Positions 1 to 64,000 of a stretch of DNA of 64,000 nucleotides are shown here, in pieces. The stretch lies in the NCBI GenBank assembly GCA_902561765.1, contig CACEQR010000005.1, positions 1-64,000 of the forward strand, given 5' to 3'. Both the position numbers and the translations under genes were made by a program. The notes beneath the pieces were generated by a model, which was not told the origin of the DNA, did not search any database, and was given only the letters and a program-made list of their open reading frames with translations. Every line of letters begins with the position of its first letter. Position 1 is the stretch's first letter. Origin of the DNA: an uncultured Pelagibacteraceae bacterium (GTDB taxonomy: Bacteria; Pseudomonadota; Alphaproteobacteria; Pelagibacterales; Pelagibacteraceae).

Positions 1-1
1 T

Positions 2-2878
2 GATTTATCCGATGTTGGAAGAGTTAAAATGAACTCTAGATTAGATCTTAATTGTTCTGACAAGATCACTATTTTAAGAAATGACGATATTTTAGCAATT
101 ATCAAAAAAATGCTAGATTTAAGAGATGGTAAAGATGACGTAGATGATATTGATCACCTTGGGAATAGAAGAGTAAGATCTGTAGGTGAATTAGTTGAAA
201 ATCAAGCACGTATTGGTGTTTATAGAATGGAGAGAGCCATAAAAGAAAAAATGACTACTTTAGATGTTGAGTCAGCAATGCCCCAAGATCTAATTAATGC
301 GAAACCACTTACAATTTCATTAAAGGATTTTTTTGCAACTTCTCAACTTTCACAATTTATGGATCAAACTAATCCATTGTCAGAGATCACTCATAAGAGA
401 AGAGTTTCAGCTTTAGGTCCAGGAGGCCTTACAAGAGAGAGAGCAGGCTTTGAAGTAAGAGATGTGCATCCAACTCATTATGGTCGTATCTGTCCAATCG
501 AAACACCCGAAGGTCCAAATATTGGTCTTATAAATAGTCTCTCTACATACTCAAAAATTAATAAGTATGGATTTATAGAAAGTCCTTATAAGAAAGTTGA
601 AAATGGAGTTGTACAAGATAAAATTGAATACCTTTCAGCAATGGAGGAAACTAAATTTACAATTGCTCAAGCTAATTCTGTTTTAGATAAAAATGGTAAA
701 TTTGTTGAGGAGCTAGTTTCAAGTAGAGCCAACTTAGATTTTATTTTATCAAAACCAGAGAACATTGATTATATTGATGTCTCACCAAAACAACTTGTTT
801 CTGTTGCTGCTTCTTTAATACCATTTTTAGAGAATGATGATGCAAACAGAGCTTTAATGGGTTCTAATATGATGAGGCAGGCAGTACCACTTCTTAAACC
901 TGAGGCACCACTAGTAGGGACAGGAATAGAAAGTGATGTAGCTTTAGATTCAGGAGTTACTATTGTTGCAAAAAGAGATGGAATAGTTGATAAAATCGAC
1001 GGTAAAAGAATAGTAATTAAAGCATCAAATGAAAAGGATTACTCAGAGTCGGGTGTTGATATTTATAATTTGCAAAAATTCAAAAGATCAAATCAAAATA
1101 CGTGCATAAATCAAAAACCATTAGTTAGGGTGGGAGATAAAGTAAAGTCTGGTGATATTATAGCAGATGGTCCTTCCACAAAAACAGGGGAATTAGCCCT
1201 AGGAAAAAATGTTACAGTAGCATTCATGCCATGGCAAGGATACAATTTTGAGGATTCAATATTAATATCTGAACGATGTGTCACTGACGACGTATTTACT
1301 TCAATACATATAGAGGAATATGAAGTAATGGCAAGAGATACAAAACTAGGTGAGGAAGATATAACTAGAGATATACCAAACATAAATGAAGAGTCTTTAA
1401 AAAATTTAGATGAATCAGGTATTGTTTATATTGGAGCAGAGGTAAAACCTGGAGATATTTTAGTAGGGAAAGTTACACCGAAAGGTGACTCTTCATCCGG
1501 CCCTGAAGAAAAACTTTTAAGATCAATATTTGGTGAAAAAGCTATTGATGTAACAGATACATCATTAAAAATGCCAAGTGGTAGCGGCGGTATAGTTGTT
1601 GATGTGAGAGTTTTTAATAGGCATGGAATTGAAAAAGATGAAAGATCAATAACGATTGAAAGAGCAGAGATTGAAAGTGTACAACAAGACAAGAATGTTG
1701 AGGAGGAAATTCTTGAGAGAAGTATAAAACAAAGAGCTACATCTATATTATCGAACTCTAAATTAGCTAAAAAAATTAAAGACTATGAGTCTGGAATAAA
1801 TCTAACAGAGCAATTGATTTTTGATATGCTAATTTCAGATTTATTTAAAATTACAGTTGAGGATCAAAAAAAAACAGAGGCATTGCATCAATTAAAATCA
1901 CAATACGATAATGCCAAAAAAGACATACAAGAAAGATTCGAAGATAAAGTTCTTAAAATAAGACAGGGTGATGATTTATTACCAAGTGTAATGAAAATGG
2001 TTAAAGTATTTGTAGCTATAAAAAGAAGGTTAAGACCTGGTGATAAAATGTCTGGAAGACATGGAAATAAGGGTGTTGTAAGTAAAATAGTGCCTGTTGA
2101 AGATATGCCATATAGAGAAAACGGAAAACCTGTAGATATAGTTCTTAATCCACTAGGAGTTCCTAGTAGAATGAACGTAGGACAAATATTAGAAACCCAT
2201 TTAGGATGGTCGTGCAAAGAATTAGGAGAACAACTAACTGATTTGATTAATCAAAATCAAAAGAAAATTGAAAAAGATGAAAAAATTTCAAAGTTTTTAA
2301 AATCAGTATATGGAAATGAAGTTTATTCAGAAAACATTGATAACCTTTCCAATACCGAATTTAAAGATTTATGTCAAAATATTCAAAATGGTGTTCCAAT
2401 TTCAACACCAGTATTCGATGGAGCAAAAGAAAATGATGTAACAAAAATGTTAGATTTAGCTAAATTGCCAAACTCCGGTCAAACTACATTATGGGATGGA
2501 AGAACGGGAGAAAAGTTTGATAGACCTGTAACAGTTGGAATTATTTACATGCTAAAACTTCACCACTTAGTTGAAGATAAAATTCACGCAAGATCTACGG
2601 GTCCGTACAGTTTAGTAACTCAACAACCGCTAGGTGGTAAAGCTCAATTAGGTGGTCAAAGATTTGGGGAAATGGAAGTTTGGGCATTAGAAGCTTATGG
2701 TGCCTCATATACATTGCAGGAGATATTAACAGTAAAATCAGATGATGTTGCTGGAAGGGTAAAAGTTTATGAAACAATTGTAAAAGGTGAGGAAAACTTT
2801 GAGTCAGGTATACCAGAGTCTTTCAATGTATTGGTTAAAGAAATTAAATCTTTAGCATTAAATGTGGAGTTAAATTAA
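2..2878 (+). CDS. rpoB: RNA polymerase beta subunit (5' end outside window)
   Basis: Catalytic beta subunit of bacterial RNA polymerase; with beta' it forms the active-site cleft. The frame is already open at base 2 ([10 protein letters not shown]), so roughly the first 400 residues lie upstream of the window. The rifampicin region is clear ([18 protein letters not shown], then [11 protein letters not shown]); residues matching E. coli Q513, D516, H526 and S531 are present, so there is no classical resistance change, although T stands at the 518 position. Conserved blocks [34 protein letters not shown] and the C-terminal [19 protein letters not shown] follow. It ends 4 bases before rpoC, so the two are co-transcribed. 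Confidence 0.99.
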
Positions 2879-2882
2879 AATT

Positions 2883-5800
2883 ATGAGTAAAGAATTATCA
2901 GATTTATTTAAGTCATCAGAAATATCTGAGGCTCAAAATTTCAACAGCATAAAAATAACTTTAGCAAGTCCTGAAAAAATTAAATCATGGACATTTGGCG
3001 AGATAAAAAAACCTGAAACAATTAATTATAGAACTTTCAGACCTGAAAAAGACGGTTTATTTTGTGCAAGAATATTTGGACCAATCAAAGACTACGAATG
3101 TTTGTGTGGAAAATATAAAAGAATGAAATTTAGAGGTATTATATGTGAAAAATGTGGTGTTGAAGTAACAAAATCAAATGTTCGAAGAGAAAGAATGGGA
3201 CATATAAACCTGGCCACTCCAGTGGCGCATATTTGGTTTTTAAAATCATTACCAAGTAGAATTTCTCTCGCAATTGATATGAAACTTAAAGAAGTTGAGA
3301 GAGTTTTGTATTTTGAAAACTTTATAGTCATAGAACCTGGTCTTACAGGATTAAAAAAAAATCAGTTATTAGGTGAAGAAGAGTTAATAAAATATCAAGA
3401 TGATTATGGTGAGGAAGCCTTCACTGCAGGTATTGGAGCAGAAGCAATATTAGAAATATTAAAATCAATTAATTTAAAAGAAGAAAGAGAAGCTTTAATT
3501 AAAAGTATAAAAGAGACAAAATCTAAAGTTTCTGAGGAAAGATCTATTAAAAGACTGAAATTAATAGAGTCTTTTATTGAAACTGGAAACAAACCAGAGT
3601 GGATGATATTAACAACTGTACCAGTAATTCCTCCAGAACTAAGACCCTTAGTTCCTTTAGATGGAGGTCGATTTGCAACATCAGACTTAAATGATCTTTA
3701 TAGAAGGGTAATTAATAGAAATAATAGATTAAAGAGACTAATAGATCTTAAAGCTCCAGATATAATAGTAAGAAATGAAAAAAGAATGTTGCAAGAGTCT
3801 GTAGACGCTCTTTTTGATAATGGAAGAAGAGGAAGAGTAATAACAGGAACAGGAAAGAGGCCACTAAAATCTCTTGCCGAAATGTTAAAAGGAAAACAAG
3901 GAAGATTTAGACAAAATTTATTAGGTAAAAGAGTAGATTACTCTGGGAGATCAGTAATTGTTGTTGGTCCAGATTTAAAATTACATGAATGTGGATTACC
4001 AAAAAAAATGGCATTAGAACTATTTAAGCCATTTTTATATGCACGATTAAACAAATTAGGATTAGCTTCTACTATTAAACAGGCAAAAAAATTAGTTGAA
4101 AGAGAAAGAAATGAAGTTTGGGATGCATTGGAACTTATTGTAAGAGAGCATCCGGTAATATTAAATAGAGCACCTACGCTACATAGATTAGGTGTACAAG
4201 CTTTTGAACCAAAGTTAATTGAGGGTAATGCGATTGAATTACATCCTTTAACATGTGCTGCATTTAATGCAGACTTTGATGGTGACCAGATGGCAGTTCA
4301 TGTTCCGTTAAGTTTAGAAGCACAATTGGAAGCAAGAGTATTAATGATGTCAACAAATAATATTCTTAGCCCATCAAATGGAAAACCTATAATAGTACCA
4401 AGTCAAGATATGATTTTAGGTATCTATTACTTATCACAACCACCTGTTCAAACAGAAAAAATTGATGGATATTTTGTTAATACTACAGAAATTGAACATG
4501 CTTTGGAGACAGGACAAATAAAAGTCCATTCAAGAATAGTATCAAGATTTGAAACAATAGATGAAAAAGGTAATAAGAAATTAGAAAAACACATAAGTAC
4601 AGCTGGAAGATTTTTGTTATCTAATTTAATACCAAAAAATGCTAATAACAAATTTTCATTAGTTGATAGATTGCTTCCAAAAAAAATAGTATCAGAAGTT
4701 ATAGATCATGTTTTTAGATTCTCTGGTCAAAAAAGCACAGTAATTTTTTGTGATAAACTTAAAGATCTTGGTTTTAAACACGCATTTAAAGCAGGAATAT
4801 CTTTTGGTAAAGATGATTTGGTAATTCCTGAAAATAAACAACAACTAATTGATGAAACTAAAAAATTAATTGCTGATTATGAGACACAATATGCTGAAGG
4901 TTTAATAACTAGAGGAGAAAAATATAACAAAGTTATTGATGCATGGTCAAAATGTACAGATAGAGTTGCTTCGGAAATGATGAAAAGGATTTCTGCTACA
5001 GAAGTAACAGATCAAGGATTAAAGATAAATTCAGTATTCATGATGGCTGATAGTGGAGCAAGAGGATCTGCTGCACAGATGAAACAATTAGCTGGTATGC
5101 GAGGTTTAATTGCAAAACCTTCAGGGGAAATTATTGAGTCTCCAATAACATCAAATTTTAAAGAAGGGTTGACAGCTTTAGAATATTTTAATTCTACTCA
5201 TGGAGCAAGAAAAGGATTAGCTGATACTGCACTTAAAACTGCAAGCTCAGGTTATTTGACAAGAAGACTCTGTGATGTTGCTCAAGATTTAACAATTACT
5301 AAACCTAAATGTGATATGAAATGTGGTTCAATTAAACTTACAGAGGTTCTAGAAGGTGGAAACATTATGGTAAGTCTTTCAGAAAGAGCCCTAGGAAGAG
5401 TTGCTGCAAAAGAAATAAAGAATCCACTAACAGGCGATGTTCTTATAAAAAAGGATGAAATGATTGATGAAGCTGGATGTGAGAAAATAGATGCAGCGGG
5501 AGTTAAAAGCATCAACGTCTATTCAGTAATGACATGTGGTGCAAAAGAAGGTGTATGTGCAACATCATATGGAAGAGATTTATCTAGAGGTAAAATGGTG
5601 CACGTAGGTGAGGCTATTGGGATGATATCTGCTCAGTCCATAGGAGAGCCGGGAACACAGTTAACAATGAGAACCTTTCACGTAGGCGGAACTGCATCTG
5701 TTAAACAAGAGTCACAAATTATATCTAGCTCAGATGGAATTTTGAAAATTATAAATACCAATCTACTAAAAGATTCAAAAAATAATCAAATTGTCATGGG

Positions 5801-7049
5801 CAGAAATACAGAAATTTCAATTGAAGATGACAATGGATTACAAGTTGCTTCTTACAAAGTTCCTTATGGATCAAAATTATTTTTTGAGAATGAACAAAAA
5901 GTTAAAAAAGGTGCAAAAATTTGCGAATGGGACCCATATACTACACCAGTTATTGCAGAAAAAGATGGTATTGCAAATTATGTTGATCTAATTGATGGTG
6001 TATCCATAGCTGAAACTGTGGATGATGCAACAGGTATTTCTACAAAAGCTGTAGTTGATTGGAAAACTCAGTCGAAAAATACTGATTTAAAACCAAGAAT
6101 TACATTAAGAGATGAAAAAGGAAATGTAATTAAAAAAGCTGATGATAACGAAGCAAGATATTATTTAGTACCAGACTCAATTTTATCTGTAAAAGATGGA
6201 CAAAAGATTTCTGCGGGTGACGTAATAGCTAGACTGCCAAAAGAAACAACTAAAACAAAAGATATAACGGGTGGATTACCAAGAGTAGCTGAATTATTTG
6301 AGGCTAGAAAAGCAAAAGATAGTGCAATTATAGCTGAAAATGACGGAAGTGTAATTTTTGGAAAAGAGGTTCGAGGAAAACAAAGAGTTACTATCGAAGC
6401 TGAATCTGGAGAAACATCGAGTTATTTAATACCAAAAGGTAAGCATATTAATTTTAATCAAGGAGAAAAAATTAAAAAAGGTGAATATCTTTTAGATGGA
6501 CAACCATTACCTCACGATATTTTGAGAATTATGGGTATTGAGGATTTAACAGAGTATTTTGTTAATCAAGTTCAAGATGTATATAGACTACAAGGTGTAA
6601 TAATTAATGATAAGCATATTGAAGTAATCCTTAGACAAATGCTTAAAAAAATTGAAGTTAAAGAGTCTGGTGATAGTAAACTTTTACCTGGAGAAGTTGT
6701 TGATAGAATAAAATTTGAAAATATGAATGAAGAATTAAAATCTGAAGGTAAAAAGGTTGCTGTTGGTGAAAGAGTTTTAATGGGTATAACAAAGGCATCC
6801 TTACAAACAGAGTCGTTTATTTCAGCTGCATCATTCCAAGAAACTACAAGAGTATTAACAGACGCTGCAATTAAAGGAAAAGTTGATAAATTAAGCGGAT
6901 TAAAAGAAAATGTGATAGTAGGTAGACTTGTACCTGCAGGTACTGGAGCGATTAAGAATACATGGAATAAAAAAGCTATTGATGATGATCAGAAATTCTT
7001 ATCTGAACAAGAGACACAAGAACCCTCAGAAACGCAAATAAATCAATAA
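2883..7049 (+). CDS. rpoC: RNA polymerase beta' subunit
   Basis: Beta' subunit of RNA polymerase, full length at 1388 aa (E. coli about 1407). Near the N terminus the zinc-ribbon cysteines are visible ([11 protein letters not shown] and CEKCGVEV). The catalytic Mg-binding motif [12 protein letters not shown] lies near residue 462. The second zinc site is formed by CDVAQDL, KCDMKCG and [13 protein letters not shown] in the second half, followed by the trigger-loop region ([18 protein letters not shown]). The ATG lies 4 bases after the rpoB stop. The last 25 or so residues are Gln/Glu/Thr-rich and look like a variable tail. Confidence 0.99.
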
Positions 7050-7078
7050 ATTTAAGGGTAATTTAGGTCTAATTTAAT

Positions 7079-7106
7079 TTGACAAATACCATTTCTAATG
7101 TATTTT
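7079..7106 (+). promoter_or_regulatory. Candidate sigma-70 promoter of the str operon
   Basis: TTGACA at 7079-7084 is followed, after 16 bases, by TATTTT at 7101-7106. It lies in the only sizeable gap of the window, 102 bases before rpsL. The perfect -35 hexamer is notable in such AT-rich DNA. Initiation would be expected near 7112-7114. This was identified by eye only; transcription could also read through from rpoBC. Confidence 0.5.
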
Positions 7107-7168
7107 GGCCATGTTTTTGGTTGGAATGTAGTGACTAGTTCACTAAACGCTGCCACAAATAACATGCC
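7107..7168 (+). promoter_or_regulatory. Foldable leader between rpoC and rpsL
   Basis: An imperfect long stem can be drawn. 7107-7119 (GGC, bulged C, ATGTT, TTTG) and 7122-7124 (TGG) pair with 7153-7159 (CCACAAA) and 7161-7168 (AACATGCC). Inside it a 6-bp hairpin, TAGTGA (7129-7134) with TCACTA (7140-7145), closes a 5-base loop. The block is noticeably richer in G+C than other gaps in the window. No U-tract follows, so it is not a standard terminator. It could be an RNase processing site, an attenuator or an autoregulatory leader. The candidate promoter would start transcription slightly inside the 5' arm. Confidence 0.4.
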
Positions 7169-7208
7169 AGTTATTTTCATCAAAAATATAATTAATTAAA
7201 CAAAATAT

Positions 7209-7580
7209 ATGCCGACTATAAACCAATTAGTTAGAAAAAGTAGAGATAAACAAATAACAAGAAATAAAGTACCAGCTCTTCAGAAGCAACCACTTAAAAG
7301 AGGTGTGTGTGTAAAAGTTTATACAACAACTCCAAAAAAACCTAATTCAGCATTAAGAAAAGTTGCACGTGTAAGACTTTCAAATGGTTTTGAGGTAACT
7401 GCATATATTCCTGGAGAAGGGCATAACTTGCAAGAACACTCTGTTGTTTTAATTAGAGGAGGAAGAGTTAAAGATTTACCTGGAGTTAGATATCATATCT
7501 TAAGAGGTAACTTGGATACCCAAGGAGTTGCTAATAGAAAACAAAGACGATCACTTTACGGAACAAAAAAAGGTAAATAG
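7209..7580 (+). CDS. rpsL: 30S ribosomal protein S12
   Basis: Decoding-centre protein of the small subunit, 123 aa (family about 123-124). The loop [16 protein letters not shown] carries lysines at positions 43 and 44, and [17 protein letters not shown] is intact, so the usual streptomycin-resistance positions look wild type. It is the first gene after the 159-base gap and leads the str cluster; rpsG follows after 2 bases. Confidence 0.99.
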
Positions 7581-7582
7581 AT

Positions 7583-8053
7583 ATGTCTAGAAAAAGAAAA
7601 GCTCCAAAAAAATTACCTGTAATAGATCCAAAATATAAATCAACAATTATTCCAAAATTAATAAATTCAATAATGTATGATGGAAAAAAAACCATAGCTG
7701 AAAAAATTATTTATGATGCGATTGATAAGATAAAAACTAAATCTAAAGATGAACCATTAAATGTATTTAATGATGCAATTAACAATATAAGACCTACAGT
7801 AGAAGTTAGATCAAGACGAGTAGGAGGTGCTACTTATCAGGTTCCTGTGGAAGTTAAATCTAAAAGATCTCAGGCGTTAGCATTGAGATGGTTAGTTGAT
7901 GCTTCAAGAAAACGTAAAGATAAAAATATGTCAGATAAGATTTTCAATGAAATTTTTGATGCTTATCAAAACAGGGGTGCAGCAATTAAAAAAAAAGAGG
8001 ATACACACAAAATGGCAGAGTCGAACAAAGCTTTTGCGCATTTTAGATGGTAA
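7583..8053 (+). CDS. rpsG: 30S ribosomal protein S7
   Basis: Primary binder of the 3' domain of 16S rRNA and nucleator of head assembly, 156 aa. Family hallmarks include [36 protein letters not shown] and the C-terminal [14 protein letters not shown]. It starts 2 bases after rpsL and ends 6 bases before fusA. In other bacteria S7 is the translational repressor of the str operon. Whether that applies here cannot be read from the sequence. Confidence 0.99.
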
Positions 8054-8059
8054 AGAATA

Positions 8060-10135
8060 ATGGCAAGAACACATACATTAGATAAATATAGAAATATTGG
8101 AATCATGGCACATATAGATGCCGGAAAAACCACAACCACTGAAAGAATTCTTTATTACACAGGTAAAAGTCATAAAATAGGTGAAGTTCATGATGGGGCA
8201 GCCACCATGGATTGGATGGAGCAAGAACAAGAAAGAGGTATAACAATTACTTCTGCTGCAACAACTTGTTTTTGGAATGATCACAGAATTAATATTATAG
8301 ATACACCTGGACATGTAGATTTTACAATAGAAGTAGAAAGATCCTTAAAAGTATTAGATGGTGCTGTTGCAGTATTTGATGGTGTTGCAGGTGTAGAGCC
8401 TCAATCTGAAACTGTTTGGAGACAAGCTGATAAATATAAAGTTCCAAGGATCTGTTTTGTTAATAAATTAGATAGAACTGGTGCAGATTTTTTTAGATGT
8501 GTAGGAATGATAAAAGAAAGACTTGGAGCTAAACCCTTGGTTATGCAAGTACCTATTGGCGTTGAGGCATCTTTAAAAGGTGTTGTAGATCTTATTAAAA
8601 TGAAAGCTGTTGTATGGAAAAATGAAGATTTAGGCGCTGCATGGGAATTAGTTGATATACCAGATGATTTAAAAGAAATATCAACAAAATATCGACAAGA
8701 GTTGGTTGAAACGGCAGTAGAGCAGGATGAAAAACTTATGGAAGACTATCTTGGTGGTAAAGACATATCTGAAGAAGATCTAATTAAATGTATTAGGAAG
8801 GGATGTTTAGGGTTCGACTTTGTTCCTGTGTTAACTGGTTCAGCATTTAAAAATAAAGGTGTCCAACCTTTATTAGATGCTGTTGTTAATTATCTACCAA
8901 GTCCAGAAGACATAGGCTCAATAAAAGGTACAAAACCAGGATCTGAAGATGAAATTGAAATGAAATTTGATGATAATGCACCTTTTTCTGCTTTAGCATT
9001 TAAAGTTGCGAATGACCCATTTGTAGGAAGTTTAACATTTATAAGAATTTACTCAGGAACTGTTAAATCTGGTACTGGAATTTATAATACATCTAAAGAT
9101 AAAGAGGAAAGAGTTGGTAGAATGCTTCTAATGCACGCTAATTCAAGAGAGGATATAAAAGAAGCAAACGCAGGTGACATTGTTGCGCTAGCAGGTCTTA
9201 AAAATACTATAACAGGACATACTCTTGCAAATAAAGACACACCAGTATTACTAGAGCCAATGGAATTTCCTGATCCAGTAATAGAAATTGCTGTAGAACC
9301 AAAAACAAAAGCTGACCAAGAAAAAATGGGAGAAGCTTTAGGAAGATTAGCAAAAGAAGATCCATCTTTTAGAGTTACATCTGATGAAGAATCTGGCCAA
9401 ACAATTATAAAAGGCATGGGTGAATTACACTTAGACATTATTGTAGATAGAATGAAACGAGAATTTAAAGTTGAAGCAAATGTAGGAGCACCTCAAGTTG
9501 CTTATAGGGAAACAATTCTTTCACATGCCGAAAATGATTATACTCACAAAAAACAAAGTGGAGGAGCTGGTCAATTTGCAAGAGTAAAACTAACTGTTGA
9601 ACCACTTGAACCTGGCAAAGGTAGAGAAATAGAAAGTAAAATTAAAGGTGGTGCAATTCCAAAAGAATTTATTCCTGGTGTTGAAAAAGGGGTTGAAACG
9701 GTTGCAGATGGTGGAATATTAGCAGGATTTCCACTTATCGACTACAAAGTTACAATCGTTGATGGTTTACATCATGATGTAGATTCAAGTGTACTAGCAT
9801 TCGAACTTGCATCAAGACAATGTTTTAAAGAAGCTTGTACTAAAGCTACACTAAAATTATTAGAACCAATAATGAGAGTAGAAGTAGTCACTCCAGAAGA
9901 TTATATGGGAGACGTGATTGGTGATTTAAATAGTAGAAGAGGACAAATCAGTACCCAGGAACAAAGAGGTAATGCAACAGTAATAACTGCAATGGTACCA
10001 TTGGCTAACATGTTTGGATATATTAATAATTTGAGATCAATGTCTCAAGGTAGAGCACAATATTCTATGTTTTTTGATCATTATGACAAGGTTCCTCAAA
10101 ATGTACAAGATGAAGTAACTAAAAAAACAGGTTAA
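8060..10135 (+). CDS. fusA: Elongation factor G
   Basis: Translocation GTPase, 691 aa, full length. The P-loop [14 protein letters not shown] is at residues 17-30, followed by switch [15 protein letters not shown], and domain II-V signatures such as [14 protein letters not shown] and [10 protein letters not shown]. It sits between rpsG and rpsJ with 6-base and 2-base gaps. The tuf gene that commonly follows fusA is not here; rpsJ follows directly, fusing the str and S10 clusters. Confidence 0.99.
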
Positions 10136-10137
10136 AT

Positions 10138-10446
10138 ATGGAAAAGCAAAATATTAGAATAAAATTAAGAGCTTACGATAACAAGGTGCTTGATCAATCT
10201 ACAGAGGAAATAGTTAATACTGTAAAAAGAACAGGTGCAAATATTAAAGGTCCAATACCACTGCCAACTAAAAAAGAGAGATATACAGTTCTAAGATCAC
10301 CACATATTGATAAAAAAAGCAGAGAGCAGTTTGAAACAAGAACACATAAAAGATTAATCGATATTATTGAACCAACACCAGCGACAGTAGAAGCATTAAT
10401 GAAATTAGATTTGGCATCAGGTGTTGATGTGGAGATTAAAATATAA
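10138..10446 (+). CDS. rpsJ: 30S ribosomal protein S10
   Basis: Small-subunit head protein and NusB partner (NusE) in antitermination, 102 aa. [27 protein letters not shown] and RTHKRLIDI are diagnostic. The ATG lies 2 bases after the fusA stop, and its last base overlaps the rplC start (TAATG). Its partner NusB is also encoded in this window (63315-63719). Confidence 0.99.
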
Positions 10447-11153
10447 TGAGTGAAATAGGATTAATAGGTAAAAAAATTGGCATGACTAGAGAATTTTATA
10501 AATCAGGTCAATCAGTACCAGTAACAGTATTAAAAGTCGAAAAAGGAAGAATTGTACAAATTATAGATAAAGAAAAACGCGGTTATAACGCTATACAACT
10601 TGGATTTGGAAGAATAAAAAATTCCAAATTATCAAAAGCAATGAAGGGTTATTTTGCAAAAAAAAATACGGAAGCTAGAAAAATTTTAAAAGAATTTAGA
10701 GTAAAAGATATAGATCAATATAAAGAGGGAAATGAATTTGGAATTGAAATTTTTAAAGATATAAAATTTTTAGATGTAAAATCTAAAACTATAGGTAAAG
10801 GTTTCGCAGGTGCAATGAAAAGGCATAACTTCGGAGGGTTAAGAGCATCTCATGGTGTATCAATTTCTCATAGAGCCCATGGATCGACAGGTCAAAATCA
10901 AGATCCTGGAAAAGTATTTAAAGGGAAAAAAATGGCAGGTCATATGGGTGATAAAATGCGATCAATGCAAAATCTAGAAATAATAAAAACAGATATAGAC
11001 AATGAGTTAATATATTTAAAAGGATCAATACCAGGAAGCAAAAATTCAGAAGTATTATTAAAAAAAGCAGTAAAAAATATTAATAAATTAACTATTGCTG
11101 AAAAAAATGAAATTTCAGAAAAATCTAAAAAAGCAAAAGATAAAAAAAAATAA
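10446..11153 (+). CDS. rplC: 50S ribosomal protein L3
   Basis: Early-assembly large-subunit protein next to the peptidyl transferase centre, 235 aa. [13 protein letters not shown] opens the protein; the central loop [20 protein letters not shown] contains the glutamine that PrmB methylates in other bacteria. The Lys-rich tail of about 25 residues is an extension beyond the E. coli protein. The start overlaps the rpsJ stop by one base. Confidence 0.99.
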
Positions 11154-11156
11154 TTT

Positions 11157-11777
11157 ATGAAATTAGAAAAAATTAATATTGACGGTAAAAAAGCATCTAT
11201 AGAGATATCTGATAAAATTATTGCAGCAAAAATAAATCCTAGATTAGTCAGCCAAGTACTTTATAAAACAAATGCAAATTACAAAGGTAGAAAAGCAAAG
11301 ACTAAGCAAAAAAACGAAATTACAGGATCAACATCAAAAATATACGCTCAAAAAGGTACTGGTAATGCAAGACATGCTAGTAAAAAAGCTCCAATATTTG
11401 TTGGGGGAGGAATAGCTCACGGTCCAAAAGGAGAATTAAACCATAAAAAAAGAAAATTAAATAAAAGTGAAAAAAAATTAAGCATTGCATCCTTAATAAC
11501 TAAAAAAAATAATTTAAATGATTTAATAATTATCGATGACATACAAAAACAAATTTTAAAAACTAAAGAAATGAATAGCTTATTGATAAAGTTTGAGGCA
11601 AGAAATTCAATAATTATTGCAGATAAAAAATCTAAAGATAATATTTACAAATCTGTAAGAAACATTCCAAATGTAAAAATCACTGATGTTAATCATTTTA
11701 GTGCTTATGATTTAGCTAAATTTAAAAAAGTAATTTTTACAGAAACTTCAATTAAAGAGCTTGAAAAGAGATACTAA
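11157..11777 (+). CDS. rplD: 50S ribosomal protein L4
   Basis: Lines the peptide exit tunnel, 206 aa. The tunnel loop is recognisable (ISGS-like EITGSTSKIYAQKGTGNARH and APIFVGGGIAHGPK). In gammaproteobacteria L4 represses the S10 operon; here no S10-type leader was found because rpsJ follows fusA directly. The stop overlaps the rplW start. Confidence 0.98.
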   Translation: MKLEKINIDGKKASIEISDKIIAAKINPRLVSQVLYKTNANYKGRKAKTKQKNEITGSTSKIYAQKGTGNARHASKKAPIFVGGGIAHGPKGELNHKKRKLNKSEKKLSIASLITKKNNLNDLIIIDDIQKQILKTKEMNSLLIKFEARNSIIIADKKSKDNIYKSVRNIPNVKITDVNHFSAYDLAKFKKVIFTETSIKELEKRY

Positions 11778-12073
11778 TGATGGAAAAACTTCACCTATAC
11801 GATAAAATACTTTCACCCTTAGTTACAGAAAAGTCAACTAATCTCTCTGAGCAGAACAAAATTACTTTTAAAGTTCATTCTAAGGCTAACAAAAAAAATT
11901 TAAAAAAAAATATTGAAAAAATATTTAAAGTTAATGTAACAAAAGTAAATATTGTAAATAAAAAGACAAGATACAAAACAACTAGAGGAAAAAAAGTTAA
12001 AGTAAAAGGATTTAAAAAAGCAATTATAACACTTAAAAAAGGTCAAAATATAGATTTGACAACAGGAATTTAA
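11777..12073 (+). CDS. rplW: 50S ribosomal protein L23
   Basis: Exit-site protein that docks trigger factor and SRP, 98 aa. Signature: DKILSPLVTEKST near the N terminus and NKKTRYKTTRGKKVKVKGFKKA in the basic loop. There are two consecutive ATGs at 11777 and 11780. The first overlaps the rplD stop (TAATG) and is preferred because this coupling recurs through the cluster. Confidence 0.98.
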   Translation: MMEKLHLYDKILSPLVTEKSTNLSEQNKITFKVHSKANKKNLKKNIEKIFKVNVTKVNIVNKKTRYKTTRGKKVKVKGFKKAIITLKKGQNIDLTTGI

Positions 12074-12077
12074 ATAT

Positions 12078-12911
12078 ATGCCATTAAAAACTTTTAAACC
12101 TTATACAAAATCTACCAGAGGTACAATTCTTGTAAGTAGAGAAGGACTATGGAAAGGTAAACCATTTAAAGCCTTAACATCACCAAATAATTCATCTAAG
12201 GGTAGAAACAATTATGGGAGAATCACTTCAAGAAATCATGGAGGTGGACATAAACACAAATATAGACAAATTGATTTTTATAGAAAAAAATTAGATGTAA
12301 ATGCAGAAGTTGAAAGAATTGAGTATGATCCAAACAGATCCTGTCACATTATGCTTGTTAAATTTGAAGATGGAGAAAGGTTTTACTATTTAGCACCAAA
12401 GGATATTAAAGTTGGAGATATAATTCAGAATGGTTCTAATGCAGAAATTAAATTAGGTAACTGCCTGCCTTTAAAGGATATTCCAGTAGGTATTGATATA
12501 CATAATGTCGAAATTAATCCTGGTGGTGGTGGAAAAATAGCGAGATCAGCAGGTACTTCAGTTTCAATTTCTGGAATAGATGGAAACTACTCAATTATAA
12601 AGATGACGTCAGGAGAAGTAAGAAAAATCAACTCCAATTCAATGGCAACTATTGGTGTTTTATCAAATCCTGACCAAAAAAATATTAAAATAGGTAAAGC
12701 AGGTAGATCTAGATGGTTAGGTATAAGACCACATACGAGAGGTGTTGTAAAAAACCCGGTCGATCACCCTCATGGAGGTGGAGAAGGTAAATCAGCGGGA
12801 GGAAGACACCCTGTTTCACCAACAGGACAATCTGCAAAAGGATTAAAAACAAGAGACAACAAAAGAACCGATAAATTTATAATTAGAAGAAGAAAGAAGA
12901 AGAGAGCATAA
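12078..12911 (+). CDS. rplB: 50S ribosomal protein L2
   Basis: Peptidyl-transferase-centre protein, 277 aa (family 270-280). GRNNYGRITSRNHGGGHKHKYR, GGKIARSAGTSVSI and the functionally critical VDHPHGGGEGKSAGGRHPVSP are all present, including the conserved histidine of the last motif. Short gaps of 4 and 3 bases separate it from rplW and rpsS. Confidence 0.99.
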   Translation: MPLKTFKPYTKSTRGTILVSREGLWKGKPFKALTSPNNSSKGRNNYGRITSRNHGGGHKHKYRQIDFYRKKLDVNAEVERIEYDPNRSCHIMLVKFEDGERFYYLAPKDIKVGDIIQNGSNAEIKLGNCLPLKDIPVGIDIHNVEINPGGGGKIARSAGTSVSISGIDGNYSIIKMTSGEVRKINSNSMATIGVLSNPDQKNIKIGKAGRSRWLGIRPHTRGVVKNPVDHPHGGGEGKSAGGRHPVSPTGQSAKGLKTRDNKRTDKFIIRRRKKKRA

Positions 12912-12914
12912 CAT

Positions 12915-13211
12915 ATGGCAAGATCAGTTTGGAAAGGACCGTTTGTAGAAGAAAGTTTAATTAAAAAAGTGGAAAAAATAAAAAACGATCCTGTAAAAAA
13001 ACCTATTAAAACATGGTCAAGAAAATCTACAATAATTCCAGATTTTGTTGGTATAGGATTTTTAATTTACAATGGAAAAAAATTTATACCGATTACTGTA
13101 TCAGAAGATATGGTAGGCCATAAATTTGGAGAGTTTGCACCAACAAGACAATTTTTTGGACATACTCCGGCTGACAAAAAAGCCAAAGTCGATGGTGGTG
13201 ATAAGAAATAA
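12915..13211 (+). CDS. rpsS: 30S ribosomal protein S19
   Basis: Small-subunit head protein contacting the A-site finger, 98 aa. [15 protein letters not shown] and [15 protein letters not shown] plus [15 protein letters not shown] are diagnostic. The stop overlaps the rplV start by one base. Confidence 0.99.
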
Positions 13212-13606
13212 TGACAAAGATGAAAAAACAAATTGATACTAAAACTGTAAAATCTATAAACAAAAATATTAGATCGAGCACAAGAAAACTGAATCCTATA
13301 TTAAAATCAATTGTAGGTAAAAAAGTTGATGTAGCTATTAGAGATTTAACATTTTCAGATAAAAGAATTTCAAAAGATATTAAAAAAACAATTTCCTCTG
13401 CGGTAGCTAACGCAGAGAATAATTATCAATATGACATTGACAAACTTTTTGTTAAAGAAGCATATTGTGGGAAGCAAGTTGTTATGAAAAGATTTAGAGC
13501 AAGAGCAAAAGGTAGAGCTGCTGAGATTATGAAACCATATTCAAATTTAACGATAATTTTATCAGAAAAAGCAAAAGAAACGGAGAAACATGGGTCAAAA
13601 AGTTAA
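13211..13606 (+). CDS. rplV: 50S ribosomal protein L22
   Basis: Exit-tunnel protein, 131 aa, longer than the usual 110 because of about 20 basic N-terminal residues. The conserved core ([17 protein letters not shown], then [14 protein letters not shown]) is intact. The chosen ATG overlaps the rpsS stop; an in-frame ATG at 13220 is an alternative. The C terminus overlaps rpsC by 17 bases. Confidence 0.97.
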
Positions 13607-14249
13607 TCCAGTTGGACTAAGATTAGGAATAAATAGAGGGTGGGACTCTGTTTGGTACGCAAAGAAAAAAGATTTTGGAAATAATTTAATAGAGGATTTT
13701 AAAATTAGAGAATATATCAAGAAAAATGTAGTAAATTCTGGTGTTTCTAAAGTAATGATTGAGAGAACCACTAAAAAATGTTTTGTTACAATCTATACAT
13801 CAAGGCCAGGTTTTGTTATCGGAAAGAAAGGCACTGACATTGAAAAAATCAAAGGTAACTTATCAAAACTTACAAATAATGAAGTTGTGTTAAATATAAA
13901 AGAGGTCAAGAAACCAGAAACTAATAGTTATTTAGTAGCTGAAAATATAGCACAGCAATTAGTAAAAAGAGTTTCCTACAGAAGAGCAATGAAAAGAGCT
14001 ATGCAATCAGCGTTAAGATTAGGAGCCAAGGGAATAAAAGTGTCTATAAGTGGTAGACTTGGGGGAAATGAAATTGCAAGAACAGAATGGCTTAGAGAGG
14101 GTAGTATACCATCACACACTTTAAGAGCTGATATAGATTATTCAGAGGCTGAAGCTCTAACAACTTATGGAATAATAGGTATAAAAATTTGGATATATAA
14201 GGGAGAAATTTTCACTAAGGAATTCAGTCAAGAAAGGAATAAAAATTAA
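13590..14249 (+). CDS. rpsC: 30S ribosomal protein S3
   Basis: mRNA-entry protein of the small subunit, 219 aa. [13 protein letters not shown] opens the protein. The KH domain has the GKKG loop ([17 protein letters not shown]), and the C-terminal domain carries [13 protein letters not shown] and HTLRADIDY. It starts inside the end of rplV (17-base overlap). Confidence 0.99.
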
Positions 14250-14251
14250 AA

Positions 14252-14659
14252 ATGCTACAACCAACAAGGACAAAATTTAGAAAAGCTCATAAAGGAAGAA
14301 TTCATGGTAATGCATCAAGATGTAATATTATGAATTATGGATCTTATGGTTTAAAAGCAATACAGCCAGAAAGAGTAATCTCAAGACAAATAGAGGCTGC
14401 AAGGGTAGCATTAACAAGACATATGAAAAGACAAGGAAGAGTCTGGACGAGAATGTTTCCCAACATACCTGTTTCAAAAAAACCAACTGAAGTAAGAATG
14501 GGTAAAGGAAAAGGATCACCAGAATTTTGGGCATGCAGGGTTAAACCAGGACGAATATTATTTGAAGTAGATGGTGTATCAGAACAAATCGCTAAAGAGG
14601 CATTGTACAAAGCGTCAGCAAAATTACCTATTAAATGTAAATTTATTAAAAGAATATAG
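14252..14659 (+). CDS. rplP: 50S ribosomal protein L16
   Basis: A-site tRNA-contacting large-subunit protein, 135 aa. [38 protein letters not shown] and [21 protein letters not shown] are typical. The start is 2 bases after the rpsC stop; rpmC follows after 1 base. Confidence 0.99.
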
Positions 14660-14660
14660 A

Positions 14661-14849
14661 ATGAAAAAAAAAGAAATAAAAAAATTAACTGAAAAGCAAG
14701 TTCTAGAAAATTTAGATAAACTTAAAAAAGATCTATTTAATTTTAGATTTCAAAAGGTTAATGGACAAGTAAAAAGTCCAGCTAAAATAAACGAAACAAA
14801 GAAAAATATTGCAAGATTAAAAACATTAATAGAGGTCAAAAATGCCTAA
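14661..14849 (+). CDS. rpmC: 50S ribosomal protein L29
   Basis: Exit-site helical-hairpin protein, 62 aa. Core motif [19 protein letters not shown] is present. The ATG at 14661 gives a family-length protein directly after rplP; the frame is open further upstream only inside rplP. It overlaps rpsQ by 8 bases. Confidence 0.96.
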
Positions 14850-15078
14850 AAAAATCTTAAATGGCGTCGTAGTGAGTGATAAACCAAATAAAACAGTTAC
14901 TGTTTTAGTAGAAAGGAAATATCAACACCCATTGCTTAAGAAAGTTATGAAAGCTAGAAAAAAATATAATGCTCATGACGAGGAAAATAAATTTAAAATT
15001 GGAGACAAAGTATCAATTAGAGAAAGTAGACCTTATTCAAAAAATAAAAAATTTGAGGTAATTGGAGATATAAAATGA
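14842..15078 (+). CDS. rpsQ: 30S ribosomal protein S17
   Basis: Primary 16S rRNA binder, 78 aa. [28 protein letters not shown] and [17 protein letters not shown] match the OB-fold family. The start lies inside rpmC, and the stop shares four bases with the rplN start (ATGA). Confidence 0.98.
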
Positions 15079-15443
15079 TTCAAGTACAAACCGAATTGAT
15101 GGTTGCTGATAATACAGGAGCAAAAAAAATTGAATGTATCAAGGTATTAGGTGGATCAAAAAGAAGATATGCAAGTATTGGAGATACAATAGTTGTAGCA
15201 GTTAAAGAGGCTATACCAAAAGGTAAAGTTAAAAAAGGAGCTGTTCATAAAGCAGTAGTAGTTAGAGTAAAAAAGGGAATACATAGAAATGATGGATCCA
15301 AGGTTAGATTTGACAATAACGCAGCTGTTCTGACTGATGATAAAGGTGAACCTATTGGCACAAGAATTTTTGGTCCTGTTACAAGAGAGCTTAGAAATAG
15401 AGGTCAAATGAAAATAATTTCATTAGCACCTGAGGTATTGTAA
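15075..15443 (+). CDS. rplN: 50S ribosomal protein L14
   Basis: Large-subunit interface protein, 122 aa, the exact family length. [24 protein letters not shown] at the N terminus and [13 protein letters not shown] near the C terminus are diagnostic. It is coupled to rpsQ (ATGA) and to rplX (TAATG). Confidence 0.99.
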
Positions 15444-15679
15444 TGATTAAAAAGGGATTAAAGGTAAAAATTTTAACTGGAAAAGATAAAAGCAAAGAAG
15501 GCGAAGTTATGGAAATTGATAGAAAGCATAATAGAGCAAAAATTAAAGGTATAAATATAATTAAAAAACATGTCAAAACTACAAAAGAGAAAAAAGGTGG
15601 AATTATTTCTAAAGAAAATTTTATCCATCTATCAAATTTGAAAGTTATTGAAAATAAAAAGGAGCAGGCTAAAAAATAA
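15443..15679 (+). CDS. rplX: 50S ribosomal protein L24
   Basis: Assembly-initiator protein with a KOW motif, 78 aa, somewhat short for the family. [20 protein letters not shown] is the KOW segment, followed by [12 protein letters not shown] and [15 protein letters not shown]. One-base overlaps link it to rplN and rplE. Confidence 0.97.
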
Positions 15680-16233
15680 TGCAACCTAGATTAAAAGAAA
15701 AAATTTATAAAGAAATTAATCCTAGTTTGAAGGAAATGTTTGGTTACAAGAATTTATACATGGGGCCAAAAATTGAGAAAGTTGTTCTTAATATGGGTTT
15801 AGGATTAGATGGTAATGATGCAAAAATAGTAAGTTCTTGCAAAGAAGACCTCGGAAATTTAACTGGTCAATTACCTGTTAATACAAAATTTAGAAAATCT
15901 ATAGCAAACTTTAAAACCAGAAAGAATACAAACTCAGGTTTAAAAGTAACTTTAAGAAAAAATAAAATGTATGAATTTATTGATAGACTTGTAAACATTG
16001 CACTACCTAGAATAAAAGATTTTAGAGGTTTAAATCCAAATGGATTTGATAAGTTTGGAAACTATACTTTTGGTATAAAAGAACAAATAATTTTCCCAGA
16101 AGTCAATTTTGATAAAGTAGATAAAATTAGAGGTCTAGATATAACAATAGTTATTAAATCAATGGATAGAAAACACAGTTTTGAACTACTTAAAAAATTA
16201 AACTTTCCATTCAAAGAAAGCAGGAGTAACTAA
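15679..16233 (+). CDS. rplE: 50S ribosomal protein L5
   Basis: 5S rRNA-binding protein of the central protuberance, 184 aa. [29 protein letters not shown] and [20 protein letters not shown] are characteristic. Overlaps rpsN by one base. Confidence 0.99.
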
Positions 16234-16538
16234 TGGCTAAATTAAGTGCAATTAATAAAAATAATAGAAGAATAAAATTATCAGATAAGTTTTACAAAAA
16301 AAGATCTACTTTAAAAAAGATTATAATGGATAAAAAGATATCTTTAGAGGAAAGATTTAAGGCTCAACAAAAACTCTCTAAAATGCCAAGAAATTCTGCA
16401 AAGACTAGAGTTAGAAACAGGTGTCAAATAACTGGTAGACCACATGGTGTTTATCGAAAATTAAAAATATCAAGAATTGCTTTAAGACAATTAGGATTAG
16501 AGGGTAAAATTCCTGGTATGGTAAAATCAAGTTGGTAG
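16233..16538 (+). CDS. rpsN: 30S ribosomal protein S14 (zinc-independent form)
   Basis: Small-subunit head protein, 101 aa. The C-terminal [27 protein letters not shown] is conserved. The CxxC pairs of the short zinc-binding form are absent, so this is the long zinc-free type usual in Proteobacteria. Confidence 0.98.
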
Positions 16539-16548
16539 AAAGGATATT

Positions 16549-16944
16549 ATGAGTTTAAGCGATCCAATAGGAGATATGTTAGCTAGACTAAAAAATTCTC
16601 AAATGAGAAATCACAAGAAGGTTGAATTACCTTCTTCAAAATTTAAGGCAAAAATAGCTGAAATTTTAAAATCAGAAGGATACATAATTGATTATGAAGT
16701 TAAATCTGACGATAATAAAGCAAACTTGCATATAATTTTGAAATACAACTTAGGAAACCCGGTAATAAGTTCAATAGAAAGAGTTTCTAAACCAGGTAGA
16801 CGTATATTCTCAAGTGCTGAAAGTTTGCCAAAAGTAAATAATGGCTTAGGAATAGCAATAATTTCAACACCAAAAGGGGTTATGACTGACATCGATGCAC
16901 GTAAACAAAAAGTCGGTGGAGAAGTAATTTGTAAGGTTTTTTAA
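16549..16944 (+). CDS. rpsH: 30S ribosomal protein S8
   Basis: Central-domain 16S rRNA binder, 131 aa. DPIGDMLARLKNSQMR, RVSKPGRRIFSS and the C-terminal GLGIAIISTPKGVMTD with GGEVICKVF are diagnostic. In E. coli S8 represses the spc operon; no matching operator was searched for here. The 10-base gap before it is one of the larger ones in this cluster. Confidence 0.99.
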   Translation: MSLSDPIGDMLARLKNSQMRNHKKVELPSSKFKAKIAEILKSEGYIIDYEVKSDDNKANLHIILKYNLGNPVISSIERVSKPGRRIFSSAESLPKVNNGLGIAIISTPKGVMTDIDARKQKVGGEVICKVF

Positions 16945-17483
16945 TGTCTAAAATAGGGAAAATTAATATTTCAATACCTGAAAAAGTAAAAGTTTTATTG
17001 AGTGGAAATATGTTAAATATTGAAGGACCACTTGGTAAAAAATCTTTAAACATTGATTTAGAAATTTTTGAGTTAAATATAAGTGATGGCAAGGAAGTTT
17101 CAATAAAACCAAAGAAAAATAATCAGGATACCAAAAGATTATGGGGGATGAATAGAAGCTTAATTAACAATGCTATAGTTGGAGCAAGTGTAGGCTATGA
17201 AAAAATACTAGAATTATCAGGTGTAGGTTATAGAGCTGCTTTAAAAGGCAATATACTTAATCTTCAATTAGGATTTAGCCATGATATAAATTTTAATATT
17301 CCAGAAGGAGTAAAAATCCAAGTTGAGAAACAAACTATTTTAAAGATCTCTGGAACAGATAAGCAGCAAGTAGGAATGGTTGCCTCAGAAATAAAAAGTT
17401 TAAGACCACCTGAGCCATATAAAGGCAAAGGTATTAAGGAGCAAGGTCAATACATATTAAGGAAAGAAGGAAAAAAGAAATAA
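16944..17483 (+). CDS. rplF: 50S ribosomal protein L6
   Basis: Large-subunit protein near the factor-binding site, 179 aa, with two tandem L6 domains. [24 protein letters not shown] and the C-terminal [25 protein letters not shown] are hallmarks. One-base overlaps at both ends. Confidence 0.99.
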
Positions 17484-17836
17484 TGAATTTAACAAAAATT
17501 GATAGAAAAAGATTTAGAGTAAGAAATAAATTAAAAAATGTTTCATCAAAAAATCGATTTAGATTATGTGTAAGTAGATCAACAAGAAACATTAGTGCTC
17601 AAATAATTGATGATTCTAAAAGAATTACCTTAATCTCCGCGACATCAAACAAAAAGGATGTTAAATCACAAAAAAAAACAAAAAAAGAATTGTCAACGAT
17701 TGTTGCAGAAGAATTAGCAAAAAAGGCAAAAGAGAAAAAAATTACAAAAGTCTATTTTGACAGAGGTATCTACAAATATCATGGAAGAATAAAATTATTA
17801 GCCGAAGAGCTAAGAAAGAATGGAATGGAATTTTAA
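17483..17836 (+). CDS. rplR: 50S ribosomal protein L18
   Basis: 5S rRNA-binding protein, 117 aa. [19 protein letters not shown] at the N-terminal half and [28 protein letters not shown] at the C terminus are typical. Located between rplF and rpsE. Confidence 0.99.
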
Positions 17837-17838
17837 TT

Positions 17839-18339
17839 ATGGAAAAAAACACAGAATTTGTTGAAAAATTAGTTCACATTAATAGAATAACTAAGGTTGT
17901 AAAAGGCGGTAGAAGATTTGGATTTTCTGCACTAGTTGTTGTTGGAAATCAAAACGGTAAAATTGGTGTGGCACATGCTAAAGCAAAACAGGTTCCAGAT
18001 GCAATTAAAAAAGCTAATGAGCTAGCTAGAAGAAATTTAGTTCAGATACCTCTTAGAGAAGGTAGAACAATTCATCATGATATATTTGGTAAAGATGGAG
18101 CTGGAAAAATCAAACTTAGAGCAGCTCCAAAAGGTACAGGTATAATTGCTGGTGGTGCAGTTAGAGCAGTATGTGAAGTTCTTGGAATAAAGGATATAGT
18201 AGCAAAATCTCTTGGAACGGCAAACCCGCATAATGTTATAAGAGCTTGCATGAAAGCATTATCTAACCAAAATTCACCAAAAAATATTTCATTGCTGCGA
18301 AATAAAAAAATTTCAGAAATAATTGAGAAAAGAGGATAA
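17839..18339 (+). CDS. rpsE: 30S ribosomal protein S5
   Basis: Accuracy-related small-subunit protein, 166 aa. [25 protein letters not shown] and [15 protein letters not shown]-like residues ([19 protein letters not shown]) are present. Its stop overlaps the rplO start, so the rpmD (L30) gene that commonly sits between rpsE and rplO is missing here. Confidence 0.99.
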
Positions 18340-18797
18340 TGAGTTTTCTAAATAACAATGTAAGAGTTAAAATCCCAAAAAAAAGACTTGGTAGAGGTAT
18401 AGGTTCTGGTAAAGGTAAAACGTCTGGTAGGGGTGTGAAGGGACAAAAGTCGAGATCAGGAGTAGCAATTAAAAGTTTTGAGGGTGGTCAGATGCCTTTA
18501 TACAGAAGACTGCCTAAAAGAGGTTTTAACCCAATTAATAAAAATAAAATAGCAAAGATTAACTTAGATCAAATACAAAACTTTCTAGATAAAAAAAGAA
18601 TTAATCCAGAAAACCAAATAAATTTAGAAATTTTAAAAAAAAGCAAAATTATAAATAAGTCATATTTAAAATATAAAATTCTTTCAAACGGAAGCTTAAC
18701 AACAAAAATAAATATTGAGGCCGATTTTTCATCAAATTCAGCCAAAGATAAAATAGAAAAAATTGGTGGAGTTTTAATAATTAAGAATCCTAAATAA
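18339..18797 (+). CDS. rplO: 50S ribosomal protein L15
   Basis: Large-subunit assembly protein, 152 aa. The glycine-rich RLGRGIGSGKGKTSGRGVKGQKSRSG and GGQMPLYRRLPKRGF are diagnostic; the C-terminal half is more diverged and Ile/Asn/Lys-rich. It overlaps rpsE by one base and is followed after one base by secY. Confidence 0.98.
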   Translation: MSFLNNNVRVKIPKKRLGRGIGSGKGKTSGRGVKGQKSRSGVAIKSFEGGQMPLYRRLPKRGFNPINKNKIAKINLDQIQNFLDKKRINPENQINLEILKKSKIINKSYLKYKILSNGSLTTKINIEADFSSNSAKDKIEKIGGVLIIKNPK

Positions 18798-18798
18798 A

Positions 18799-20079
18799 AT
18801 GAGCGAGTCATCTCAAAATAATGATTTAAGAAACAGAATCTTATTTACAGTTTTTATACTTGCAATATATCGACTTGGAACGTTTGTTCCATTACCAGGA
18901 ATTGATCCAGATCAACTACAGGTAATGATTGATAATAATCAAAAAGGATTATTAGGAATGTTTAATGTATTCGCTGGAGGAGCTGTTAGTAGAATGGCAA
19001 TTTTCGCTCTAGGCATAATGCCATATATTTCTTCATCAATTATAGTACAACTTTTGACTGGAGTAACAGATTACTTTAAAAATTTAAAAGCCCAAGGAGA
19101 AATTGGAAGACAAAAAATAACACAAATTACTAGATATGGAACTGTATTACTGGCTACAGTTCAGGGATATGGATTAGCTGTCGGATTAGAATCTTCAGCC
19201 GATCTTGTTATAAATCCAGGAGTTTTTTTTAAAATTTCAACTGTAACAACAATCGTTGCTGGAACAATATTTTTAATGTGGTTAGGTGAGCAAATAACTC
19301 AGAGAGGAATAGGAAACGGTATATCACTAATTATATTCTCAGGTATTGTTGCCGAAATACCAAGAGCTTTAGTAACTACTTTTGAATTGGGTAGAACAGG
19401 AGCTATTTCAACTCTTATGATAATATTTATTTTTATTTTATTAATATTAACTATTTTATTTATTGTTTTTATGGAAAGAGCACTGCGAAAAATACTTATT
19501 AATTATCCAAAAAGACAAATGGGAAATAAAATGTATGGCGGAGAATCTTCTCACTTGCCATTAAAAATAAACTCAGCAGGTGTAATACCTGCAATTTTTG
19601 CATCAGCTCTACTTTTATTACCAGTAACATTCTCAAATTTTAGTGTTTCTCAAAATGAAATGTTTCTAAACATATCATCCTATTTTTCTCAAGGACAACC
19701 TCTCTACATGATTTTATATGCATCAGGAATTATTTTTTTTACATTCTTTTATACATCTATAACCTTCAATCCAAATGAAACAGCTGAAAACTTGAGAAAG
19801 TATGGAGGATTTATTCCAGGTATAAGACCAGGAGAAAGTACAGCACTTTATATTGATACAATACTAACAAGATTGACGACAATAGGAGCACTTTATTTGA
19901 CACTTGTTTGTTTGATGCCTGAATTTTTAATAGCTAATTACCCGATACCTTTTTATTTAGGGGGTGCGTCTGTATTAATTGTTGTTGTTGTAGCTATAGA
20001 TACTGTTACTCAAGTACAAACTAGACTAATGAGTTCGCAATACGAACAATTAATTAAAAAAACAAAATTTGGAAGATAG
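18799..20079 (+). CDS. secY: Protein translocase subunit SecY
   Basis: Membrane pore of the Sec translocon, 426 aa, with about ten hydrophobic segments. FVPLPGID, NVFAGGAVSRMAIFALGIMPYISSSIIVQLL and ITQRGIGNGISLIIF are family signatures; the cytosolic loop YGGESSHLPLKINSAGVIPAIFASAL is intact. As usual, secY closes the spc cluster. No rpmJ (L36) follows it; adk does. Confidence 0.99.
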   Translation: MSESSQNNDLRNRILFTVFILAIYRLGTFVPLPGIDPDQLQVMIDNNQKGLLGMFNVFAGGAVSRMAIFALGIMPYISSSIIVQLLTGVTDYFKNLKAQGEIGRQKITQITRYGTVLLATVQGYGLAVGLESSADLVINPGVFFKISTVTTIVAGTIFLMWLGEQITQRGIGNGISLIIFSGIVAEIPRALVTTFELGRTGAISTLMIIFIFILLILTILFIVFMERALRKILINYPKRQMGNKMYGGESSHLPLKINSAGVIPAIFASALLLLPVTFSNFSVSQNEMFLNISSYFSQGQPLYMILYASGIIFFTFFYTSITFNPNETAENLRKYGGFIPGIRPGESTALYIDTILTRLTTIGALYLTLVCLMPEFLIANYPIPFYLGGASVLIVVVVAIDTVTQVQTRLMSSQYEQLIKKTKFGR

Positions 20080-20085
20080 TAGCAA

Positions 20086-20649
20086 GTGAATGTTATAATT
20101 TTTGGCCCACCTGGAGCAGGAAAAGGAACACAGGCAATAAATATAGTAAACAAATTTAACTTACATCAAGTTTCAACTGGGGATCTTTTAAGAAAGGAAG
20201 TTAAAAATCAAACAGAAATAGGTAGAGATATAGAAAATACTATCTCTAAAGGTGATTTTGCAACTGATGAAATAGTAAATGAATTAATTAAAAAAATCAT
20301 TTTTGATCAAGATAAAAAAAATAAACTAATTTTTGATGGTTATCCAAGGTCTTTGAGCCAAGCTAAAAACTTGGATTCATTATTGAGTAGCTCAAATCAA
20401 AAAATAGATTTCATTTTTTTTCTCAATGTTAAAAAAGATATAATAATAAAAAGAATTGAGAAAAGAAAAGAATTAGAAAAAAGATCCGACGATAACTTTG
20501 CAACTATTATTAAAAGATATGATACTTATATGGAAACTACTAAACCAGTGTTAGATTTCTATTCAAAAAAATCAAATTTTTATGAAATTGATGGAAGCGG
20601 AGAAATTGATGAAATATCAAGCAAAATTGAGCAAATTCTATCTGTTTAA
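20086..20649 (+). CDS. adk: Adenylate kinase, short-LID form
   Basis: Interconverts ATP + AMP and 2 ADP in the cytoplasm. The GTG at 20086 is chosen because the Walker A motif (IIFGPPGAGKGTQA) begins four residues later, leaving no room for another start. At 187 aa it lacks the long LID insert of the E. coli enzyme (214 aa). STGDLLR, FDGYPRSLSQAKNL and the RxxxRxDD-type LID residues (KRSDD) are visible. The secY-adk-rpsM order is common in bacteria. Confidence 0.98.
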   Translation: MNVIIFGPPGAGKGTQAINIVNKFNLHQVSTGDLLRKEVKNQTEIGRDIENTISKGDFATDEIVNELIKKIIFDQDKKNKLIFDGYPRSLSQAKNLDSLLSSSNQKIDFIFFLNVKKDIIIKRIEKRKELEKRSDDNFATIIKRYDTYMETTKPVLDFYSKKSNFYEIDGSGEIDEISSKIEQILSV

Positions 20650-20653
20650 GACA

Positions 20654-20681
20654 TTGACTTTAAAAGAACTTCTTATATAAA
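20654..20681 (+). promoter_or_regulatory. Candidate promoter for rpsM-rpsK-rpoA-rplQ
   Basis: TTGACT (20654-20659), a 16-base spacer, then TATAAA (20676-20681), in the 55-base gap between adk and rpsM. The predicted start, about 7 bases downstream, would leave a leader of roughly 17 bases. It is one of the better -35/-10 pairs in the window and would give the alpha operon its own transcription. Identified by eye only. Confidence 0.55.
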
Positions 20682-20704
20682 AGGCTAAATTTTATCTCAA
20701 TATT

Positions 20705-21088
20705 ATGGCTCGTATAGCAGGTGTAAACATACCACAGAATAAACTAGTAAGAATTGGTCTGACTTATATTTACGGAATAGGTGAAAAAAATTCTAATGAT
20801 ATTTGTAAGTCATTAGAAATTCCTAGCTCAAAAAGAGTAAATGATCTTACAGATGAGGAAATTTTAAAAATAAGAGAATTTATAGATCAAAAATTTACTG
20901 TTGAAGGAGACTTAAGAAGAGATACATCATTGAATATTAAAAGACTAATAGATCTTGCTTCTTATCGAGGATCAAGACACAGAAAAAAATTACCAGTAAG
21001 AGGACAAAGAACAAGATGTAACGCACGTACAAGAAAAGGAAAAGCAATTGCAATCGCTGGTAAAAAATTAACACCTCTTAAAAAATAA
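20705..21088 (+). CDS. rpsM: 30S ribosomal protein S13
   Basis: Head protein contacting the P-site tRNA and forming subunit bridges, 127 aa. [26 protein letters not shown] opens it and [15 protein letters not shown] closes the conserved part. First gene of the alpha operon, behind its own candidate promoter. Confidence 0.99.
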
Positions 21089-21089
21089 T

Positions 21090-21533
21090 ATGGCTAACGA
21101 AAAAACCGAAAACAAAGATCAATCTCAAGAAAAAGTAACTAAGTCAAAAAAAAGTTCTTATTCAAAGAAAAAAAAAGGTAAGAAAAATATTTTAAATGGA
21201 ATTGCCTATGTTCAATCTACATTTAATAATACAATTGTCTCAATAGCTGATACAAATGGAAATGTAATTTCCTGGGCATCAGCTGGACAAAAAGGTTTTA
21301 AAGGATCAAGAAAATCTACTCCATATGCAGCTCAAGTTGCAGCTGATTCTGCTGCTGCAAAAGCTCTAGAGGTAGGAATGAAAATTTTATCTGTTGAAGT
21401 AAAAGGTCCAGGCTCAGGAAGAGAAACTGCTCTAAGAGCTTTGCAAGCTAGAGGATTTAAAATTATTTCAATAAAAGATACAACACCAATGCCACATAAT
21501 GGATCAAGACCGCCAAAAAAAAGGAGAGTGTAA
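21090..21533 (+). CDS. rpsK: 30S ribosomal protein S11 with Lys-rich N-terminal extension
   Basis: Platform protein of the small subunit, 147 aa versus about 129 in E. coli. The first 35 or so residues are a Lys/Ser-rich hydrophilic extension ([14 protein letters not shown]). The core is standard ([43 protein letters not shown]). The start ATG is 1 base after rpsM. It abuts rpoA with no gap. Confidence 0.98.
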
Positions 21534-22562
21534 ATGGATACTACTGAAGTTAATATAAAAAATTGGAAATCACTTATCAAACCACCAAAACTTGATGTAA
21601 ATCTGAGTGAAGATAAATCTTATGCAAAAATTATAGCAGAACCATTAGAAAAAGGTTATGGCCTCACATTGGGAAATTCATTAAGAAGAATTCTTTTATC
21701 CTCAATTAGAGGCACTGCAGTAACTGCAATACAAATTGATGGTGTACTGCATGAATTTACTTCTATTAAAGGTGTAAGAGAGGATGTAACAGATATAGTT
21801 TTAAATGTTAAATCGCTTGCTTTAAAAAGTAATTCGGAAACTGTTAATAAACTAATTCTAGATGCTAAAGGACCAGGTGAAATAAAAGCTTCAAATATTA
21901 CAACATCTTCTGATATTGAAATATTAAATCCTGATTTAGTAATATGTAATTTAGATGAAAACACAAATTTTCACATGGAAATGACAGTGAGTAACGGAAA
22001 AGGTTATGTCCCAGCCGATATGAACAAACCTGAAGAACCACCATTAGGCCTTATTCCTATAGATTCTCTATTTAGTCCTGTAAAAAAAGTTTCTTATTCA
22101 GTAAGTACCGCTAGAGAAGGTAAAGCATTAGATTATGATAAATTAACAATGGAAGTAGAGACTAATGGATCAATATCTGCTGAGGATGCAGTAGCATATT
22201 CTGCTAGAATATTCCAAGATCAACTTGGAATGTTTGTTAATTTTGATGAACCACAAGAAGTTATTGTTAGAGAACAGCCAACAGAACCAGAATTTAATAA
22301 AAATCTATTAAGAAAAGTAGATGAACTTGAACTTTCAGTGAGATCTATGAATTGTCTTAAAAACGATAATATAATTTATATAGGTGATTTAGTGCAAAAA
22401 TCTGAGGGAGAAATGTTAAGAACCCCAAATTTTGGAAGAAAATCATTAAACGAAATAAAAGAAGTATTAACGGGTATGTCACTATATTTAGGAATGGAAA
22501 TACCTAATTGGCCACCAGACAATATTGCAGAGTTATCAAAAAAACTTGAGGAAGCCATTTAA
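21534..22562 (+). CDS. rpoA: RNA polymerase alpha subunit
   Basis: Assembly platform and promoter/activator contact subunit, 342 aa. The N-terminal domain shows [22 protein letters not shown] and [12 protein letters not shown]. The C-terminal domain (about residues 260-325) shows [15 protein letters not shown] and [16 protein letters not shown], the helix-hairpin-helix that touches UP elements. The gene directly follows rpsK and overlaps rplQ by one base. Confidence 0.99.
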
Positions 22563-23008
22563 TGAGACATAAAATTGGTTATAAAAAACTAAACAGAACT
22601 TCTGAACACAGAAAAGCATTAATTAAAAATATGCTTAATTCTTTGGTGAAATATGAACAAATTACTACTACATTGCCTAAAGCAAAAGTTTTAAAACCAG
22701 AAGCGGATAAATTAATTACTCTTGGAAAAAAAGATTCACTTCAAAATACAAGGGCATTAATTTCAAAACTTCAAGATGAGGGATCAGCAAGCAAAATTCG
22801 TAAAACGTTATCTAAAAGATATCAAAATAGAAAAGGTGGATACACAAGAATTATAAAGGCAGGCTTTAGATATGGTGATAATGCTCCAATGGCAGTAATT
22901 GAATTTGTTGATAGAGATGTTGAAGCTAAAAAAGTAGATAAAAAGAAATTAGAAAAATCCAAAACACCTGAAAAAAAAATAGAAACACCTAAAGAAGCTA
23001 CAGCTTAA
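22562..23008 (+). CDS. rplQ: 50S ribosomal protein L17
   Basis: Exit-tunnel-side protein, 148 aa. [28 protein letters not shown] and [26 protein letters not shown] are diagnostic. A Lys/Glu/Pro-rich tail of about 25 residues extends beyond the usual end. Last gene of the ribosomal cluster. Confidence 0.99.
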
Positions 23009-23019
23009 TACAATACATT

Positions 23020-23925
23020 ATGAAAAAGTTGATTAACGTAGATAATACGTTTTCAGGTATGCGTATTGATAGATTTTTAAGAAAATACTTTGTATCTATT
23101 CCTCAAAGTTTAATAGAAAAAAATTTAAGAAATGGAAAAATTAAGCTTAATAAAAAAAGAGTTAAAAGTTCTAATAAAGTTAAAAATAATGACATTATAG
23201 AACTACATAATTTTGAATATAAAAAAGATGAATTAGTTAAAAAAAAAATTTTTGTACCATCAAATACAATTATCAAAGAAAATGAAAATTTTATAATTGA
23301 AAATAATGATGATTTTGTAGTTATAAATAAACAATCTGGTATTTCAGTTCAGGGAGGAACAAAATCAAAAAAAAACCTTATTGATATATTTTCAAAAAGT
23401 GAAATATTTAAAGATGATAAGCCTTATTCAGTTCATAGATTAGATAAAGAAACATCCGGTGTATTCCTGATAGCAAAAAATAGATCTACGGCACAATTAT
23501 TAACATCTCTTTTTAGATTAAGAAAAGTTTATAAAACATATATTGCAATATGTAGAGGTGAACTAGATATTGAAGATAAAGGCATATTTAAAAATAACCT
23601 AATCAGATACGACAATGATAAAAAAATTATAGAAAAAGCCGAAACAAACTATGAAATATTAGATAAGAATAATAATTCAACATTTATACAGTTAAATCCA
23701 ATTACCGGGAGGAAACATCAACTGAGAAAACAATTATATAATTTAGGACATTCTATAATTGGTGATAAAAAATATAATTCATTTAAGAATCAAAAAAATA
23801 ATAAAAACCTTATGCTTCATTCTTATGAAATTAAATTTAAAATCAAAGATAAAAAATATACTTTTAGAGCAATACCTCCACAATATTTCAGAAATATGTT
23901 AAATATTAAAAGACTTAACTTTTAA
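23020..23925 (+). CDS. RluA-family pseudouridine synthase
   Basis: Isomerises specific uridines of rRNA (or tRNA) to pseudouridine. An S4 RNA-binding domain covers about residues 12-75 ([26 protein letters not shown]). The catalytic motif [17 protein letters not shown] follows, with the nucleophilic Asp near residue 142, then [14 protein letters not shown]. 301 aa fits the RluC/RluD size. The S4 domain and location make RluC most likely, but the target cannot be read from sequence. It ends by overlapping lipB on the other strand by 11 bases. Confidence 0.93.
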
Positions 23926-24538
23926 TATTAAGTAAAAAATTTTTTATTAAATTATTTTCAATATTTTTGTAATTCTGTTTTTTTATTTTATTTAAATTTG
24001 TTACTCCTCTATCAGTAATTCCACAGGGTATTATCTTTTTATACACATCAAGATTATTTGATATATTTAATGCAAATCCATGATAAGCGATCCATTTTTT
24101 TACCTTTATTCCAATAGCTGCGATTTTATTTATTTTTCCAGACTTTTGTTCATGCCAAATTCCAATATTCTTCCTATCTGCGAAACTGTCAATATTGTAA
24201 TCTTTAAGAGTATCTATAATAGTTTTCTCAATTGCAGTTATTAATTTTTTTATATTTTTTCCTCTTTTGTTTAAATCTATAACAAAATAAAAAATTAGTT
24301 GACCCGGCCCATGGTGGGTTATTTTACCTCCTCTATTAGTTTTGATAATGTTTATAGATTTATCTAAAATATCATTATTATTGAAACTAGTCCCAGCTGT
24401 ATACACATCTTCGTGCTCTAATATCCATATTAGTTCATTACTCTTATTTTTTTTGATTTGCTCTAATATGTCCTCCAACTTATTTATAGCAAATTCATAT
24501 TTTATTGGTTTTACTGACTTTTTGATCTTTATTGTCAT
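23915..24538 (-). CDS. lipB: Lipoyl(octanoyl) transferase
   Basis: Transfers octanoate from acyl carrier protein to lipoyl domains, the first step of lipoate attachment. The family motif [20 protein letters not shown] is followed by [22 protein letters not shown], which holds the conserved lysine; [11 protein letters not shown] carries the likely catalytic cysteine near residue 170. 207 aa is normal. The start faces mgtE across 61 bases. The 3' end overlaps the pseudouridine synthase gene. Confidence 0.96.
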
Positions 24539-24599
24539 TATAAATTTGTATTATTTTTATTTTATATTAATAGTGCCAACTAAATTATAGGTAAATTTT

Positions 24600-25973
24600 A
24601 TGACGATAGTAAAAAAAATTAAAGATAAAAAAGTTAACTTTGAATTTAATAAGGAATTTATTAAAGTTGTCACAGATAAAATTTCCTCAAATGATGCTGA
24701 ATTTATAACAAATTCATTTAATGACATGCATCCAGCAGATGCAGCAGATATTATCGAACATTTAAGTCAAAACGATAGAGAAAATTTAATTAAATTAAAT
24801 AATTTTAAAGTTGATCCTGAAGTTTTTATCGAGCTGAACGAGTCAATTCAGTCTGAGATTATTACTTATCTATCCTCTGACTCAATCGTAAATATATTAA
24901 AAAATTTAGAGTCAGATGATGCTATTAAAATTTTGGAAAATGTTGAGGAAAAAGATAAAAATATTATTCTTAGTTCTTTACCCCCAAAAGATAGATTTGC
25001 TCTACTTGAAAGTTTAAGTTATCCAGAAGACTCAGCTGCTCGAATAATGCAACGTGAGTTTACAGCGATACCAAGTAATTGGTCTGTTGGTCAAACAATA
25101 GATTATCTAAGAGAAAATAAAGACTTACCAGAAGAATTTCTTGAAATATTTATTGTTGATCAAGAATTCAAACCAATAGGTACAGTTCCTTCATCAAGAG
25201 TATTAAGAACGCCAAGAGATAATAAAATGATGTCAATTATGGCCGAGTCTCAAACACTAATACCAGTGGATATGGATAAGGAAGAAGTAGGTAATTTGTT
25301 TGAAAATTACAATTTAAGTTCTGCTGCCGTTGTAGATAAATCAGAGAAGTTAGTTGGAATGATTACTTATGATGATGTATTAACAGTATTAAAAGAAGAA
25401 GCTGAGGAAGATGCTCTTAGATTAGCCGGTGTAGGAGATGAAGAAATTACAGATGGTGTAATTACAAAAACAAAAAGAAGATTTAATTGGTTATTATTAA
25501 ATTTGTTTACTGCTTTTCTTGCTACTTACTGTATTAGTTTGTTTGGTGCCACAATAGAGCAAATGGTTGTATTAGCTTTTTTAATGCCAATTGTTGCATC
25601 AATGGGAGGAAATGCTGGAATGCAAACTTTAGCTGTAACAGTAAGATCTTTAGCAACACAAGACTTGACCAAAAATAATTTTACAAACAATATTATTAAA
25701 GAATTTAATATTGGTGTGTTAAATGGAATTATATTTGCAATAATAAGTTCTATAATTGTTTATTTATGGTTCAATGATTCACAACTCGCTTTAATAATTT
25801 CAATTTCAATGGTTCTAACTATGATAGTTGCAGGACTGTTCGGAATATTAATCCCTGTAACATTAAAAAAAATGAATATTGATCCAGCTATATCATCCAG
25901 TGTTTTTGTAACAACTATAACAGATGTAATTGGATTTGTTTCTTTTTTAGGAGTTGGTGCTTATTTTTTATAA
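24600..25973 (+). CDS. mgtE: Magnesium transporter MgtE
   Basis: Mg2+-gated channel of the inner membrane, 457 aa. An acidic N-terminal helical domain (DMHPADAADIIEHL) is followed by a CBS pair (about residues 130-260, with SAAVVDKSEKLVGMITYDDVL) and five hydrophobic segments. The pore signature MPIVASMGGNAGMQTLAVTVR and the end TTITDVIGFVSFLGVG are present. Its stop TAA is immediately followed by the reverse-strand stop of panC (TAATTA). Confidence 0.97.
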   Translation: MTIVKKIKDKKVNFEFNKEFIKVVTDKISSNDAEFITNSFNDMHPADAADIIEHLSQNDRENLIKLNNFKVDPEVFIELNESIQSEIITYLSSDSIVNILKNLESDDAIKILENVEEKDKNIILSSLPPKDRFALLESLSYPEDSAARIMQREFTAIPSNWSVGQTIDYLRENKDLPEEFLEIFIVDQEFKPIGTVPSSRVLRTPRDNKMMSIMAESQTLIPVDMDKEEVGNLFENYNLSSAAVVDKSEKLVGMITYDDVLTVLKEEAEEDALRLAGVGDEEITDGVITKTKRRFNWLLLNLFTAFLATYCISLFGATIEQMVVLAFLMPIVASMGGNAGMQTLAVTVRSLATQDLTKNNFTNNIIKEFNIGVLNGIIFAIISSIIVYLWFNDSQLALIISISMVLTMIVAGLFGILIPVTLKKMNIDPAISSSVFVTTITDVIGFVSFLGVGAYFL

Positions 25974-26786
25974 TTAAAAGTTATCAATTAATCTTACATT
26001 ATTTATATAGTACGCAACAAAAAGTCTAAACTTATTTTTAAAATTATTAAGTTTAAGACTCTTTTCATCTCTGAATTCCAAATAATCTATTTTTATATCA
26101 AATTTATTCTCAAGCTCTTTTTTATAATCAGATAGGAGTAAATTAAATTTTGATGAGTTTAATTTTGATCTAAGTTTTATTTTATTAAGTATTTTGGCAA
26201 TATCAGAGGCTTTTTTAAGAGATTTTTTATTAAGTAATTTATTCCTTGTAGATAATGCAATTTTGTCAGATGTTCTTATTGTTGGACATGAATTTATTCG
26301 TACATCAAATTTTTTTGATAAAAATTTTCTTATTAAATATAATTGTTGGTAGTCTTTTTCACCCATAAATATATCTTTTGATCTAACAATAGACATCAAT
26401 CTATTCATCACATTAAGCACTCCTTCAAAATGACCTTTTCTAAATTTTGCACATAATATTTTATCTTTTTTACTTAAAACAAATTTTCTAGTTTTAAATT
26501 TATAAATATCTTTGGTTGAGGGTAGGAATAAATAGTTTACGTTTAATTTTTTTAAAGAGATGATATCTTTTTTAATATTCCTAGGATATTTCCTAAAGTC
26601 TATTTTCTTGTTAAATTGAGTTGGATTAACATAAATACTTACAATAGTCTTACTTTTTTTCTTTTGTGAAGCTTTTATTAAAGATATGTGACCCTTATGT
26701 ATTCCACCCATAGTTGGCACAAATCCGACATTTTTGTAGTTTTTAATTTCTTTATTTAAATCAAAAATACTTGTAATTATTTTCAT
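25974..26786 (-). CDS. panC: Pantothenate synthetase
   Basis: Condenses pantoate and beta-alanine using ATP, the last step of vitamin B5 synthesis. Nucleotidyltransferase motifs are visible: PTMGGIHKGHISLI (HxGH), NPTQFNKKIDFRKYPR, FMGEKDYQQLYLI and LSTRNKLL. 270 aa is slightly short because the C-terminal lid domain is reduced. panB is not in the neighbourhood. It shares a 34-base divergent gap with galU. Confidence 0.95.
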   Translation of the reverse strand: MKIITSIFDLNKEIKNYKNVGFVPTMGGIHKGHISLIKASQKKKSKTIVSIYVNPTQFNKKIDFRKYPRNIKKDIISLKKLNVNYLFLPSTKDIYKFKTRKFVLSKKDKILCAKFRKGHFEGVLNVMNRLMSIVRSKDIFMGEKDYQQLYLIRKFLSKKFDVRINSCPTIRTSDKIALSTRNKLLNKKSLKKASDIAKILNKIKLRSKLNSSKFNLLLSDYKKELENKFDIKIDYLEFRDEKSLKLNNFKNKFRLFVAYYINNVRLIDNF

Positions 26787-26808
26787 TTTATAAATATATG
26801 TTTATAAA
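26787..26808. promoter_or_regulatory. Divergent panC/galU control region with repeated TTTATAAA
   Basis: The gap between the two start codons is only 34 bases. It contains the self-complementary octamer TTTATAAA twice (26787-26794 and 26801-26808), each holding a TATAAA that could serve as a -10 element in either direction. Both genes would have leaders of about 6-8 bases, and their -35 regions would lie at or beyond the opposite gene's start. Weak evidence because AT-rich DNA gives such matches often. Confidence 0.3.
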
Positions 26809-26820
26809 TAAATTATCTAA

Positions 26821-27636
26821 ATGATTAAACAAGCTATTATTCCACTTGCAGGTTTGGGTACAAGACTCTTACCTTTAACAAGTGTTTTCGCTAAAGAGCT
26901 ACTACCGATAAATGGTAAACCAGGAATTGAATATATACTTGATGAATGTATAGAGGCTGGTATTACTGAAATAATTTTTATTATTTCAAAAAAAAAAGAG
27001 ATGATAAAAAAATATTTTTATAATGATAATTTTTATAAATCTCTAATAAAAAAGAAAAAAGACCCAAGAATTATTGAAGAATATAAAAAAATTTTAAAAT
27101 ATAAAAAAAAAATTAAATTTGTTTATCAAAACAAGCCTTTAGGAACAGGAGACGCTGTTCTCAAGACAAGAAAATTTATTAAAAATAGTTTTTTTTTAAT
27201 GCTTCTTCCAGATGATTTAATAATGAAAAAGAACTGTTCAATAGATATGATTAAATTACATAAAAAACATAAAGCCTCAGTTATGGCAAGTATGACAGTA
27301 AAAAAAAATAATGTAAATCGTTGGGGTATATATTCTGTTGCTTCAAAACTAGATAAGAGAAATTTTATAATTTCTGATGTAATAGAAAAACCTACAGTTA
27401 AAGGAGCACCATCCAAAAATGCTGTAATCGGTCGATATATATTAAGTAGAGATATATTCAAAATTCTTAAAAAACAAAAAAAAGGAAAAGGTGGAGAAAT
27501 TCATATTACAGATTCAATTAAAACCATGATTGACAATAATTCAAAATTTATTGGCCATAAATTTTCAGGAAAGTATTTAGATTGTGGTTCTATGGAAGGT
27601 TATATAAAATCAACTCTAGAGATCGCTAAATTATGA
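26821..27636 (+). CDS. galU: UTP-glucose-1-phosphate uridylyltransferase
   Basis: Makes UDP-glucose from glucose 1-phosphate and UTP. The nucleotide-binding motif AGLGTRLLPLTSVFAKELLP starts at residue 10, with NKPLGTGDAVL, the LLPDDLI catalytic segment and VIEKP later. 271 aa is a little short for the family (about 290). It overlaps ugd by four bases (ATGA), so UDP-glucose is passed straight to the dehydrogenase. Confidence 0.97.
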   Translation: MIKQAIIPLAGLGTRLLPLTSVFAKELLPINGKPGIEYILDECIEAGITEIIFIISKKKEMIKKYFYNDNFYKSLIKKKKDPRIIEEYKKILKYKKKIKFVYQNKPLGTGDAVLKTRKFIKNSFFLMLLPDDLIMKKNCSIDMIKLHKKHKASVMASMTVKKNNVNRWGIYSVASKLDKRNFIISDVIEKPTVKGAPSKNAVIGRYILSRDIFKILKKQKKGKGGEIHITDSIKTMIDNNSKFIGHKFSGKYLDCGSMEGYIKSTLEIAKL

Positions 27637-28928
27637 AAATTTGTATTATTGGGTCTGGCTACGTAGGTTTGGTCAGTGGAACATGCTTTTCAGAATTAGG
27701 AAACAAGGTCATTTGTGTAGACAATAATAAACAAAAAATCGAAAATCTTAAAAAGGGAATAATTCCAATATACGAACCTGGATTACAGGAACTAATATTA
27801 AGAAATATAAAACAAAAGAGACTCAATTTCTCTACAGACGTTAGTTCGTCAATAAAAAATTCAGACATTATATTTATTTGTGTAGGCACTCCAACAATCA
27901 AAAACTCTAATAAAGCTAACTTAAAATATGTTTATAAAGTTGTCACTGATATAAAAAAAAATTTAAATAAATATAAAATTATTGTTACAAAATCTACTGT
28001 TCCAGTTACAACTGGTGATCAAATAGAAAAAATATTAACTTCAAAAAAAAATAAAATTAAATTCGACGTTATTTCAAATCCTGAATTTTTAAGAGAAGGT
28101 GAAGCAATCAGAGATTTTATGTATCCTGATAGAGTGGTAATTGGCACCAACAGCAAAAAAGCGAATAATATCATGAAAAATCTTTATTTTCCTTTAATTA
28201 AAAAAACAAACAGATATTTTTATACTTCTAGAAGAGCTGCTGAATTAATTAAATATGCCTCAAATGCATTCTTAGCTACAAAAATTTCGTTTATTAATGA
28301 AATTTCTAATCTATGTGAAAATACAAATATAGATGTAAAAGAAATATCTTCTGGAATTGGATTGGACAATAGAATAGGTGATAGATTTTTAAGAGCTGGA
28401 CCTGGATATGGTGGATCTTGTTTTCCAAAAGATACAAGAGCTTTGGTTGCAACTTCTAGCCAATTTAAAACTAATCTTTCAATAGTTAAAAGTGTGATAA
28501 ATTCAAATAAATCAAGATATAAAATTTTAATAAGTAAAATAAATAAAATTATGAAAAATAAACTTAAAAGTAAAAATATTACTTTTTTAGGAGTAACTTT
28601 TAAACCAGGCACAGATGATATGAGAGAGGCTGCTTCTTTAAAACTAATACCTTACCTGATAAGCAAGGGTTGTAATGTTTCGTATTATGAACCTACAGGT
28701 ATAAAAGATAATTTTAATAATGATAAAGTAAAATATATAAATAATACAAAAGAAGCCTGCAAGAAAGCTGATCTAATTATAATTCACACAGAATGGAATG
28801 AATTTAAACAGTTAAATCTAAAAAAAATTAGTAATAAAAAAAATTATAAAATTTATGATTTAAGAAATTTATATTCTCCAGTTAAAATGAAAAAAAATAA
28901 AATTAATTATTTTAGTATAGGTAGATAG
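27633..28928 (+). CDS. ugd: UDP-glucose 6-dehydrogenase
   Basis: Oxidises UDP-glucose to UDP-glucuronate with two NAD+. The Rossmann motif CIIGSGYVGLVSGTCFSELG is at the N terminus; the catalytic cysteine is near residue 263 in GPGYGGSCFPKDTRAL; FKPGTDDMREAASL marks the C-terminal domain. 431 aa is normal. It is coupled to galU. UDP-glucuronate feeds surface polysaccharides and, in SAR11, glucuronosyl lipids made under phosphate limitation; this last link is inference. Confidence 0.97.
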   Translation: MKICIIGSGYVGLVSGTCFSELGNKVICVDNNKQKIENLKKGIIPIYEPGLQELILRNIKQKRLNFSTDVSSSIKNSDIIFICVGTPTIKNSNKANLKYVYKVVTDIKKNLNKYKIIVTKSTVPVTTGDQIEKILTSKKNKIKFDVISNPEFLREGEAIRDFMYPDRVVIGTNSKKANNIMKNLYFPLIKKTNRYFYTSRRAAELIKYASNAFLATKISFINEISNLCENTNIDVKEISSGIGLDNRIGDRFLRAGPGYGGSCFPKDTRALVATSSQFKTNLSIVKSVINSNKSRYKILISKINKIMKNKLKSKNITFLGVTFKPGTDDMREAASLKLIPYLISKGCNVSYYEPTGIKDNFNNDKVKYINNTKEACKKADLIIIHTEWNEFKQLNLKKISNKKNYKIYDLRNLYSPVKMKKNKINYFSIGR

Positions 28929-29390
28929 TTATTTAATCTCAAATATAGCATCAACTTCAACAGCAACACCTAACGGCAAACTATTTGTGCTAACAGCAGC
29001 TCGTGTATGGGTTCCATTTTCACCAAAAATATTTTTGATTAAATCTGAAGCACCATTAATTACTTTAGGTTGTTCAATAAAGTCTTCTGAAGAGTTAACA
29101 AATCCTGTTAATTTTACACATGATTTTATTTTTGATAAATCTTCACCACAAGCTTTTTTAGCCTGAGAAATAATACTTAATGCACATCTCTCAGCAGCTT
29201 TGTAAGCTTGATTTGTGTCTAAATCTATTCCAACTTTTCCTTTAATTAATTTTCCTTCAGCATCAATAGATATTTGACCTGAAATAAAAAGCAAATTACC
29301 AGAGATTTTAGTTGCAACATATGATCCAACCGGGTCAGTAGCTTTTGGCAGAGTAATACCCATTTCACTTAATTTTTTATCAATATTCAT
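28929..29390 (-). CDS. RidA/YjgF-family protein
   Basis: Small trimeric enzyme family that deaminates reactive enamines/imines from PLP enzymes. 153 aa places it in the longer YjgF/YER057c/UK114 subgroup rather than canonical RidA (about 128 aa). NLLFISGQISIDAEGKLIKGKVG and THTRAAVSTNSLPLGVAVEVDAIFEI are typical, with the conserved Arg in the second block. Its start overlaps the topA stop by one base, and its stop abuts ugd. Confidence 0.9.
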   Translation of the reverse strand: MNIDKKLSEMGITLPKATDPVGSYVATKISGNLLFISGQISIDAEGKLIKGKVGIDLDTNQAYKAAERCALSIISQAKKACGEDLSKIKSCVKLTGFVNSSEDFIEQPKVINGASDLIKNIFGENGTHTRAAVSTNSLPLGVAVEVDAIFEIK

Positions 29391-31951
29391 TATTTACCCT
29401 TTTTTTTCTTTTTATTTTTATCGTACTCTTTTCTTTTCTCAATTAAAATAAGTGCCTCTTCCATTGTTAATTCAATTGGGTCTTTCTCCTCAGGAATTGT
29501 AGCATTTAATGATTTATATTTAATATACGGCCCATATTGACCTTTCATTATTCTTACTGGTTTTTTATCTTCTGGGTGTTCTCCAAGATCTTTAATTAGT
29601 GAAGATGAAATTCTACCAGGTTTTGCCTCAGCAATTAATGTAACAGCTCTATTTAATCCAATGCTAAATATTTCTTCTACGTTCTCTAAACGAGCAGATT
29701 TATTCTCACATTTTAAATAAGGACCAAATCTACCAACATTGACTGTTATATCTTTATCATTTTCAGGATTTTTACCTAAGCTTAGTGGCAATGAGCACAA
29801 ATATTTTGCTCTCTCTAAATCTATACTTTTTATATCAATCCCTTTTGGTATTGAGACATTTTTCATGTTATTTTCTTCTTTTTTCAATTTTCTTTTTTTC
29901 TTTTTTACTTCCTCTTCATCTTTTTCTTTTTCGTATTGCAAATAAGGGCCAAATCTTCCATTTTTTAAATATATATCTTTACCTAGATCATTTTGACCAA
30001 TTAGCTTTGGCTCTGCTAATATTAATTGCTGAGCAGCCTTAGATTTAGATAGAGGTCTGGTAAATTTACAATCTGGATAATTTGAGCATCCAATAAATGC
30101 ACCACCTCTGAAACTATTTTTTAAGCTTAATTGGCCACTATCACAAAGCTTACATTTTCTATTTATATTTCCATCTTTATCTACTTCAAAAATTAATGAT
30201 CCCAGACTTTCATTAAGCAAGTCTAGAACTTCTCTTGTTCGTTTTTCCTTAACATCTGTTACATTTAAATTAAAATCTCTCCAAAATTCCTCTAAAACCT
30301 TAATCCAATTCTCTTTACCTGAGGTTATGTCATCTAATTGATCTTCTAATTTCGCAGTAAAATCATAATCCACATATTTTGAAAATAATTTTTCTAAAAA
30401 CGCGGATAGCAATTTTCCCCTATCTGTTGGAAAAAATCTTTTATTTTCTATATCAGCATATCCTCTGTTTGAAATAACAGAGATGATACTCGCATATGTA
30501 GATGGTCTACCAATTCCTAATTCTTCAAGTTTTTTAACAAGACTAGCTTCAGAATATCTTGGAGGAGGTTGTGTAAAGTGTTGTTCATCACTAAAATCTT
30601 TATAGGATACTTCTCCTTTTCTTACATCTGGTAAAATATTTTCCTCCTCATCTTTATTTCCATCTAATTTTGAAACTTTTAAAAAACCATCAAATTTTAA
30701 AGTAGAGCCACTTGTCTTAAAAATATTTTTTTCATCATCAGATGAGATAGTAATAGTTTTTCTGTCAAATTTTGCAGATTCCATTTGTGAGGAGAGGGAT
30801 CTTGACCAAATTAAATTATACAATTTATATTGATCTGTACTTAGATATTTTTTCATATCATCTGGAACTCTACTTATTTCTGTTGGCCTAATTGCTTCAT
30901 GGGCTTCTTGAGCATTTTTTGCTTTTTTTCCTGAATAATTTAATGGTGATGGTGGCAAATAATCATTTCCGAAGTTCTGAGCAATAAAATCTCTAAATGA
31001 GTTAATAGCATCCTTTGAAATATTTGTTCCGTCCGTTCTCATATATGTAATTAAACCAACAGTTTCACCATCTATATCGATACCTTGATATAATCTTTGT
31101 GCAATTTGCATTGTTCTTGATGCCCCAAACCCTAATTTACTAGATGAGGTTTGTTGTAAAGTTGAAGTAGTAAATGGACCAGATGGGTTTCGAGTGTATG
31201 TTTTAGAAGTTATATCAGAAATTTTATATTTTTTATTTTTTATTAAATCTACTCCAGCGTTAATTTCCACTTTGTTTTTAAATGAAAACTTATCAATCTT
31301 TTTTTCATCAAGCTGATTAATATTTGTATTTATTATTAAATTATCTTCTGTAAAAAAATTTACATTTAGTGTCCAAAATTCTTTAGGTTGAAATACCTCT
31401 ATTTCATGCTCTCTCTCAGTAAGCAATCTAAGTGCTACAGACTGAACTCTTCCTGCAGACTTTGATCCAGGTAGCTTTGTCCATAAAATAGGCGATATAT
31501 TAAAACCTACTAGATAATCTAAAGCACGTCTTGCCATGTAAGCATCAACCAGTTCATTCTCAATATTTCTAGGATTAACTATTCCATTTGTTACAGCCTT
31601 TTTAGTGATCTCGTTGAAGACTACTCTTTCAACTTTTTTGTCTTTCAGTATTTTTTTTTCATCTAAAAATTCTTTTACATGCCAAGCGATTGCTTCACCT
31701 TCACGATCGGGATCGGTAGCAAGAATAATTTTGTCTGAATTTTTAGCTGTATCAGTGATTTCTTTTAAATATTTTTTAGAAAAACTATCAACTTCCCAAA
31801 TCATTTTAAATGAATTCTCTGGATCAACGGAACCATTTTTTGATGGTAAATCTCTAATGTGACCATAGCTAGCTAATACTGTGTAATCTGCACCAAGATA
31901 TTTATTTATTGTTTTAGCTTTTGCAGGACTTTCAACAATTACAAGATTCAT
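29390..31951 (-). CDS. topA: DNA topoisomerase I
   Basis: Relaxes negative supercoils through a 5'-phosphotyrosine. The TOPRIM domain opens at residue 1 (MNLVIVESPAKAKTI, then ATDPDREGEAIAWH); the active tyrosine is near residue 300 in LITYMRTDGT; PPRYSEASLVKKLEELGIGRPSTYASI follows. The C-terminal part has one four-cysteine zinc ribbon (CKLC and CSNYPDCKF) and several short GRFGPYLQYE-type repeats with lysine-rich linkers. 853 aa. A 37-base gap separates it from plsY upstream. Confidence 0.98.
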   Translation of the reverse strand: MNLVIVESPAKAKTINKYLGADYTVLASYGHIRDLPSKNGSVDPENSFKMIWEVDSFSKKYLKEITDTAKNSDKIILATDPDREGEAIAWHVKEFLDEKKILKDKKVERVVFNEITKKAVTNGIVNPRNIENELVDAYMARRALDYLVGFNISPILWTKLPGSKSAGRVQSVALRLLTEREHEIEVFQPKEFWTLNVNFFTEDNLIINTNINQLDEKKIDKFSFKNKVEINAGVDLIKNKKYKISDITSKTYTRNPSGPFTTSTLQQTSSSKLGFGASRTMQIAQRLYQGIDIDGETVGLITYMRTDGTNISKDAINSFRDFIAQNFGNDYLPPSPLNYSGKKAKNAQEAHEAIRPTEISRVPDDMKKYLSTDQYKLYNLIWSRSLSSQMESAKFDRKTITISSDDEKNIFKTSGSTLKFDGFLKVSKLDGNKDEEENILPDVRKGEVSYKDFSDEQHFTQPPPRYSEASLVKKLEELGIGRPSTYASIISVISNRGYADIENKRFFPTDRGKLLSAFLEKLFSKYVDYDFTAKLEDQLDDITSGKENWIKVLEEFWRDFNLNVTDVKEKRTREVLDLLNESLGSLIFEVDKDGNINRKCKLCDSGQLSLKNSFRGGAFIGCSNYPDCKFTRPLSKSKAAQQLILAEPKLIGQNDLGKDIYLKNGRFGPYLQYEKEKDEEEVKKKKRKLKKEENNMKNVSIPKGIDIKSIDLERAKYLCSLPLSLGKNPENDKDITVNVGRFGPYLKCENKSARLENVEEIFSIGLNRAVTLIAEAKPGRISSSLIKDLGEHPEDKKPVRIMKGQYGPYIKYKSLNATIPEEKDPIELTMEEALILIEKRKEYDKNKKKKKGK

Positions 31952-31988
31952 AATTGTTGAAACTACTTATAACTACTAAACTGTCAAA

Positions 31989-32564
31989 TTAATAAATTTT
32001 GCTCTTTGTTTCTTCTTTGTTTATTAATCTTTTTATATTTTCTCTATGTGTGTAAAAAATTAAAACAAACATAATAGTAAAAAAAATAAAATTACCACTA
32101 CCTAAGATTAATATGTAAATTGGTATGGAGGCTGATGCAATTAAGGACGATAGGGAGGAATATTTTGACATAATAAAAGTTAAAACCCAAATAATCCCAA
32201 ATATTAATGCATAATAAATATTTATTGAAATTAGTATTCCTACAAATGTTGCAACACCCTTACCTCCATTAAATTTTAACCAAACAGGAAATAAATGACC
32301 TAAAAAAGCAGAAAGTGCCGAAATAAAAATTAAATCAGGATAATAAAGCTTTATATAAATAACAGGTATTACTGCTTTTATAATATCAAGTATTAGGGTT
32401 AAATATCCTAATCTTTTATTTCCTGTTCTTAAAACATTTGTTGCTCCTATATTTCCAGAACCTACATTTCTTATATCCTTTTTAAGAAATATTTTTGTAA
32501 ATATGTATCCAAAAGGAATTGAGCCAAATAAATAAGATATTAAAGCTGTAATTATGTAATCCAT
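31989..32564 (-). CDS. plsY: Acyl-phosphate glycerol-3-phosphate acyltransferase
   Basis: Inner-membrane enzyme adding the first acyl chain to glycerol 3-phosphate. The three family motifs are visible: SYLFGSIPFGYIF, GSGNIGATNVLRTGNK and FNGGKGVATFVGIL, spread over about five hydrophobic helices. 191 aa is normal. It overlaps the end of the pyrC-like gene by one base. Confidence 0.96.
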   Translation of the reverse strand: MDYIITALISYLFGSIPFGYIFTKIFLKKDIRNVGSGNIGATNVLRTGNKRLGYLTLILDIIKAVIPVIYIKLYYPDLIFISALSAFLGHLFPVWLKFNGGKGVATFVGILISINIYYALIFGIIWVLTFIMSKYSSLSSLIASASIPIYILILGSGNFIFFTIMFVLIFYTHRENIKRLINKEETKSKIY

Positions 32565-33853
32565 TATTCAGCTTTAAACAATTCTTCTCCATTTACAAAA
32601 GTATTCATTACTTTTCCTTGCAATTTTTTATCCTCTATTGGAGTATTTTTTGATTTTGATATTAATTTTTCTTTTCTCACTACCCATGGTTTATTTATGT
32701 CTACAATACAAAAGTCAGCATCATTACCTATTGATAAATTACCTTTATTTATTTTGAGTATTTTTGCAGGACTAGATGTTAAAGCCTTTATAATAGTTTC
32801 TAAATTCACTGATCCGTTATGATATAACTCCAAACTTAATGGTAATAAAGTTTCGATACCTGATGCACCGGTTTCTGCTTGTGCGAAAGTTAATCTTTTA
32901 TTTTCTTCGTCTTCAGGTTTATGGTCTGATACAATCACATCAATCGTTTCATCGACCAAACCTTGAACTAAAGCATTTCTATCCTCTTCAGTCCTTAAAG
33001 GTGGAGACAATTTTAAAAATGTTTTAAAATCTCCAATATCATTTTCGTTTAAAGATAAATTATTAATTGAAACACCGCAGCTAAAGTTGACTTTATTTTT
33101 TCTCTCTCTAATTATTTCAACTGAACTCGCTGATGAAATTTGTGATATATGGTATCTGCAATTATTATATTCTAATAAAGTTAAATCTCTTTCTAAGATC
33201 AACAATTCTGCACTTACAGGAATTCCCTGTAAACCAAGTTTTGTAGCAATTATCCCATCATTAATCATTCCATTTTTTGATAACTCTGCATCTTCAGAAT
33301 GTTGTATAATTAAAGAATTTAAATCTGAGGCTGAACTCATAATTCTATTCATTATTCTTGGGTTTTGAATTGTCTTAACTCCATCTGTAAATCCAATAAT
33401 CCCTTTTCTTTGTAACAACCCAAATTCAGTCATGTTTTCTCCCTCCGTATTTACAGTTAATGCGGCAGTTGGAAAAATATTTATTTTAGATTTATCTCTT
33501 CCTCTTCTTCTAAGAAAATCAACAATCGAAACATTATCAATTACTGGATTTGTATTTGGCATTGTTACAACTGATGTTACACCGCCTGATAAAGCAGCTT
33601 CACTCAAAGTTCTAAAATTTTCTTTATATTCGTAACCAGGTTCACCAACAAATACACGCATATCTACTAAACCAGGGAATATATATTTACCTTTTAAATC
33701 AATTATTTTCTCTCTAGATGGAATATTATTAGTGTTTACTTTTTTTCCAACAGCTTCAATTTTGCCATCCTCGCCAATTATTAATCCACCTATTTCATTT
33801 AAAGAATTATATGGATCAATTATATTTGCATTTATAAAGTATTTTTTTTTCAT
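32564..33853 (-). CDS. pyrX: Dihydroorotase-like protein without metal-binding HxH motif
   Basis: Amidohydrolase-fold protein, 429 aa, directly downstream of pyrB with no gap. The fold is recognisable (GKYIFPGLVDMRVF, GGVTSVVTMPNTNPVIDN, IIQHSED), but the HxH ligand pair of active dihydroorotases (DxHxHxREPG) reads DMRVFVGEPG. The later HICHVS block reads HISQIS, and DHAPH reads DHKPE. It is therefore probably the non-catalytic partner (PyrC'/PyrX) that stabilises aspartate carbamoyltransferase in other Proteobacteria. An active dihydroorotase must then be encoded elsewhere. The name is inferred from this pattern. Confidence 0.85.
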   Translation of the reverse strand: MKKKYFINANIIDPYNSLNEIGGLIIGEDGKIEAVGKKVNTNNIPSREKIIDLKGKYIFPGLVDMRVFVGEPGYEYKENFRTLSEAALSGGVTSVVTMPNTNPVIDNVSIVDFLRRRGRDKSKINIFPTAALTVNTEGENMTEFGLLQRKGIIGFTDGVKTIQNPRIMNRIMSSASDLNSLIIQHSEDAELSKNGMINDGIIATKLGLQGIPVSAELLILERDLTLLEYNNCRYHISQISSASSVEIIRERKNKVNFSCGVSINNLSLNENDIGDFKTFLKLSPPLRTEEDRNALVQGLVDETIDVIVSDHKPEDEENKRLTFAQAETGASGIETLLPLSLELYHNGSVNLETIIKALTSSPAKILKINKGNLSIGNDADFCIVDINKPWVVRKEKLISKSKNTPIEDKKLQGKVMNTFVNGEELFKAE

Positions 33854-34795
33854 TTATTCACAAAATATCTTCAAGCAAGCCATTCTTACCGCTACACCTA
33901 ATTCAACTTGTTCTTTAATTACACTTTTATTAATATCGTCTGCTAAGTTTGTATCAATTTCAATTCCCCTGTTCATTGGACCTGGATGCATTATAAGTGC
34001 ATCTTCTTTAGCAAATTTTATTTTGTCTGGTGTTAAACCGTAATATTCGTAGTATTCTCTGTTAGAAGATAAAAAAGAACTTGTCATTCTCTCGTTCTGA
34101 AGTCTTAACATCATTACTATATCACAGTCTTTAACTCCTTTTTTCATATCTGAAAAAATATTAACACCAAATTTTTCTATTTCATTTGGCATAAGATTTG
34201 TAGGTGCCACAATATTTACTTCTGCACCCAACATGTTTAATAAATAAATATTTGATCTTGCCACTCTTGAATGAAGAATGTCTCCGCATATAGCTATTTT
34301 AAGACCTTCTATTTTTTTTCTTCTATTTATTATAGTTAATGCATCTAGTAGAGCTTGAGTAGGGTGTTCTCTTCGTCCATCTCCTGCATTTAGAACTGAA
34401 CAATTTACTTTTTGAGATAATAAATTACAAGCTCCAGAATCTTGATGCCTTATAACTATGATATCTGGATGCATTGCATTTAATGTCATTGCTGTATCTA
34501 TTAGAGTTTCTCCTTTTTTTATTGCTGAGTTTGTAATATTCATAGACATCACATCTGCACCTAATCTTTTTCCTGCTAATTCAAAAGAACTTTGAGTTCT
34601 TGTGGAAGGTTCAAAAAATAAATTTATTTGCGTTTTACCTTTTAAAATATCAAGTTTTTTGTTTTTGCTTTTGTTTAATTCAATAAATTTCGAGGCTTCG
34701 TTTAAAATTATATTTACATCATTGACCGACAAATCTTGAATACCTAACAAATGTTTTTGAGAAATTTTAATAGCTTTTTTTGATTTAGTTGCCAT
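33854..34795 (-). CDS. pyrB: Aspartate carbamoyltransferase catalytic subunit
   Basis: First committed step of pyrimidine synthesis: carbamoyl phosphate + aspartate. The phosphate-binding motif [33 protein letters not shown] and [14 protein letters not shown] are present. 313 aa. It is immediately upstream of the dihydroorotase-like gene and preceded by a perfect hairpin at 34801-34826. No pyrI regulatory subunit is seen. Confidence 0.98.
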
Positions 34796-34800
34796 TAAAA

Positions 34801-34826
34801 TTAACTCTATAGCTATATAGAGTTAA
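34801..34826 (-). promoter_or_regulatory. Perfect 11-bp inverted repeat just upstream of pyrB
   Basis: TTAACTCTATA (34801-34811) and TATAGAGTTAA (34816-34826) are exact complements around a 4-base loop. The repeat lies between the ruvX stop and the pyrB ATG, and on the transcript it ends 5 bases before the start codon, where a ribosome-binding site would sit. It is followed only by UUUU, so a full intrinsic terminator is doubtful. It may be a protein-binding palindrome or an RNA hairpin controlling pyrB. Confidence 0.55.
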
Positions 34827-34837
34827 CTATGCAAGCA

Positions 34838-35293
34838 TTAATTTTGAAAATAATCTAGCGCTCCCTGTAAAATAAATGCTGCAGCAAATTTATCTATATC
34901 TCTCTCTCTTTTACTGACATTTACATCTAATTCACTTGATAAATTGAAAGCCCCAACAGTTGATAATCTTTCATCCCATAAGGATACAGGAATATCAATT
35001 TTATTTGATATATTGATCGCTATATCTTTTGCTGATTGTGAAGATTTTCCATAGGTTCCATCCATATTTATTGGATTACCTATAATAATTCCTTTGATAT
35101 CATTTTCTGTAATAATACTTTCTAGTTCGTCAATTAACTTACCTTGTTTAGATTTATCTAAGGTTTCAAGGGGAGTAGCTATTTTTTGATTATAATCACT
35201 TATTGCAATTCCAATCCTTTTTGTGCCTAAATCTATACCCAATAATCTTGAACCGCTTGATAATTTGTTTTTGAATTCATCAATTGTGATCAT
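34838..35293 (-). CDS. ruvX: Putative pre-16S rRNA nuclease (YqgF/RuvX family)
   Basis: RNase H-fold protein involved in 16S rRNA 5'-end maturation, 151 aa. LLGIDLGTKRIGIAISD carries the first catalytic Asp. GIIIGNPINMDGTYGKSSQSA and SLWDERLSTVGAF follow. It lies upstream of pyrB, divergent from gatC across 50 bases. Confidence 0.95.
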   Translation of the reverse strand: MITIDEFKNKLSSGSRLLGIDLGTKRIGIAISDYNQKIATPLETLDKSKQGKLIDELESIITENDIKGIIIGNPINMDGTYGKSSQSAKDIAINISNKIDIPVSLWDERLSTVGAFNLSSELDVNVSKRERDIDKFAAAFILQGALDYFQN

Positions 35294-35343
35294 ATTGTAT
35301 ATTTTTAACTTAAGTGGTACTTTGCGACATTATTTTTTACCAT

Positions 35344-35631
35344 ATGACGATAGATCTTAAAACTGTAAAACACATATCAAAATTAGCAAGAATCTCACTT
35401 GAAGAAAAAAAAGCCGAAAAATTAGCAGATGATATGAATTCCATATTTGAATTTATTGAAAAATTAAACGAACTAAAAACTGATAATGTTGAACCACTAA
35501 CTTCTATAGCTGAGACTACTTTAAGACTAAGAGAAGATAAAATAACTATTGATAATATAAGAGAAAAGATTCTTAAAAATTCTCCTGAAAAAAATAACGA
35601 TTTTTTTGTAGTACCGAAAGTAGTTGATTAA
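35344..35631 (+). CDS. gatC: Asp/Glu-tRNA amidotransferase subunit C
   Basis: Small belt subunit of GatCAB, 95 aa. The ATG at 35344 gives the family-typical start ([21 protein letters not shown]); ten further in-frame codons upstream look untranslated. [20 protein letters not shown] is the conserved C-terminal half. Its stop overlaps gatA by one base. Confidence 0.95.
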
Positions 35632-37088
35632 TGACAGAAATAACATCTTTAAGCCTTTTTGAATTAATTAAAAATATAAAAGAAAAGAAAATATCATCAA
35701 ATGAAGCTACAAAATCTTTTGTTGATCGAGGTGAAAAGTCAAAAAAACTAAATGTATATGTAACTGAAAATTTTGAAAATTGTCTTAAACTTTCAAAAGA
35801 GTTTGATAATAAACCAAATTTTGATTTAAAACTTCCAGGCATTCCAATAGCTGTTAAGGATCTTTTTTGTACAACCGATGTACGAACAACTGCAGGAAGC
35901 AATATTCTTAATAACTTTATCCCAACATATGAGTCAACTGTTACTCAAAATATTTGGAACGAAGGTGGTATTTTATTGGGTAAACTTAATTGTGATGAAT
36001 TTGCAATGGGATCATCTAATGAAACAAGTTTTTTTGGCAATGTTCAAAACCCAATCGCAAAAGATTTAGTTCCTGGTGGATCATCTGGTGGTTCTTCAGC
36101 AGCTTTAGCAGCTAATTTAACACCTGTAACAATAGGTACTGACACTGGTGGATCTATTAGGCAACCTGCCTCCTTCACTGGTACAGTAGGACTAAAACCT
36201 ACTTATGGAACCTGTTCAAGATATGGAATTGTTGCTTTTGCATCATCTCTAGATCAAGCAGGTCCAATGAGCAAAGATGTTAAAGATAGCTCCATTCTTT
36301 TAGAGGTGATCTCATCATTTGACAAAAAAGATTCAACCTCAATTGATTTTAAAAGAAATAATTATTCATCAGAGCTAACTAGAAATATTAAAGGTTTAAA
36401 AATCGGTATTCCAAAAGAATACAGAATTGATGGGATGCCAGACGAAATTGAGAAACTTTGGAAAAAAGGTATTGAGTATGCAAAAGATTGTGGAGCAGAA
36501 ATAATTGACATTTCATTACCTCATACTAGCTATGCTTTGCCAACTTATTATATTGTAGCGCCAGCTGAAGCATCATCTAATTTAGCAAGATATGATGGTG
36601 TTAAATATGGTCTAAGATCTTCTGGGAAAAATTTAATTGATATGTATGAAAAAACTAGATCAGAAGGCTTTGGTGAAGAAGTAAAGAGAAGGGTAATGAT
36701 TGGCACCTATGTCTTATCTTCTGGATATTATGATGCTTACTATCTTAAAGCTCAAAAGGTTAGACAATTAATTAAACAAGATTTCGATCAAGCTTATAAT
36801 AAAGTAGATGCTATTTTGACACCTTCAACACCTAGTTCTGCATTTAAAATAGGAGAAAAATCTAATGATCCAGTTTCAATGTATTTGAATGATATATTTA
36901 CTGTTCCAGTAAACCTTGCAGGTTTACCTGGGATTTCAATACCTGCAGGTGTAGATAAAAATAATTATCCATTGGGTTTACAAATAATAGGTAAACCGTT
37001 TGATGAACAAACAGTTTTAAATATTGCTTATTCAATGGAGGAAAAAATCAATTATAAAAATAATATAACTGATTGGTGGATGAAATAA
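35631..37088 (+). CDS. gatA: Asp/Glu-tRNA amidotransferase subunit A
   Basis: Glutaminase subunit releasing ammonia for transamidation of misacylated tRNA, 485 aa. The amidase signature is complete: the catalytic Lys in IAVKDLFCT (about residue 75), [16 protein letters not shown] (about 148-163) and [16 protein letters not shown]. Translationally coupled to gatC and gatB by one-base overlaps. Confidence 0.98.
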
Positions 37089-38563
37089 TGTCTAAAAATA
37101 ATTCGGAATATTTAATTGAAAGAAATGATAATGTTTATGAAGTTGTTATAGGACTTGAAGTTCATGCTCAAGTAACATCAAATTCAAAACTTTTTTCATC
37201 TTCTTCTACAAAATTTGGTGCTGAACCTAATACTCAAGTGAGCTTAGTTGATGCAGCTTTTCCAGGTATGCTTCCAGTAATTAATGAATTTTGTGTTAAA
37301 CAAGCCATAAAAACTGGTATTGGTTTAAAAGCTAAGATCAATAATAAGTCTGTTTTTGATAGAAAGAATTATTTTTATGCAGATTTACCTCAGGGTTATC
37401 AAATTTCACAATATAAATACCCAATCGTGGGTGAGGGTAATGTTATTTTGGATATGCCTGAAGGTCAAAAACAGGTTGGAATAGAAAGATTACATTTAGA
37501 GCAGGATGCAGGTAAAAGTATTCATGATATCGATCCTAGTAATACACTAGTTGATCTTAATAGATCGGGTGTAGCTTTAATGGAGATTGTTAGTAAGCCT
37601 GATCTAAGATCACCAGATGAAGTGAATGCTTATATAAAAAAACTTAGATCTATTATGAGATATTTAGGAACTTGTGATGGGAACATGCAAGAGGGATCAT
37701 TAAGAGCCGATGTTAATGTGTCTGTAAGAATAAAAGGCTCAACAGATTTAGGAACAAGATGTGAAATAAAAAATGTTAATTCTATAAAATTCATGCAAAT
37801 GGCAATTATTTATGAAGCAAATAGACAAGTTGATTTAATAGAAGAAGGTGAAGAAATAGATCAAGAAACAAGGCTTTTTGATACAAAAAAAAATGAAACA
37901 AGATCAATGAGGTCAAAAGAAGACGCTCATGATTATAGATACTTTCCAGATCCAGATTTACTTCCATTAGAAGTTACGGATGAATTTATTGATAAACTAA
38001 AATCTGAAATCCCTGAATTACCAGATGATAAAAAGAAAAGATTTATTGATGAATTTAAAGTGTCACCTTATGATGCAACAATATTGGTCTCAGATATTGA
38101 TACAGCTAAATATTTTGAAGAAGTTGTTGCCAAAATGGGTAAAAACCGTGACATGAAACTAGCCGTAAATTGGATTACAGGAGAATTATTTGCAGTTTTA
38201 AATGAAAAAAATATTGAAATTGCTCAAAGTCCAATAAGTGCAAAAAATTTGGCAAAATTGATTAATTTAATTAAAAATGGAACAATCTCAGGAAAAATTG
38301 CTAAGACAATATTTGAGTTAATGTTAGATGGTGACATAGACCCACAAATAATTGTTGAGGAAAAAGGGTTAAAGCAAGAAAGTGATCCAAAAGCATTAGA
38401 GGCATTAATTGATAAAATAATCAATGATAACAGAGAAAAAGCCATTGAGTATAAACAAGGAAAAGAAAAGCTATTTGGTTTCTTTGTGGGACAGGCAATG
38501 AAAGCTTCTGGTGGAAAAGCTAACCCTCAATTAATTAACGAAATATTAAAGAAGAAACTTTAA
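37088..38563 (+). CDS. gatB: Asp/Glu-tRNA amidotransferase subunit B
   Basis: Kinase/tRNA-binding subunit of GatCAB, 491 aa. [39 protein letters not shown] and DVNVSVR mark the catalytic part; the C-terminal YqeY-like tail ends [16 protein letters not shown]. The ATG at 37088 overlaps the gatA stop; a TTG 15 bases upstream is less likely. An intact GatCAB implies that Gln-tRNA and/or Asn-tRNA is made indirectly. Confidence 0.98.
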
Positions 38564-38586
38564 TTTAAATAAACCTATAGTCATTA

Positions 38587-38592
38587 TATAAT
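38587..38592 (+). promoter_or_regulatory. Consensus -10 box 8 bases before the O-methyltransferase ATG
   Basis: A perfect TATAAT at 38587-38592 lies in the 37-base gap after gatB, with TTTAAA 17 bases upstream (38564-38569) as a poor -35. Initiation 6-8 bases downstream would fall at or within two bases of the ATG at 38601, giving a leaderless or nearly leaderless message for the O-methyltransferase-trhO pair. Confidence 0.4.
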
Positions 38593-38600
38593 TAAAATAG

Positions 38601-39251
38601 ATGGGAAAGAATATTGAAATTTCTGAAAAAATTGAAAAATATATTAATAATTTTAGTTTTAAACTAAACTCAGTTCAAAAAGAAATCATAGATTATAATA
38701 ATACCCTTGGAAATGAAAAGAGAATGCAAGTAGCAATATCTCAATGTCATTTTCTCCATTTAATAATAAAAATATCTAATATAAAAAATGTACTTGAGAT
38801 TGGAACTTTTACTGGTTTAAGCGCACTATCTATTGCGCTTGCACTTCCTGATGATGGAAAACTTACAGCACTTGATAAAGACAAAGAGACAAACAAGATT
38901 GCAGTAAGTTTTTTTAAGAAAGCTAATCAAGATAAAAAAATTCAAACGATTGTAAAACCTGCGCTAGATAGTTTAGATGAATTAAAAAAACAAAAATATG
39001 ATATGGTTTTTATTGACGCTGATAAGCTTAACTATAAAGAATATTATGAAAAATCATTAAAGATAATAAAAAAAGGTGGTTTGATCATTATTGATAATGT
39101 TTTATGGCATGGTGAAGTTGCAGATGAAGATAATATGGATAAATTTACATTAAATATTAGAGAATTGAATGAGCATGTATCAACTGATGAAAGGGTAGAA
39201 CAAATAATTATCCCATTAGGAGATGGAATGACTGTTTGTAGGGTTTTATAA
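38601..39251 (+). CDS. Class I SAM-dependent O-methyltransferase, possible TrmR-like wobble-uridine enzyme
   Basis: 216 aa enzyme of the caffeoyl-CoA O-methyltransferase type (methyltransferase family 3). SAM motif I is VLEIGTFTGLSALSIALAL. FIDADKLNYKEYYEKSL and IIIDNVLWHGEV carry the usual metal ligands Asp/Asp/Asn. The gene overlaps trhO by one base (TAATG). In Bacillus subtilis a same-sized member of this family, TrmR (YrrM), methylates 5-hydroxyuridine in tRNA. With TrhO next door that is the best functional guess, but small-molecule substrates are possible. The family is certain; the substrate is inferred. Confidence 0.88.
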   Translation: MGKNIEISEKIEKYINNFSFKLNSVQKEIIDYNNTLGNEKRMQVAISQCHFLHLIIKISNIKNVLEIGTFTGLSALSIALALPDDGKLTALDKDKETNKIAVSFFKKANQDKKIQTIVKPALDSLDELKKQKYDMVFIDADKLNYKEYYEKSLKIIKKGGLIIIDNVLWHGEVADEDNMDKFTLNIRELNEHVSTDERVEQIIIPLGDGMTVCRVL

Positions 39252-40153
39252 TGTTCAATATTTTTGGTTTTTATAAATTTAAAAAACTCAATAATCTTAA
39301 AAAATTAAAAAATAAATTAGAAAATAATCTTAAAGATTATGAAATTAGAGGAACAATAATAATTTCATCCGAAGGAGTTAATGGAACAATTTCAGATAAG
39401 AAAAATAACCTTTTAAAATTCAATAAACTTCTAAAAAAAATACTATCTATAAAAAAATTTAATTCAGAAAATAATTCTTATAGTAAATTTAATCCATTTC
39501 ATAAACTTAAAATTAAAATCAAAAAGGAAGTTGTTCCAATGGGTTTTAAGGTTAGAAACTACAATTATCCTAAGAACAACCTGAATCCAAGGGAATGGAA
39601 TAAAATAATTAAAAAAAAGAATACAGTTCTGATAGATGCACGGAAATCTTTTGAGTATGATGTGGGTACTTTTAAAAAATCTTTAAATCCAAATATAGAA
39701 AACTTTCGTGAATTTCCTAAATATTTAAATCAATTTAAAAATAGTGAAAATATAGCAATGTTTTGTACAGGTGGTATCAGGTGCGAAAAAGCAAATATTT
39801 ATTTGAAAAAAAAAGGATTTAAAAATGTATATGTTTTAAAAGGTGGAATTATTAACTATCTGAATAATATTAATAAAAAAAATAGTCAATGGAGCGGTGA
39901 ATGTTTTGTTTTTGATAATAGAGTTTCAATAAAATATGGCTTGAAGCAGGGCAGTTATTCAATTTGTAGTGGTTGCAGAAAACCAGTTTCTATCAAAGAA
40001 AAAAAATCTTCTAAATATTTAGAAGGCATTCATTGTCCAAAATGTCACGATTATTTAACAGATGATCAAAAATCAAGATTTGCAATGAGACAAAAGCAAA
40101 TAATACTTGCAAAAAAAACTGGCAAGAGACATATCTTTAAAAAAGAATATTAA
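39251..40153 (+). CDS. trhO: tRNA uridine-34 5-hydroxylase TrhO (YceA-type rhodanese)
   Basis: O2-dependent enzyme forming 5-hydroxyuridine at the tRNA wobble position. 300 aa with an N-terminal YceA domain (RGTIIISSEGVNGTISD) and a rhodanese domain whose active cysteine is C172 in FCTGGIRCEKANIYLKKKG. The C-terminal part has two CxxC pairs (CSGCRKPV and CPKCHD), probably a zinc site. Coupled to the O-methyltransferase upstream. Plain sulfurtransferase activity is a less likely alternative. Confidence 0.93.
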   Translation: MFNIFGFYKFKKLNNLKKLKNKLENNLKDYEIRGTIIISSEGVNGTISDKKNNLLKFNKLLKKILSIKKFNSENNSYSKFNPFHKLKIKIKKEVVPMGFKVRNYNYPKNNLNPREWNKIIKKKNTVLIDARKSFEYDVGTFKKSLNPNIENFREFPKYLNQFKNSENIAMFCTGGIRCEKANIYLKKKGFKNVYVLKGGIINYLNNINKKNSQWSGECFVFDNRVSIKYGLKQGSYSICSGCRKPVSIKEKKSSKYLEGIHCPKCHDYLTDDQKSRFAMRQKQIILAKKTGKRHIFKKEY

Positions 40154-40169
40154 TTAAATTATAATTTTT

Positions 40170-41531
40170 ATGGATTTGCTTAAAGAAAATATACCTTTAC
40201 TTGTTAGAAAACTTGCAATTCCAGCAAGTGTAGGTACGCTTTTTCAAACCTTATACAATATTGTTGATACTTTTTATTCAGGATTAATCTCGCCCCAAGC
40301 ACTTTCTGCGCTCAGTAAATCATTTCCAATATATTTTATTATTGTAGCAACATCAATTGGAGTAACAGTTGCAGGAACTTCCTTAATAGGGAATAGTATT
40401 GGAGAAAAAAAAGAAAAAAATGTATCTTATTATTTTACCCATATTATTATCTATGGACTGATCATATCAGTTTTTATTACATTTATAGGTCTCTATTTTT
40501 CAAAAAAAGTATTTATTTTAATGGGATCAACTGAAGAAATTACAAATTTAGGTCTTCAGTATACAAATATTATGTTTTATGGATCATTTCTTTTTTTTCT
40601 TGTCGTTTCTTTAAATTCTTTATTGCATGCAGAAGGTGACACAAAAACTTATAGGAATGTTTTAGTTCTGAGTTTTCTTTTAAATATAATTTTAAATCCT
40701 ATTTTAATATTTGGGTTTTTATTTATTCCTGCTATGGGGATGATGGGAATAGGTTTATCAACAATTATTGCGCAATTAATCGCATTTCTTATTATTCTTT
40801 TTAAAGTTTTACAAAACCCACGAGTTAAAAAAATTACAATTGATTTTTTTAAAGTAAAATTAATTTTTTTAAAAAATATTTTCTTTCAATCAATGCCAAT
40901 ATCAATCGCAATATGTGGATATGCAGTTGCTGCTACATTTATATTTACTTATGTTGGTCAGACAAGTGAACTAGCAGTTGCTGGTTATGGTGCAGCTACG
41001 AGAATAGAACAGGTTGTTTTACTGCCAATACTTGGAATAAATACTGCAATAATCTCAATTATAGCTCAAAACTTCGGTGCAAATAACTTTGATAGAGTGA
41101 AGGAAACTTATTTTGTTTCAGTTAAATATGGACTCATTTTGATGATTTTTTCAGGAGCATTGGTTTATTTAACAGCTGATTTAGTTCCAAGATTTTTTTC
41201 TAGTAATGAAGTGGTATTAGAATACGGAAGAAGGTATCTAAAAATTGCAGCTTTCATATTACCTGCTTATCCAATTTTCTTTTTATCAAATGGTTTTTTT
41301 ATGGGTTTGAAGAAGTCAAATTATGCAATGATCAATAATATGATGAGAAATGTACTTGTTCCAATATGTGTATTTTATTTAGCTAAATACTTATCAGCAG
41401 ATTTTGATACTTTTTTTTGGCTTTGGTTTATTTTTCAATGGACTCTATCCATACTCTTATTTTCTTATGTTAGTTATTATATAAAAAAAAAACTAGATAA
41501 ATCTAGCACTGTCTTTAATCCACAACCATAA
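40170..41531 (+). CDS. MATE-family efflux transporter
   Basis: Na+ or H+ driven multidrug/metabolite exporter of the inner membrane, 453 aa with about 12 hydrophobic helices in two repeats. The start LLVRKLAIPASVGTLFQTLYNIVDTFYSGLI and the repeat mark LPILGINTAIISIIAQNFGANN are typical. The substrate is unknown. Its last 39 bases are antisense to the end of soxG, so the two transcripts collide. Confidence 0.93.
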   Translation: MDLLKENIPLLVRKLAIPASVGTLFQTLYNIVDTFYSGLISPQALSALSKSFPIYFIIVATSIGVTVAGTSLIGNSIGEKKEKNVSYYFTHIIIYGLIISVFITFIGLYFSKKVFILMGSTEEITNLGLQYTNIMFYGSFLFFLVVSLNSLLHAEGDTKTYRNVLVLSFLLNIILNPILIFGFLFIPAMGMMGIGLSTIIAQLIAFLIILFKVLQNPRVKKITIDFFKVKLIFLKNIFFQSMPISIAICGYAVAATFIFTYVGQTSELAVAGYGAATRIEQVVLLPILGINTAIISIIAQNFGANNFDRVKETYFVSVKYGLILMIFSGALVYLTADLVPRFFSSNEVVLEYGRRYLKIAAFILPAYPIFFLSNGFFMGLKKSNYAMINNMMRNVLVPICVFYLAKYLSADFDTFFWLWFIFQWTLSILLFSYVSYYIKKKLDKSSTVFNPQP

Positions 41532-42038
41532 ATCCTCTGAAAAAGATCTTCTTACAAATAGATTTATATCATTGATTTCTTTATGATGTATAATCACATC
41601 TGTATGGTTAAGTAAAGTTTGAGTAACTGAATTTTTATTTTGTTTAAAATTGTTAAAATTAAAAGGCGATCCTGACGATAATAGATCAAAAGTTTTAATG
41701 CCTTTAATATTGATACAAATCCATTGATCTGAAACATCAACTATTGAACCAAAATTAAATTTTGAAATTTCATCAAATAGACCTTTAAATAATTGTTTAT
41801 CTTCACCATTAAAATATACTAACCATTCGTCAGGACTTAGCCACATTGTACTGAATAGCTGATTTGATGAACTTGTATTTGGTTCAATTGGTAAAATTAT
41901 TGATAACATTTTACCTATTTTAGTAAAAAATTCTTTTTTTTTTCCTCTTAAATTAATTTTTGTAATTGGTTCAGATAATGAAAATTCGAGACCCTCAAAT
42001 GAATGCTTTTCAAATTTTGGATATTCTTGATTAAGCAT
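41493..42038 (-). CDS. soxG: Sarcosine oxidase gamma subunit
   Basis: Smallest-but-one subunit of heterotetrameric sarcosine oxidase, 181 aa, structurally related to the GcvT domain. WLSPDEWLVYF and VVDVSDQ-like IVDVSDQWICINIKG are recognisable family segments; overall conservation is low, so position after soxA supports the call. It overlaps soxA by 8 bases and the MATE gene by 39 on the other strand. Confidence 0.9.
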   Translation of the reverse strand: MLNQEYPKFEKHSFEGLEFSLSEPITKINLRGKKKEFFTKIGKMLSIILPIEPNTSSSNQLFSTMWLSPDEWLVYFNGEDKQLFKGLFDEISKFNFGSIVDVSDQWICINIKGIKTFDLLSSGSPFNFNNFKQNKNSVTQTLLNHTDVIIHHKEINDINLFVRRSFSEDLWLWIKDSARFI

Positions 42039-45033
42039 TTATCCTCTTATTTTCTTTATCTAGAAAAATAAAATTTGAAACTGTAACGTTTATATTTTTA
42101 TTTTCCATTGGGACAATAAGTTTTTGGCCATTCATTTTTTTTCCGCCCTTTACAACGGCAAGTGCAATTGACTTATTTAAATTTGGACTGAAATAACTTG
42201 AGGTCACATGACCGATCATTTCAATTGGTTTTTTGTTTATATCTGAAACAATTTGAGCTCCTTCTTCTAATACCTCATTTGGATCATCGGTGAGCAATCC
42301 TACAAGTTGTTTTCTATCTTCTCTAATTGTATCACTTCTATAAAGTGATCTTTTACCAATAAAATCATATTTTTTTTTGCTAACTATCCAATCCATTTGT
42401 AGGTCAATTGGTGTCATGGTTCCATCAGTATCTTGGCCAACGATAATAAAGCCTTTTTCAGCTCTTAATAAATGCATAGTCTCTGTTCCATATGGTGTAA
42501 TCTTAAATTCTTTGCCAGCTTCTATGCATTTTTCCCATAAAGACATACCGTATTTTGAATCTATGTTAATTTCATAACTAAGTTCACCAGTAAAACTTAT
42601 TCTCATTATTCTACAATTAATCCCATTAATTTTTGCATTTTGGTAAGACATATGAGGAAAAGCATCATCATTAAAATCTTTATCAGGAAATATCTTAGTT
42701 AATATTTTTTTAGAATTTGGACCGCATATACTCGCTGTCGAGTAGTGATCTGTAACTGAAGTCAGGTAAACATCTAATTCAGGCCATTCTGTTTGTAAAT
42801 AATCTTCAAGTTTTGAAAGAACATTTGCTGCACCCCCAGTTGTTGTAGTCATTAAATAATGATTTTCACCTAATCTTGTAGTAACACCATCATCATAAAC
42901 CATACCATCTTCGTTTAACATCAGGCCATATCTACATTTTCCAATGCCTAATTTTGACCATGCATTTGTGTAAACTCTATTTAAAAACTCAGATGCATCA
43001 GTTCCTTGAATATCTATTTTTCCTAGAGTAGAAGCATCTAAAATCCCTGCACTATCCCTTGCTGCCTTACTTTCTCTTTGAACAGCGTCATGAAGAGTTT
43101 CGTTATTAATAGGGTAGTACCAAGGTCTTTTCCATTGTCCAACATTTTCGAATTTAGCACCATTTTGAATATGCCATTCATGAATTGATGTTTTTCTTAT
43201 AACATCAAAAAATTTACCTACACTTCGTCCAACTATTGCTCCAAAAGTTAATGGTGTGAATGGAGGTCTAAATGTTGTTGTTCCTAATGTACCCATTTTA
43301 ACACCAGCAGTATCGGCAATAATTCCCAATGCATGCATGTTCGATAGTTTTCCTTGATCAGTTGCCATACCAGTTGTTGTGTATCTTTTTACATGTTCAA
43401 TAGATTTAAAACCTTCTCTAAGTGCAAGTTTTATATCTTTTGCCGTTGAGTCATTTTGAAAATCTATAAAGGATTTGCATTTACCTTCTGATATATAATT
43501 TGGTAGTAGCCATATATTTCTTTTATCAAATTCTTTTGAGTCTATTACTGAACAGCTGTCAAAGTCACTTTCGCTGACTTTCAAAAAATTCTTTATTTTG
43601 TTATTTGTATTCTTAATTATATCTTCAAGTTCAAAGTCACCATTACATGAACCAACATTAATATGATTTTTGTCGATTTCATTTGGTATAAAAGTTTGAT
43701 CGATTTCTCTAAAATCCAACTTTCCGCCAGATTGTGTATGCAAATGTACCATAGGCGTCCAACCACCACTTACTGCTAAGCAATCACAGTTAATTCTACT
43801 TTTATCACCAACAACATTTGATCCATCTTCTGACAAATTCATTATCTCAATAGAATTTATTTTTCTATGACCAAAAGTGTTAACCACTGTTGAATTCCAA
43901 TAGATTTTAACTCCAAGATTTTCAGCATTTTTAACAATTTTGGAATTTGATTTTTTTCTTATATCTATTAATTTTACAGATATTCCTTTTTCTTTCAAAG
44001 AAACAGCTGTTTCATAAGCGCTATCATTATTAGTAAATATCGCATTATTAAATCCACAAGACACACCATAAAAGTCTAAATATTTTTTTACTGAGTTAGA
44101 AAGCATAATTCCTGGCCTATCATTGTTATTAAATACAAGCGGTCTTTCAATAGCTCCGGTTGCTACTATTACTTTATCTGCCCTTATTTTCCATAATCTA
44201 TGTCTAATGCCACCATTTTTTTTATCTAATGGTAGGTGGTCTGAAATATTTTCTTTTGCTAAGAGGTAATTATAACTATGATAGGCTGCTAAGCTTGTTC
44301 TAGTTTTGATTGTTAAATTATCTAATTTTTTAAGTTCAGCTATCTCTTCTTCTATCCATTCACTTGAATATTTATTATTAATTTTATAATTTTCATTCTT
44401 TTGAAATATTGTTGATCCCCCAAGAACATTTTTATCTTCAATCAACATTGTTTTTAAATTATTTTTAGCAGCGATTTTTGATGCAATAATACCAGAAATA
44501 CCACCTCCTATAATTAATACATCACAATGAACATGTTTATGGTCATACAATTCAGGATCGGGTTTTGTTGGAGATTTCCCAAGACCTGCAGACATTCTTA
44601 TCAGAGGTTCATAAATTTTTTTCCAGAAACTTTTAGGCCACATAAAAGTTTTATAATAAAAACCTGCAGGTATAAATGGAGATATGAAATTGTTAATTCC
44701 TCCTATATCAAAATTAACGCTGGGCCAACAATTTTGACTAGAGGCTTTTAAACCCTCATATAATTCAATCTCTGTAGCCCTAACATTTGGTTCTGTTAAG
44801 TCTGTATCTTCATTGATTTGGCATATCGCATTTGGCTCTTCGCATCCACTAGACACTATTCCTCTTGGTCGATGATATTTAAAACTTCTACCAACTAAAT
44901 GAACTCCATTTGAAAGTAGGGCAGATGCTAAAGTATCACCTTCAAAACCATGATAAGATTTTCCATCAAAATTAAATGAAACGGTTTTAGTTTGATCTAT
45001 ATATTTTGTCTTATTAACTCTGTATTTGGTCAT
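42031..45033 (-). CDS. soxA: Sarcosine oxidase alpha subunit
   Basis: 1000 aa subunit that binds NAD+ and carries the folate half-site. N-terminal: a 2Fe-2S ferredoxin-like fold remnant (FNFDGKSYHGFEGDTLASALLSNG, RPRGIVSSGCEEPN). Middle: the dinucleotide fold (CDVLIIGGGISGIIASKIAAKNN, with VIVATGAIERPLVF). C-terminal third: the aminomethyltransferase domain (RVYTNAWSKLGIGKCRYGLMLNEDGMVYDDG, FTGELSYEINID). Part of soxB-D-A-G. The complex demethylates sarcosine to glycine, passing the one-carbon unit to tetrahydrofolate. Confidence 0.98.
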   Translation of the reverse strand: MTKYRVNKTKYIDQTKTVSFNFDGKSYHGFEGDTLASALLSNGVHLVGRSFKYHRPRGIVSSGCEEPNAICQINEDTDLTEPNVRATEIELYEGLKASSQNCWPSVNFDIGGINNFISPFIPAGFYYKTFMWPKSFWKKIYEPLIRMSAGLGKSPTKPDPELYDHKHVHCDVLIIGGGISGIIASKIAAKNNLKTMLIEDKNVLGGSTIFQKNENYKINNKYSSEWIEEEIAELKKLDNLTIKTRTSLAAYHSYNYLLAKENISDHLPLDKKNGGIRHRLWKIRADKVIVATGAIERPLVFNNNDRPGIMLSNSVKKYLDFYGVSCGFNNAIFTNNDSAYETAVSLKEKGISVKLIDIRKKSNSKIVKNAENLGVKIYWNSTVVNTFGHRKINSIEIMNLSEDGSNVVGDKSRINCDCLAVSGGWTPMVHLHTQSGGKLDFREIDQTFIPNEIDKNHINVGSCNGDFELEDIIKNTNNKIKNFLKVSESDFDSCSVIDSKEFDKRNIWLLPNYISEGKCKSFIDFQNDSTAKDIKLALREGFKSIEHVKRYTTTGMATDQGKLSNMHALGIIADTAGVKMGTLGTTTFRPPFTPLTFGAIVGRSVGKFFDVIRKTSIHEWHIQNGAKFENVGQWKRPWYYPINNETLHDAVQRESKAARDSAGILDASTLGKIDIQGTDASEFLNRVYTNAWSKLGIGKCRYGLMLNEDGMVYDDGVTTRLGENHYLMTTTTGGAANVLSKLEDYLQTEWPELDVYLTSVTDHYSTASICGPNSKKILTKIFPDKDFNDDAFPHMSYQNAKINGINCRIMRISFTGELSYEINIDSKYGMSLWEKCIEAGKEFKITPYGTETMHLLRAEKGFIIVGQDTDGTMTPIDLQMDWIVSKKKYDFIGKRSLYRSDTIREDRKQLVGLLTDDPNEVLEEGAQIVSDINKKPIEMIGHVTSSYFSPNLNKSIALAVVKGGKKMNGQKLIVPMENKNINVTVSNFIFLDKENKRINA

Positions 45034-45309
45034 TTATTCTACCGGTGGTTTTTCGCCCATTTTATAAATTGCATGTATCTTGTCGTTTGATGTGTCTCTA
45101 ACCATATTAAACCATTTTCTACATCCATGAACATGGTTCCATCTTTCGAACTGAACTCCTTTAATATTCTTTCTCATAAATAGATATTCTGCCCATTGAT
45201 CATCACTTAGTTCTGTTGGTTGTTTAGGTCTAACTATATGAGCTTCGCCTCCACAAGAAAATTCACTTTGATCTCTTTCGCCACAATATGGGCAATTTAT
45301 TAAAAACAT
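45034..45309 (-). CDS. soxD: Sarcosine oxidase delta subunit
   Basis: Zinc-binding 91 aa subunit. Ligands are evident: CPYCGERDQSEFSCGGEAHI near the N terminus, then HVHGCRKWFNMVRDT. Located between soxB and soxA with a one-base overlap and no gap respectively. Confidence 0.96.
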   Translation of the reverse strand: MFLINCPYCGERDQSEFSCGGEAHIVRPKQPTELSDDQWAEYLFMRKNIKGVQFERWNHVHGCRKWFNMVRDTSNDKIHAIYKMGEKPPVE

Positions 45310-46562
45310 TAGTGTGCTACTGCGGCTGCACCATGTTCATCAACAAGATCTCCACTTACAAATCGATTAAGATTAAATGCAGCATTTAATTTATGTGGTT
45401 CATCATTAGCAATAGTGTGAGCAAATAAATCACCAGATCCAGGAGTTGCTTTAAAACCTCCAGTGCCCCAACCACAATTAAAATAGAGTCCTTTTATATT
45501 TGTTTTACTAATGATTGGACTTGCATCAGGACATATATCAACAATTCCACCCCATTGTCTCAACATTTTCATTCGACTAAAAATAGGGTACAGCTCCAAT
45601 ATTGCTTTTAGTGTGCCTTCGACAACATCGTGACTACCTCTTTGAGTATAAGAAACATAAGCGTCCGTACCAGCGCCAATAACTAGTTCACCTTTGTCAG
45701 ACTGACTAACATATGCATGTACAGCGTTCGACATTACTACAGTATCAATTATTGGTTTTACTGGTTCTGAAACTAATGCTTGCAAAGGTTTACTTTCAAG
45801 TGGTAATTTTAATCCTGCCATATTAGCAATCACACTTGAGTGTCCTGCTGCAACTACACCAATTTTTTTTGTTTTAATAAATCCTTTTGACGTTTCAACA
45901 CCTTCAACATGATCTCCATTTCTTTTTATACCATTAACTTCACAATTTTGAATTATATCAACTCCCATTTCATCTGCACCTCTTGCATAACCCCATGCAA
46001 CAGCATCATGTCTAGCAGTTCCTGCTCTTCTTTGTAATGTTCCACCCAGAACAGGGTATCTTATATCTGGAGAAATATTTATTATTGGACAAAATTTTTT
46101 TACTTGATCTGTATTTAACCACACTGCATCAATACCATTGAGTCTGTTTGCGTGAGTTCTTCTCTTTAAATCCCTTACATCTTGAAGGTTATGAGCTAAA
46201 TTCATAACTCCTCTTTGACTGAACATTATATTGTAATTTAATTCTTGAGATAAATTTTCCCAAATCTTTAATGCATGGTCGTATAATCCAGCACTAGCAT
46301 CCCACAAATAATTTGATCTTATAATTGTAGTATTTCTTCCTGTATTTCCTCCACCAATCCAGCCTTTTTCTAACACAGCAATATTTCTCATGTTATGTTT
46401 TTTAGCTAGGTAGTAAGCTGTTGCTAAACCGTGGCCACCACCACCAATTATAATAGCTTCATATTCTCTTTTTGGCTCAGGATCTCCCCAAGCTTGCTTC
46501 CAGTTCTCATGCTGCGAAAAAGCATTTTTAATTAGTGAGAATATCGAATATTTGTTTTTCAT
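45309..46562 (-). CDS. soxB: Sarcosine oxidase beta subunit
   Basis: Flavin subunit that oxidises sarcosine, 417 aa. [23 protein letters not shown] is the FAD-binding motif. [22 protein letters not shown] contains the histidine that carries covalent FMN in characterised homologues. [15 protein letters not shown] and [18 protein letters not shown] close the protein. First gene of the operon, behind the palindromic region at 46583-46609. Confidence 0.98.
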
Positions 46563-46582
46563 AATTGCCAGAAATTACTTGA

Positions 46583-46609
46583 TTAATATTGAATATTCAA
46601 TGATTTCAA
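46583..46609 (-). promoter_or_regulatory. Candidate soxBDAG promoter with palindrome in the spacer
   Basis: On the minus strand TTGAAA (complement of 46604-46609) is followed after 15 bases by TATTAA (complement of 46583-46588). The spacer is almost entirely the perfect 14-base palindrome ATTGAATATTCAAT (46588-46601). A palindrome placed in a short spacer recalls MerR-type control, but any dimeric regulator could bind. It lies only 17-25 bases from the divergent tRNA gene, whose promoter must overlap it. Confidence 0.4.
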
Positions 46610-46626
46610 GTTACACATCTACGTAC

Positions 46627-46721
46627 GGAAGGATGGGTGAGCTGGTTGAAACCAGCGGTTTGCTAAACCGCCGTACGCTTGAAAAGGTGTACCGAGGGTT
46701 CGAATCCCTCTCCTTCCGCCA
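46627..46721 (+). tRNA. tRNA-Ser (GCU anticodon), CCA encoded
   Basis: The acceptor stem GGAAGGA (46627-46633) pairs with TCCTTCC (46711-46717), followed by discriminator G and an encoded CCA (46719-46721). The anticodon stem GCGGT/ACCGC encloses the loop TTGCTAA with anticodon GCT (reads AGC/AGU). A long variable arm typical of class II tRNA is present, and the T arm is GAGGG-TTCGAAT-CCCTC. The CCA ends one base before the reverse-strand stop codon of the lytic transglycosylase. Confidence 0.97.
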
Positions 46722-48908
46722 TTAATATAATGGCTTATTTTTAAAAAAATCGCTCAGATAAATTGGCTTTTGAGACAATATGTACCTATAAACATTATAA
46801 TTTTCTAAAACTCTTTGAACGTAATTTCTGGTTTCTTTAAACTTAATTAGTTCAACCCAATCCACATAATCTATTTGTTTTTTTTGGGGATCTTTGTTTA
46901 ATTTCTTCCAGTACTTAACTCTTTTGGGTCCTGCATTATAAGCAGCTGTAGCAAAAGGGTAGGAACCTTTATAATCACTTATTAATCCAGCTATATAATG
47001 AGATCCTAAATTTATATTATATTCAGGGTCAGTTGTTAATTTTGATTTAGAGTAGTTTAGTTTTGCTTGTTTTGAAACTGTTTTAGCAGTGTATGGCATA
47101 AGCTGCATTAATCCTTGAGCACCAACTCTACTTCTAGCTGAAGTATCAAATTCACTTTCCTGTCTAATAATAGATAATATTAAAGCCGGATCTGGAATTT
47201 TTCTTCCACCAACAAATTTTGGCACACTCATGATTGGGTAATTAAATTGGTTATGAAATCTTTTTTGATATGATGCAATTTTAGAAACTTGTATTGCAAA
47301 ATCAAATCGTGAAATATCGGATGCTAGTTTTGCAGCCAAAACTTCGCTTCCTTTTTCTATATTATCATTAGCTAAATGTCTTAATATATGTTTTGTATAT
47401 TTGTCTTTATTTAAATAATCAAGTAGGTCTACAATTGCGACAAGTTTTTTTAAATAAAATTCTTGCTCATAGCTATCATCAACAAACATTAATTTATCAA
47501 GTTCAAATTTTTCTTGAGGTTTAACTTTCATATGTGAAAGTTGACCATAATAAGTTGTTAGATATTTTGATCCTACAAAATACCATTTGTTAGAATTTTC
47601 TTTGTCACCAATTTTTTCATAAGTTCTCCCTAACCAATAGGCACCTCGTGAAAGACTTATGGGGTAGTTAACACTATAATAAAAGTTTTTAAAATGAATT
47701 TCTGCAAGCTCTGGTTTTTTTAAAAAACTTAATGCTATCCAGCCACTCATCCATTCGGCTTCTGCATATTCAGGACCCTCTGTCATTGCATGTTTTGAAA
47801 CTATTTTATAAGCAGTTTTATATTTTTTTTTATATAATAAAGATCTTCCAATTATTGATCTTTCTTTCCACCATTTATCAGGTCTAACTAAATATTCTTT
47901 TGTATTTTGAATATTATTTAATATTTCCAATGAACTATCTACACGACCTTTTTTTCTTCTCCATTTTAATCTGTCATATTTTAAGCCAGAGTCTTTTTTT
48001 AATTTTTGTGGTACTTTTTTTATTGCCTCATCAACACCATAACCTCTACTTATTAGTATTTGTCTAGCTGTATAAAGTAATTGATAATCCTTTGGTAAAT
48101 ATCTAATGATTCTTTTAAGGTCCCAGTGTTTGCCTTCCCAAGCATAATAATCTGCTCGTTTAATATAATCTGATGTATCTAAAATATTTTTAAATTTCTT
48201 TCTAAAATATTTTAGATTATTTGTATTTAGGTCAGCATTTACAAAACCTTCTTTGATTAGTTTAATGCCTTCTCCCGATCTACCAATTTTTATCAAACTT
48301 TCACCTAACATCATTTTTCCATATCCACTTAAAGGTTCATTTTTTGTAAGCCAATTGATTATTTCTGAAGGTGGTTGACTGTTTAAATTGATCTTATGTT
48401 CAGCTAGATATTTAATTCTATCAAATCTTGGATAATTTTTAACTCTTTCAATAAATCTCTTATATTCAGTAAATGATGCTTTATTTCCTGATGTTAACAA
48501 ATGTCTCCATTCAATAAAATCGTAAATTGATGTGGCTCTAGCCTTTTTTGCAACAATTTTAGCATCTTTCCAATTAGACTTTTCCATAAATCTAATTGCT
48601 TGTTTTGCATATTCAAAGTCTCTTTCACTATAGTATTTTGTTTTTTTTGCAGTTCTTAATAACTGTTTTTTAACAACAAGTGGTTTTTTCGGTGGTAATA
48701 AAATTCCAAATATCTCTTTAGGTAGATCTTTATCATTTTTTAAGCTTTGTTTTTCAATAACAGTGCCAGGTTTTAAAGGAGGAATTATTAACTTGTTTTT
48801 AAAAGAAGGTTTTTTTTTTGGTATTATTAATTCATTTGAATATGATGATTGAAAAAAGCTTAAAAAAAATATAATTGTAAATAGGAATTTAGATTTTCTA
48901 AAAATCAT
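46722..48908 (-). CDS. slt: Soluble lytic murein transglycosylase (Slt70-like)
   Basis: Periplasmic enzyme cleaving peptidoglycan glycans to 1,6-anhydro products. The start at 48908 gives a signal peptide (MIFRKSKFLFTIIFFLSFFQ, then SSYSNE); a TTG three codons upstream is less likely. A long alpha-superhelical region precedes the C-terminal SLT domain: SIIRQESEFDTSARSRVGAQ has the catalytic Glu near residue 580, followed by GLMQLMPYTA and TAAYNAGPKRVKYW. About 728 aa. The stop abuts the tRNA-Ser gene on the other strand. Confidence 0.94.
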   Translation of the reverse strand: MIFRKSKFLFTIIFFLSFFQSSYSNELIIPKKKPSFKNKLIIPPLKPGTVIEKQSLKNDKDLPKEIFGILLPPKKPLVVKKQLLRTAKKTKYYSERDFEYAKQAIRFMEKSNWKDAKIVAKKARATSIYDFIEWRHLLTSGNKASFTEYKRFIERVKNYPRFDRIKYLAEHKINLNSQPPSEIINWLTKNEPLSGYGKMMLGESLIKIGRSGEGIKLIKEGFVNADLNTNNLKYFRKKFKNILDTSDYIKRADYYAWEGKHWDLKRIIRYLPKDYQLLYTARQILISRGYGVDEAIKKVPQKLKKDSGLKYDRLKWRRKKGRVDSSLEILNNIQNTKEYLVRPDKWWKERSIIGRSLLYKKKYKTAYKIVSKHAMTEGPEYAEAEWMSGWIALSFLKKPELAEIHFKNFYYSVNYPISLSRGAYWLGRTYEKIGDKENSNKWYFVGSKYLTTYYGQLSHMKVKPQEKFELDKLMFVDDSYEQEFYLKKLVAIVDLLDYLNKDKYTKHILRHLANDNIEKGSEVLAAKLASDISRFDFAIQVSKIASYQKRFHNQFNYPIMSVPKFVGGRKIPDPALILSIIRQESEFDTSARSRVGAQGLMQLMPYTAKTVSKQAKLNYSKSKLTTDPEYNINLGSHYIAGLISDYKGSYPFATAAYNAGPKRVKYWKKLNKDPQKKQIDYVDWVELIKFKETRNYVQRVLENYNVYRYILSQKPIYLSDFFKNKPLY

Positions 48909-48921
48909 TTCTAACAACTTA

Positions 48922-48930
48922 TGATATAAA
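48922..48930 (+). promoter_or_regulatory. Extended -10 element giving a leaderless dapA
   Basis: TGATATAAA (TGnTATAAA, 48922-48930) lies 5 bases upstream of the dapA ATG at 48936. The usual start 6-7 bases after the -10 would coincide with the A of ATG. No Shine-Dalgarno-like purine run is present before the ATG. The slt start codon is only 13 bases to the left, so the -35 region would be in the slt signal-peptide codons. Confidence 0.45.
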
Positions 48931-48935
48931 TATTT

Positions 48936-49823
48936 ATGTTTAAAGGTTCAAATGTGGCTTTAGTAACACCTTTTAAAGGCGATAGTCTTGACGAGGAAAC
49001 TTATGTTAAAATTATTAATTTTCATTTAGAAAATGGTACAAATGGACTTGTGCCAGCTGGTACGACAGGTGAATCTCCAACTTTATCACATGGCGAGCAT
49101 GAAAAAGTAATTGAGCTTTGTATAAAAGAAGCAAAAGGAAAAATACCTGTTATAGCCGGCACAGGGTCAAACTCAACTGTTGAAGCAATTTCACTAACAA
49201 AGCATGCGGAAAAAGCTGGAGCCGATGGTGCATTGATTGTTACCCCATATTACAATAAACCTACTCAGGAGGGCTTATATGCCCATTATAAAGCTATTAA
49301 TGACAGCTGTGGGATACCTATAATAATTTATAATATTCCTGGAAGATCTGTGATCGATATGTCGGTAGATACAATGGCTAGATTATTTGAACTTAAGAAC
49401 ATTGTTGGCGTTAAAGATGCTACTGGAGATTTGAATAGAGTTGATGAGACTTTTAAAAAAATCGGAAATGAATTTATTCAATTAACAGGTGAGGATGGGC
49501 TAGCTTTTGAATATAACAAAAGAGGTGGAGTAGGATGTATTTCAGTCACTGCTAATATTGCTCCAAAGATGTGTTCAGACATGCAAAAATTTTCTAAATC
49601 TAATAATAAAGATGAATTAAAAAAAGCAGAGGAAATCGATAAAAAACTTCAACCTGTTCATAAATCATTGTTTATCGAAAGTAACCCATCCCCAGTAAAA
49701 TATGCAGCTAAACTTATTGGTCTATGTGATGATAATGTTAGATTACCATTAGTAACAGTTTTAGATACAACTAAAAATGAAGTCAAAAAAGCTCTTTTAT
49801 CAGCTGAATTAATTAATGAGTAA
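48936..49823 (+). CDS. dapA: 4-hydroxy-tetrahydrodipicolinate synthase
   Basis: Condenses pyruvate with aspartate semialdehyde, entry to lysine and meso-diaminopimelate. 295 aa TIM barrel: [46 protein letters not shown], and the Schiff-base lysine at about residue 161 in VGVKDATGD. It opens the dapA-recO run and overlaps smpB by 8 bases. Confidence 0.98.
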
Positions 49824-50286
49824 CAAAACCAATACTGGTTTTAAAATTATTACAATTAACAGAAAAGCATCTTTTAATTTTTTTTTTAAGGAAGTATTTG
49901 AGGCAGGAATTGTATTAAAAGGATCTGAAATAAAGTCAGTACGGGCTGGAAAAATTAATATTGCAGACTCCTACGCTGTTGACAAAGAAGGAGAAATATT
50001 TCTGATAAATTCACATATACCCATCTACAAGCAAGCGAGTTATTCAAACCACAATCCTTACTCTGAAAGAAAACTTTTACTTAATAAACGAGAAATAAAT
50101 AAGATAATTGGTAGAATTCATGAAGATGGATTAACTATCGTACCAACTAAAATGTATTTTAAAAAAGGTAAAGCTAAACTTGAAATAGCGGTTGCTAAAG
50201 GAAAAAAACAATTTGATAAAAGACTTACAAAAAAAACTAGAGATTGGAACCGTGAAAAAGCAAGATACATTAGAAAATCAAGTTAA
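49816..50286 (+). CDS. smpB: SsrA-binding protein SmpB
   Basis: Partner of tmRNA in rescuing stalled ribosomes, 156 aa. [40 protein letters not shown] and the basic tail [16 protein letters not shown] are diagnostic. The start lies inside dapA (8-base overlap). The tmRNA gene itself is not in the window. Confidence 0.98.
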
Positions 50287-50782
50287 TTATGTTTATCTAG
50301 CCTTTGGTTCTAATTTAGGAGATAGAAAAAAAAACTTAAATAAAGCTCTAAAATTATTAGATAAAGAAAATATTATAATAAAAAAGAAATCAAAATTATA
50401 TATATCAAAATCATGGCCAAATGAAAAATTTCCAGAATTTATAAATTTTGTTATATTTATTGAAACAAGTCTTAATTTAAAAAAATTATTTTTAAAAATC
50501 AAAAATATTGAAAGCAAAGTTGGCAGAGTTAAATCAAAAAGAAATTTTCCAAGAGTTTGTGATATTGATATTATTGATTTCAATGGTCGAATAATCAAAA
50601 AAAAAGTTGGAAATAACGAAATCAATATACCCCATGAAAGGATGCACAGCAGGAATTTTGTATTACTTCCTTTATTTGAAATAAATAAAGATTGGTTTCA
50701 CCCTAAACTTTGCAAAAATATAGTATTTTTGTTGTCAAATTTAACTTCTGAACAGTTATTGGGTATTAAAATTATTCAATAA
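50252..50782 (+). CDS. folK: 2-amino-4-hydroxy-6-hydroxymethyldihydropteridine pyrophosphokinase
   Basis: Pyrophosphorylates the pterin precursor of folate. [22 protein letters not shown] is the N-terminal signature and [22 protein letters not shown] with [18 protein letters not shown] gives the Mg/ATP site. No ATG exists near the domain start. The GTG at 50252, 35 bases inside smpB, is the best start (176 aa); more distal alternatives would add residues unlike the family. Confidence 0.9.
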
Positions 50783-50798
50783 AATGATATAAATAATT

Positions 50799-52541
50799 AT
50801 GCTTAAGTCTGAAGAATTGATAAACAAAGTCAAAAACTATAATAAATTTTTAAACCCTGAAACTTTATCCAAAGCTTATGATTTTGCTTTGAAAGCTCAT
50901 GAAAAACAAAAAAGAGATGAGGGTTCACCTTATATTATACACCCAATCGCAGTTGCAAATATATTAACTGAGTTAAAACTAGACAGTGCAACTATAGCAA
51001 CAGGATTACTTCATGATACAATAGAAGACACCTATGCAACTTACAACACCATAGAGTCTGAATTTGGAAAAGAGGTTGCTGATTTGGTCGATGGAGTTAC
51101 AAAAATATCAGAGTTTGAAAACCAAGCAATTTCAAATTCTAAAGCAGAAAACTTTAGAAAGTTAATTTTAGCAACATCTAAAGATATCAGGGTCTTACTT
51201 GTAAAACTAGCAGACAGATTACACAATATGCGAACAATAAAAGTCGTTGAAAAAGAAAAACAAATAAGAAAAGCAAAAGAGACAATGGAAATATATGCAC
51301 CACTTGCTGATAGAATGGGTATGCACCGTATTAGAGATGAATTAGAGGATCTATCATTCGAAGTTTTAAATGAAGATGCTCGAAAATTAATTAAAGATAG
51401 ATTAGATAAAATAAAAGAAAATAATCTCATAAATTTTAACAATATCTCTGACCAATTTTCCGAAACATTAAAGGATAAAAATATTAATCCCCAAATCGTT
51501 GGAAGGGAAAAAACTCCTTTTTCAATATGGAGAAAAATTCAAAAAAAAAGAACTTCATTAGAACAAATAACTGATATTATTGGTTTCAGGATTATTTTAG
51601 AGAATATTGAAGATTGTTACAAAGCATTAGGAGTTTTTCATAGTAAATGGAATTGTATTCCAGGAAAATTCAAAGATTATATATCATCGCCTAAAATTAA
51701 TAAGTATCAATCACTTCATACAGCAATTATTGGTCCTAATAAAAGACCAATAGAAATTCAATTAAGAACTAAGCAAATGCATGAGTTTGCTGAAAGAGGT
51801 ATCGCTTCTCATTGGAAATATAAATCATCTGAAAAATTTAATTCTTTGACATGGAAAGAATATGACTGGTTAGCAGATTTAGTGGAAATTATAGATAAAA
51901 ATGAAAATCCTGATGACTCTTACGAATACACTAAGCTTCAAATGTTCCAAGAAAATGCTTTTTGTTTTACGCCAAAAGGTTCAATTATAAAGCTTCCAAA
52001 AAATGCCACACCAATAGATTTTGCTTATGCAGTTCATACACAAATAGGTGATGCTGCAATTGGATGTGAGATAAACGGCAAAGATAGTGCTTTACAATCA
52101 GTTTTAAGAAATGGTGATGTTGTTAAGATCATTACTTCAAAAAAAGCATCTCCATCTCTACATTGGTTGACTAGTACCAAGACTGGGAAGGCTAGGGCCG
52201 CAATAAGACGATATTGGCAATATCGTGAAAATAAAAAACCGATTAAAGAAAAAAGATATAATACCACTCTTTGGATATCTCTTCCCGATGAACCAGGAAA
52301 AATGGGTGATGTTACAACAATGATTGGAGAAAACTTTGTTAACATTTCTAGCGTAGAAATGGTAGAAAAACTTAATGGTAGAATTAACTTTAAATTTAAC
52401 CTGATTATTCATGACCTTAAAAACTTTACAAAATTGATAAGTGAACTAAAACAAAAGGAATATAAATTTAAAATTATTAGACATAAAAACAAAAAATATG
52501 CTTTCTTTAAAAAACTCTTTAGCAGTTTTAAGAAAAACTAA
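50799..52541 (+). CDS. spoT: RelA/SpoT-family (p)ppGpp synthetase/hydrolase, shortened C-terminal region
   Basis: 580 aa. The hydrolase HD domain is intact (HPIAVANIL, GLLHDTIEDTYAT). The synthetase domain shows GREKTPFSIWRKIQKK, PGKFKDYIS and IEIQLRTKQMHEFAERGIASHW, so both activities are plausible. The TGS domain is at about 386-448 (CFTPKGSIIKLPKNATPIDFAYAVHT) and an ACT-like domain at about 487-565 (LWISLPDEPGKMGDV). Only about 38 residues separate TGS and ACT, so most of the helical and zinc-finger/CC region of long RSH proteins is missing. It overlaps pyrE by 44 bases. Confidence 0.96.
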   Translation: MLKSEELINKVKNYNKFLNPETLSKAYDFALKAHEKQKRDEGSPYIIHPIAVANILTELKLDSATIATGLLHDTIEDTYATYNTIESEFGKEVADLVDGVTKISEFENQAISNSKAENFRKLILATSKDIRVLLVKLADRLHNMRTIKVVEKEKQIRKAKETMEIYAPLADRMGMHRIRDELEDLSFEVLNEDARKLIKDRLDKIKENNLINFNNISDQFSETLKDKNINPQIVGREKTPFSIWRKIQKKRTSLEQITDIIGFRIILENIEDCYKALGVFHSKWNCIPGKFKDYISSPKINKYQSLHTAIIGPNKRPIEIQLRTKQMHEFAERGIASHWKYKSSEKFNSLTWKEYDWLADLVEIIDKNENPDDSYEYTKLQMFQENAFCFTPKGSIIKLPKNATPIDFAYAVHTQIGDAAIGCEINGKDSALQSVLRNGDVVKIITSKKASPSLHWLTSTKTGKARAAIRRYWQYRENKKPIKEKRYNTTLWISLPDEPGKMGDVTTMIGENFVNISSVEMVEKLNGRINFKFNLIIHDLKNFTKLISELKQKEYKFKIIRHKNKKYAFFKKLFSSFKKN

Positions 52542-53088
52542 TGCTTTGTTAGACGGTCATTTTGTATTGTCATCTGGACTGCATTCACCTTCATATGTAC
52601 AGTGTGCAAAACTACTAAGTTTTCCAAATAAATCTGAAAAATTTACAAAATCTTTAGCAATTAAAATAAAAAAAACATTTAAAAATATTGATTTAATTTT
52701 ATCACCAGCAATGGGTGGAGTAGTGATCGGTTATGAGATCGGTAGAGTTTTAAAAAAAGAAACAATTTTTTGTGAGCGTGTTGATGGCAATTTTAAACTA
52801 AGAAGAGGTTTTAATATAAAAAAAAAATCAAGAGTTTTAATTATTGAAGACGTTATAACTACTGGAAAATCAAGTTTAGAATGTGTTAAATTAATAAAAA
52901 AATCTGGTGCAATTTTATTAGGATTTGCATGTTTAATTGATAGATCTAATAAGCAAACCTTAAAAATAAAAGGAAAAAAAATTGTCTCTCAAGTAAAATT
53001 AATAATTCCAACTTATAAAGAAAAAAATGTTCCTTTAAGTCTAAAAAAAATACCAATTTCAAAGCCAGGAAGTCGATTTTTGAAATGA
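52498..53088 (+). CDS. pyrE: Orotate phosphoribosyltransferase
   Basis: Joins orotate to PRPP in pyrimidine synthesis, 196 aa. NALLDGHFVLSSGLHSPSYVQCAKLL at the N terminus and the PRPP motif VLIIEDVITTGKSSLECVKLI are clear. The ATG at 52498 overlaps spoT by 44 bases; it is kept because family members begin about 15 residues before LLDGHF. It overlaps pdxJ by 4 bases. Confidence 0.96.
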   Translation: MLSLKNSLAVLRKTNALLDGHFVLSSGLHSPSYVQCAKLLSFPNKSEKFTKSLAIKIKKTFKNIDLILSPAMGGVVIGYEIGRVLKKETIFCERVDGNFKLRRGFNIKKKSRVLIIEDVITTGKSSLECVKLIKKSGAILLGFACLIDRSNKQTLKIKGKKIVSQVKLIIPTYKEKNVPLSLKKIPISKPGSRFLK

Positions 53089-53804
53089 GAAAGAGACTTG
53101 GTGTAAATATAGATCATATTGCAACCTTAAGAAATGCTAGAGGAGAAAAACATCCTGATCCTTACACTGTAGCTTTAAATGTTTTAAAGGCTGGTGCAAA
53201 TTCTATTACTGTTCATTTAAGAGAGGATAGAAGACACATCAAAGATAAAGATTTAAAAATTCTGTCATCTAATAAATCAATTCCTATTAATTTAGAAATT
53301 GCCTCTGATCCACAAATGATAAATATTGCACTAAAAAACAAACCTTCCTTTATTTGTCTTGTGCCAGAAAAAAGAAATGAAATTACCACTGAAGGTGGAT
53401 TAAATTTAAAAAAGAATAAAGATAAAATAAAAAAAATATTGGAAATCTTTAATAAAAATAATATTAGAACCAGCTTATTTATAAATCCATCACTACAAGA
53501 TATAAAATTATCAAAAACCCTAGGGAGTAAATGCATAGAAATACACACGGGTAAAATTTCTAATCAAATAAAAAATAAAAAAAATTATTCTAAAGAACTA
53601 AAAAAAATCAAGAAATGTGCTTTTTATGCGAAAAATATAGGTTTAGAAGTTCACGCTGGTCATGGGATGGATTATAAAACAACAAAAATACTTAATAAGA
53701 TTGATCAAATAGAGGAATTTAATATTGGACATTTTATTATTGGAGAGTCTGTTTCTCATGGTATTTCAAAAGTAGTTAAACAATTTATTAAAATATTAAG
53801 ATAA
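53085..53804 (+). CDS. pdxJ: Pyridoxine 5'-phosphate synthase
   Basis: Forms pyridoxine 5'-phosphate from 1-deoxyxylulose 5-phosphate and 3-amino-2-oxopropyl phosphate, 239 aa. RLGVNIDHIATLRNARGEKHPDP, VHLREDRRHIKDKDL and EVHAGHGMDYKTT are signatures. Coupled to pyrE (ATGA) and acpS (TAATG). Confidence 0.98.
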   Translation: MRKRLGVNIDHIATLRNARGEKHPDPYTVALNVLKAGANSITVHLREDRRHIKDKDLKILSSNKSIPINLEIASDPQMINIALKNKPSFICLVPEKRNEITTEGGLNLKKNKDKIKKILEIFNKNNIRTSLFINPSLQDIKLSKTLGSKCIEIHTGKISNQIKNKKNYSKELKKIKKCAFYAKNIGLEVHAGHGMDYKTTKILNKIDQIEEFNIGHFIIGESVSHGISKVVKQFIKILR

Positions 53805-54193
53805 TGGATATTATAGGTAATGGTGTTGATATCATCAAAAACAGTAGAATTAATAATTCTTTAAAAATCAAGGGTTTTTTAAATAGAATTTTTACAAAAA
53901 ATGAAATTAAACAAGGGAAAAAATTAAAGAATAAAATTAATTTTTATGCAAAAAGATTTGCTGCGAAAGAGGCATTTGTTAAAGCAATTGGAACTGGCTT
54001 TAGATATGACATAAATTTTAATGATATTGAAATCAGTAATCATAAGAATGGAAAACCCTATATTTTATTATCAAATAAATTAAAAAATTTTTTAAAAAAA
54101 AAATTTAGAATACAAAAATATAGAGTCCATTTATCGCTTTCGGATGAAAAAGATTATTCAGTCGCTTTTGTAATTATAGATAAAATAATATGA
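53804..54193 (+). CDS. acpS: Holo-[acyl-carrier-protein] synthase
   Basis: Attaches the 4'-phosphopantetheine arm to acyl carrier protein, 129 aa. IIGNGVDIIKNSRI holds the Mg-binding Asp, and RFAAKEAFVKAIGTGF the catalytic Glu. The frame contains a run of ten A residues at 54094-54103. Coupled to pdxJ and lepB by short overlaps. Confidence 0.96.
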   Translation: MDIIGNGVDIIKNSRINNSLKIKGFLNRIFTKNEIKQGKKLKNKINFYAKRFAAKEAFVKAIGTGFRYDINFNDIEISNHKNGKPYILLSNKLKNFLKKKFRIQKYRVHLSLSDEKDYSVAFVIIDKII

Positions 54194-54918
54194 AAAAAAT
54201 AATAATCGAAAATCTTAAAACTATAATTTATGCACTTATTATTGCTGTTTTAATTAGATCTATTTTATTACAACCTTTTTATATTCCATCATCTTCTATG
54301 GAACCAAATTTATTAGTTGGAGACAGACTTTTTGTGACAAAATATACATATGGTTATAGCAAGCATTCTTTTCCATTTAGTCCTCCAATTTTTAAAAATC
54401 GTATTTTTACCAAAGATCCTAAAAGAGGCGATGTTGCTGTATTTAAAACACCAGCAGATAACAGAACTGATTATATAAAGCGTGTTATTGGTTTACCTGG
54501 TGATACAATCCAATTTATTAATGGTGACCTTTATCTTAATGGAAATCAAATTTTAAAAACTATTAAGTCAAAAAATATCACAAATTTTTGTGGCAAAGCA
54601 AAAATAAATGTTAATACGTTTGAAGAAAAATTACCAAATGGTAAAGTTTATTTAGCCTCTTATAGAACAGATATTACTTTTGCAAACTCTGACAAATACA
54701 TTGTCCCAAAAGATCATTTATTTTTCTTGGGAGATAATAGAGATTGCTCGAAAGATAGTAGATTTTTATCCGAAGTCGGCTATGTACATAAAAATAACCT
54801 TGTTGGTAAAGCTCAAATATTATTTTTTTCATCAGATCCATTTATTGGAAGTATTGTAAAATTTTGGAAATGGAATGAGATTTTAAGACTAAATAGATTT
54901 TTCAACATAATTAAATAA
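54190..54918 (+). CDS. lepB: Signal peptidase I
   Basis: Inner-membrane protease removing signal peptides, 242 aa. One N-terminal membrane anchor (about residues 10-26) is followed by the nucleophile Ser36 in PSSSMEPNLLVGDRLFV and the general base Lys97 in DYIKRVIGLPGD; FFLGDNRDCSKDSR closes the active site. It sits before rnc, as in most Alphaproteobacteria. Confidence 0.98.
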   Translation: MKKIIIENLKTIIYALIIAVLIRSILLQPFYIPSSSMEPNLLVGDRLFVTKYTYGYSKHSFPFSPPIFKNRIFTKDPKRGDVAVFKTPADNRTDYIKRVIGLPGDTIQFINGDLYLNGNQILKTIKSKNITNFCGKAKINVNTFEEKLPNGKVYLASYRTDITFANSDKYIVPKDHLFFLGDNRDCSKDSRFLSEVGYVHKNNLVGKAQILFFSSDPFIGSIVKFWKWNEILRLNRFFNIIK

Positions 54919-54920
54919 AT

Positions 54921-55586
54921 ATGGATAAAATAAAAATTCTTCAAAGAAAAATTAAAATAGATTTTAAAAATGAAAAAATTCTTTTGCAGGCTATTACTCA
55001 CAAAAGCTTTGATCCAAATAACAATTATGAAAATCTTGAATTTTTAGGTGATAGAGTGCTTGGTCTAGTTGTTTCTAAAAAACTATTTGAGATTTTTCCA
55101 GACGAAAAAGTAGGATCTTTAGATAAAAAATTAGCTTCTTTAGTGAATAAAAATAAATGCTTAGAAGTTGGTAATTTACTAAATCTTAAAGAGTTTGTTA
55201 TTACAGGTAATTATAAATCTAGTAGAAATATAGTAGAAAATAAAATTATTTCAGATTGTTGTGAGGCAATAATTGGGGCAATTTATTTAGACAGAGGATT
55301 TGAAGTTTCTAAAATTTTTATTCTAAAACAATGGAAAAATTTAATAAACAATTCTGAAATCACTTTTGTTGATGCTAAAACAAGACTTCAGGAATATTCT
55401 TTAAAAAATTTTAAAATATTGCCTATTTATAAACTAGTCTCTAATACTGGTCCTAGACACAAACCTAAATTTAAAGTAGGCGTAAAACTTAAAAATAGTA
55501 CCTATGTTTATGCAATAGGATCTTCAAAGAAAATTGCAGAACAATCAGCAGCTTCTGAACTTCTCAAAAAAATTAATCAACAATGA
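54921..55586 (+). CDS. rnc: Ribonuclease III
   Basis: Cleaves double-stranded RNA in rRNA precursors and structured mRNAs, 221 aa. NYENLEFLGDRVLGLVVSK is the catalytic signature, with ISDCCEAIIGAIYLD carrying further metal ligands. A C-terminal dsRNA-binding domain ends KIAEQSAASELLKKI. It overlaps recO by 4 bases; the era gene that commonly intervenes is absent. Confidence 0.98.
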   Translation: MDKIKILQRKIKIDFKNEKILLQAITHKSFDPNNNYENLEFLGDRVLGLVVSKKLFEIFPDEKVGSLDKKLASLVNKNKCLEVGNLLNLKEFVITGNYKSSRNIVENKIISDCCEAIIGAIYLDRGFEVSKIFILKQWKNLINNSEITFVDAKTRLQEYSLKNFKILPIYKLVSNTGPRHKPKFKVGVKLKNSTYVYAIGSSKKIAEQSAASELLKKINQQ

Positions 55587-56257
55587 ATTGGCAAGATAAA
55601 GGGTATTTACTATCTTTAAACAAATATAATGAAAATTCATCCATAGCTGAATTTTTCACAGAAAATAACGGAAAAGTAGTAGGGGTAATTTTTGGATCCA
55701 CATCAAAAAAAATTAAAAGTTATTTATTAATAGGTAATAAGTTTCACATAAATTCAAAACTTAGAGAAGATGGTAGATTAGGTTATCTTAAAGTTGAAAT
55801 CGATGAAATTAAAACACCTGTTTATTTAGAAAATAAAAAAAAATTGTTTTGTATTATATATTGTATGAATTTAATTAAAATTCTTACTGTTGAAAATGAG
55901 AGTAATATGGAAATTTACTTTCTTTTAGAAAAGTTGTTTAAAATTATTGATGTTGATAATTGGTTGGTTGAATTTTTGTATTTAGAGTTAAACATACTTA
56001 AATCTATTGGATATGACATTAATTTTAAAGATTACGTGGTTAATAAGAATATTAATGGTCAAACTAAATATGTTGTGGATTCAAGTCAAAAAATAATACC
56101 CAATTTTCTAATAGATAAAAAAATCATTCCTGAAAATACAAAAGATATTTACAGTGGCTATTTAATAGTTGGAGATTTTCTGGATAAAACGATTATTAAA
56201 CCTAATAACAAAAGTTTTCCTTCATCAAGGACTGATTTTATTAATTTGCTTAAATAG
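55583..56257 (+). CDS. recO: DNA repair protein RecO
   Basis: Recombination mediator loading RecA with RecR. 224 aa with an N-terminal OB fold (NWQDKGYLLSLNKYNENSSIAEFFTE, then GKVVGVIFG) and a helical C-terminal part; conservation is low and no zinc cysteines are seen. The gene order after rnc supports the call. Its TAG stop is directly followed by the reverse-strand stop of hemB. Confidence 0.9.
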   Translation: MNWQDKGYLLSLNKYNENSSIAEFFTENNGKVVGVIFGSTSKKIKSYLLIGNKFHINSKLREDGRLGYLKVEIDEIKTPVYLENKKKLFCIIYCMNLIKILTVENESNMEIYFLLEKLFKIIDVDNWLVEFLYLELNILKSIGYDINFKDYVVNKNINGQTKYVVDSSQKIIPNFLIDKKIIPENTKDIYSGYLIVGDFLDKTIIKPNNKSFPSSRTDFINLLK

Positions 56258-57238
56258 TCAAAGATCAATCTGATCTGCAAAATATGTAATAATGCTACTT
56301 GCTCCTGCTCTTTTAAACGAAATAAGAGACTCTTTAATAGATGTTTTGTCTATTAATTTTTGATTAATACCATTCATAATTAAACTATATTCACCAGAAA
56401 CTTGATATGCGAATACTGGTATTTTAAATTTATCTTTTACTTTTTTTATAACATCAAGATAAGGCATACCAGGTTTAACCATTATCATATCAGCACCTTC
56501 TTTTATATCTAATGAAACTTCCCTTAATGACTCATCAGAATTTCTATAATCCATTTGGTATGTTTTTTTATCACCTTTTAATAATTTTTTAGATCCAACT
56601 GCGTCTCTAAAGGGTCCATAAAAACTAGATGAATATTTAACAGCATATGATAATATCTGAACATCATCAAAATTATTTTTGTCTAAAGCAGATCTAATTT
56701 TGCCAATTCTACCATCCATCATATCTGATGGTGCAATTACATCACAACCCATTTTTGCTTGAAGAACAGCTTGTTTTGTTAGTATCTCTATAGTCTCATC
56801 ATTTAATATTTTTTTATTTACTAACAGTCCATCATGCCCATGTGATGTATAAGGATCCAACGCTACATCACACATAATTCCAATTTTATTTTTAAATCGT
56901 TTTTTTATATATTTTATTCCTCTACATACTAGATTATTTTCGTTAAGCGCTTCAGACCCATTCTGATCTTTAAATTTTTGGTTTATATGAGGAAACAAGG
57001 CAATCATTGGAATTCCTTTTCTAACAGCTTTTCCAACTACAGAATTTAATTTATCTATGCTGTATCTAAATACATTAGGCATACTTTTGATTGATTCTTT
57101 TTTATTTTTGCCCTCAATTAAAAAAATAGGTAATATTAAATCACTATAATTTAGAGTATTTTCTTGAATCAGTTTTCTAGACCAAGCATATTTTCTTGAT
57201 CTTCTAAGCCTTAAATTTGGATATTTTCCTGTAATCAT
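56258..57238 (-). CDS. hemB: Delta-aminolevulinic acid dehydratase (Mg-type)
   Basis: Condenses two aminolevulinates to porphobilinogen in haem synthesis, 326 aa. The ATG at 57238 gives the usual start (MITGKYPNLRLRRSRK); a TTG seven codons upstream is less likely. The Schiff-base lysine lies in MIMVKPGMPYLD (about residue 250). The metal loop reads DVALDPYTSHGHDG, with Asp and Ala in place of zinc cysteines, so the enzyme should be the Mg-dependent type. Confidence 0.97.
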   Translation of the reverse strand: MITGKYPNLRLRRSRKYAWSRKLIQENTLNYSDLILPIFLIEGKNKKESIKSMPNVFRYSIDKLNSVVGKAVRKGIPMIALFPHINQKFKDQNGSEALNENNLVCRGIKYIKKRFKNKIGIMCDVALDPYTSHGHDGLLVNKKILNDETIEILTKQAVLQAKMGCDVIAPSDMMDGRIGKIRSALDKNNFDDVQILSYAVKYSSSFYGPFRDAVGSKKLLKGDKKTYQMDYRNSDESLREVSLDIKEGADMIMVKPGMPYLDVIKKVKDKFKIPVFAYQVSGEYSLIMNGINQKLIDKTSIKESLISFKRAGASSIITYFADQIDL

Positions 57239-57263
57239 ATGTATTTTATTATGCGACAAATGT

Positions 57264-57269
57264 ATTATA
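57264..57269 (-). promoter_or_regulatory. Possible -10 box for hemB
   Basis: On the minus strand a perfect TATAAT (complement of ATTATA at 57264-57269) lies 25 bases before the hemB ATG, within the 66-base divergent gap. No good -35 is seen 16-18 bases upstream. The gap also has an AT alternation at 57273-57283 and TATAAA at 57280-57285, which could serve the plus-strand gene. Confidence 0.3.
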
Positions 57270-57304
57270 CAAATATATATATAAATGAGTAGAAAACAAT
57301 CTTC

Positions 57305-57949
57305 ATGACCATCAATAAAGAAAAAATTGTAAATCTTAACATCAACAACGAAAATGACAGAGTTTTAGACTTTAGTGATTTTCAAAAACAAACTATTAGT
57401 TTTGATATTGATAAGCTTCAAGATGCATATAATCAAATTGTTAAAATTAAAAAATTTGATGATGGTGGCGGTGTAACAAATTTTGGAGCAATATCTTTAA
57501 CTCAAATTCCTGGAGACCCAGACTCCATTAAAGGAAGTAAAGCAAGAGGTGTTTATTGGACTAAACCTGATAAATCAGGAAAAGAAGTATCAAGAGATGT
57601 GAACATTGATGAGTCTAAATATTCGGAATTTATAAAAGACTATGATAATACATATTTTAAAGAGGTTTATGATGTTTTATCTTCAAAATACAAACTAGGA
57701 AGAGTTAGAATACTTTTAAAAGAACCTAGATCGACATTAAGTTGGCATAGAGACCCAGAACCAAGACTGCATATACCAATTATTACAAACCCAGGTTGCT
57801 TGATGGTAATTGATAATGTGGCAATGCATATGCCTGCAGATGGATCTGTATGGGTAACTAATAATACAAAATATCACAATGCTTTTAATGGTGGAGAAGA
57901 AAATAGAATTCACTTAGTAGCTTGTGTTTTAGATTATAAGTTTAATTAG
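57305..57949 (+). CDS. 2-oxoglutarate/Fe(II) oxygenase, aspartyl/asparaginyl beta-hydroxylase-like
   Basis: 214 aa cytosolic protein (no signal or membrane segment). The iron triad is readable: H148-x-D150 in STLSWHRDPEPRLHIPI and H191 in TKYHNAFNGG, with R201 (NRIHLVACVLD) placed to bind 2-oxoglutarate. The RLHIPIxTNPGC block is typical of the aspartyl/asparaginyl beta-hydroxylase fold (the group that includes LpxO-like and proline cis-4-hydroxylase proteins). The first 100 residues are not recognised. The substrate is unknown. It is followed by rpiB after one base, divergent from hemB. Confidence 0.85.
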   Translation: MTINKEKIVNLNINNENDRVLDFSDFQKQTISFDIDKLQDAYNQIVKIKKFDDGGGVTNFGAISLTQIPGDPDSIKGSKARGVYWTKPDKSGKEVSRDVNIDESKYSEFIKDYDNTYFKEVYDVLSSKYKLGRVRILLKEPRSTLSWHRDPEPRLHIPIITNPGCLMVIDNVAMHMPADGSVWVTNNTKYHNAFNGGEENRIHLVACVLDYKFN

Positions 57950-57950
57950 T

Positions 57951-58370
57951 TTGAAAAAAATTTACATCGCATCAGATCACGCAGGATTTAATCTTAAAGA
58001 GAGCATTAAAAAGAAATATTCAAAAATTTATAAAATATTTGATTTGGGTCCTCAATCTACTAAATCAGTCAATTATCCAGATTATGCTCATAAATTATCA
58101 AAAAAAATAAATAGTAAAGAAAATATTGGAATTTTAGTATGTGGATCAGGAATGGGAATGGCAATGTCAGCTAATAAGCATAAAAACATAAGGGCAGCAT
58201 TATGTTATTCAGTAAAAAATGCTAAATTATCTAGATTGCATAATGATGCAAATGTTATTACATTAGGAGAAAGGTTGATCAGTAGAAATTTAGCCTTTAA
58301 ATGTATAAATACATTCTTAAATACTAAGTTTGAGGGTGGGAGACACAAAAAAAGAGTTAAGAAAATATAA
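57951..58370 (+). CDS. rpiB: Ribose-5-phosphate isomerase B
   Basis: Interconverts ribose 5-phosphate and ribulose 5-phosphate, 139 aa; its product is also a substrate of the riboflavin enzyme encoded downstream. The start is TTG at 57951, because the conserved [11 protein letters not shown] begins five residues later and no ATG is in frame. [17 protein letters not shown] holds the catalytic cysteine and ITLGERLIS is conserved. Confidence 0.95.
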
Positions 58371-58374
58371 AAAT

Positions 58375-59685
58375 ATGTCTAGTGAAACAAAATACTTGAA
58401 TAGTGAATATAAAGATTTTTTTGAAAAAAGTTTATTAGAAAGTGATCCAGAAATATTTAAAGCTATTAACGATGAATTAGTAAGACAACAAAATCATATT
58501 GAATTAATCGCTTCAGAAAATATCGTATCCCAAGCAGTTCTTGAAGCACAAGGTTCAGTATTAACAAATAAATATGCTGAGGGTTATCCAGGAAAAAGAT
58601 ATTATAATGGATGTGAGCATGTAGATGTAGCAGAACAACTAGCTATAGATAGACTTAAAGAATTATTTAATTGTAAATTTGCTAATGCTCAACCTCATTC
58701 TGGAGCACAAGCAAATGGTGCAGTATTTTTAGCTCTGCTTAAACCAGGTGATACTTTCATGGGGATGAGTCTGAATTCAGGAGGACACATTACTCATGGT
58801 TTAAAAATTTCAATGTCTGGTAAATGGTTTAATGCAATCGGATACGAGGTTGATAAAAAATCTGAACTTATCGATTATGATAATGTTGAAAAACTTGCTC
58901 TCGAACATAAACCTAAGCTTATAATTGCTGGTGGTAGTGCTTATTCTAGAGTAATTGATTTTAAAAGATTTAGAGAAATTGCTGATAAAGTTGGAGCATA
59001 TCTTATGGTTGATATGGCACATTTTTCCGGTCTAGTTGCAGGAAAAGGATATCCGAATCCATGTGACTATGCTCATGTGGTTACTTCAACAACTCACAAG
59101 GTATTTAGAAGTGCTAGAGGTGGTATAATATTAACCAATCACGAGGATTTATCCAAAAAATTTAATACAGCTGTATTTCCAGGATATCAAGGTGGACCAT
59201 TGATGCACATCATAGCTGCTAAAGCTGTTGGTTTTAAAGAAGCATTAAAACCTGAATTTAAGGAATATATAAAAACAGTATTGGCTAACGCAAAAATTTT
59301 AGCTGAAACTTTAAAAAATAATGGTTTTAAAATTTATTCAGGAGGAACTGACACTCATTTAATGTTAGTTGATTTAAGACCTTTTAAAGTTAAAGGAAAT
59401 GCTGCTGCTGAAAGTTTATCAAGAGCAAATATTACTTGTAATAAAAACGGCATTCCTTTTGATACTGAAAGCCCAATGGTAACATCTGGAATTAGACTTG
59501 GCTCTCAAGCCGCTACAACTAGGGGATTTGGTTTGAAAGAATTTCAAAAAGTAGGTGATTTAATAACAAAAACTATTCAAGGTCTGTCAGAAAACCCAGA
59601 AGATAACTCTAAAATTGAAGATGAAGTAAGGAAAGAAGTTGTTAGCCTATGTTCAAATTTTCCTATATATAAACATCTAGGTTAG
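58375..59685 (+). CDS. glyA: Serine hydroxymethyltransferase
   Basis: PLP enzyme interconverting serine and glycine with tetrahydrofolate, 436 aa. [38 protein letters not shown] and the PLP-lysine motif [13 protein letters not shown] (Lys about 242) are present; the last differs from the common THKTLRGPRGG. The ATG at 58375 follows the rpiB stop by 4 bases. It complements the sarcosine oxidase genes in one-carbon metabolism and heads the glyA-nrdR-rib order. Confidence 0.98.
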
Positions 59686-59694
59686 TTTAATCAT

Positions 59695-60153
59695 ATGATA
59701 TGTCCGTGCCACAAAAAAGGTGATACTTCAGTTGTTGACTCCAGACCTACAGAGGATGGAACTGCGATTAGAAGAAGAAGACTTTGTATATGTGGAGAGA
59801 GATTTACTACATTTGAAAGAGTTCAATTTAGAGAACTCACGGTTGTTAAAAAAAATGGAAGAAAATCACCTTTTGACAGAGAGAAGTTGTCTAAATCAAT
59901 TTATGTGGCACTTAAAAAAAGACCAATAGATACAGAGACTATTGAGAAATTTATATCAAAAATTAGTAGGTCGATGGAGGAATTAGGTCAGAGCGAAATT
60001 TCATCTAACACCATCGGGACAATGGTTATGGAAGGATTAAAAGATCTTGATCCAGTAGCTTATGTACGTTTTGCATCTGTATATAGAAACTTCAGAGAAG
60101 AAAAAGACTTTGTTCAATTTGTGGATAGAATAGATGTCTTTAAAAAAAGATAA
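59695..60153 (+). CDS. nrdR: Transcriptional repressor NrdR with unusual zinc knuckles
   Basis: ATP/dATP-sensing repressor of ribonucleotide reductase genes, 152 aa. The ATP-cone ([16 protein letters not shown]) and [15 protein letters not shown] with RFTTFERVQ are canonical. The zinc ribbon is not: the first knuckle reads CPCH at residues 3-6 (normally CPxC) and the second CIC at 31-33 (normally CxxC). Overlaps ribD by 20 bases. Confidence 0.96.
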
Positions 60154-61231
60154 ATTTAAATTATCAGAAAAAAAAATTATGAACTTTGCTATTAATTTAG
60201 CTGAGAATAAAAAATATTTTACAGGAACAAATCCATCAGTTGGTTGCGTAATTGTAAAAAAAAATAAGATTTTATCATTTGCTACTACTAATGACGGTGG
60301 TAGACCACATGCAGAAAGTATTGCTTTAGGTAAAAACAAATATAATAAAGGAACAACATTGTACTCAACATTAGAACCATGTTCACATCACGGAATGACA
60401 CCTCCATGTACAAATACAATAATAAAAAATAAAGTTAAGAATGTTTATTATTCAATTGAAGATAAAGATTTACGTACTTTTAATAAAACAAAAAAAATTT
60501 TAAAATCAAAAAATATAATTGCAAAATCGGGCCTTCAAAAACAAAACGTTTATAATCTATACAAAGAATATAACTACATTAGATCTAATAAGGCTCCCTA
60601 TATTATAGGAAAAATTGCAAGTTCATCAAATTTAATAATTTTAAGAAACAAATCACAAATAACAAATGAACATTCAAGAAGTGTTTCACATCTTTTAAGA
60701 TTTCGTAATCATGCAATATTAACTTCTTATAAAACAATAAATACAGACAACCCTAAATTAAATTGCAGATTAAATGGATTGGAGAAATTTTCACCAACAG
60801 TGGTTGTAATTGATAAAAATTTAAAAATTAAAACAAACTCTTTTGTTATTAAAAACTCTAAAAATAATAAATTAATTATTTTTCACTGTTCTAAAAATAT
60901 TTCAAAAATTAAATTGTTAAAAAATTTTGGTATTAAGCTTATATACCAAAAAGTTGAAAATAAATTTAATTTTAATCTTAAAAAAATAACTCAAAAACTT
61001 TATAAATTGGGTCTACATAGGATTTTAGTAGAGACAGGTAAGGACCTAATGACAAATTTTCTAAATGAAAATCTATTAAATGAATTTTATTTTTTTAAAA
61101 GCGACAAAATAATCTCAAATAGACATAAAATTAATATATCATCATTAATTAAAATGATTAATAACAACTACAAAAATAAAAAAAAAATAAATACATATTT
61201 AGACAAAGATACACTTACTCACTATTATTAA
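60134..61231 (+). CDS. ribD: Bifunctional riboflavin deaminase/reductase
   Basis: Second and third steps of riboflavin synthesis, 365 aa. The N-terminal deaminase has NPSVGCVIV, the zinc motif RPHAESIAL and [16 protein letters not shown]. The C-terminal reductase domain (from about residue 155) is more diverged: the usual KxAxSLDGR reads KIASSSN, but [20 protein letters not shown] and ILVETG keep the fold. It starts 20 bases inside nrdR. Confidence 0.94.
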
Positions 61232-61232
61232 A

Positions 61233-61826
61233 ATGTTTAATGGAATTATATTTAATAAAGGAAAAATAAGCAGAATAAAAAAAAGGACTAAGGGAATTAA
61301 CTTATTCATTAAATCTTCTTTGAAAGTGTCAAATAAAAATCTAGGTATTTCTATTTCTTGTGATGGTGTTTGTCTTACTTTAATCTCATATAAAAAAAAG
61401 GTTTTAGAATTTTATTTATCTAATGAAACATTGGCTAAATCAAAGTTTAAAAATAGTAAAGTTGGTGATGAAATTAATTTAGAAAAACCATTAAAATTTG
61501 GTGACAATATTTCAGGTCATATTTGTCAGGGCCATGTGGATACAATCTGTTCTTTAAAAAGTATAAAAAAAGTAGATAAGTCAAATATATTAGAGTTTAA
61601 AATAAGTAATTTGTTTAAAAAACAATTAGTTGAAAAAGCCTCTATACTCATAAATGGTGTATCACTAACTATTTCTAAAATTAAAAAAAATTCTTTTGAG
61701 ATATGGGTTATACCCCATACATTAAAATTGACTAACTTAATTAATTTAAAGAAAAATGATTTGGTAAATGTTGAAATAGACATTATGTCTAAATATGTAA
61801 AAAAGTTTGTAAATGAGAAAAAGTAA
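61233..61826 (+). CDS. ribE: Riboflavin synthase alpha chain
   Basis: Dismutates two lumazines to riboflavin, 197 aa, two tandem lumazine-binding domains. MFNGIIFNKGKI, SCDGVCLTLI and SGHICQGHVDTI in domain 1, and LINGVSLTIS in domain 2, are typical. Overlaps the ribB-like gene by 14 bases. Confidence 0.96.
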   Translation: MFNGIIFNKGKISRIKKRTKGINLFIKSSLKVSNKNLGISISCDGVCLTLISYKKKVLEFYLSNETLAKSKFKNSKVGDEINLEKPLKFGDNISGHICQGHVDTICSLKSIKKVDKSNILEFKISNLFKKQLVEKASILINGVSLTISKIKKNSFEIWVIPHTLKLTNLINLKKNDLVNVEIDIMSKYVKKFVNEKK

Positions 61827-62928
61827 TTTTAGTTCAATTGAAAGTATAATTAAGACAGTAAAAAAAAATGGAATGTATATTCTTGTAGATGATGAAAGTA
61901 AACATGAAGAAATGGAAAATGAAGGTGATTTAGTAATTTCTACATCTGCTGTTAGCCCTAAACATATTAATTTTATGGCTAAACACGCTAGAGGATTAAT
62001 TTGTTTAGCAATGGATAGTGTTCAGTCTAAAAAAATTGGTTTAACTTTAGCTTCACCGATTAATCAATCAAGAAGTAAAACTGCTTTTACATATTCTATA
62101 GAAGCTAAAAAAGGCGTTACAACAGGTATATCAGCTTATGATCGTGCAAAAACAATTAAAGTTGCTTCTAATAAAAATGCAAAAAAAAACGATATTGTAT
62201 CACCTGGTCATATATTTCCAGTTATAGCAAGAGATGGGGGCGTTCTTGTCAGAGCAGGTCACACTGAGGCTTCAGTTGATATATCAAGACTAGCCAAAAA
62301 GAATAATTCAGCTGTTATTTGTGAAATCATGGCGGATGATGGAAAAATGGCAACAGGAAAAACATTATTTAACTTTGCTAAAAAACATAAACTTAAAATA
62401 GGCAAAATTGAGGATTTAATTGCCTATAGGTTAAAAAGAGAAAAATTAATTAAATTAAAGAAAACCTCTTCTATAATCGTTCAAAAACAAAAATTTAAAA
62501 TTAAAGTATTTGAAAATATTCTTGATGGATCTGAAAACTTTGCATTGATCAAAGGAACTTTAAAAAAAGGAGTTGTTCCCCGATTAAGAGTCATATCATC
62601 TAACGTAGTTCAAAATTATCTTATCAATCAAAAATTGCCAAATTCATTTGAAAAAACAATCACTTATTTCAAAAAATATAATAATTGTGTTCTTGTTTTT
62701 ATAAGAGATCCTAATTTAAAATCAGTTACACAAACACTTAAACAGTATAAAAGCAAAACTTTCTATAAAAAAGGTCATGACAAATTGATTAGAAACTATG
62801 GTATTGGAGCACAAATTATTAAATCTTTAAACATTAAAAATATGATACTTGTTACAAGATCAAAAAAAAAAGTAATAGGTTTAGACGGGTATGGAATTAA
62901 AATTAAAAAACAGGAAATTATAAAGTGA
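61813..62928 (+). CDS. ribB: DHBP synthase with degenerate GTP cyclohydrolase II domain (RibBX-type)
   Basis: The N-terminal domain (about residues 1-210) makes dihydroxybutanone phosphate from ribulose 5-phosphate: INFMAKHARGLICLAM, GVTTGISAYDRAKTI and RAGHTEASVDISRLA are conserved. The acidic loop reads DDESKHEEMENEGD, longer than the usual DDEDRENEGD and without its Arg. The C-terminal domain keeps the end of GTP cyclohydrolase II (LIRNYGIGAQIIKSLNI), but its zinc cysteines (CxnCxC) are absent. The second activity is therefore probably lost, and ribA should be elsewhere. 371 aa. Confidence 0.92.
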   Translation: MRKSNFSSIESIIKTVKKNGMYILVDDESKHEEMENEGDLVISTSAVSPKHINFMAKHARGLICLAMDSVQSKKIGLTLASPINQSRSKTAFTYSIEAKKGVTTGISAYDRAKTIKVASNKNAKKNDIVSPGHIFPVIARDGGVLVRAGHTEASVDISRLAKKNNSAVICEIMADDGKMATGKTLFNFAKKHKLKIGKIEDLIAYRLKREKLIKLKKTSSIIVQKQKFKIKVFENILDGSENFALIKGTLKKGVVPRLRVISSNVVQNYLINQKLPNSFEKTITYFKKYNNCVLVFIRDPNLKSVTQTLKQYKSKTFYKKGHDKLIRNYGIGAQIIKSLNIKNMILVTRSKKKVIGLDGYGIKIKKQEIIK

Positions 62929-63311
62929 AAAAAAAAATTCTAATTGTTGTTGCAAGTTATTATGAAAATATTTCAACCTCTTTATTAAAGAGTGCAAAAA
63001 ATAAAATTAAAAATAAGTGCAATATTGTTGTGATTAAGGTGCCTGGTGCATTTGAAATTCCAGTTACGATTGCAAAAAATCTAAAAAAATTCGATGGTTT
63101 TATTGCCTTAGGATGTGTGATTAGGGGGCAAACGCCACATTTCGATTTTATATCCAAATCTACAACGGATGCATTAATGATATTATCGATTACATCTAAG
63201 AAACCCGTTGGAAATGGTGTGATCACATGCTTAAATAAAAAACAAGCTGTGGCTCGTGGAAAGAAAGGATCTGAGGCAGCGGAAGCTGTTTTATCAGTTC
63301 TTTCTCAATAA
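62925..63311 (+). CDS. ribH: 6,7-dimethyl-8-ribityllumazine synthase
   Basis: Penultimate step of riboflavin synthesis, 128 aa, shorter than the E. coli enzyme (156). VPGAFEIPVTIAKN and ALGCVIRGQTPHFDFIS (catalytic His) are clear. The start is GTG in the overlap GTGA with the upstream stop. The first codons form a run of ten A residues. It is followed by nusB after 3 bases. Confidence 0.96.
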   Translation: MKKKILIVVASYYENISTSLLKSAKNKIKNKCNIVVIKVPGAFEIPVTIAKNLKKFDGFIALGCVIRGQTPHFDFISKSTTDALMILSITSKKPVGNGVITCLNKKQAVARGKKGSEAAEAVLSVLSQ

Positions 63312-63314
63312 ATT

Positions 63315-63719
63315 ATGACAGTTCAATTCTCTCCACAAAGAAATCCAAGGGTAATAATTATACAAAAACTTTACGGCAAACTTTATAACAATGAGGAAAA
63401 AATTACCTTTCCAAAACATAGATTTAAAAAGTTTATTAAAGATATTGTAAATGGAACCATAGAGAGAGAAGAACTAATAAATGCAGAAATTAATAACCAT
63501 TTAAATCAAGACCTTAAAATTAAAAATATGGATAAAGTTTTTCAAATTATTATCAAAAGTGCAATTTTTGAATTTTTATATAAACCTAATACTTCTATTA
63601 AGATTATTATAAATGAATATTTAAAAGCATCAAATTTTTTTATTGATGACTCACAAACTAAATACTTAAATGCTTTATTAGATAAAATTTCAAAAAAAAT
63701 AAGAATTAGCAATGAATGA
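63315..63719 (+). CDS. nusB: Transcription antitermination factor NusB
   Basis: All-helical RNA-binding protein acting with S10 in rRNA antitermination, 134 aa. The N-terminal PRVIIIQKLYGKLYN and the C-terminal INEYLKASNFFIDDSQTKYLNALLDKI match the family; overall conservation is moderate. The ribH-nusB-thiL order supports it. Overlaps thiL by 8 bases. Confidence 0.93.
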   Translation: MTVQFSPQRNPRVIIIQKLYGKLYNNEEKITFPKHRFKKFIKDIVNGTIEREELINAEINNHLNQDLKIKNMDKVFQIIIKSAIFEFLYKPNTSIKIIINEYLKASNFFIDDSQTKYLNALLDKISKKIRISNE

Positions 63720-64000
63720 ATTTGCATTAATTCAAAAGTATTTTAAAAAATTAACTTATAATAACCCCTCAGCATTAGATTTAAATGATGATGTTTTTTT
63801 TGACAAAAAAAATGGTGTTGTTGTTTCATCTGATACTTATGTTGAAGGTATTCATTTTCTTAATTTTAATAATCCTGATTTGGTAATTAAAAAAATAGTG
63901 AGATCCTCAATATCTGATTTGTATTGTAAGGGTGTAAAACCAAAATTTATTTTTATTGGTGCTAGTGGAAATAGTCTATCTTTTTCAAAAAAAAATATGA
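63712..64000 (+). CDS. thiL: Thiamine-monophosphate kinase (3' end outside window)
   Basis: Phosphorylates thiamine monophosphate to thiamine pyrophosphate. 96 codons are visible. MNEFALIQKYFKKL, LDLNDDV (Mg-binding Asp pair), SSDTYVEGIHFL and ISDLYCKGVKPKF correspond to the N-terminal part of ThiL, although the usual SDLAAMGA reads SDLYCKGV. The ATG overlaps the nusB stop by 8 bases, as elsewhere in this gene order. Confidence 0.92.
   Translation, partial: MNEFALIQKYFKKLTYNNPSALDLNDDVFFDKKNGVVVSSDTYVEGIHFLNFNNPDLVIKKIVRSSISDLYCKGVKPKFIFIGASGNSLSFSKKNM

Follow-up and report, generated by a model that had tools for sequence, protein, structure and literature searches.

Does the pair of overlapping genes at positions 38601-40153 of a 64,000-nucleotide stretch of an uncultured Pelagibacteraceae genome (the whole stretch analysed, hereafter the window) encode a complete route from uridine to 5-methoxyuridine (mo5U) at wobble position 34 of tRNA? 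In B. subtilis, TrmR methylates 5-hydroxyuridine at this position (ho5U34) to mo5U34. The original prediction for the window held that an O-methyltransferase (OMT) of the same type as TrmR, lying behind its own TATAAT box and coupled to the uridine hydroxylase TrhO, performs the whole conversion and would replace the cmoA/cmoB route of E. coli.

The OMT gene (38601-39251, + strand, ATG start) encodes a protein of 216 aa which matches Pfam PF01596 (Methyltransf_3; SynOMT/CCoAOMT-like) at 221.5 bits against a cut-off of 22, and the following gene (39251-40153, + strand, ATG start) encodes the oxygen-dependent tRNA uridine(34) hydroxylase TrhO of 300 aa. The TAA stop of the first gene (39249-39251) and the ATG of the second (39251-39253) have one base in common in TAATG (39249-39253, + strand); the coordinates of the reading frames confirm the overlap. 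Among 19 loci of the family, this one-base overlap is found at 13 junctions, a longer overlap at four, while at the other two the genes abut or stand one base apart. The one-base overlap suggests that translation of TrhO is coupled to that of the OMT.

Upstream of the pair lies gatC-gatA-gatB (35314-38563, + strand), in which gatB was identified by Pfam (PF02934/PF02637) while gatC and gatA are putative names based on position. gatB stands 5' of the OMT gene in all 19 family loci that reach that far (20 loci including the window), and the two genes overlap or are at most 5 bp apart in 17 of the 19; the gap is 37 bp in the window and 39 bp in locus L045. Gene spacing therefore points to a single operon, gatC-gatA-gatB-OMT-trhO, whose genes would be co-transcribed, with gatCAB as its 5' part. 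A TTTAAA-17-TATAAT match is indeed present at 38564-38592, before the OMT gene, but the region contains 16 promoter-like matches as compared to 14.5 ± 4.4 in shuffled sequences, and the tight gatB-OMT spacing in 17 of 19 loci leaves no space for a promoter. The match is thus at chance level for such AT-rich DNA, and an own promoter for the OMT gene was rejected. On the 3' side, trhO is followed in the window by a gene for a MATE family transporter (40170-41531, + strand; TIGR00797 over cut-off). In three family relatives a redoxin/AhpC-TSA gene is present at this place instead (L032:2372-2851, L041:3484-3960 and L046:3554-4030), another redox gene adjoining TrhO.

The identity of the hydroxylase is well defined, as it matches the NCBIfam equivalog NF001133 at 257.7 bits (curated cut-off 170) and also PF17773. 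E. coli TrhO needs the basic residues K112 and R114, and a basic strand is conserved in the window's protein with K87 and K91 invariant (window numbering, not that of E. coli). Two CxxC pairs are present (C239/C242 and C262/C265), along with a CTGGIRC loop at residues 172-178 (39764-39784). C172, T173, G175 and R177 of this loop are invariant in all 17 aligned rows and are the counterparts of C200, T201, G203 and R205, which PMC6599085 gives as essential in E. coli TrhO. UPF0176_N and rhodanese domains with a CTGGIR loop are common to E. coli TrhO (YceA), L. pneumophila Lpg2838 (4f67; E 4.8e-59 with the window's TrhO) and the window's protein. Judging from its family and the conserved essential residues, the window's TrhO probably hydroxylates tRNA U34.

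Conservation within the order was followed in 147 genomes, 94 of the window's family (f1, including the window's own genome) and 53 of a second family (f2); completeness is 90% or more for 105 of the 147, and 84% for the source genome. TrhO is present in 126 of them, 89 in f1 and 37 in f2. An OMT lies directly upstream of TrhO on the same strand in every one of the 89 TrhO-bearing f1 genomes sampled, with 5-17 bp between the two domain matches, where the adjacency count takes the listed PF01596 matches down to 65 bits and leaves weaker ones out. TrhO is missing from five f1 genomes. One of these carries a piece of the OMT at a contig end beside gatB; the other four show no PF01596 match either, and may have lost the pair or have gaps in their assemblies. 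Since identity to the window's proteins drops to 42% (OMT) and 47% (TrhO) within f1, the arrangement is old and has been kept. The genomes of this lineage are 1.0-1.5 Mb in size, and the pairing of OMT and trhO in the window's family is beyond chance.

In f2, no OMT was found beside TrhO in any of the 37 TrhO-bearing genomes (of 53) among the listed PF01596 matches of at least 65 bits; TrhO therefore works there without an OMT partner. A Methyltransf_3 protein of f2 (L033:1899-2531, L037:1869-2525, L036:2102-2764) was considered as the missing TrmR and rejected as a COMT, being 39.5% identical to chain 3bwy, which we take to be human COMT, as compared to 20% to TrmR; its best 26 PDB matches are all COMT chains. 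By Pfam, a class I methyltransferase gene and one resembling flavin monooxygenases lie beside this COMT gene, and a further ORF of the group may encode a flavin oxidoreductase. At 15 of 22 examined f2 TrhO loci (for example L010:1792-2661 and L030:1784-2605), the same-strand upstream gene belongs to one cluster; both of the members that were tested encode an acyltransferase.

B. subtilis TrmR (YrrM) resembles the window's OMT in being a SAM-dependent Methyltransf_3 protein of similar size and the same fold, encoded with a U34 hydroxylase, and both carry the D/D/N letters of the metal site. In identity, however, the OMT is closest to SynOMT (3cbg, 45.1%) and Coxiella 3tr6 (45.3%), both compared over partial chains as are some other reference rows, followed by two plant enzymes (38-40%), 8k1f, which was deposited as a tRNA 5-hydroxyuridine methyltransferase (31.3%), and TrmR itself (27.1%). 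D139 (39015-39017), D165-N166 (39093-39098), K142 and W169 are invariant in all 14 family rows, the roles assigned to them being those usual in the family. D139, K142, D165 and N166 are present in 12 of 12 family rows and in 4 of 4 TrmR-group rows, and as the metal-site D/D/N/K residues are common to nearly all 84 rows compared, they are not diagnostic. The surrounding letters differ: a D-x-D-K motif (DADK) and W169 (LW), as in SynOMT, occur in all 12 family rows, whereas the TrmR group has DAAK and LF/LY in 4 of 4 rows (DAAK/LF in TrmR), letters which were read off these four chains and are not a published definition. OMT-like site letters are found in SynOMT, SafC (5log), 3tr6 and the caffeoyl-CoA OMTs, all of which are known or, as by their entry titles, supposed small-molecule enzymes. 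No counterpart of the basic loop of TrmR (EPKRRRR) was found in the family's OMT. Net charge was uninformative as a sign of RNA binding, ranging from -6 to +19 within the family with TrmR itself at -7.

The AlphaFold model of the OMT (mean pLDDT 92.5) gives a similar picture, with SafC (5log; Z 33.3, rmsd 1.4, 215 aligned), SynOMT (3cbg; Z 32.9, rmsd 1.6, 210 aligned), 3tr6 (within the same Z range, 32.9-33.3) and 2hnk as its top structural matches, tied within Z 1. TrmR 5zw3 follows at Z 28.5 (rmsd 2.1, 205 aligned), a lower rank which by itself excludes nothing. Of the 14 rows of profile A1, 12 (the window and 11 relatives) entered the trees, as such or in the form of a near equivalent, and two of the trees draw the OMT outside the TrmR clade. 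In a quick tree of 84 rows the family forms one clade (SH-aLRT 96) away from TrmR, and in a careful tree of 52 rows, for which 32 of the 84 had been dropped beforehand, the TrmR clade (100/98) is sister to a 39-row clade (85/96) that contains the family on a weak branch (70/11). A careful tree of 39 of the 84 rows, chosen to skip AT-rich, long-branch rows and made without the AT-rich 8k1f and the most AT-biased family rows, joins the family with SynOMT-type rows at 100/99.9. AU tests in which the family and TrmR were held together gave p values of 0.929 (84 rows) and 0.727 (52 rows), both with likelihoods above that of the free tree, and 0.077 with a likelihood below that of the free tree for the 39 rows without 8k1f. 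Because these tests do not reject the joining, it is less the topology of the trees than the identity, the fold score and the letters of the active site that set the OMT apart from TrmR. Taken from sequence and model, these three place the OMT with SynOMT, SafC and the caffeoyl-CoA OMTs; it is a metal- and SAM-dependent methyltransferase of catechol type and probably not a TrmR by descent. The assignment to the type of TrmR was therefore not upheld, and the grouping with catechol and other small-molecule enzymes counts against the original prediction.

Outside the family, the OMT and TrhO do not travel together. In a class sample of 240 alphaproteobacterial genomes, TrhO is present in 80, and 88 have a relative of the OMT by profile A1 at an E value of at most 1e-15; with the three f1 members left out, such relatives occur in 21 of 77 TrhO-bearing and in 64 of 160 TrhO-lacking genomes, so that no co-occurrence is seen across the class and the relatives have other jobs there. 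An A1-type OMT is absent from 56 of the 77 TrhO-bearing genomes, and CmoB over its cut-off from all 77; the ho5U34 of these 56 is either an end product or passed to an unrecognised enzyme. Among the 60 of the 77 non-family TrhO loci that were fetched, an OMT adjoins TrhO in one (G178), and none of the other 17, judged by coordinates, adjoins a listed OMT. Conservation of the pair across SAR11 and Alphaproteobacteria, which the original prediction had offered as a check, thus holds throughout the window's family and was rejected for the wider class.

The few links seen elsewhere are of a different kind. In G178 the OMT gene stands head-to-head with trhO, the starts being about 43 bp apart if the methionine of METYLIA, chosen inside a longer ORF, is taken as the TrhO start. 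Two of the 80 best among the named OMT relatives listed, from a Rivularia and from Plectonema radiosum, have a convergent trhO in their flanks, and TrhO is present in 30 of 50 searched genomes of OMT relatives, including 21 of 24 cyanobacteria. With the cyanobacterium Goleter, in which a second OMT copy is convergent with trhO, the link is found in three of the 21 TrhO-bearing cyanobacteria, counted in TrhO-centred loci spanning 1.5 kb on either side. The three cyanobacterial links may go back to one event, as their OMT copies form a cluster. This cluster also takes in the copy of Nostoc foliaceum, which does not adjoin TrhO in the stretch examined. They and the G178 link are weaker than the operon. 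The two OMT copies of Goleter apudmare (L304:107-772 and L223) are both of this branch, one of them being that convergent with TrhO. As for carriage by viruses, only one partial OMT relative was found, at the edge of one contig.

These observations bring forward a different explanation, namely that the OMT is an ordinary small-molecule methyltransferase of catechol type, fixed in the operon by chance, with ho5U34 as the end product of TrhO. Its nearness in sequence and fold to SafC, SynOMT and the plant catechol/caffeoyl-CoA OMTs and its catechol-type site letters are in favour of such a role, as are the wide spread of relatives in genomes without TrhO, the f2 TrhO without an adjoining OMT, and the 56 of 77 other TrhO-bearing class genomes that have no A1-type OMT, none having CmoB over cut-off. 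However, coupling in 89 of 89 genomes of so small a size (1.0-1.5 Mb), the repeated linkage of the same OMT type to TrhO in other genomes and the presence of gatCAB upstream, with no biosynthetic neighbours, speak against a chance association, which we consider rather unlikely. The gatCAB context would also suit an OMT that methylates a protein or rRNA, with TrhO coupled for its expression level only, and an O-methyltransferase of Anaplasma is said in PMC6543040 to act on an outer-membrane protein. That enzyme, if it is PDB 4oa5, sits in another clade than the window's OMT, and the recurrent links to TrhO favour the product of TrhO as the substrate, leaving a protein or rRNA target very improbable.

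A GST-like gene adjoins trhO on the same strand in 20 of the 60 non-family alphaproteobacterial loci (19 downstream and 1 upstream), with a four-base overlap including the stop codon in 10 of the 20, and is found anywhere in the fetched stretch in 24 of the 60 (L081-L140; for example L116:944-1621, L089:2902-3546 and L104:1009-1644). The one such gene tested has GST_N and GST_C by Pfam and is weakly glutaredoxin-2-like. The GST-like protein could supply electrons for the O2-dependent hydroxylation by TrhO; the literature search returned no paper title suggesting a link between GST and TrhO. The coupling in 20 of 60 loci implies that a gene may be coupled to trhO without encoding the following enzyme of the pathway.

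We examined what else could produce or consume ho5U34 in these bacteria. TrhP (peptidase U32) was found in none of the 147 order genomes, while 8 of 14 controls match. The CmoB equivalog TIGR00452 (cut-off 275 bits) is over its cut-off in none of the 240 class genomes, the source genome and two f1 members included, and E. coli alone among 14 controls passes it; two class genomes, G191 and G292, have matches at an E value of 1e-20 or lower, which were rejected because they cover part of the model and fall well short of the cut-off. The broader family PF08003 exceeds its low cut-off of 23.8 bits in 65 of the 147 order genomes, but the listed matches are partial and reach at most 45.4 bits, and controls such as Lactococcus and Haloferax also match; they are probably other methyltransferases. 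In the source genome, no protein but the window's OMT exceeds the cut-off for Methyltransf_3. As this genome is 84% complete, absences in it lean on its relatives. The search for the CmoB half of the cmoA/cmoB route thus came out as anticipated. The idea that the pair would replace this route was overstated, since CmoB is below its cut-off in all sampled Alphaproteobacteria and no local route to be replaced is seen.

The tRNA set of a 99% complete relative (G003) indicates where a modified U34 could be of use. UGC is the only Ala tRNA and UGG the only Pro tRNA found there, U34 and G34 tRNAs serve the boxes of Val, Thr, Ser and Leu, and no C34 tRNA was found for any of these six boxes, in a set of 33 matched places at two of which ARAGORN named no tRNA. 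Codon use, counted over 51 long ORFs of the window, gives GCU 41.8% of Ala codons and CCU 36.4% of Pro codons. Because xo5U-type bases are stated to widen the reading by U34 (PMC6599085), the Ala and Pro tRNAs are likely targets of the modification.

We therefore propose the following route, whose reactions, their order and target tRNAs are all predicted. The OMT and trhO genes would be the promoter-distal genes of a translation operon (gatCAB-OMT-trhO). TrhO, to judge from its family and essential residues, would use O2 to convert U34 to ho5U in the U34 tRNAs of four-codon boxes, and the OMT would then methylate the 5-hydroxyl of ho5U34 to give mo5U34, being TrmR-like in action without having the site of TrmR. 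The gain would probably lie in decoding by wobble, Ala and Pro having a single tRNA each. Four points suggest ho5U as the substrate of the OMT: its coupling to TrhO is fixed, no other consumer of ho5U is recognised, links between this OMT type and TrhO recur, and trhO-OMT fusions have been published. It seems reasonably probable to us that the OMT is a functional stand-in for TrmR making mo5U34 on tRNA; we hold this reading back from a firmer grade because its site is of catechol type, many of its relatives occur without TrhO, f2 has TrhO with no OMT beside it, and TrhO elsewhere has GST-like coupled neighbours. The earlier view that the pair performs the whole conversion thus keeps its support from a conserved operonic pair, the absence of TrhP and of CmoB over cut-off and a single Methyltransf_3, and loses its premise of a TrmR-like OMT.

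An OMT of the same pathway could also have a different target, either free ho5U released when RNA is turned over or a wobble base that carries a further modification. The mycobacterial Rv0187, an OMT outside the TrmR group, converts free ho5U to mo5U with no detectable (no significant) activity on ho5U in tRNA, according to PMC6543040. The window's OMT is coupled to a tRNA enzyme and gatCAB and not to nucleoside salvage genes, and we consider such a target quite improbable.

In comparison to known systems, the stand-in proposed here differs in the partner and probably in the descent of the methyltransferase. trmR of B. subtilis lies beside trhP1/trhP2 (PMC6599085), whereas the OMT of the window's family lies beside trhO; B. 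subtilis has TrhP1/TrhP2 plus TrhO (YbfQ). The product of E. coli TrhO feeds CmoA/CmoB according to the same paper, and CmoB is below cut-off in the window's group. A TrhO with a TrmR-kind OMT and no TrhP is already in print: PMC6599085 describes yceA-trmR (trhO-trmR) fusion genes in the oomycete Phytophthora and the diatom Phaeodactylum, and trmR without trhP in Ehrlichia canis. These resemble the window in combining TrhO with a Methyltransf_3-type OMT in the absence of TrhP, although the two proteins are fused in Phytophthora and Phaeodactylum and encoded by separate, overlapping genes in the window. Our literature search found no published account of so fixed a pair in this family, of its association with gatCAB or of a SynOMT-branch enzyme in this role, nor a measurement of mo5U or a described wobble xo5U modification in these bacteria.

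More tentatively, and with more doubt than confidence, the OMT may represent another lineage of O-methyltransferases for tRNA ho5U34 besides TrmR, one which arose on the SynOMT/caffeoyl-CoA OMT branch, is coupled to TrhO and makes mo5U instead of cmo5U in Gram-negative, streamlined bacteria and likewise in some cyanobacteria. By extension, COMTD1 and the vertebrate homologues of TrhO, reported in PMC6599085, could form a comparable eukaryotic pathway; human COMTD1 (2avd) scores 202 bits to profile A3, as compared to 124-131 for the TrmR chains 5zw3 and 8k1f. If the stand-in role of the OMT is true, it predicts mo5U in these bacteria, means that the ho5U methylation step can fall to an OMT branch other than that of TrmR, and would explain how genomes with a single Ala and a single Pro tRNA could decode the full box of four codons. 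Annotation of such OMTs as caffeoyl-CoA or catechol enzymes would then call for caution. The source bacteria are probably small and marine. The window also contains a match to the rpsL sRNA family RF01823 (7105-7190, 86.4 bits), a family which we take to have been described from Pelagibacter and which is in line with a SAR11 origin.
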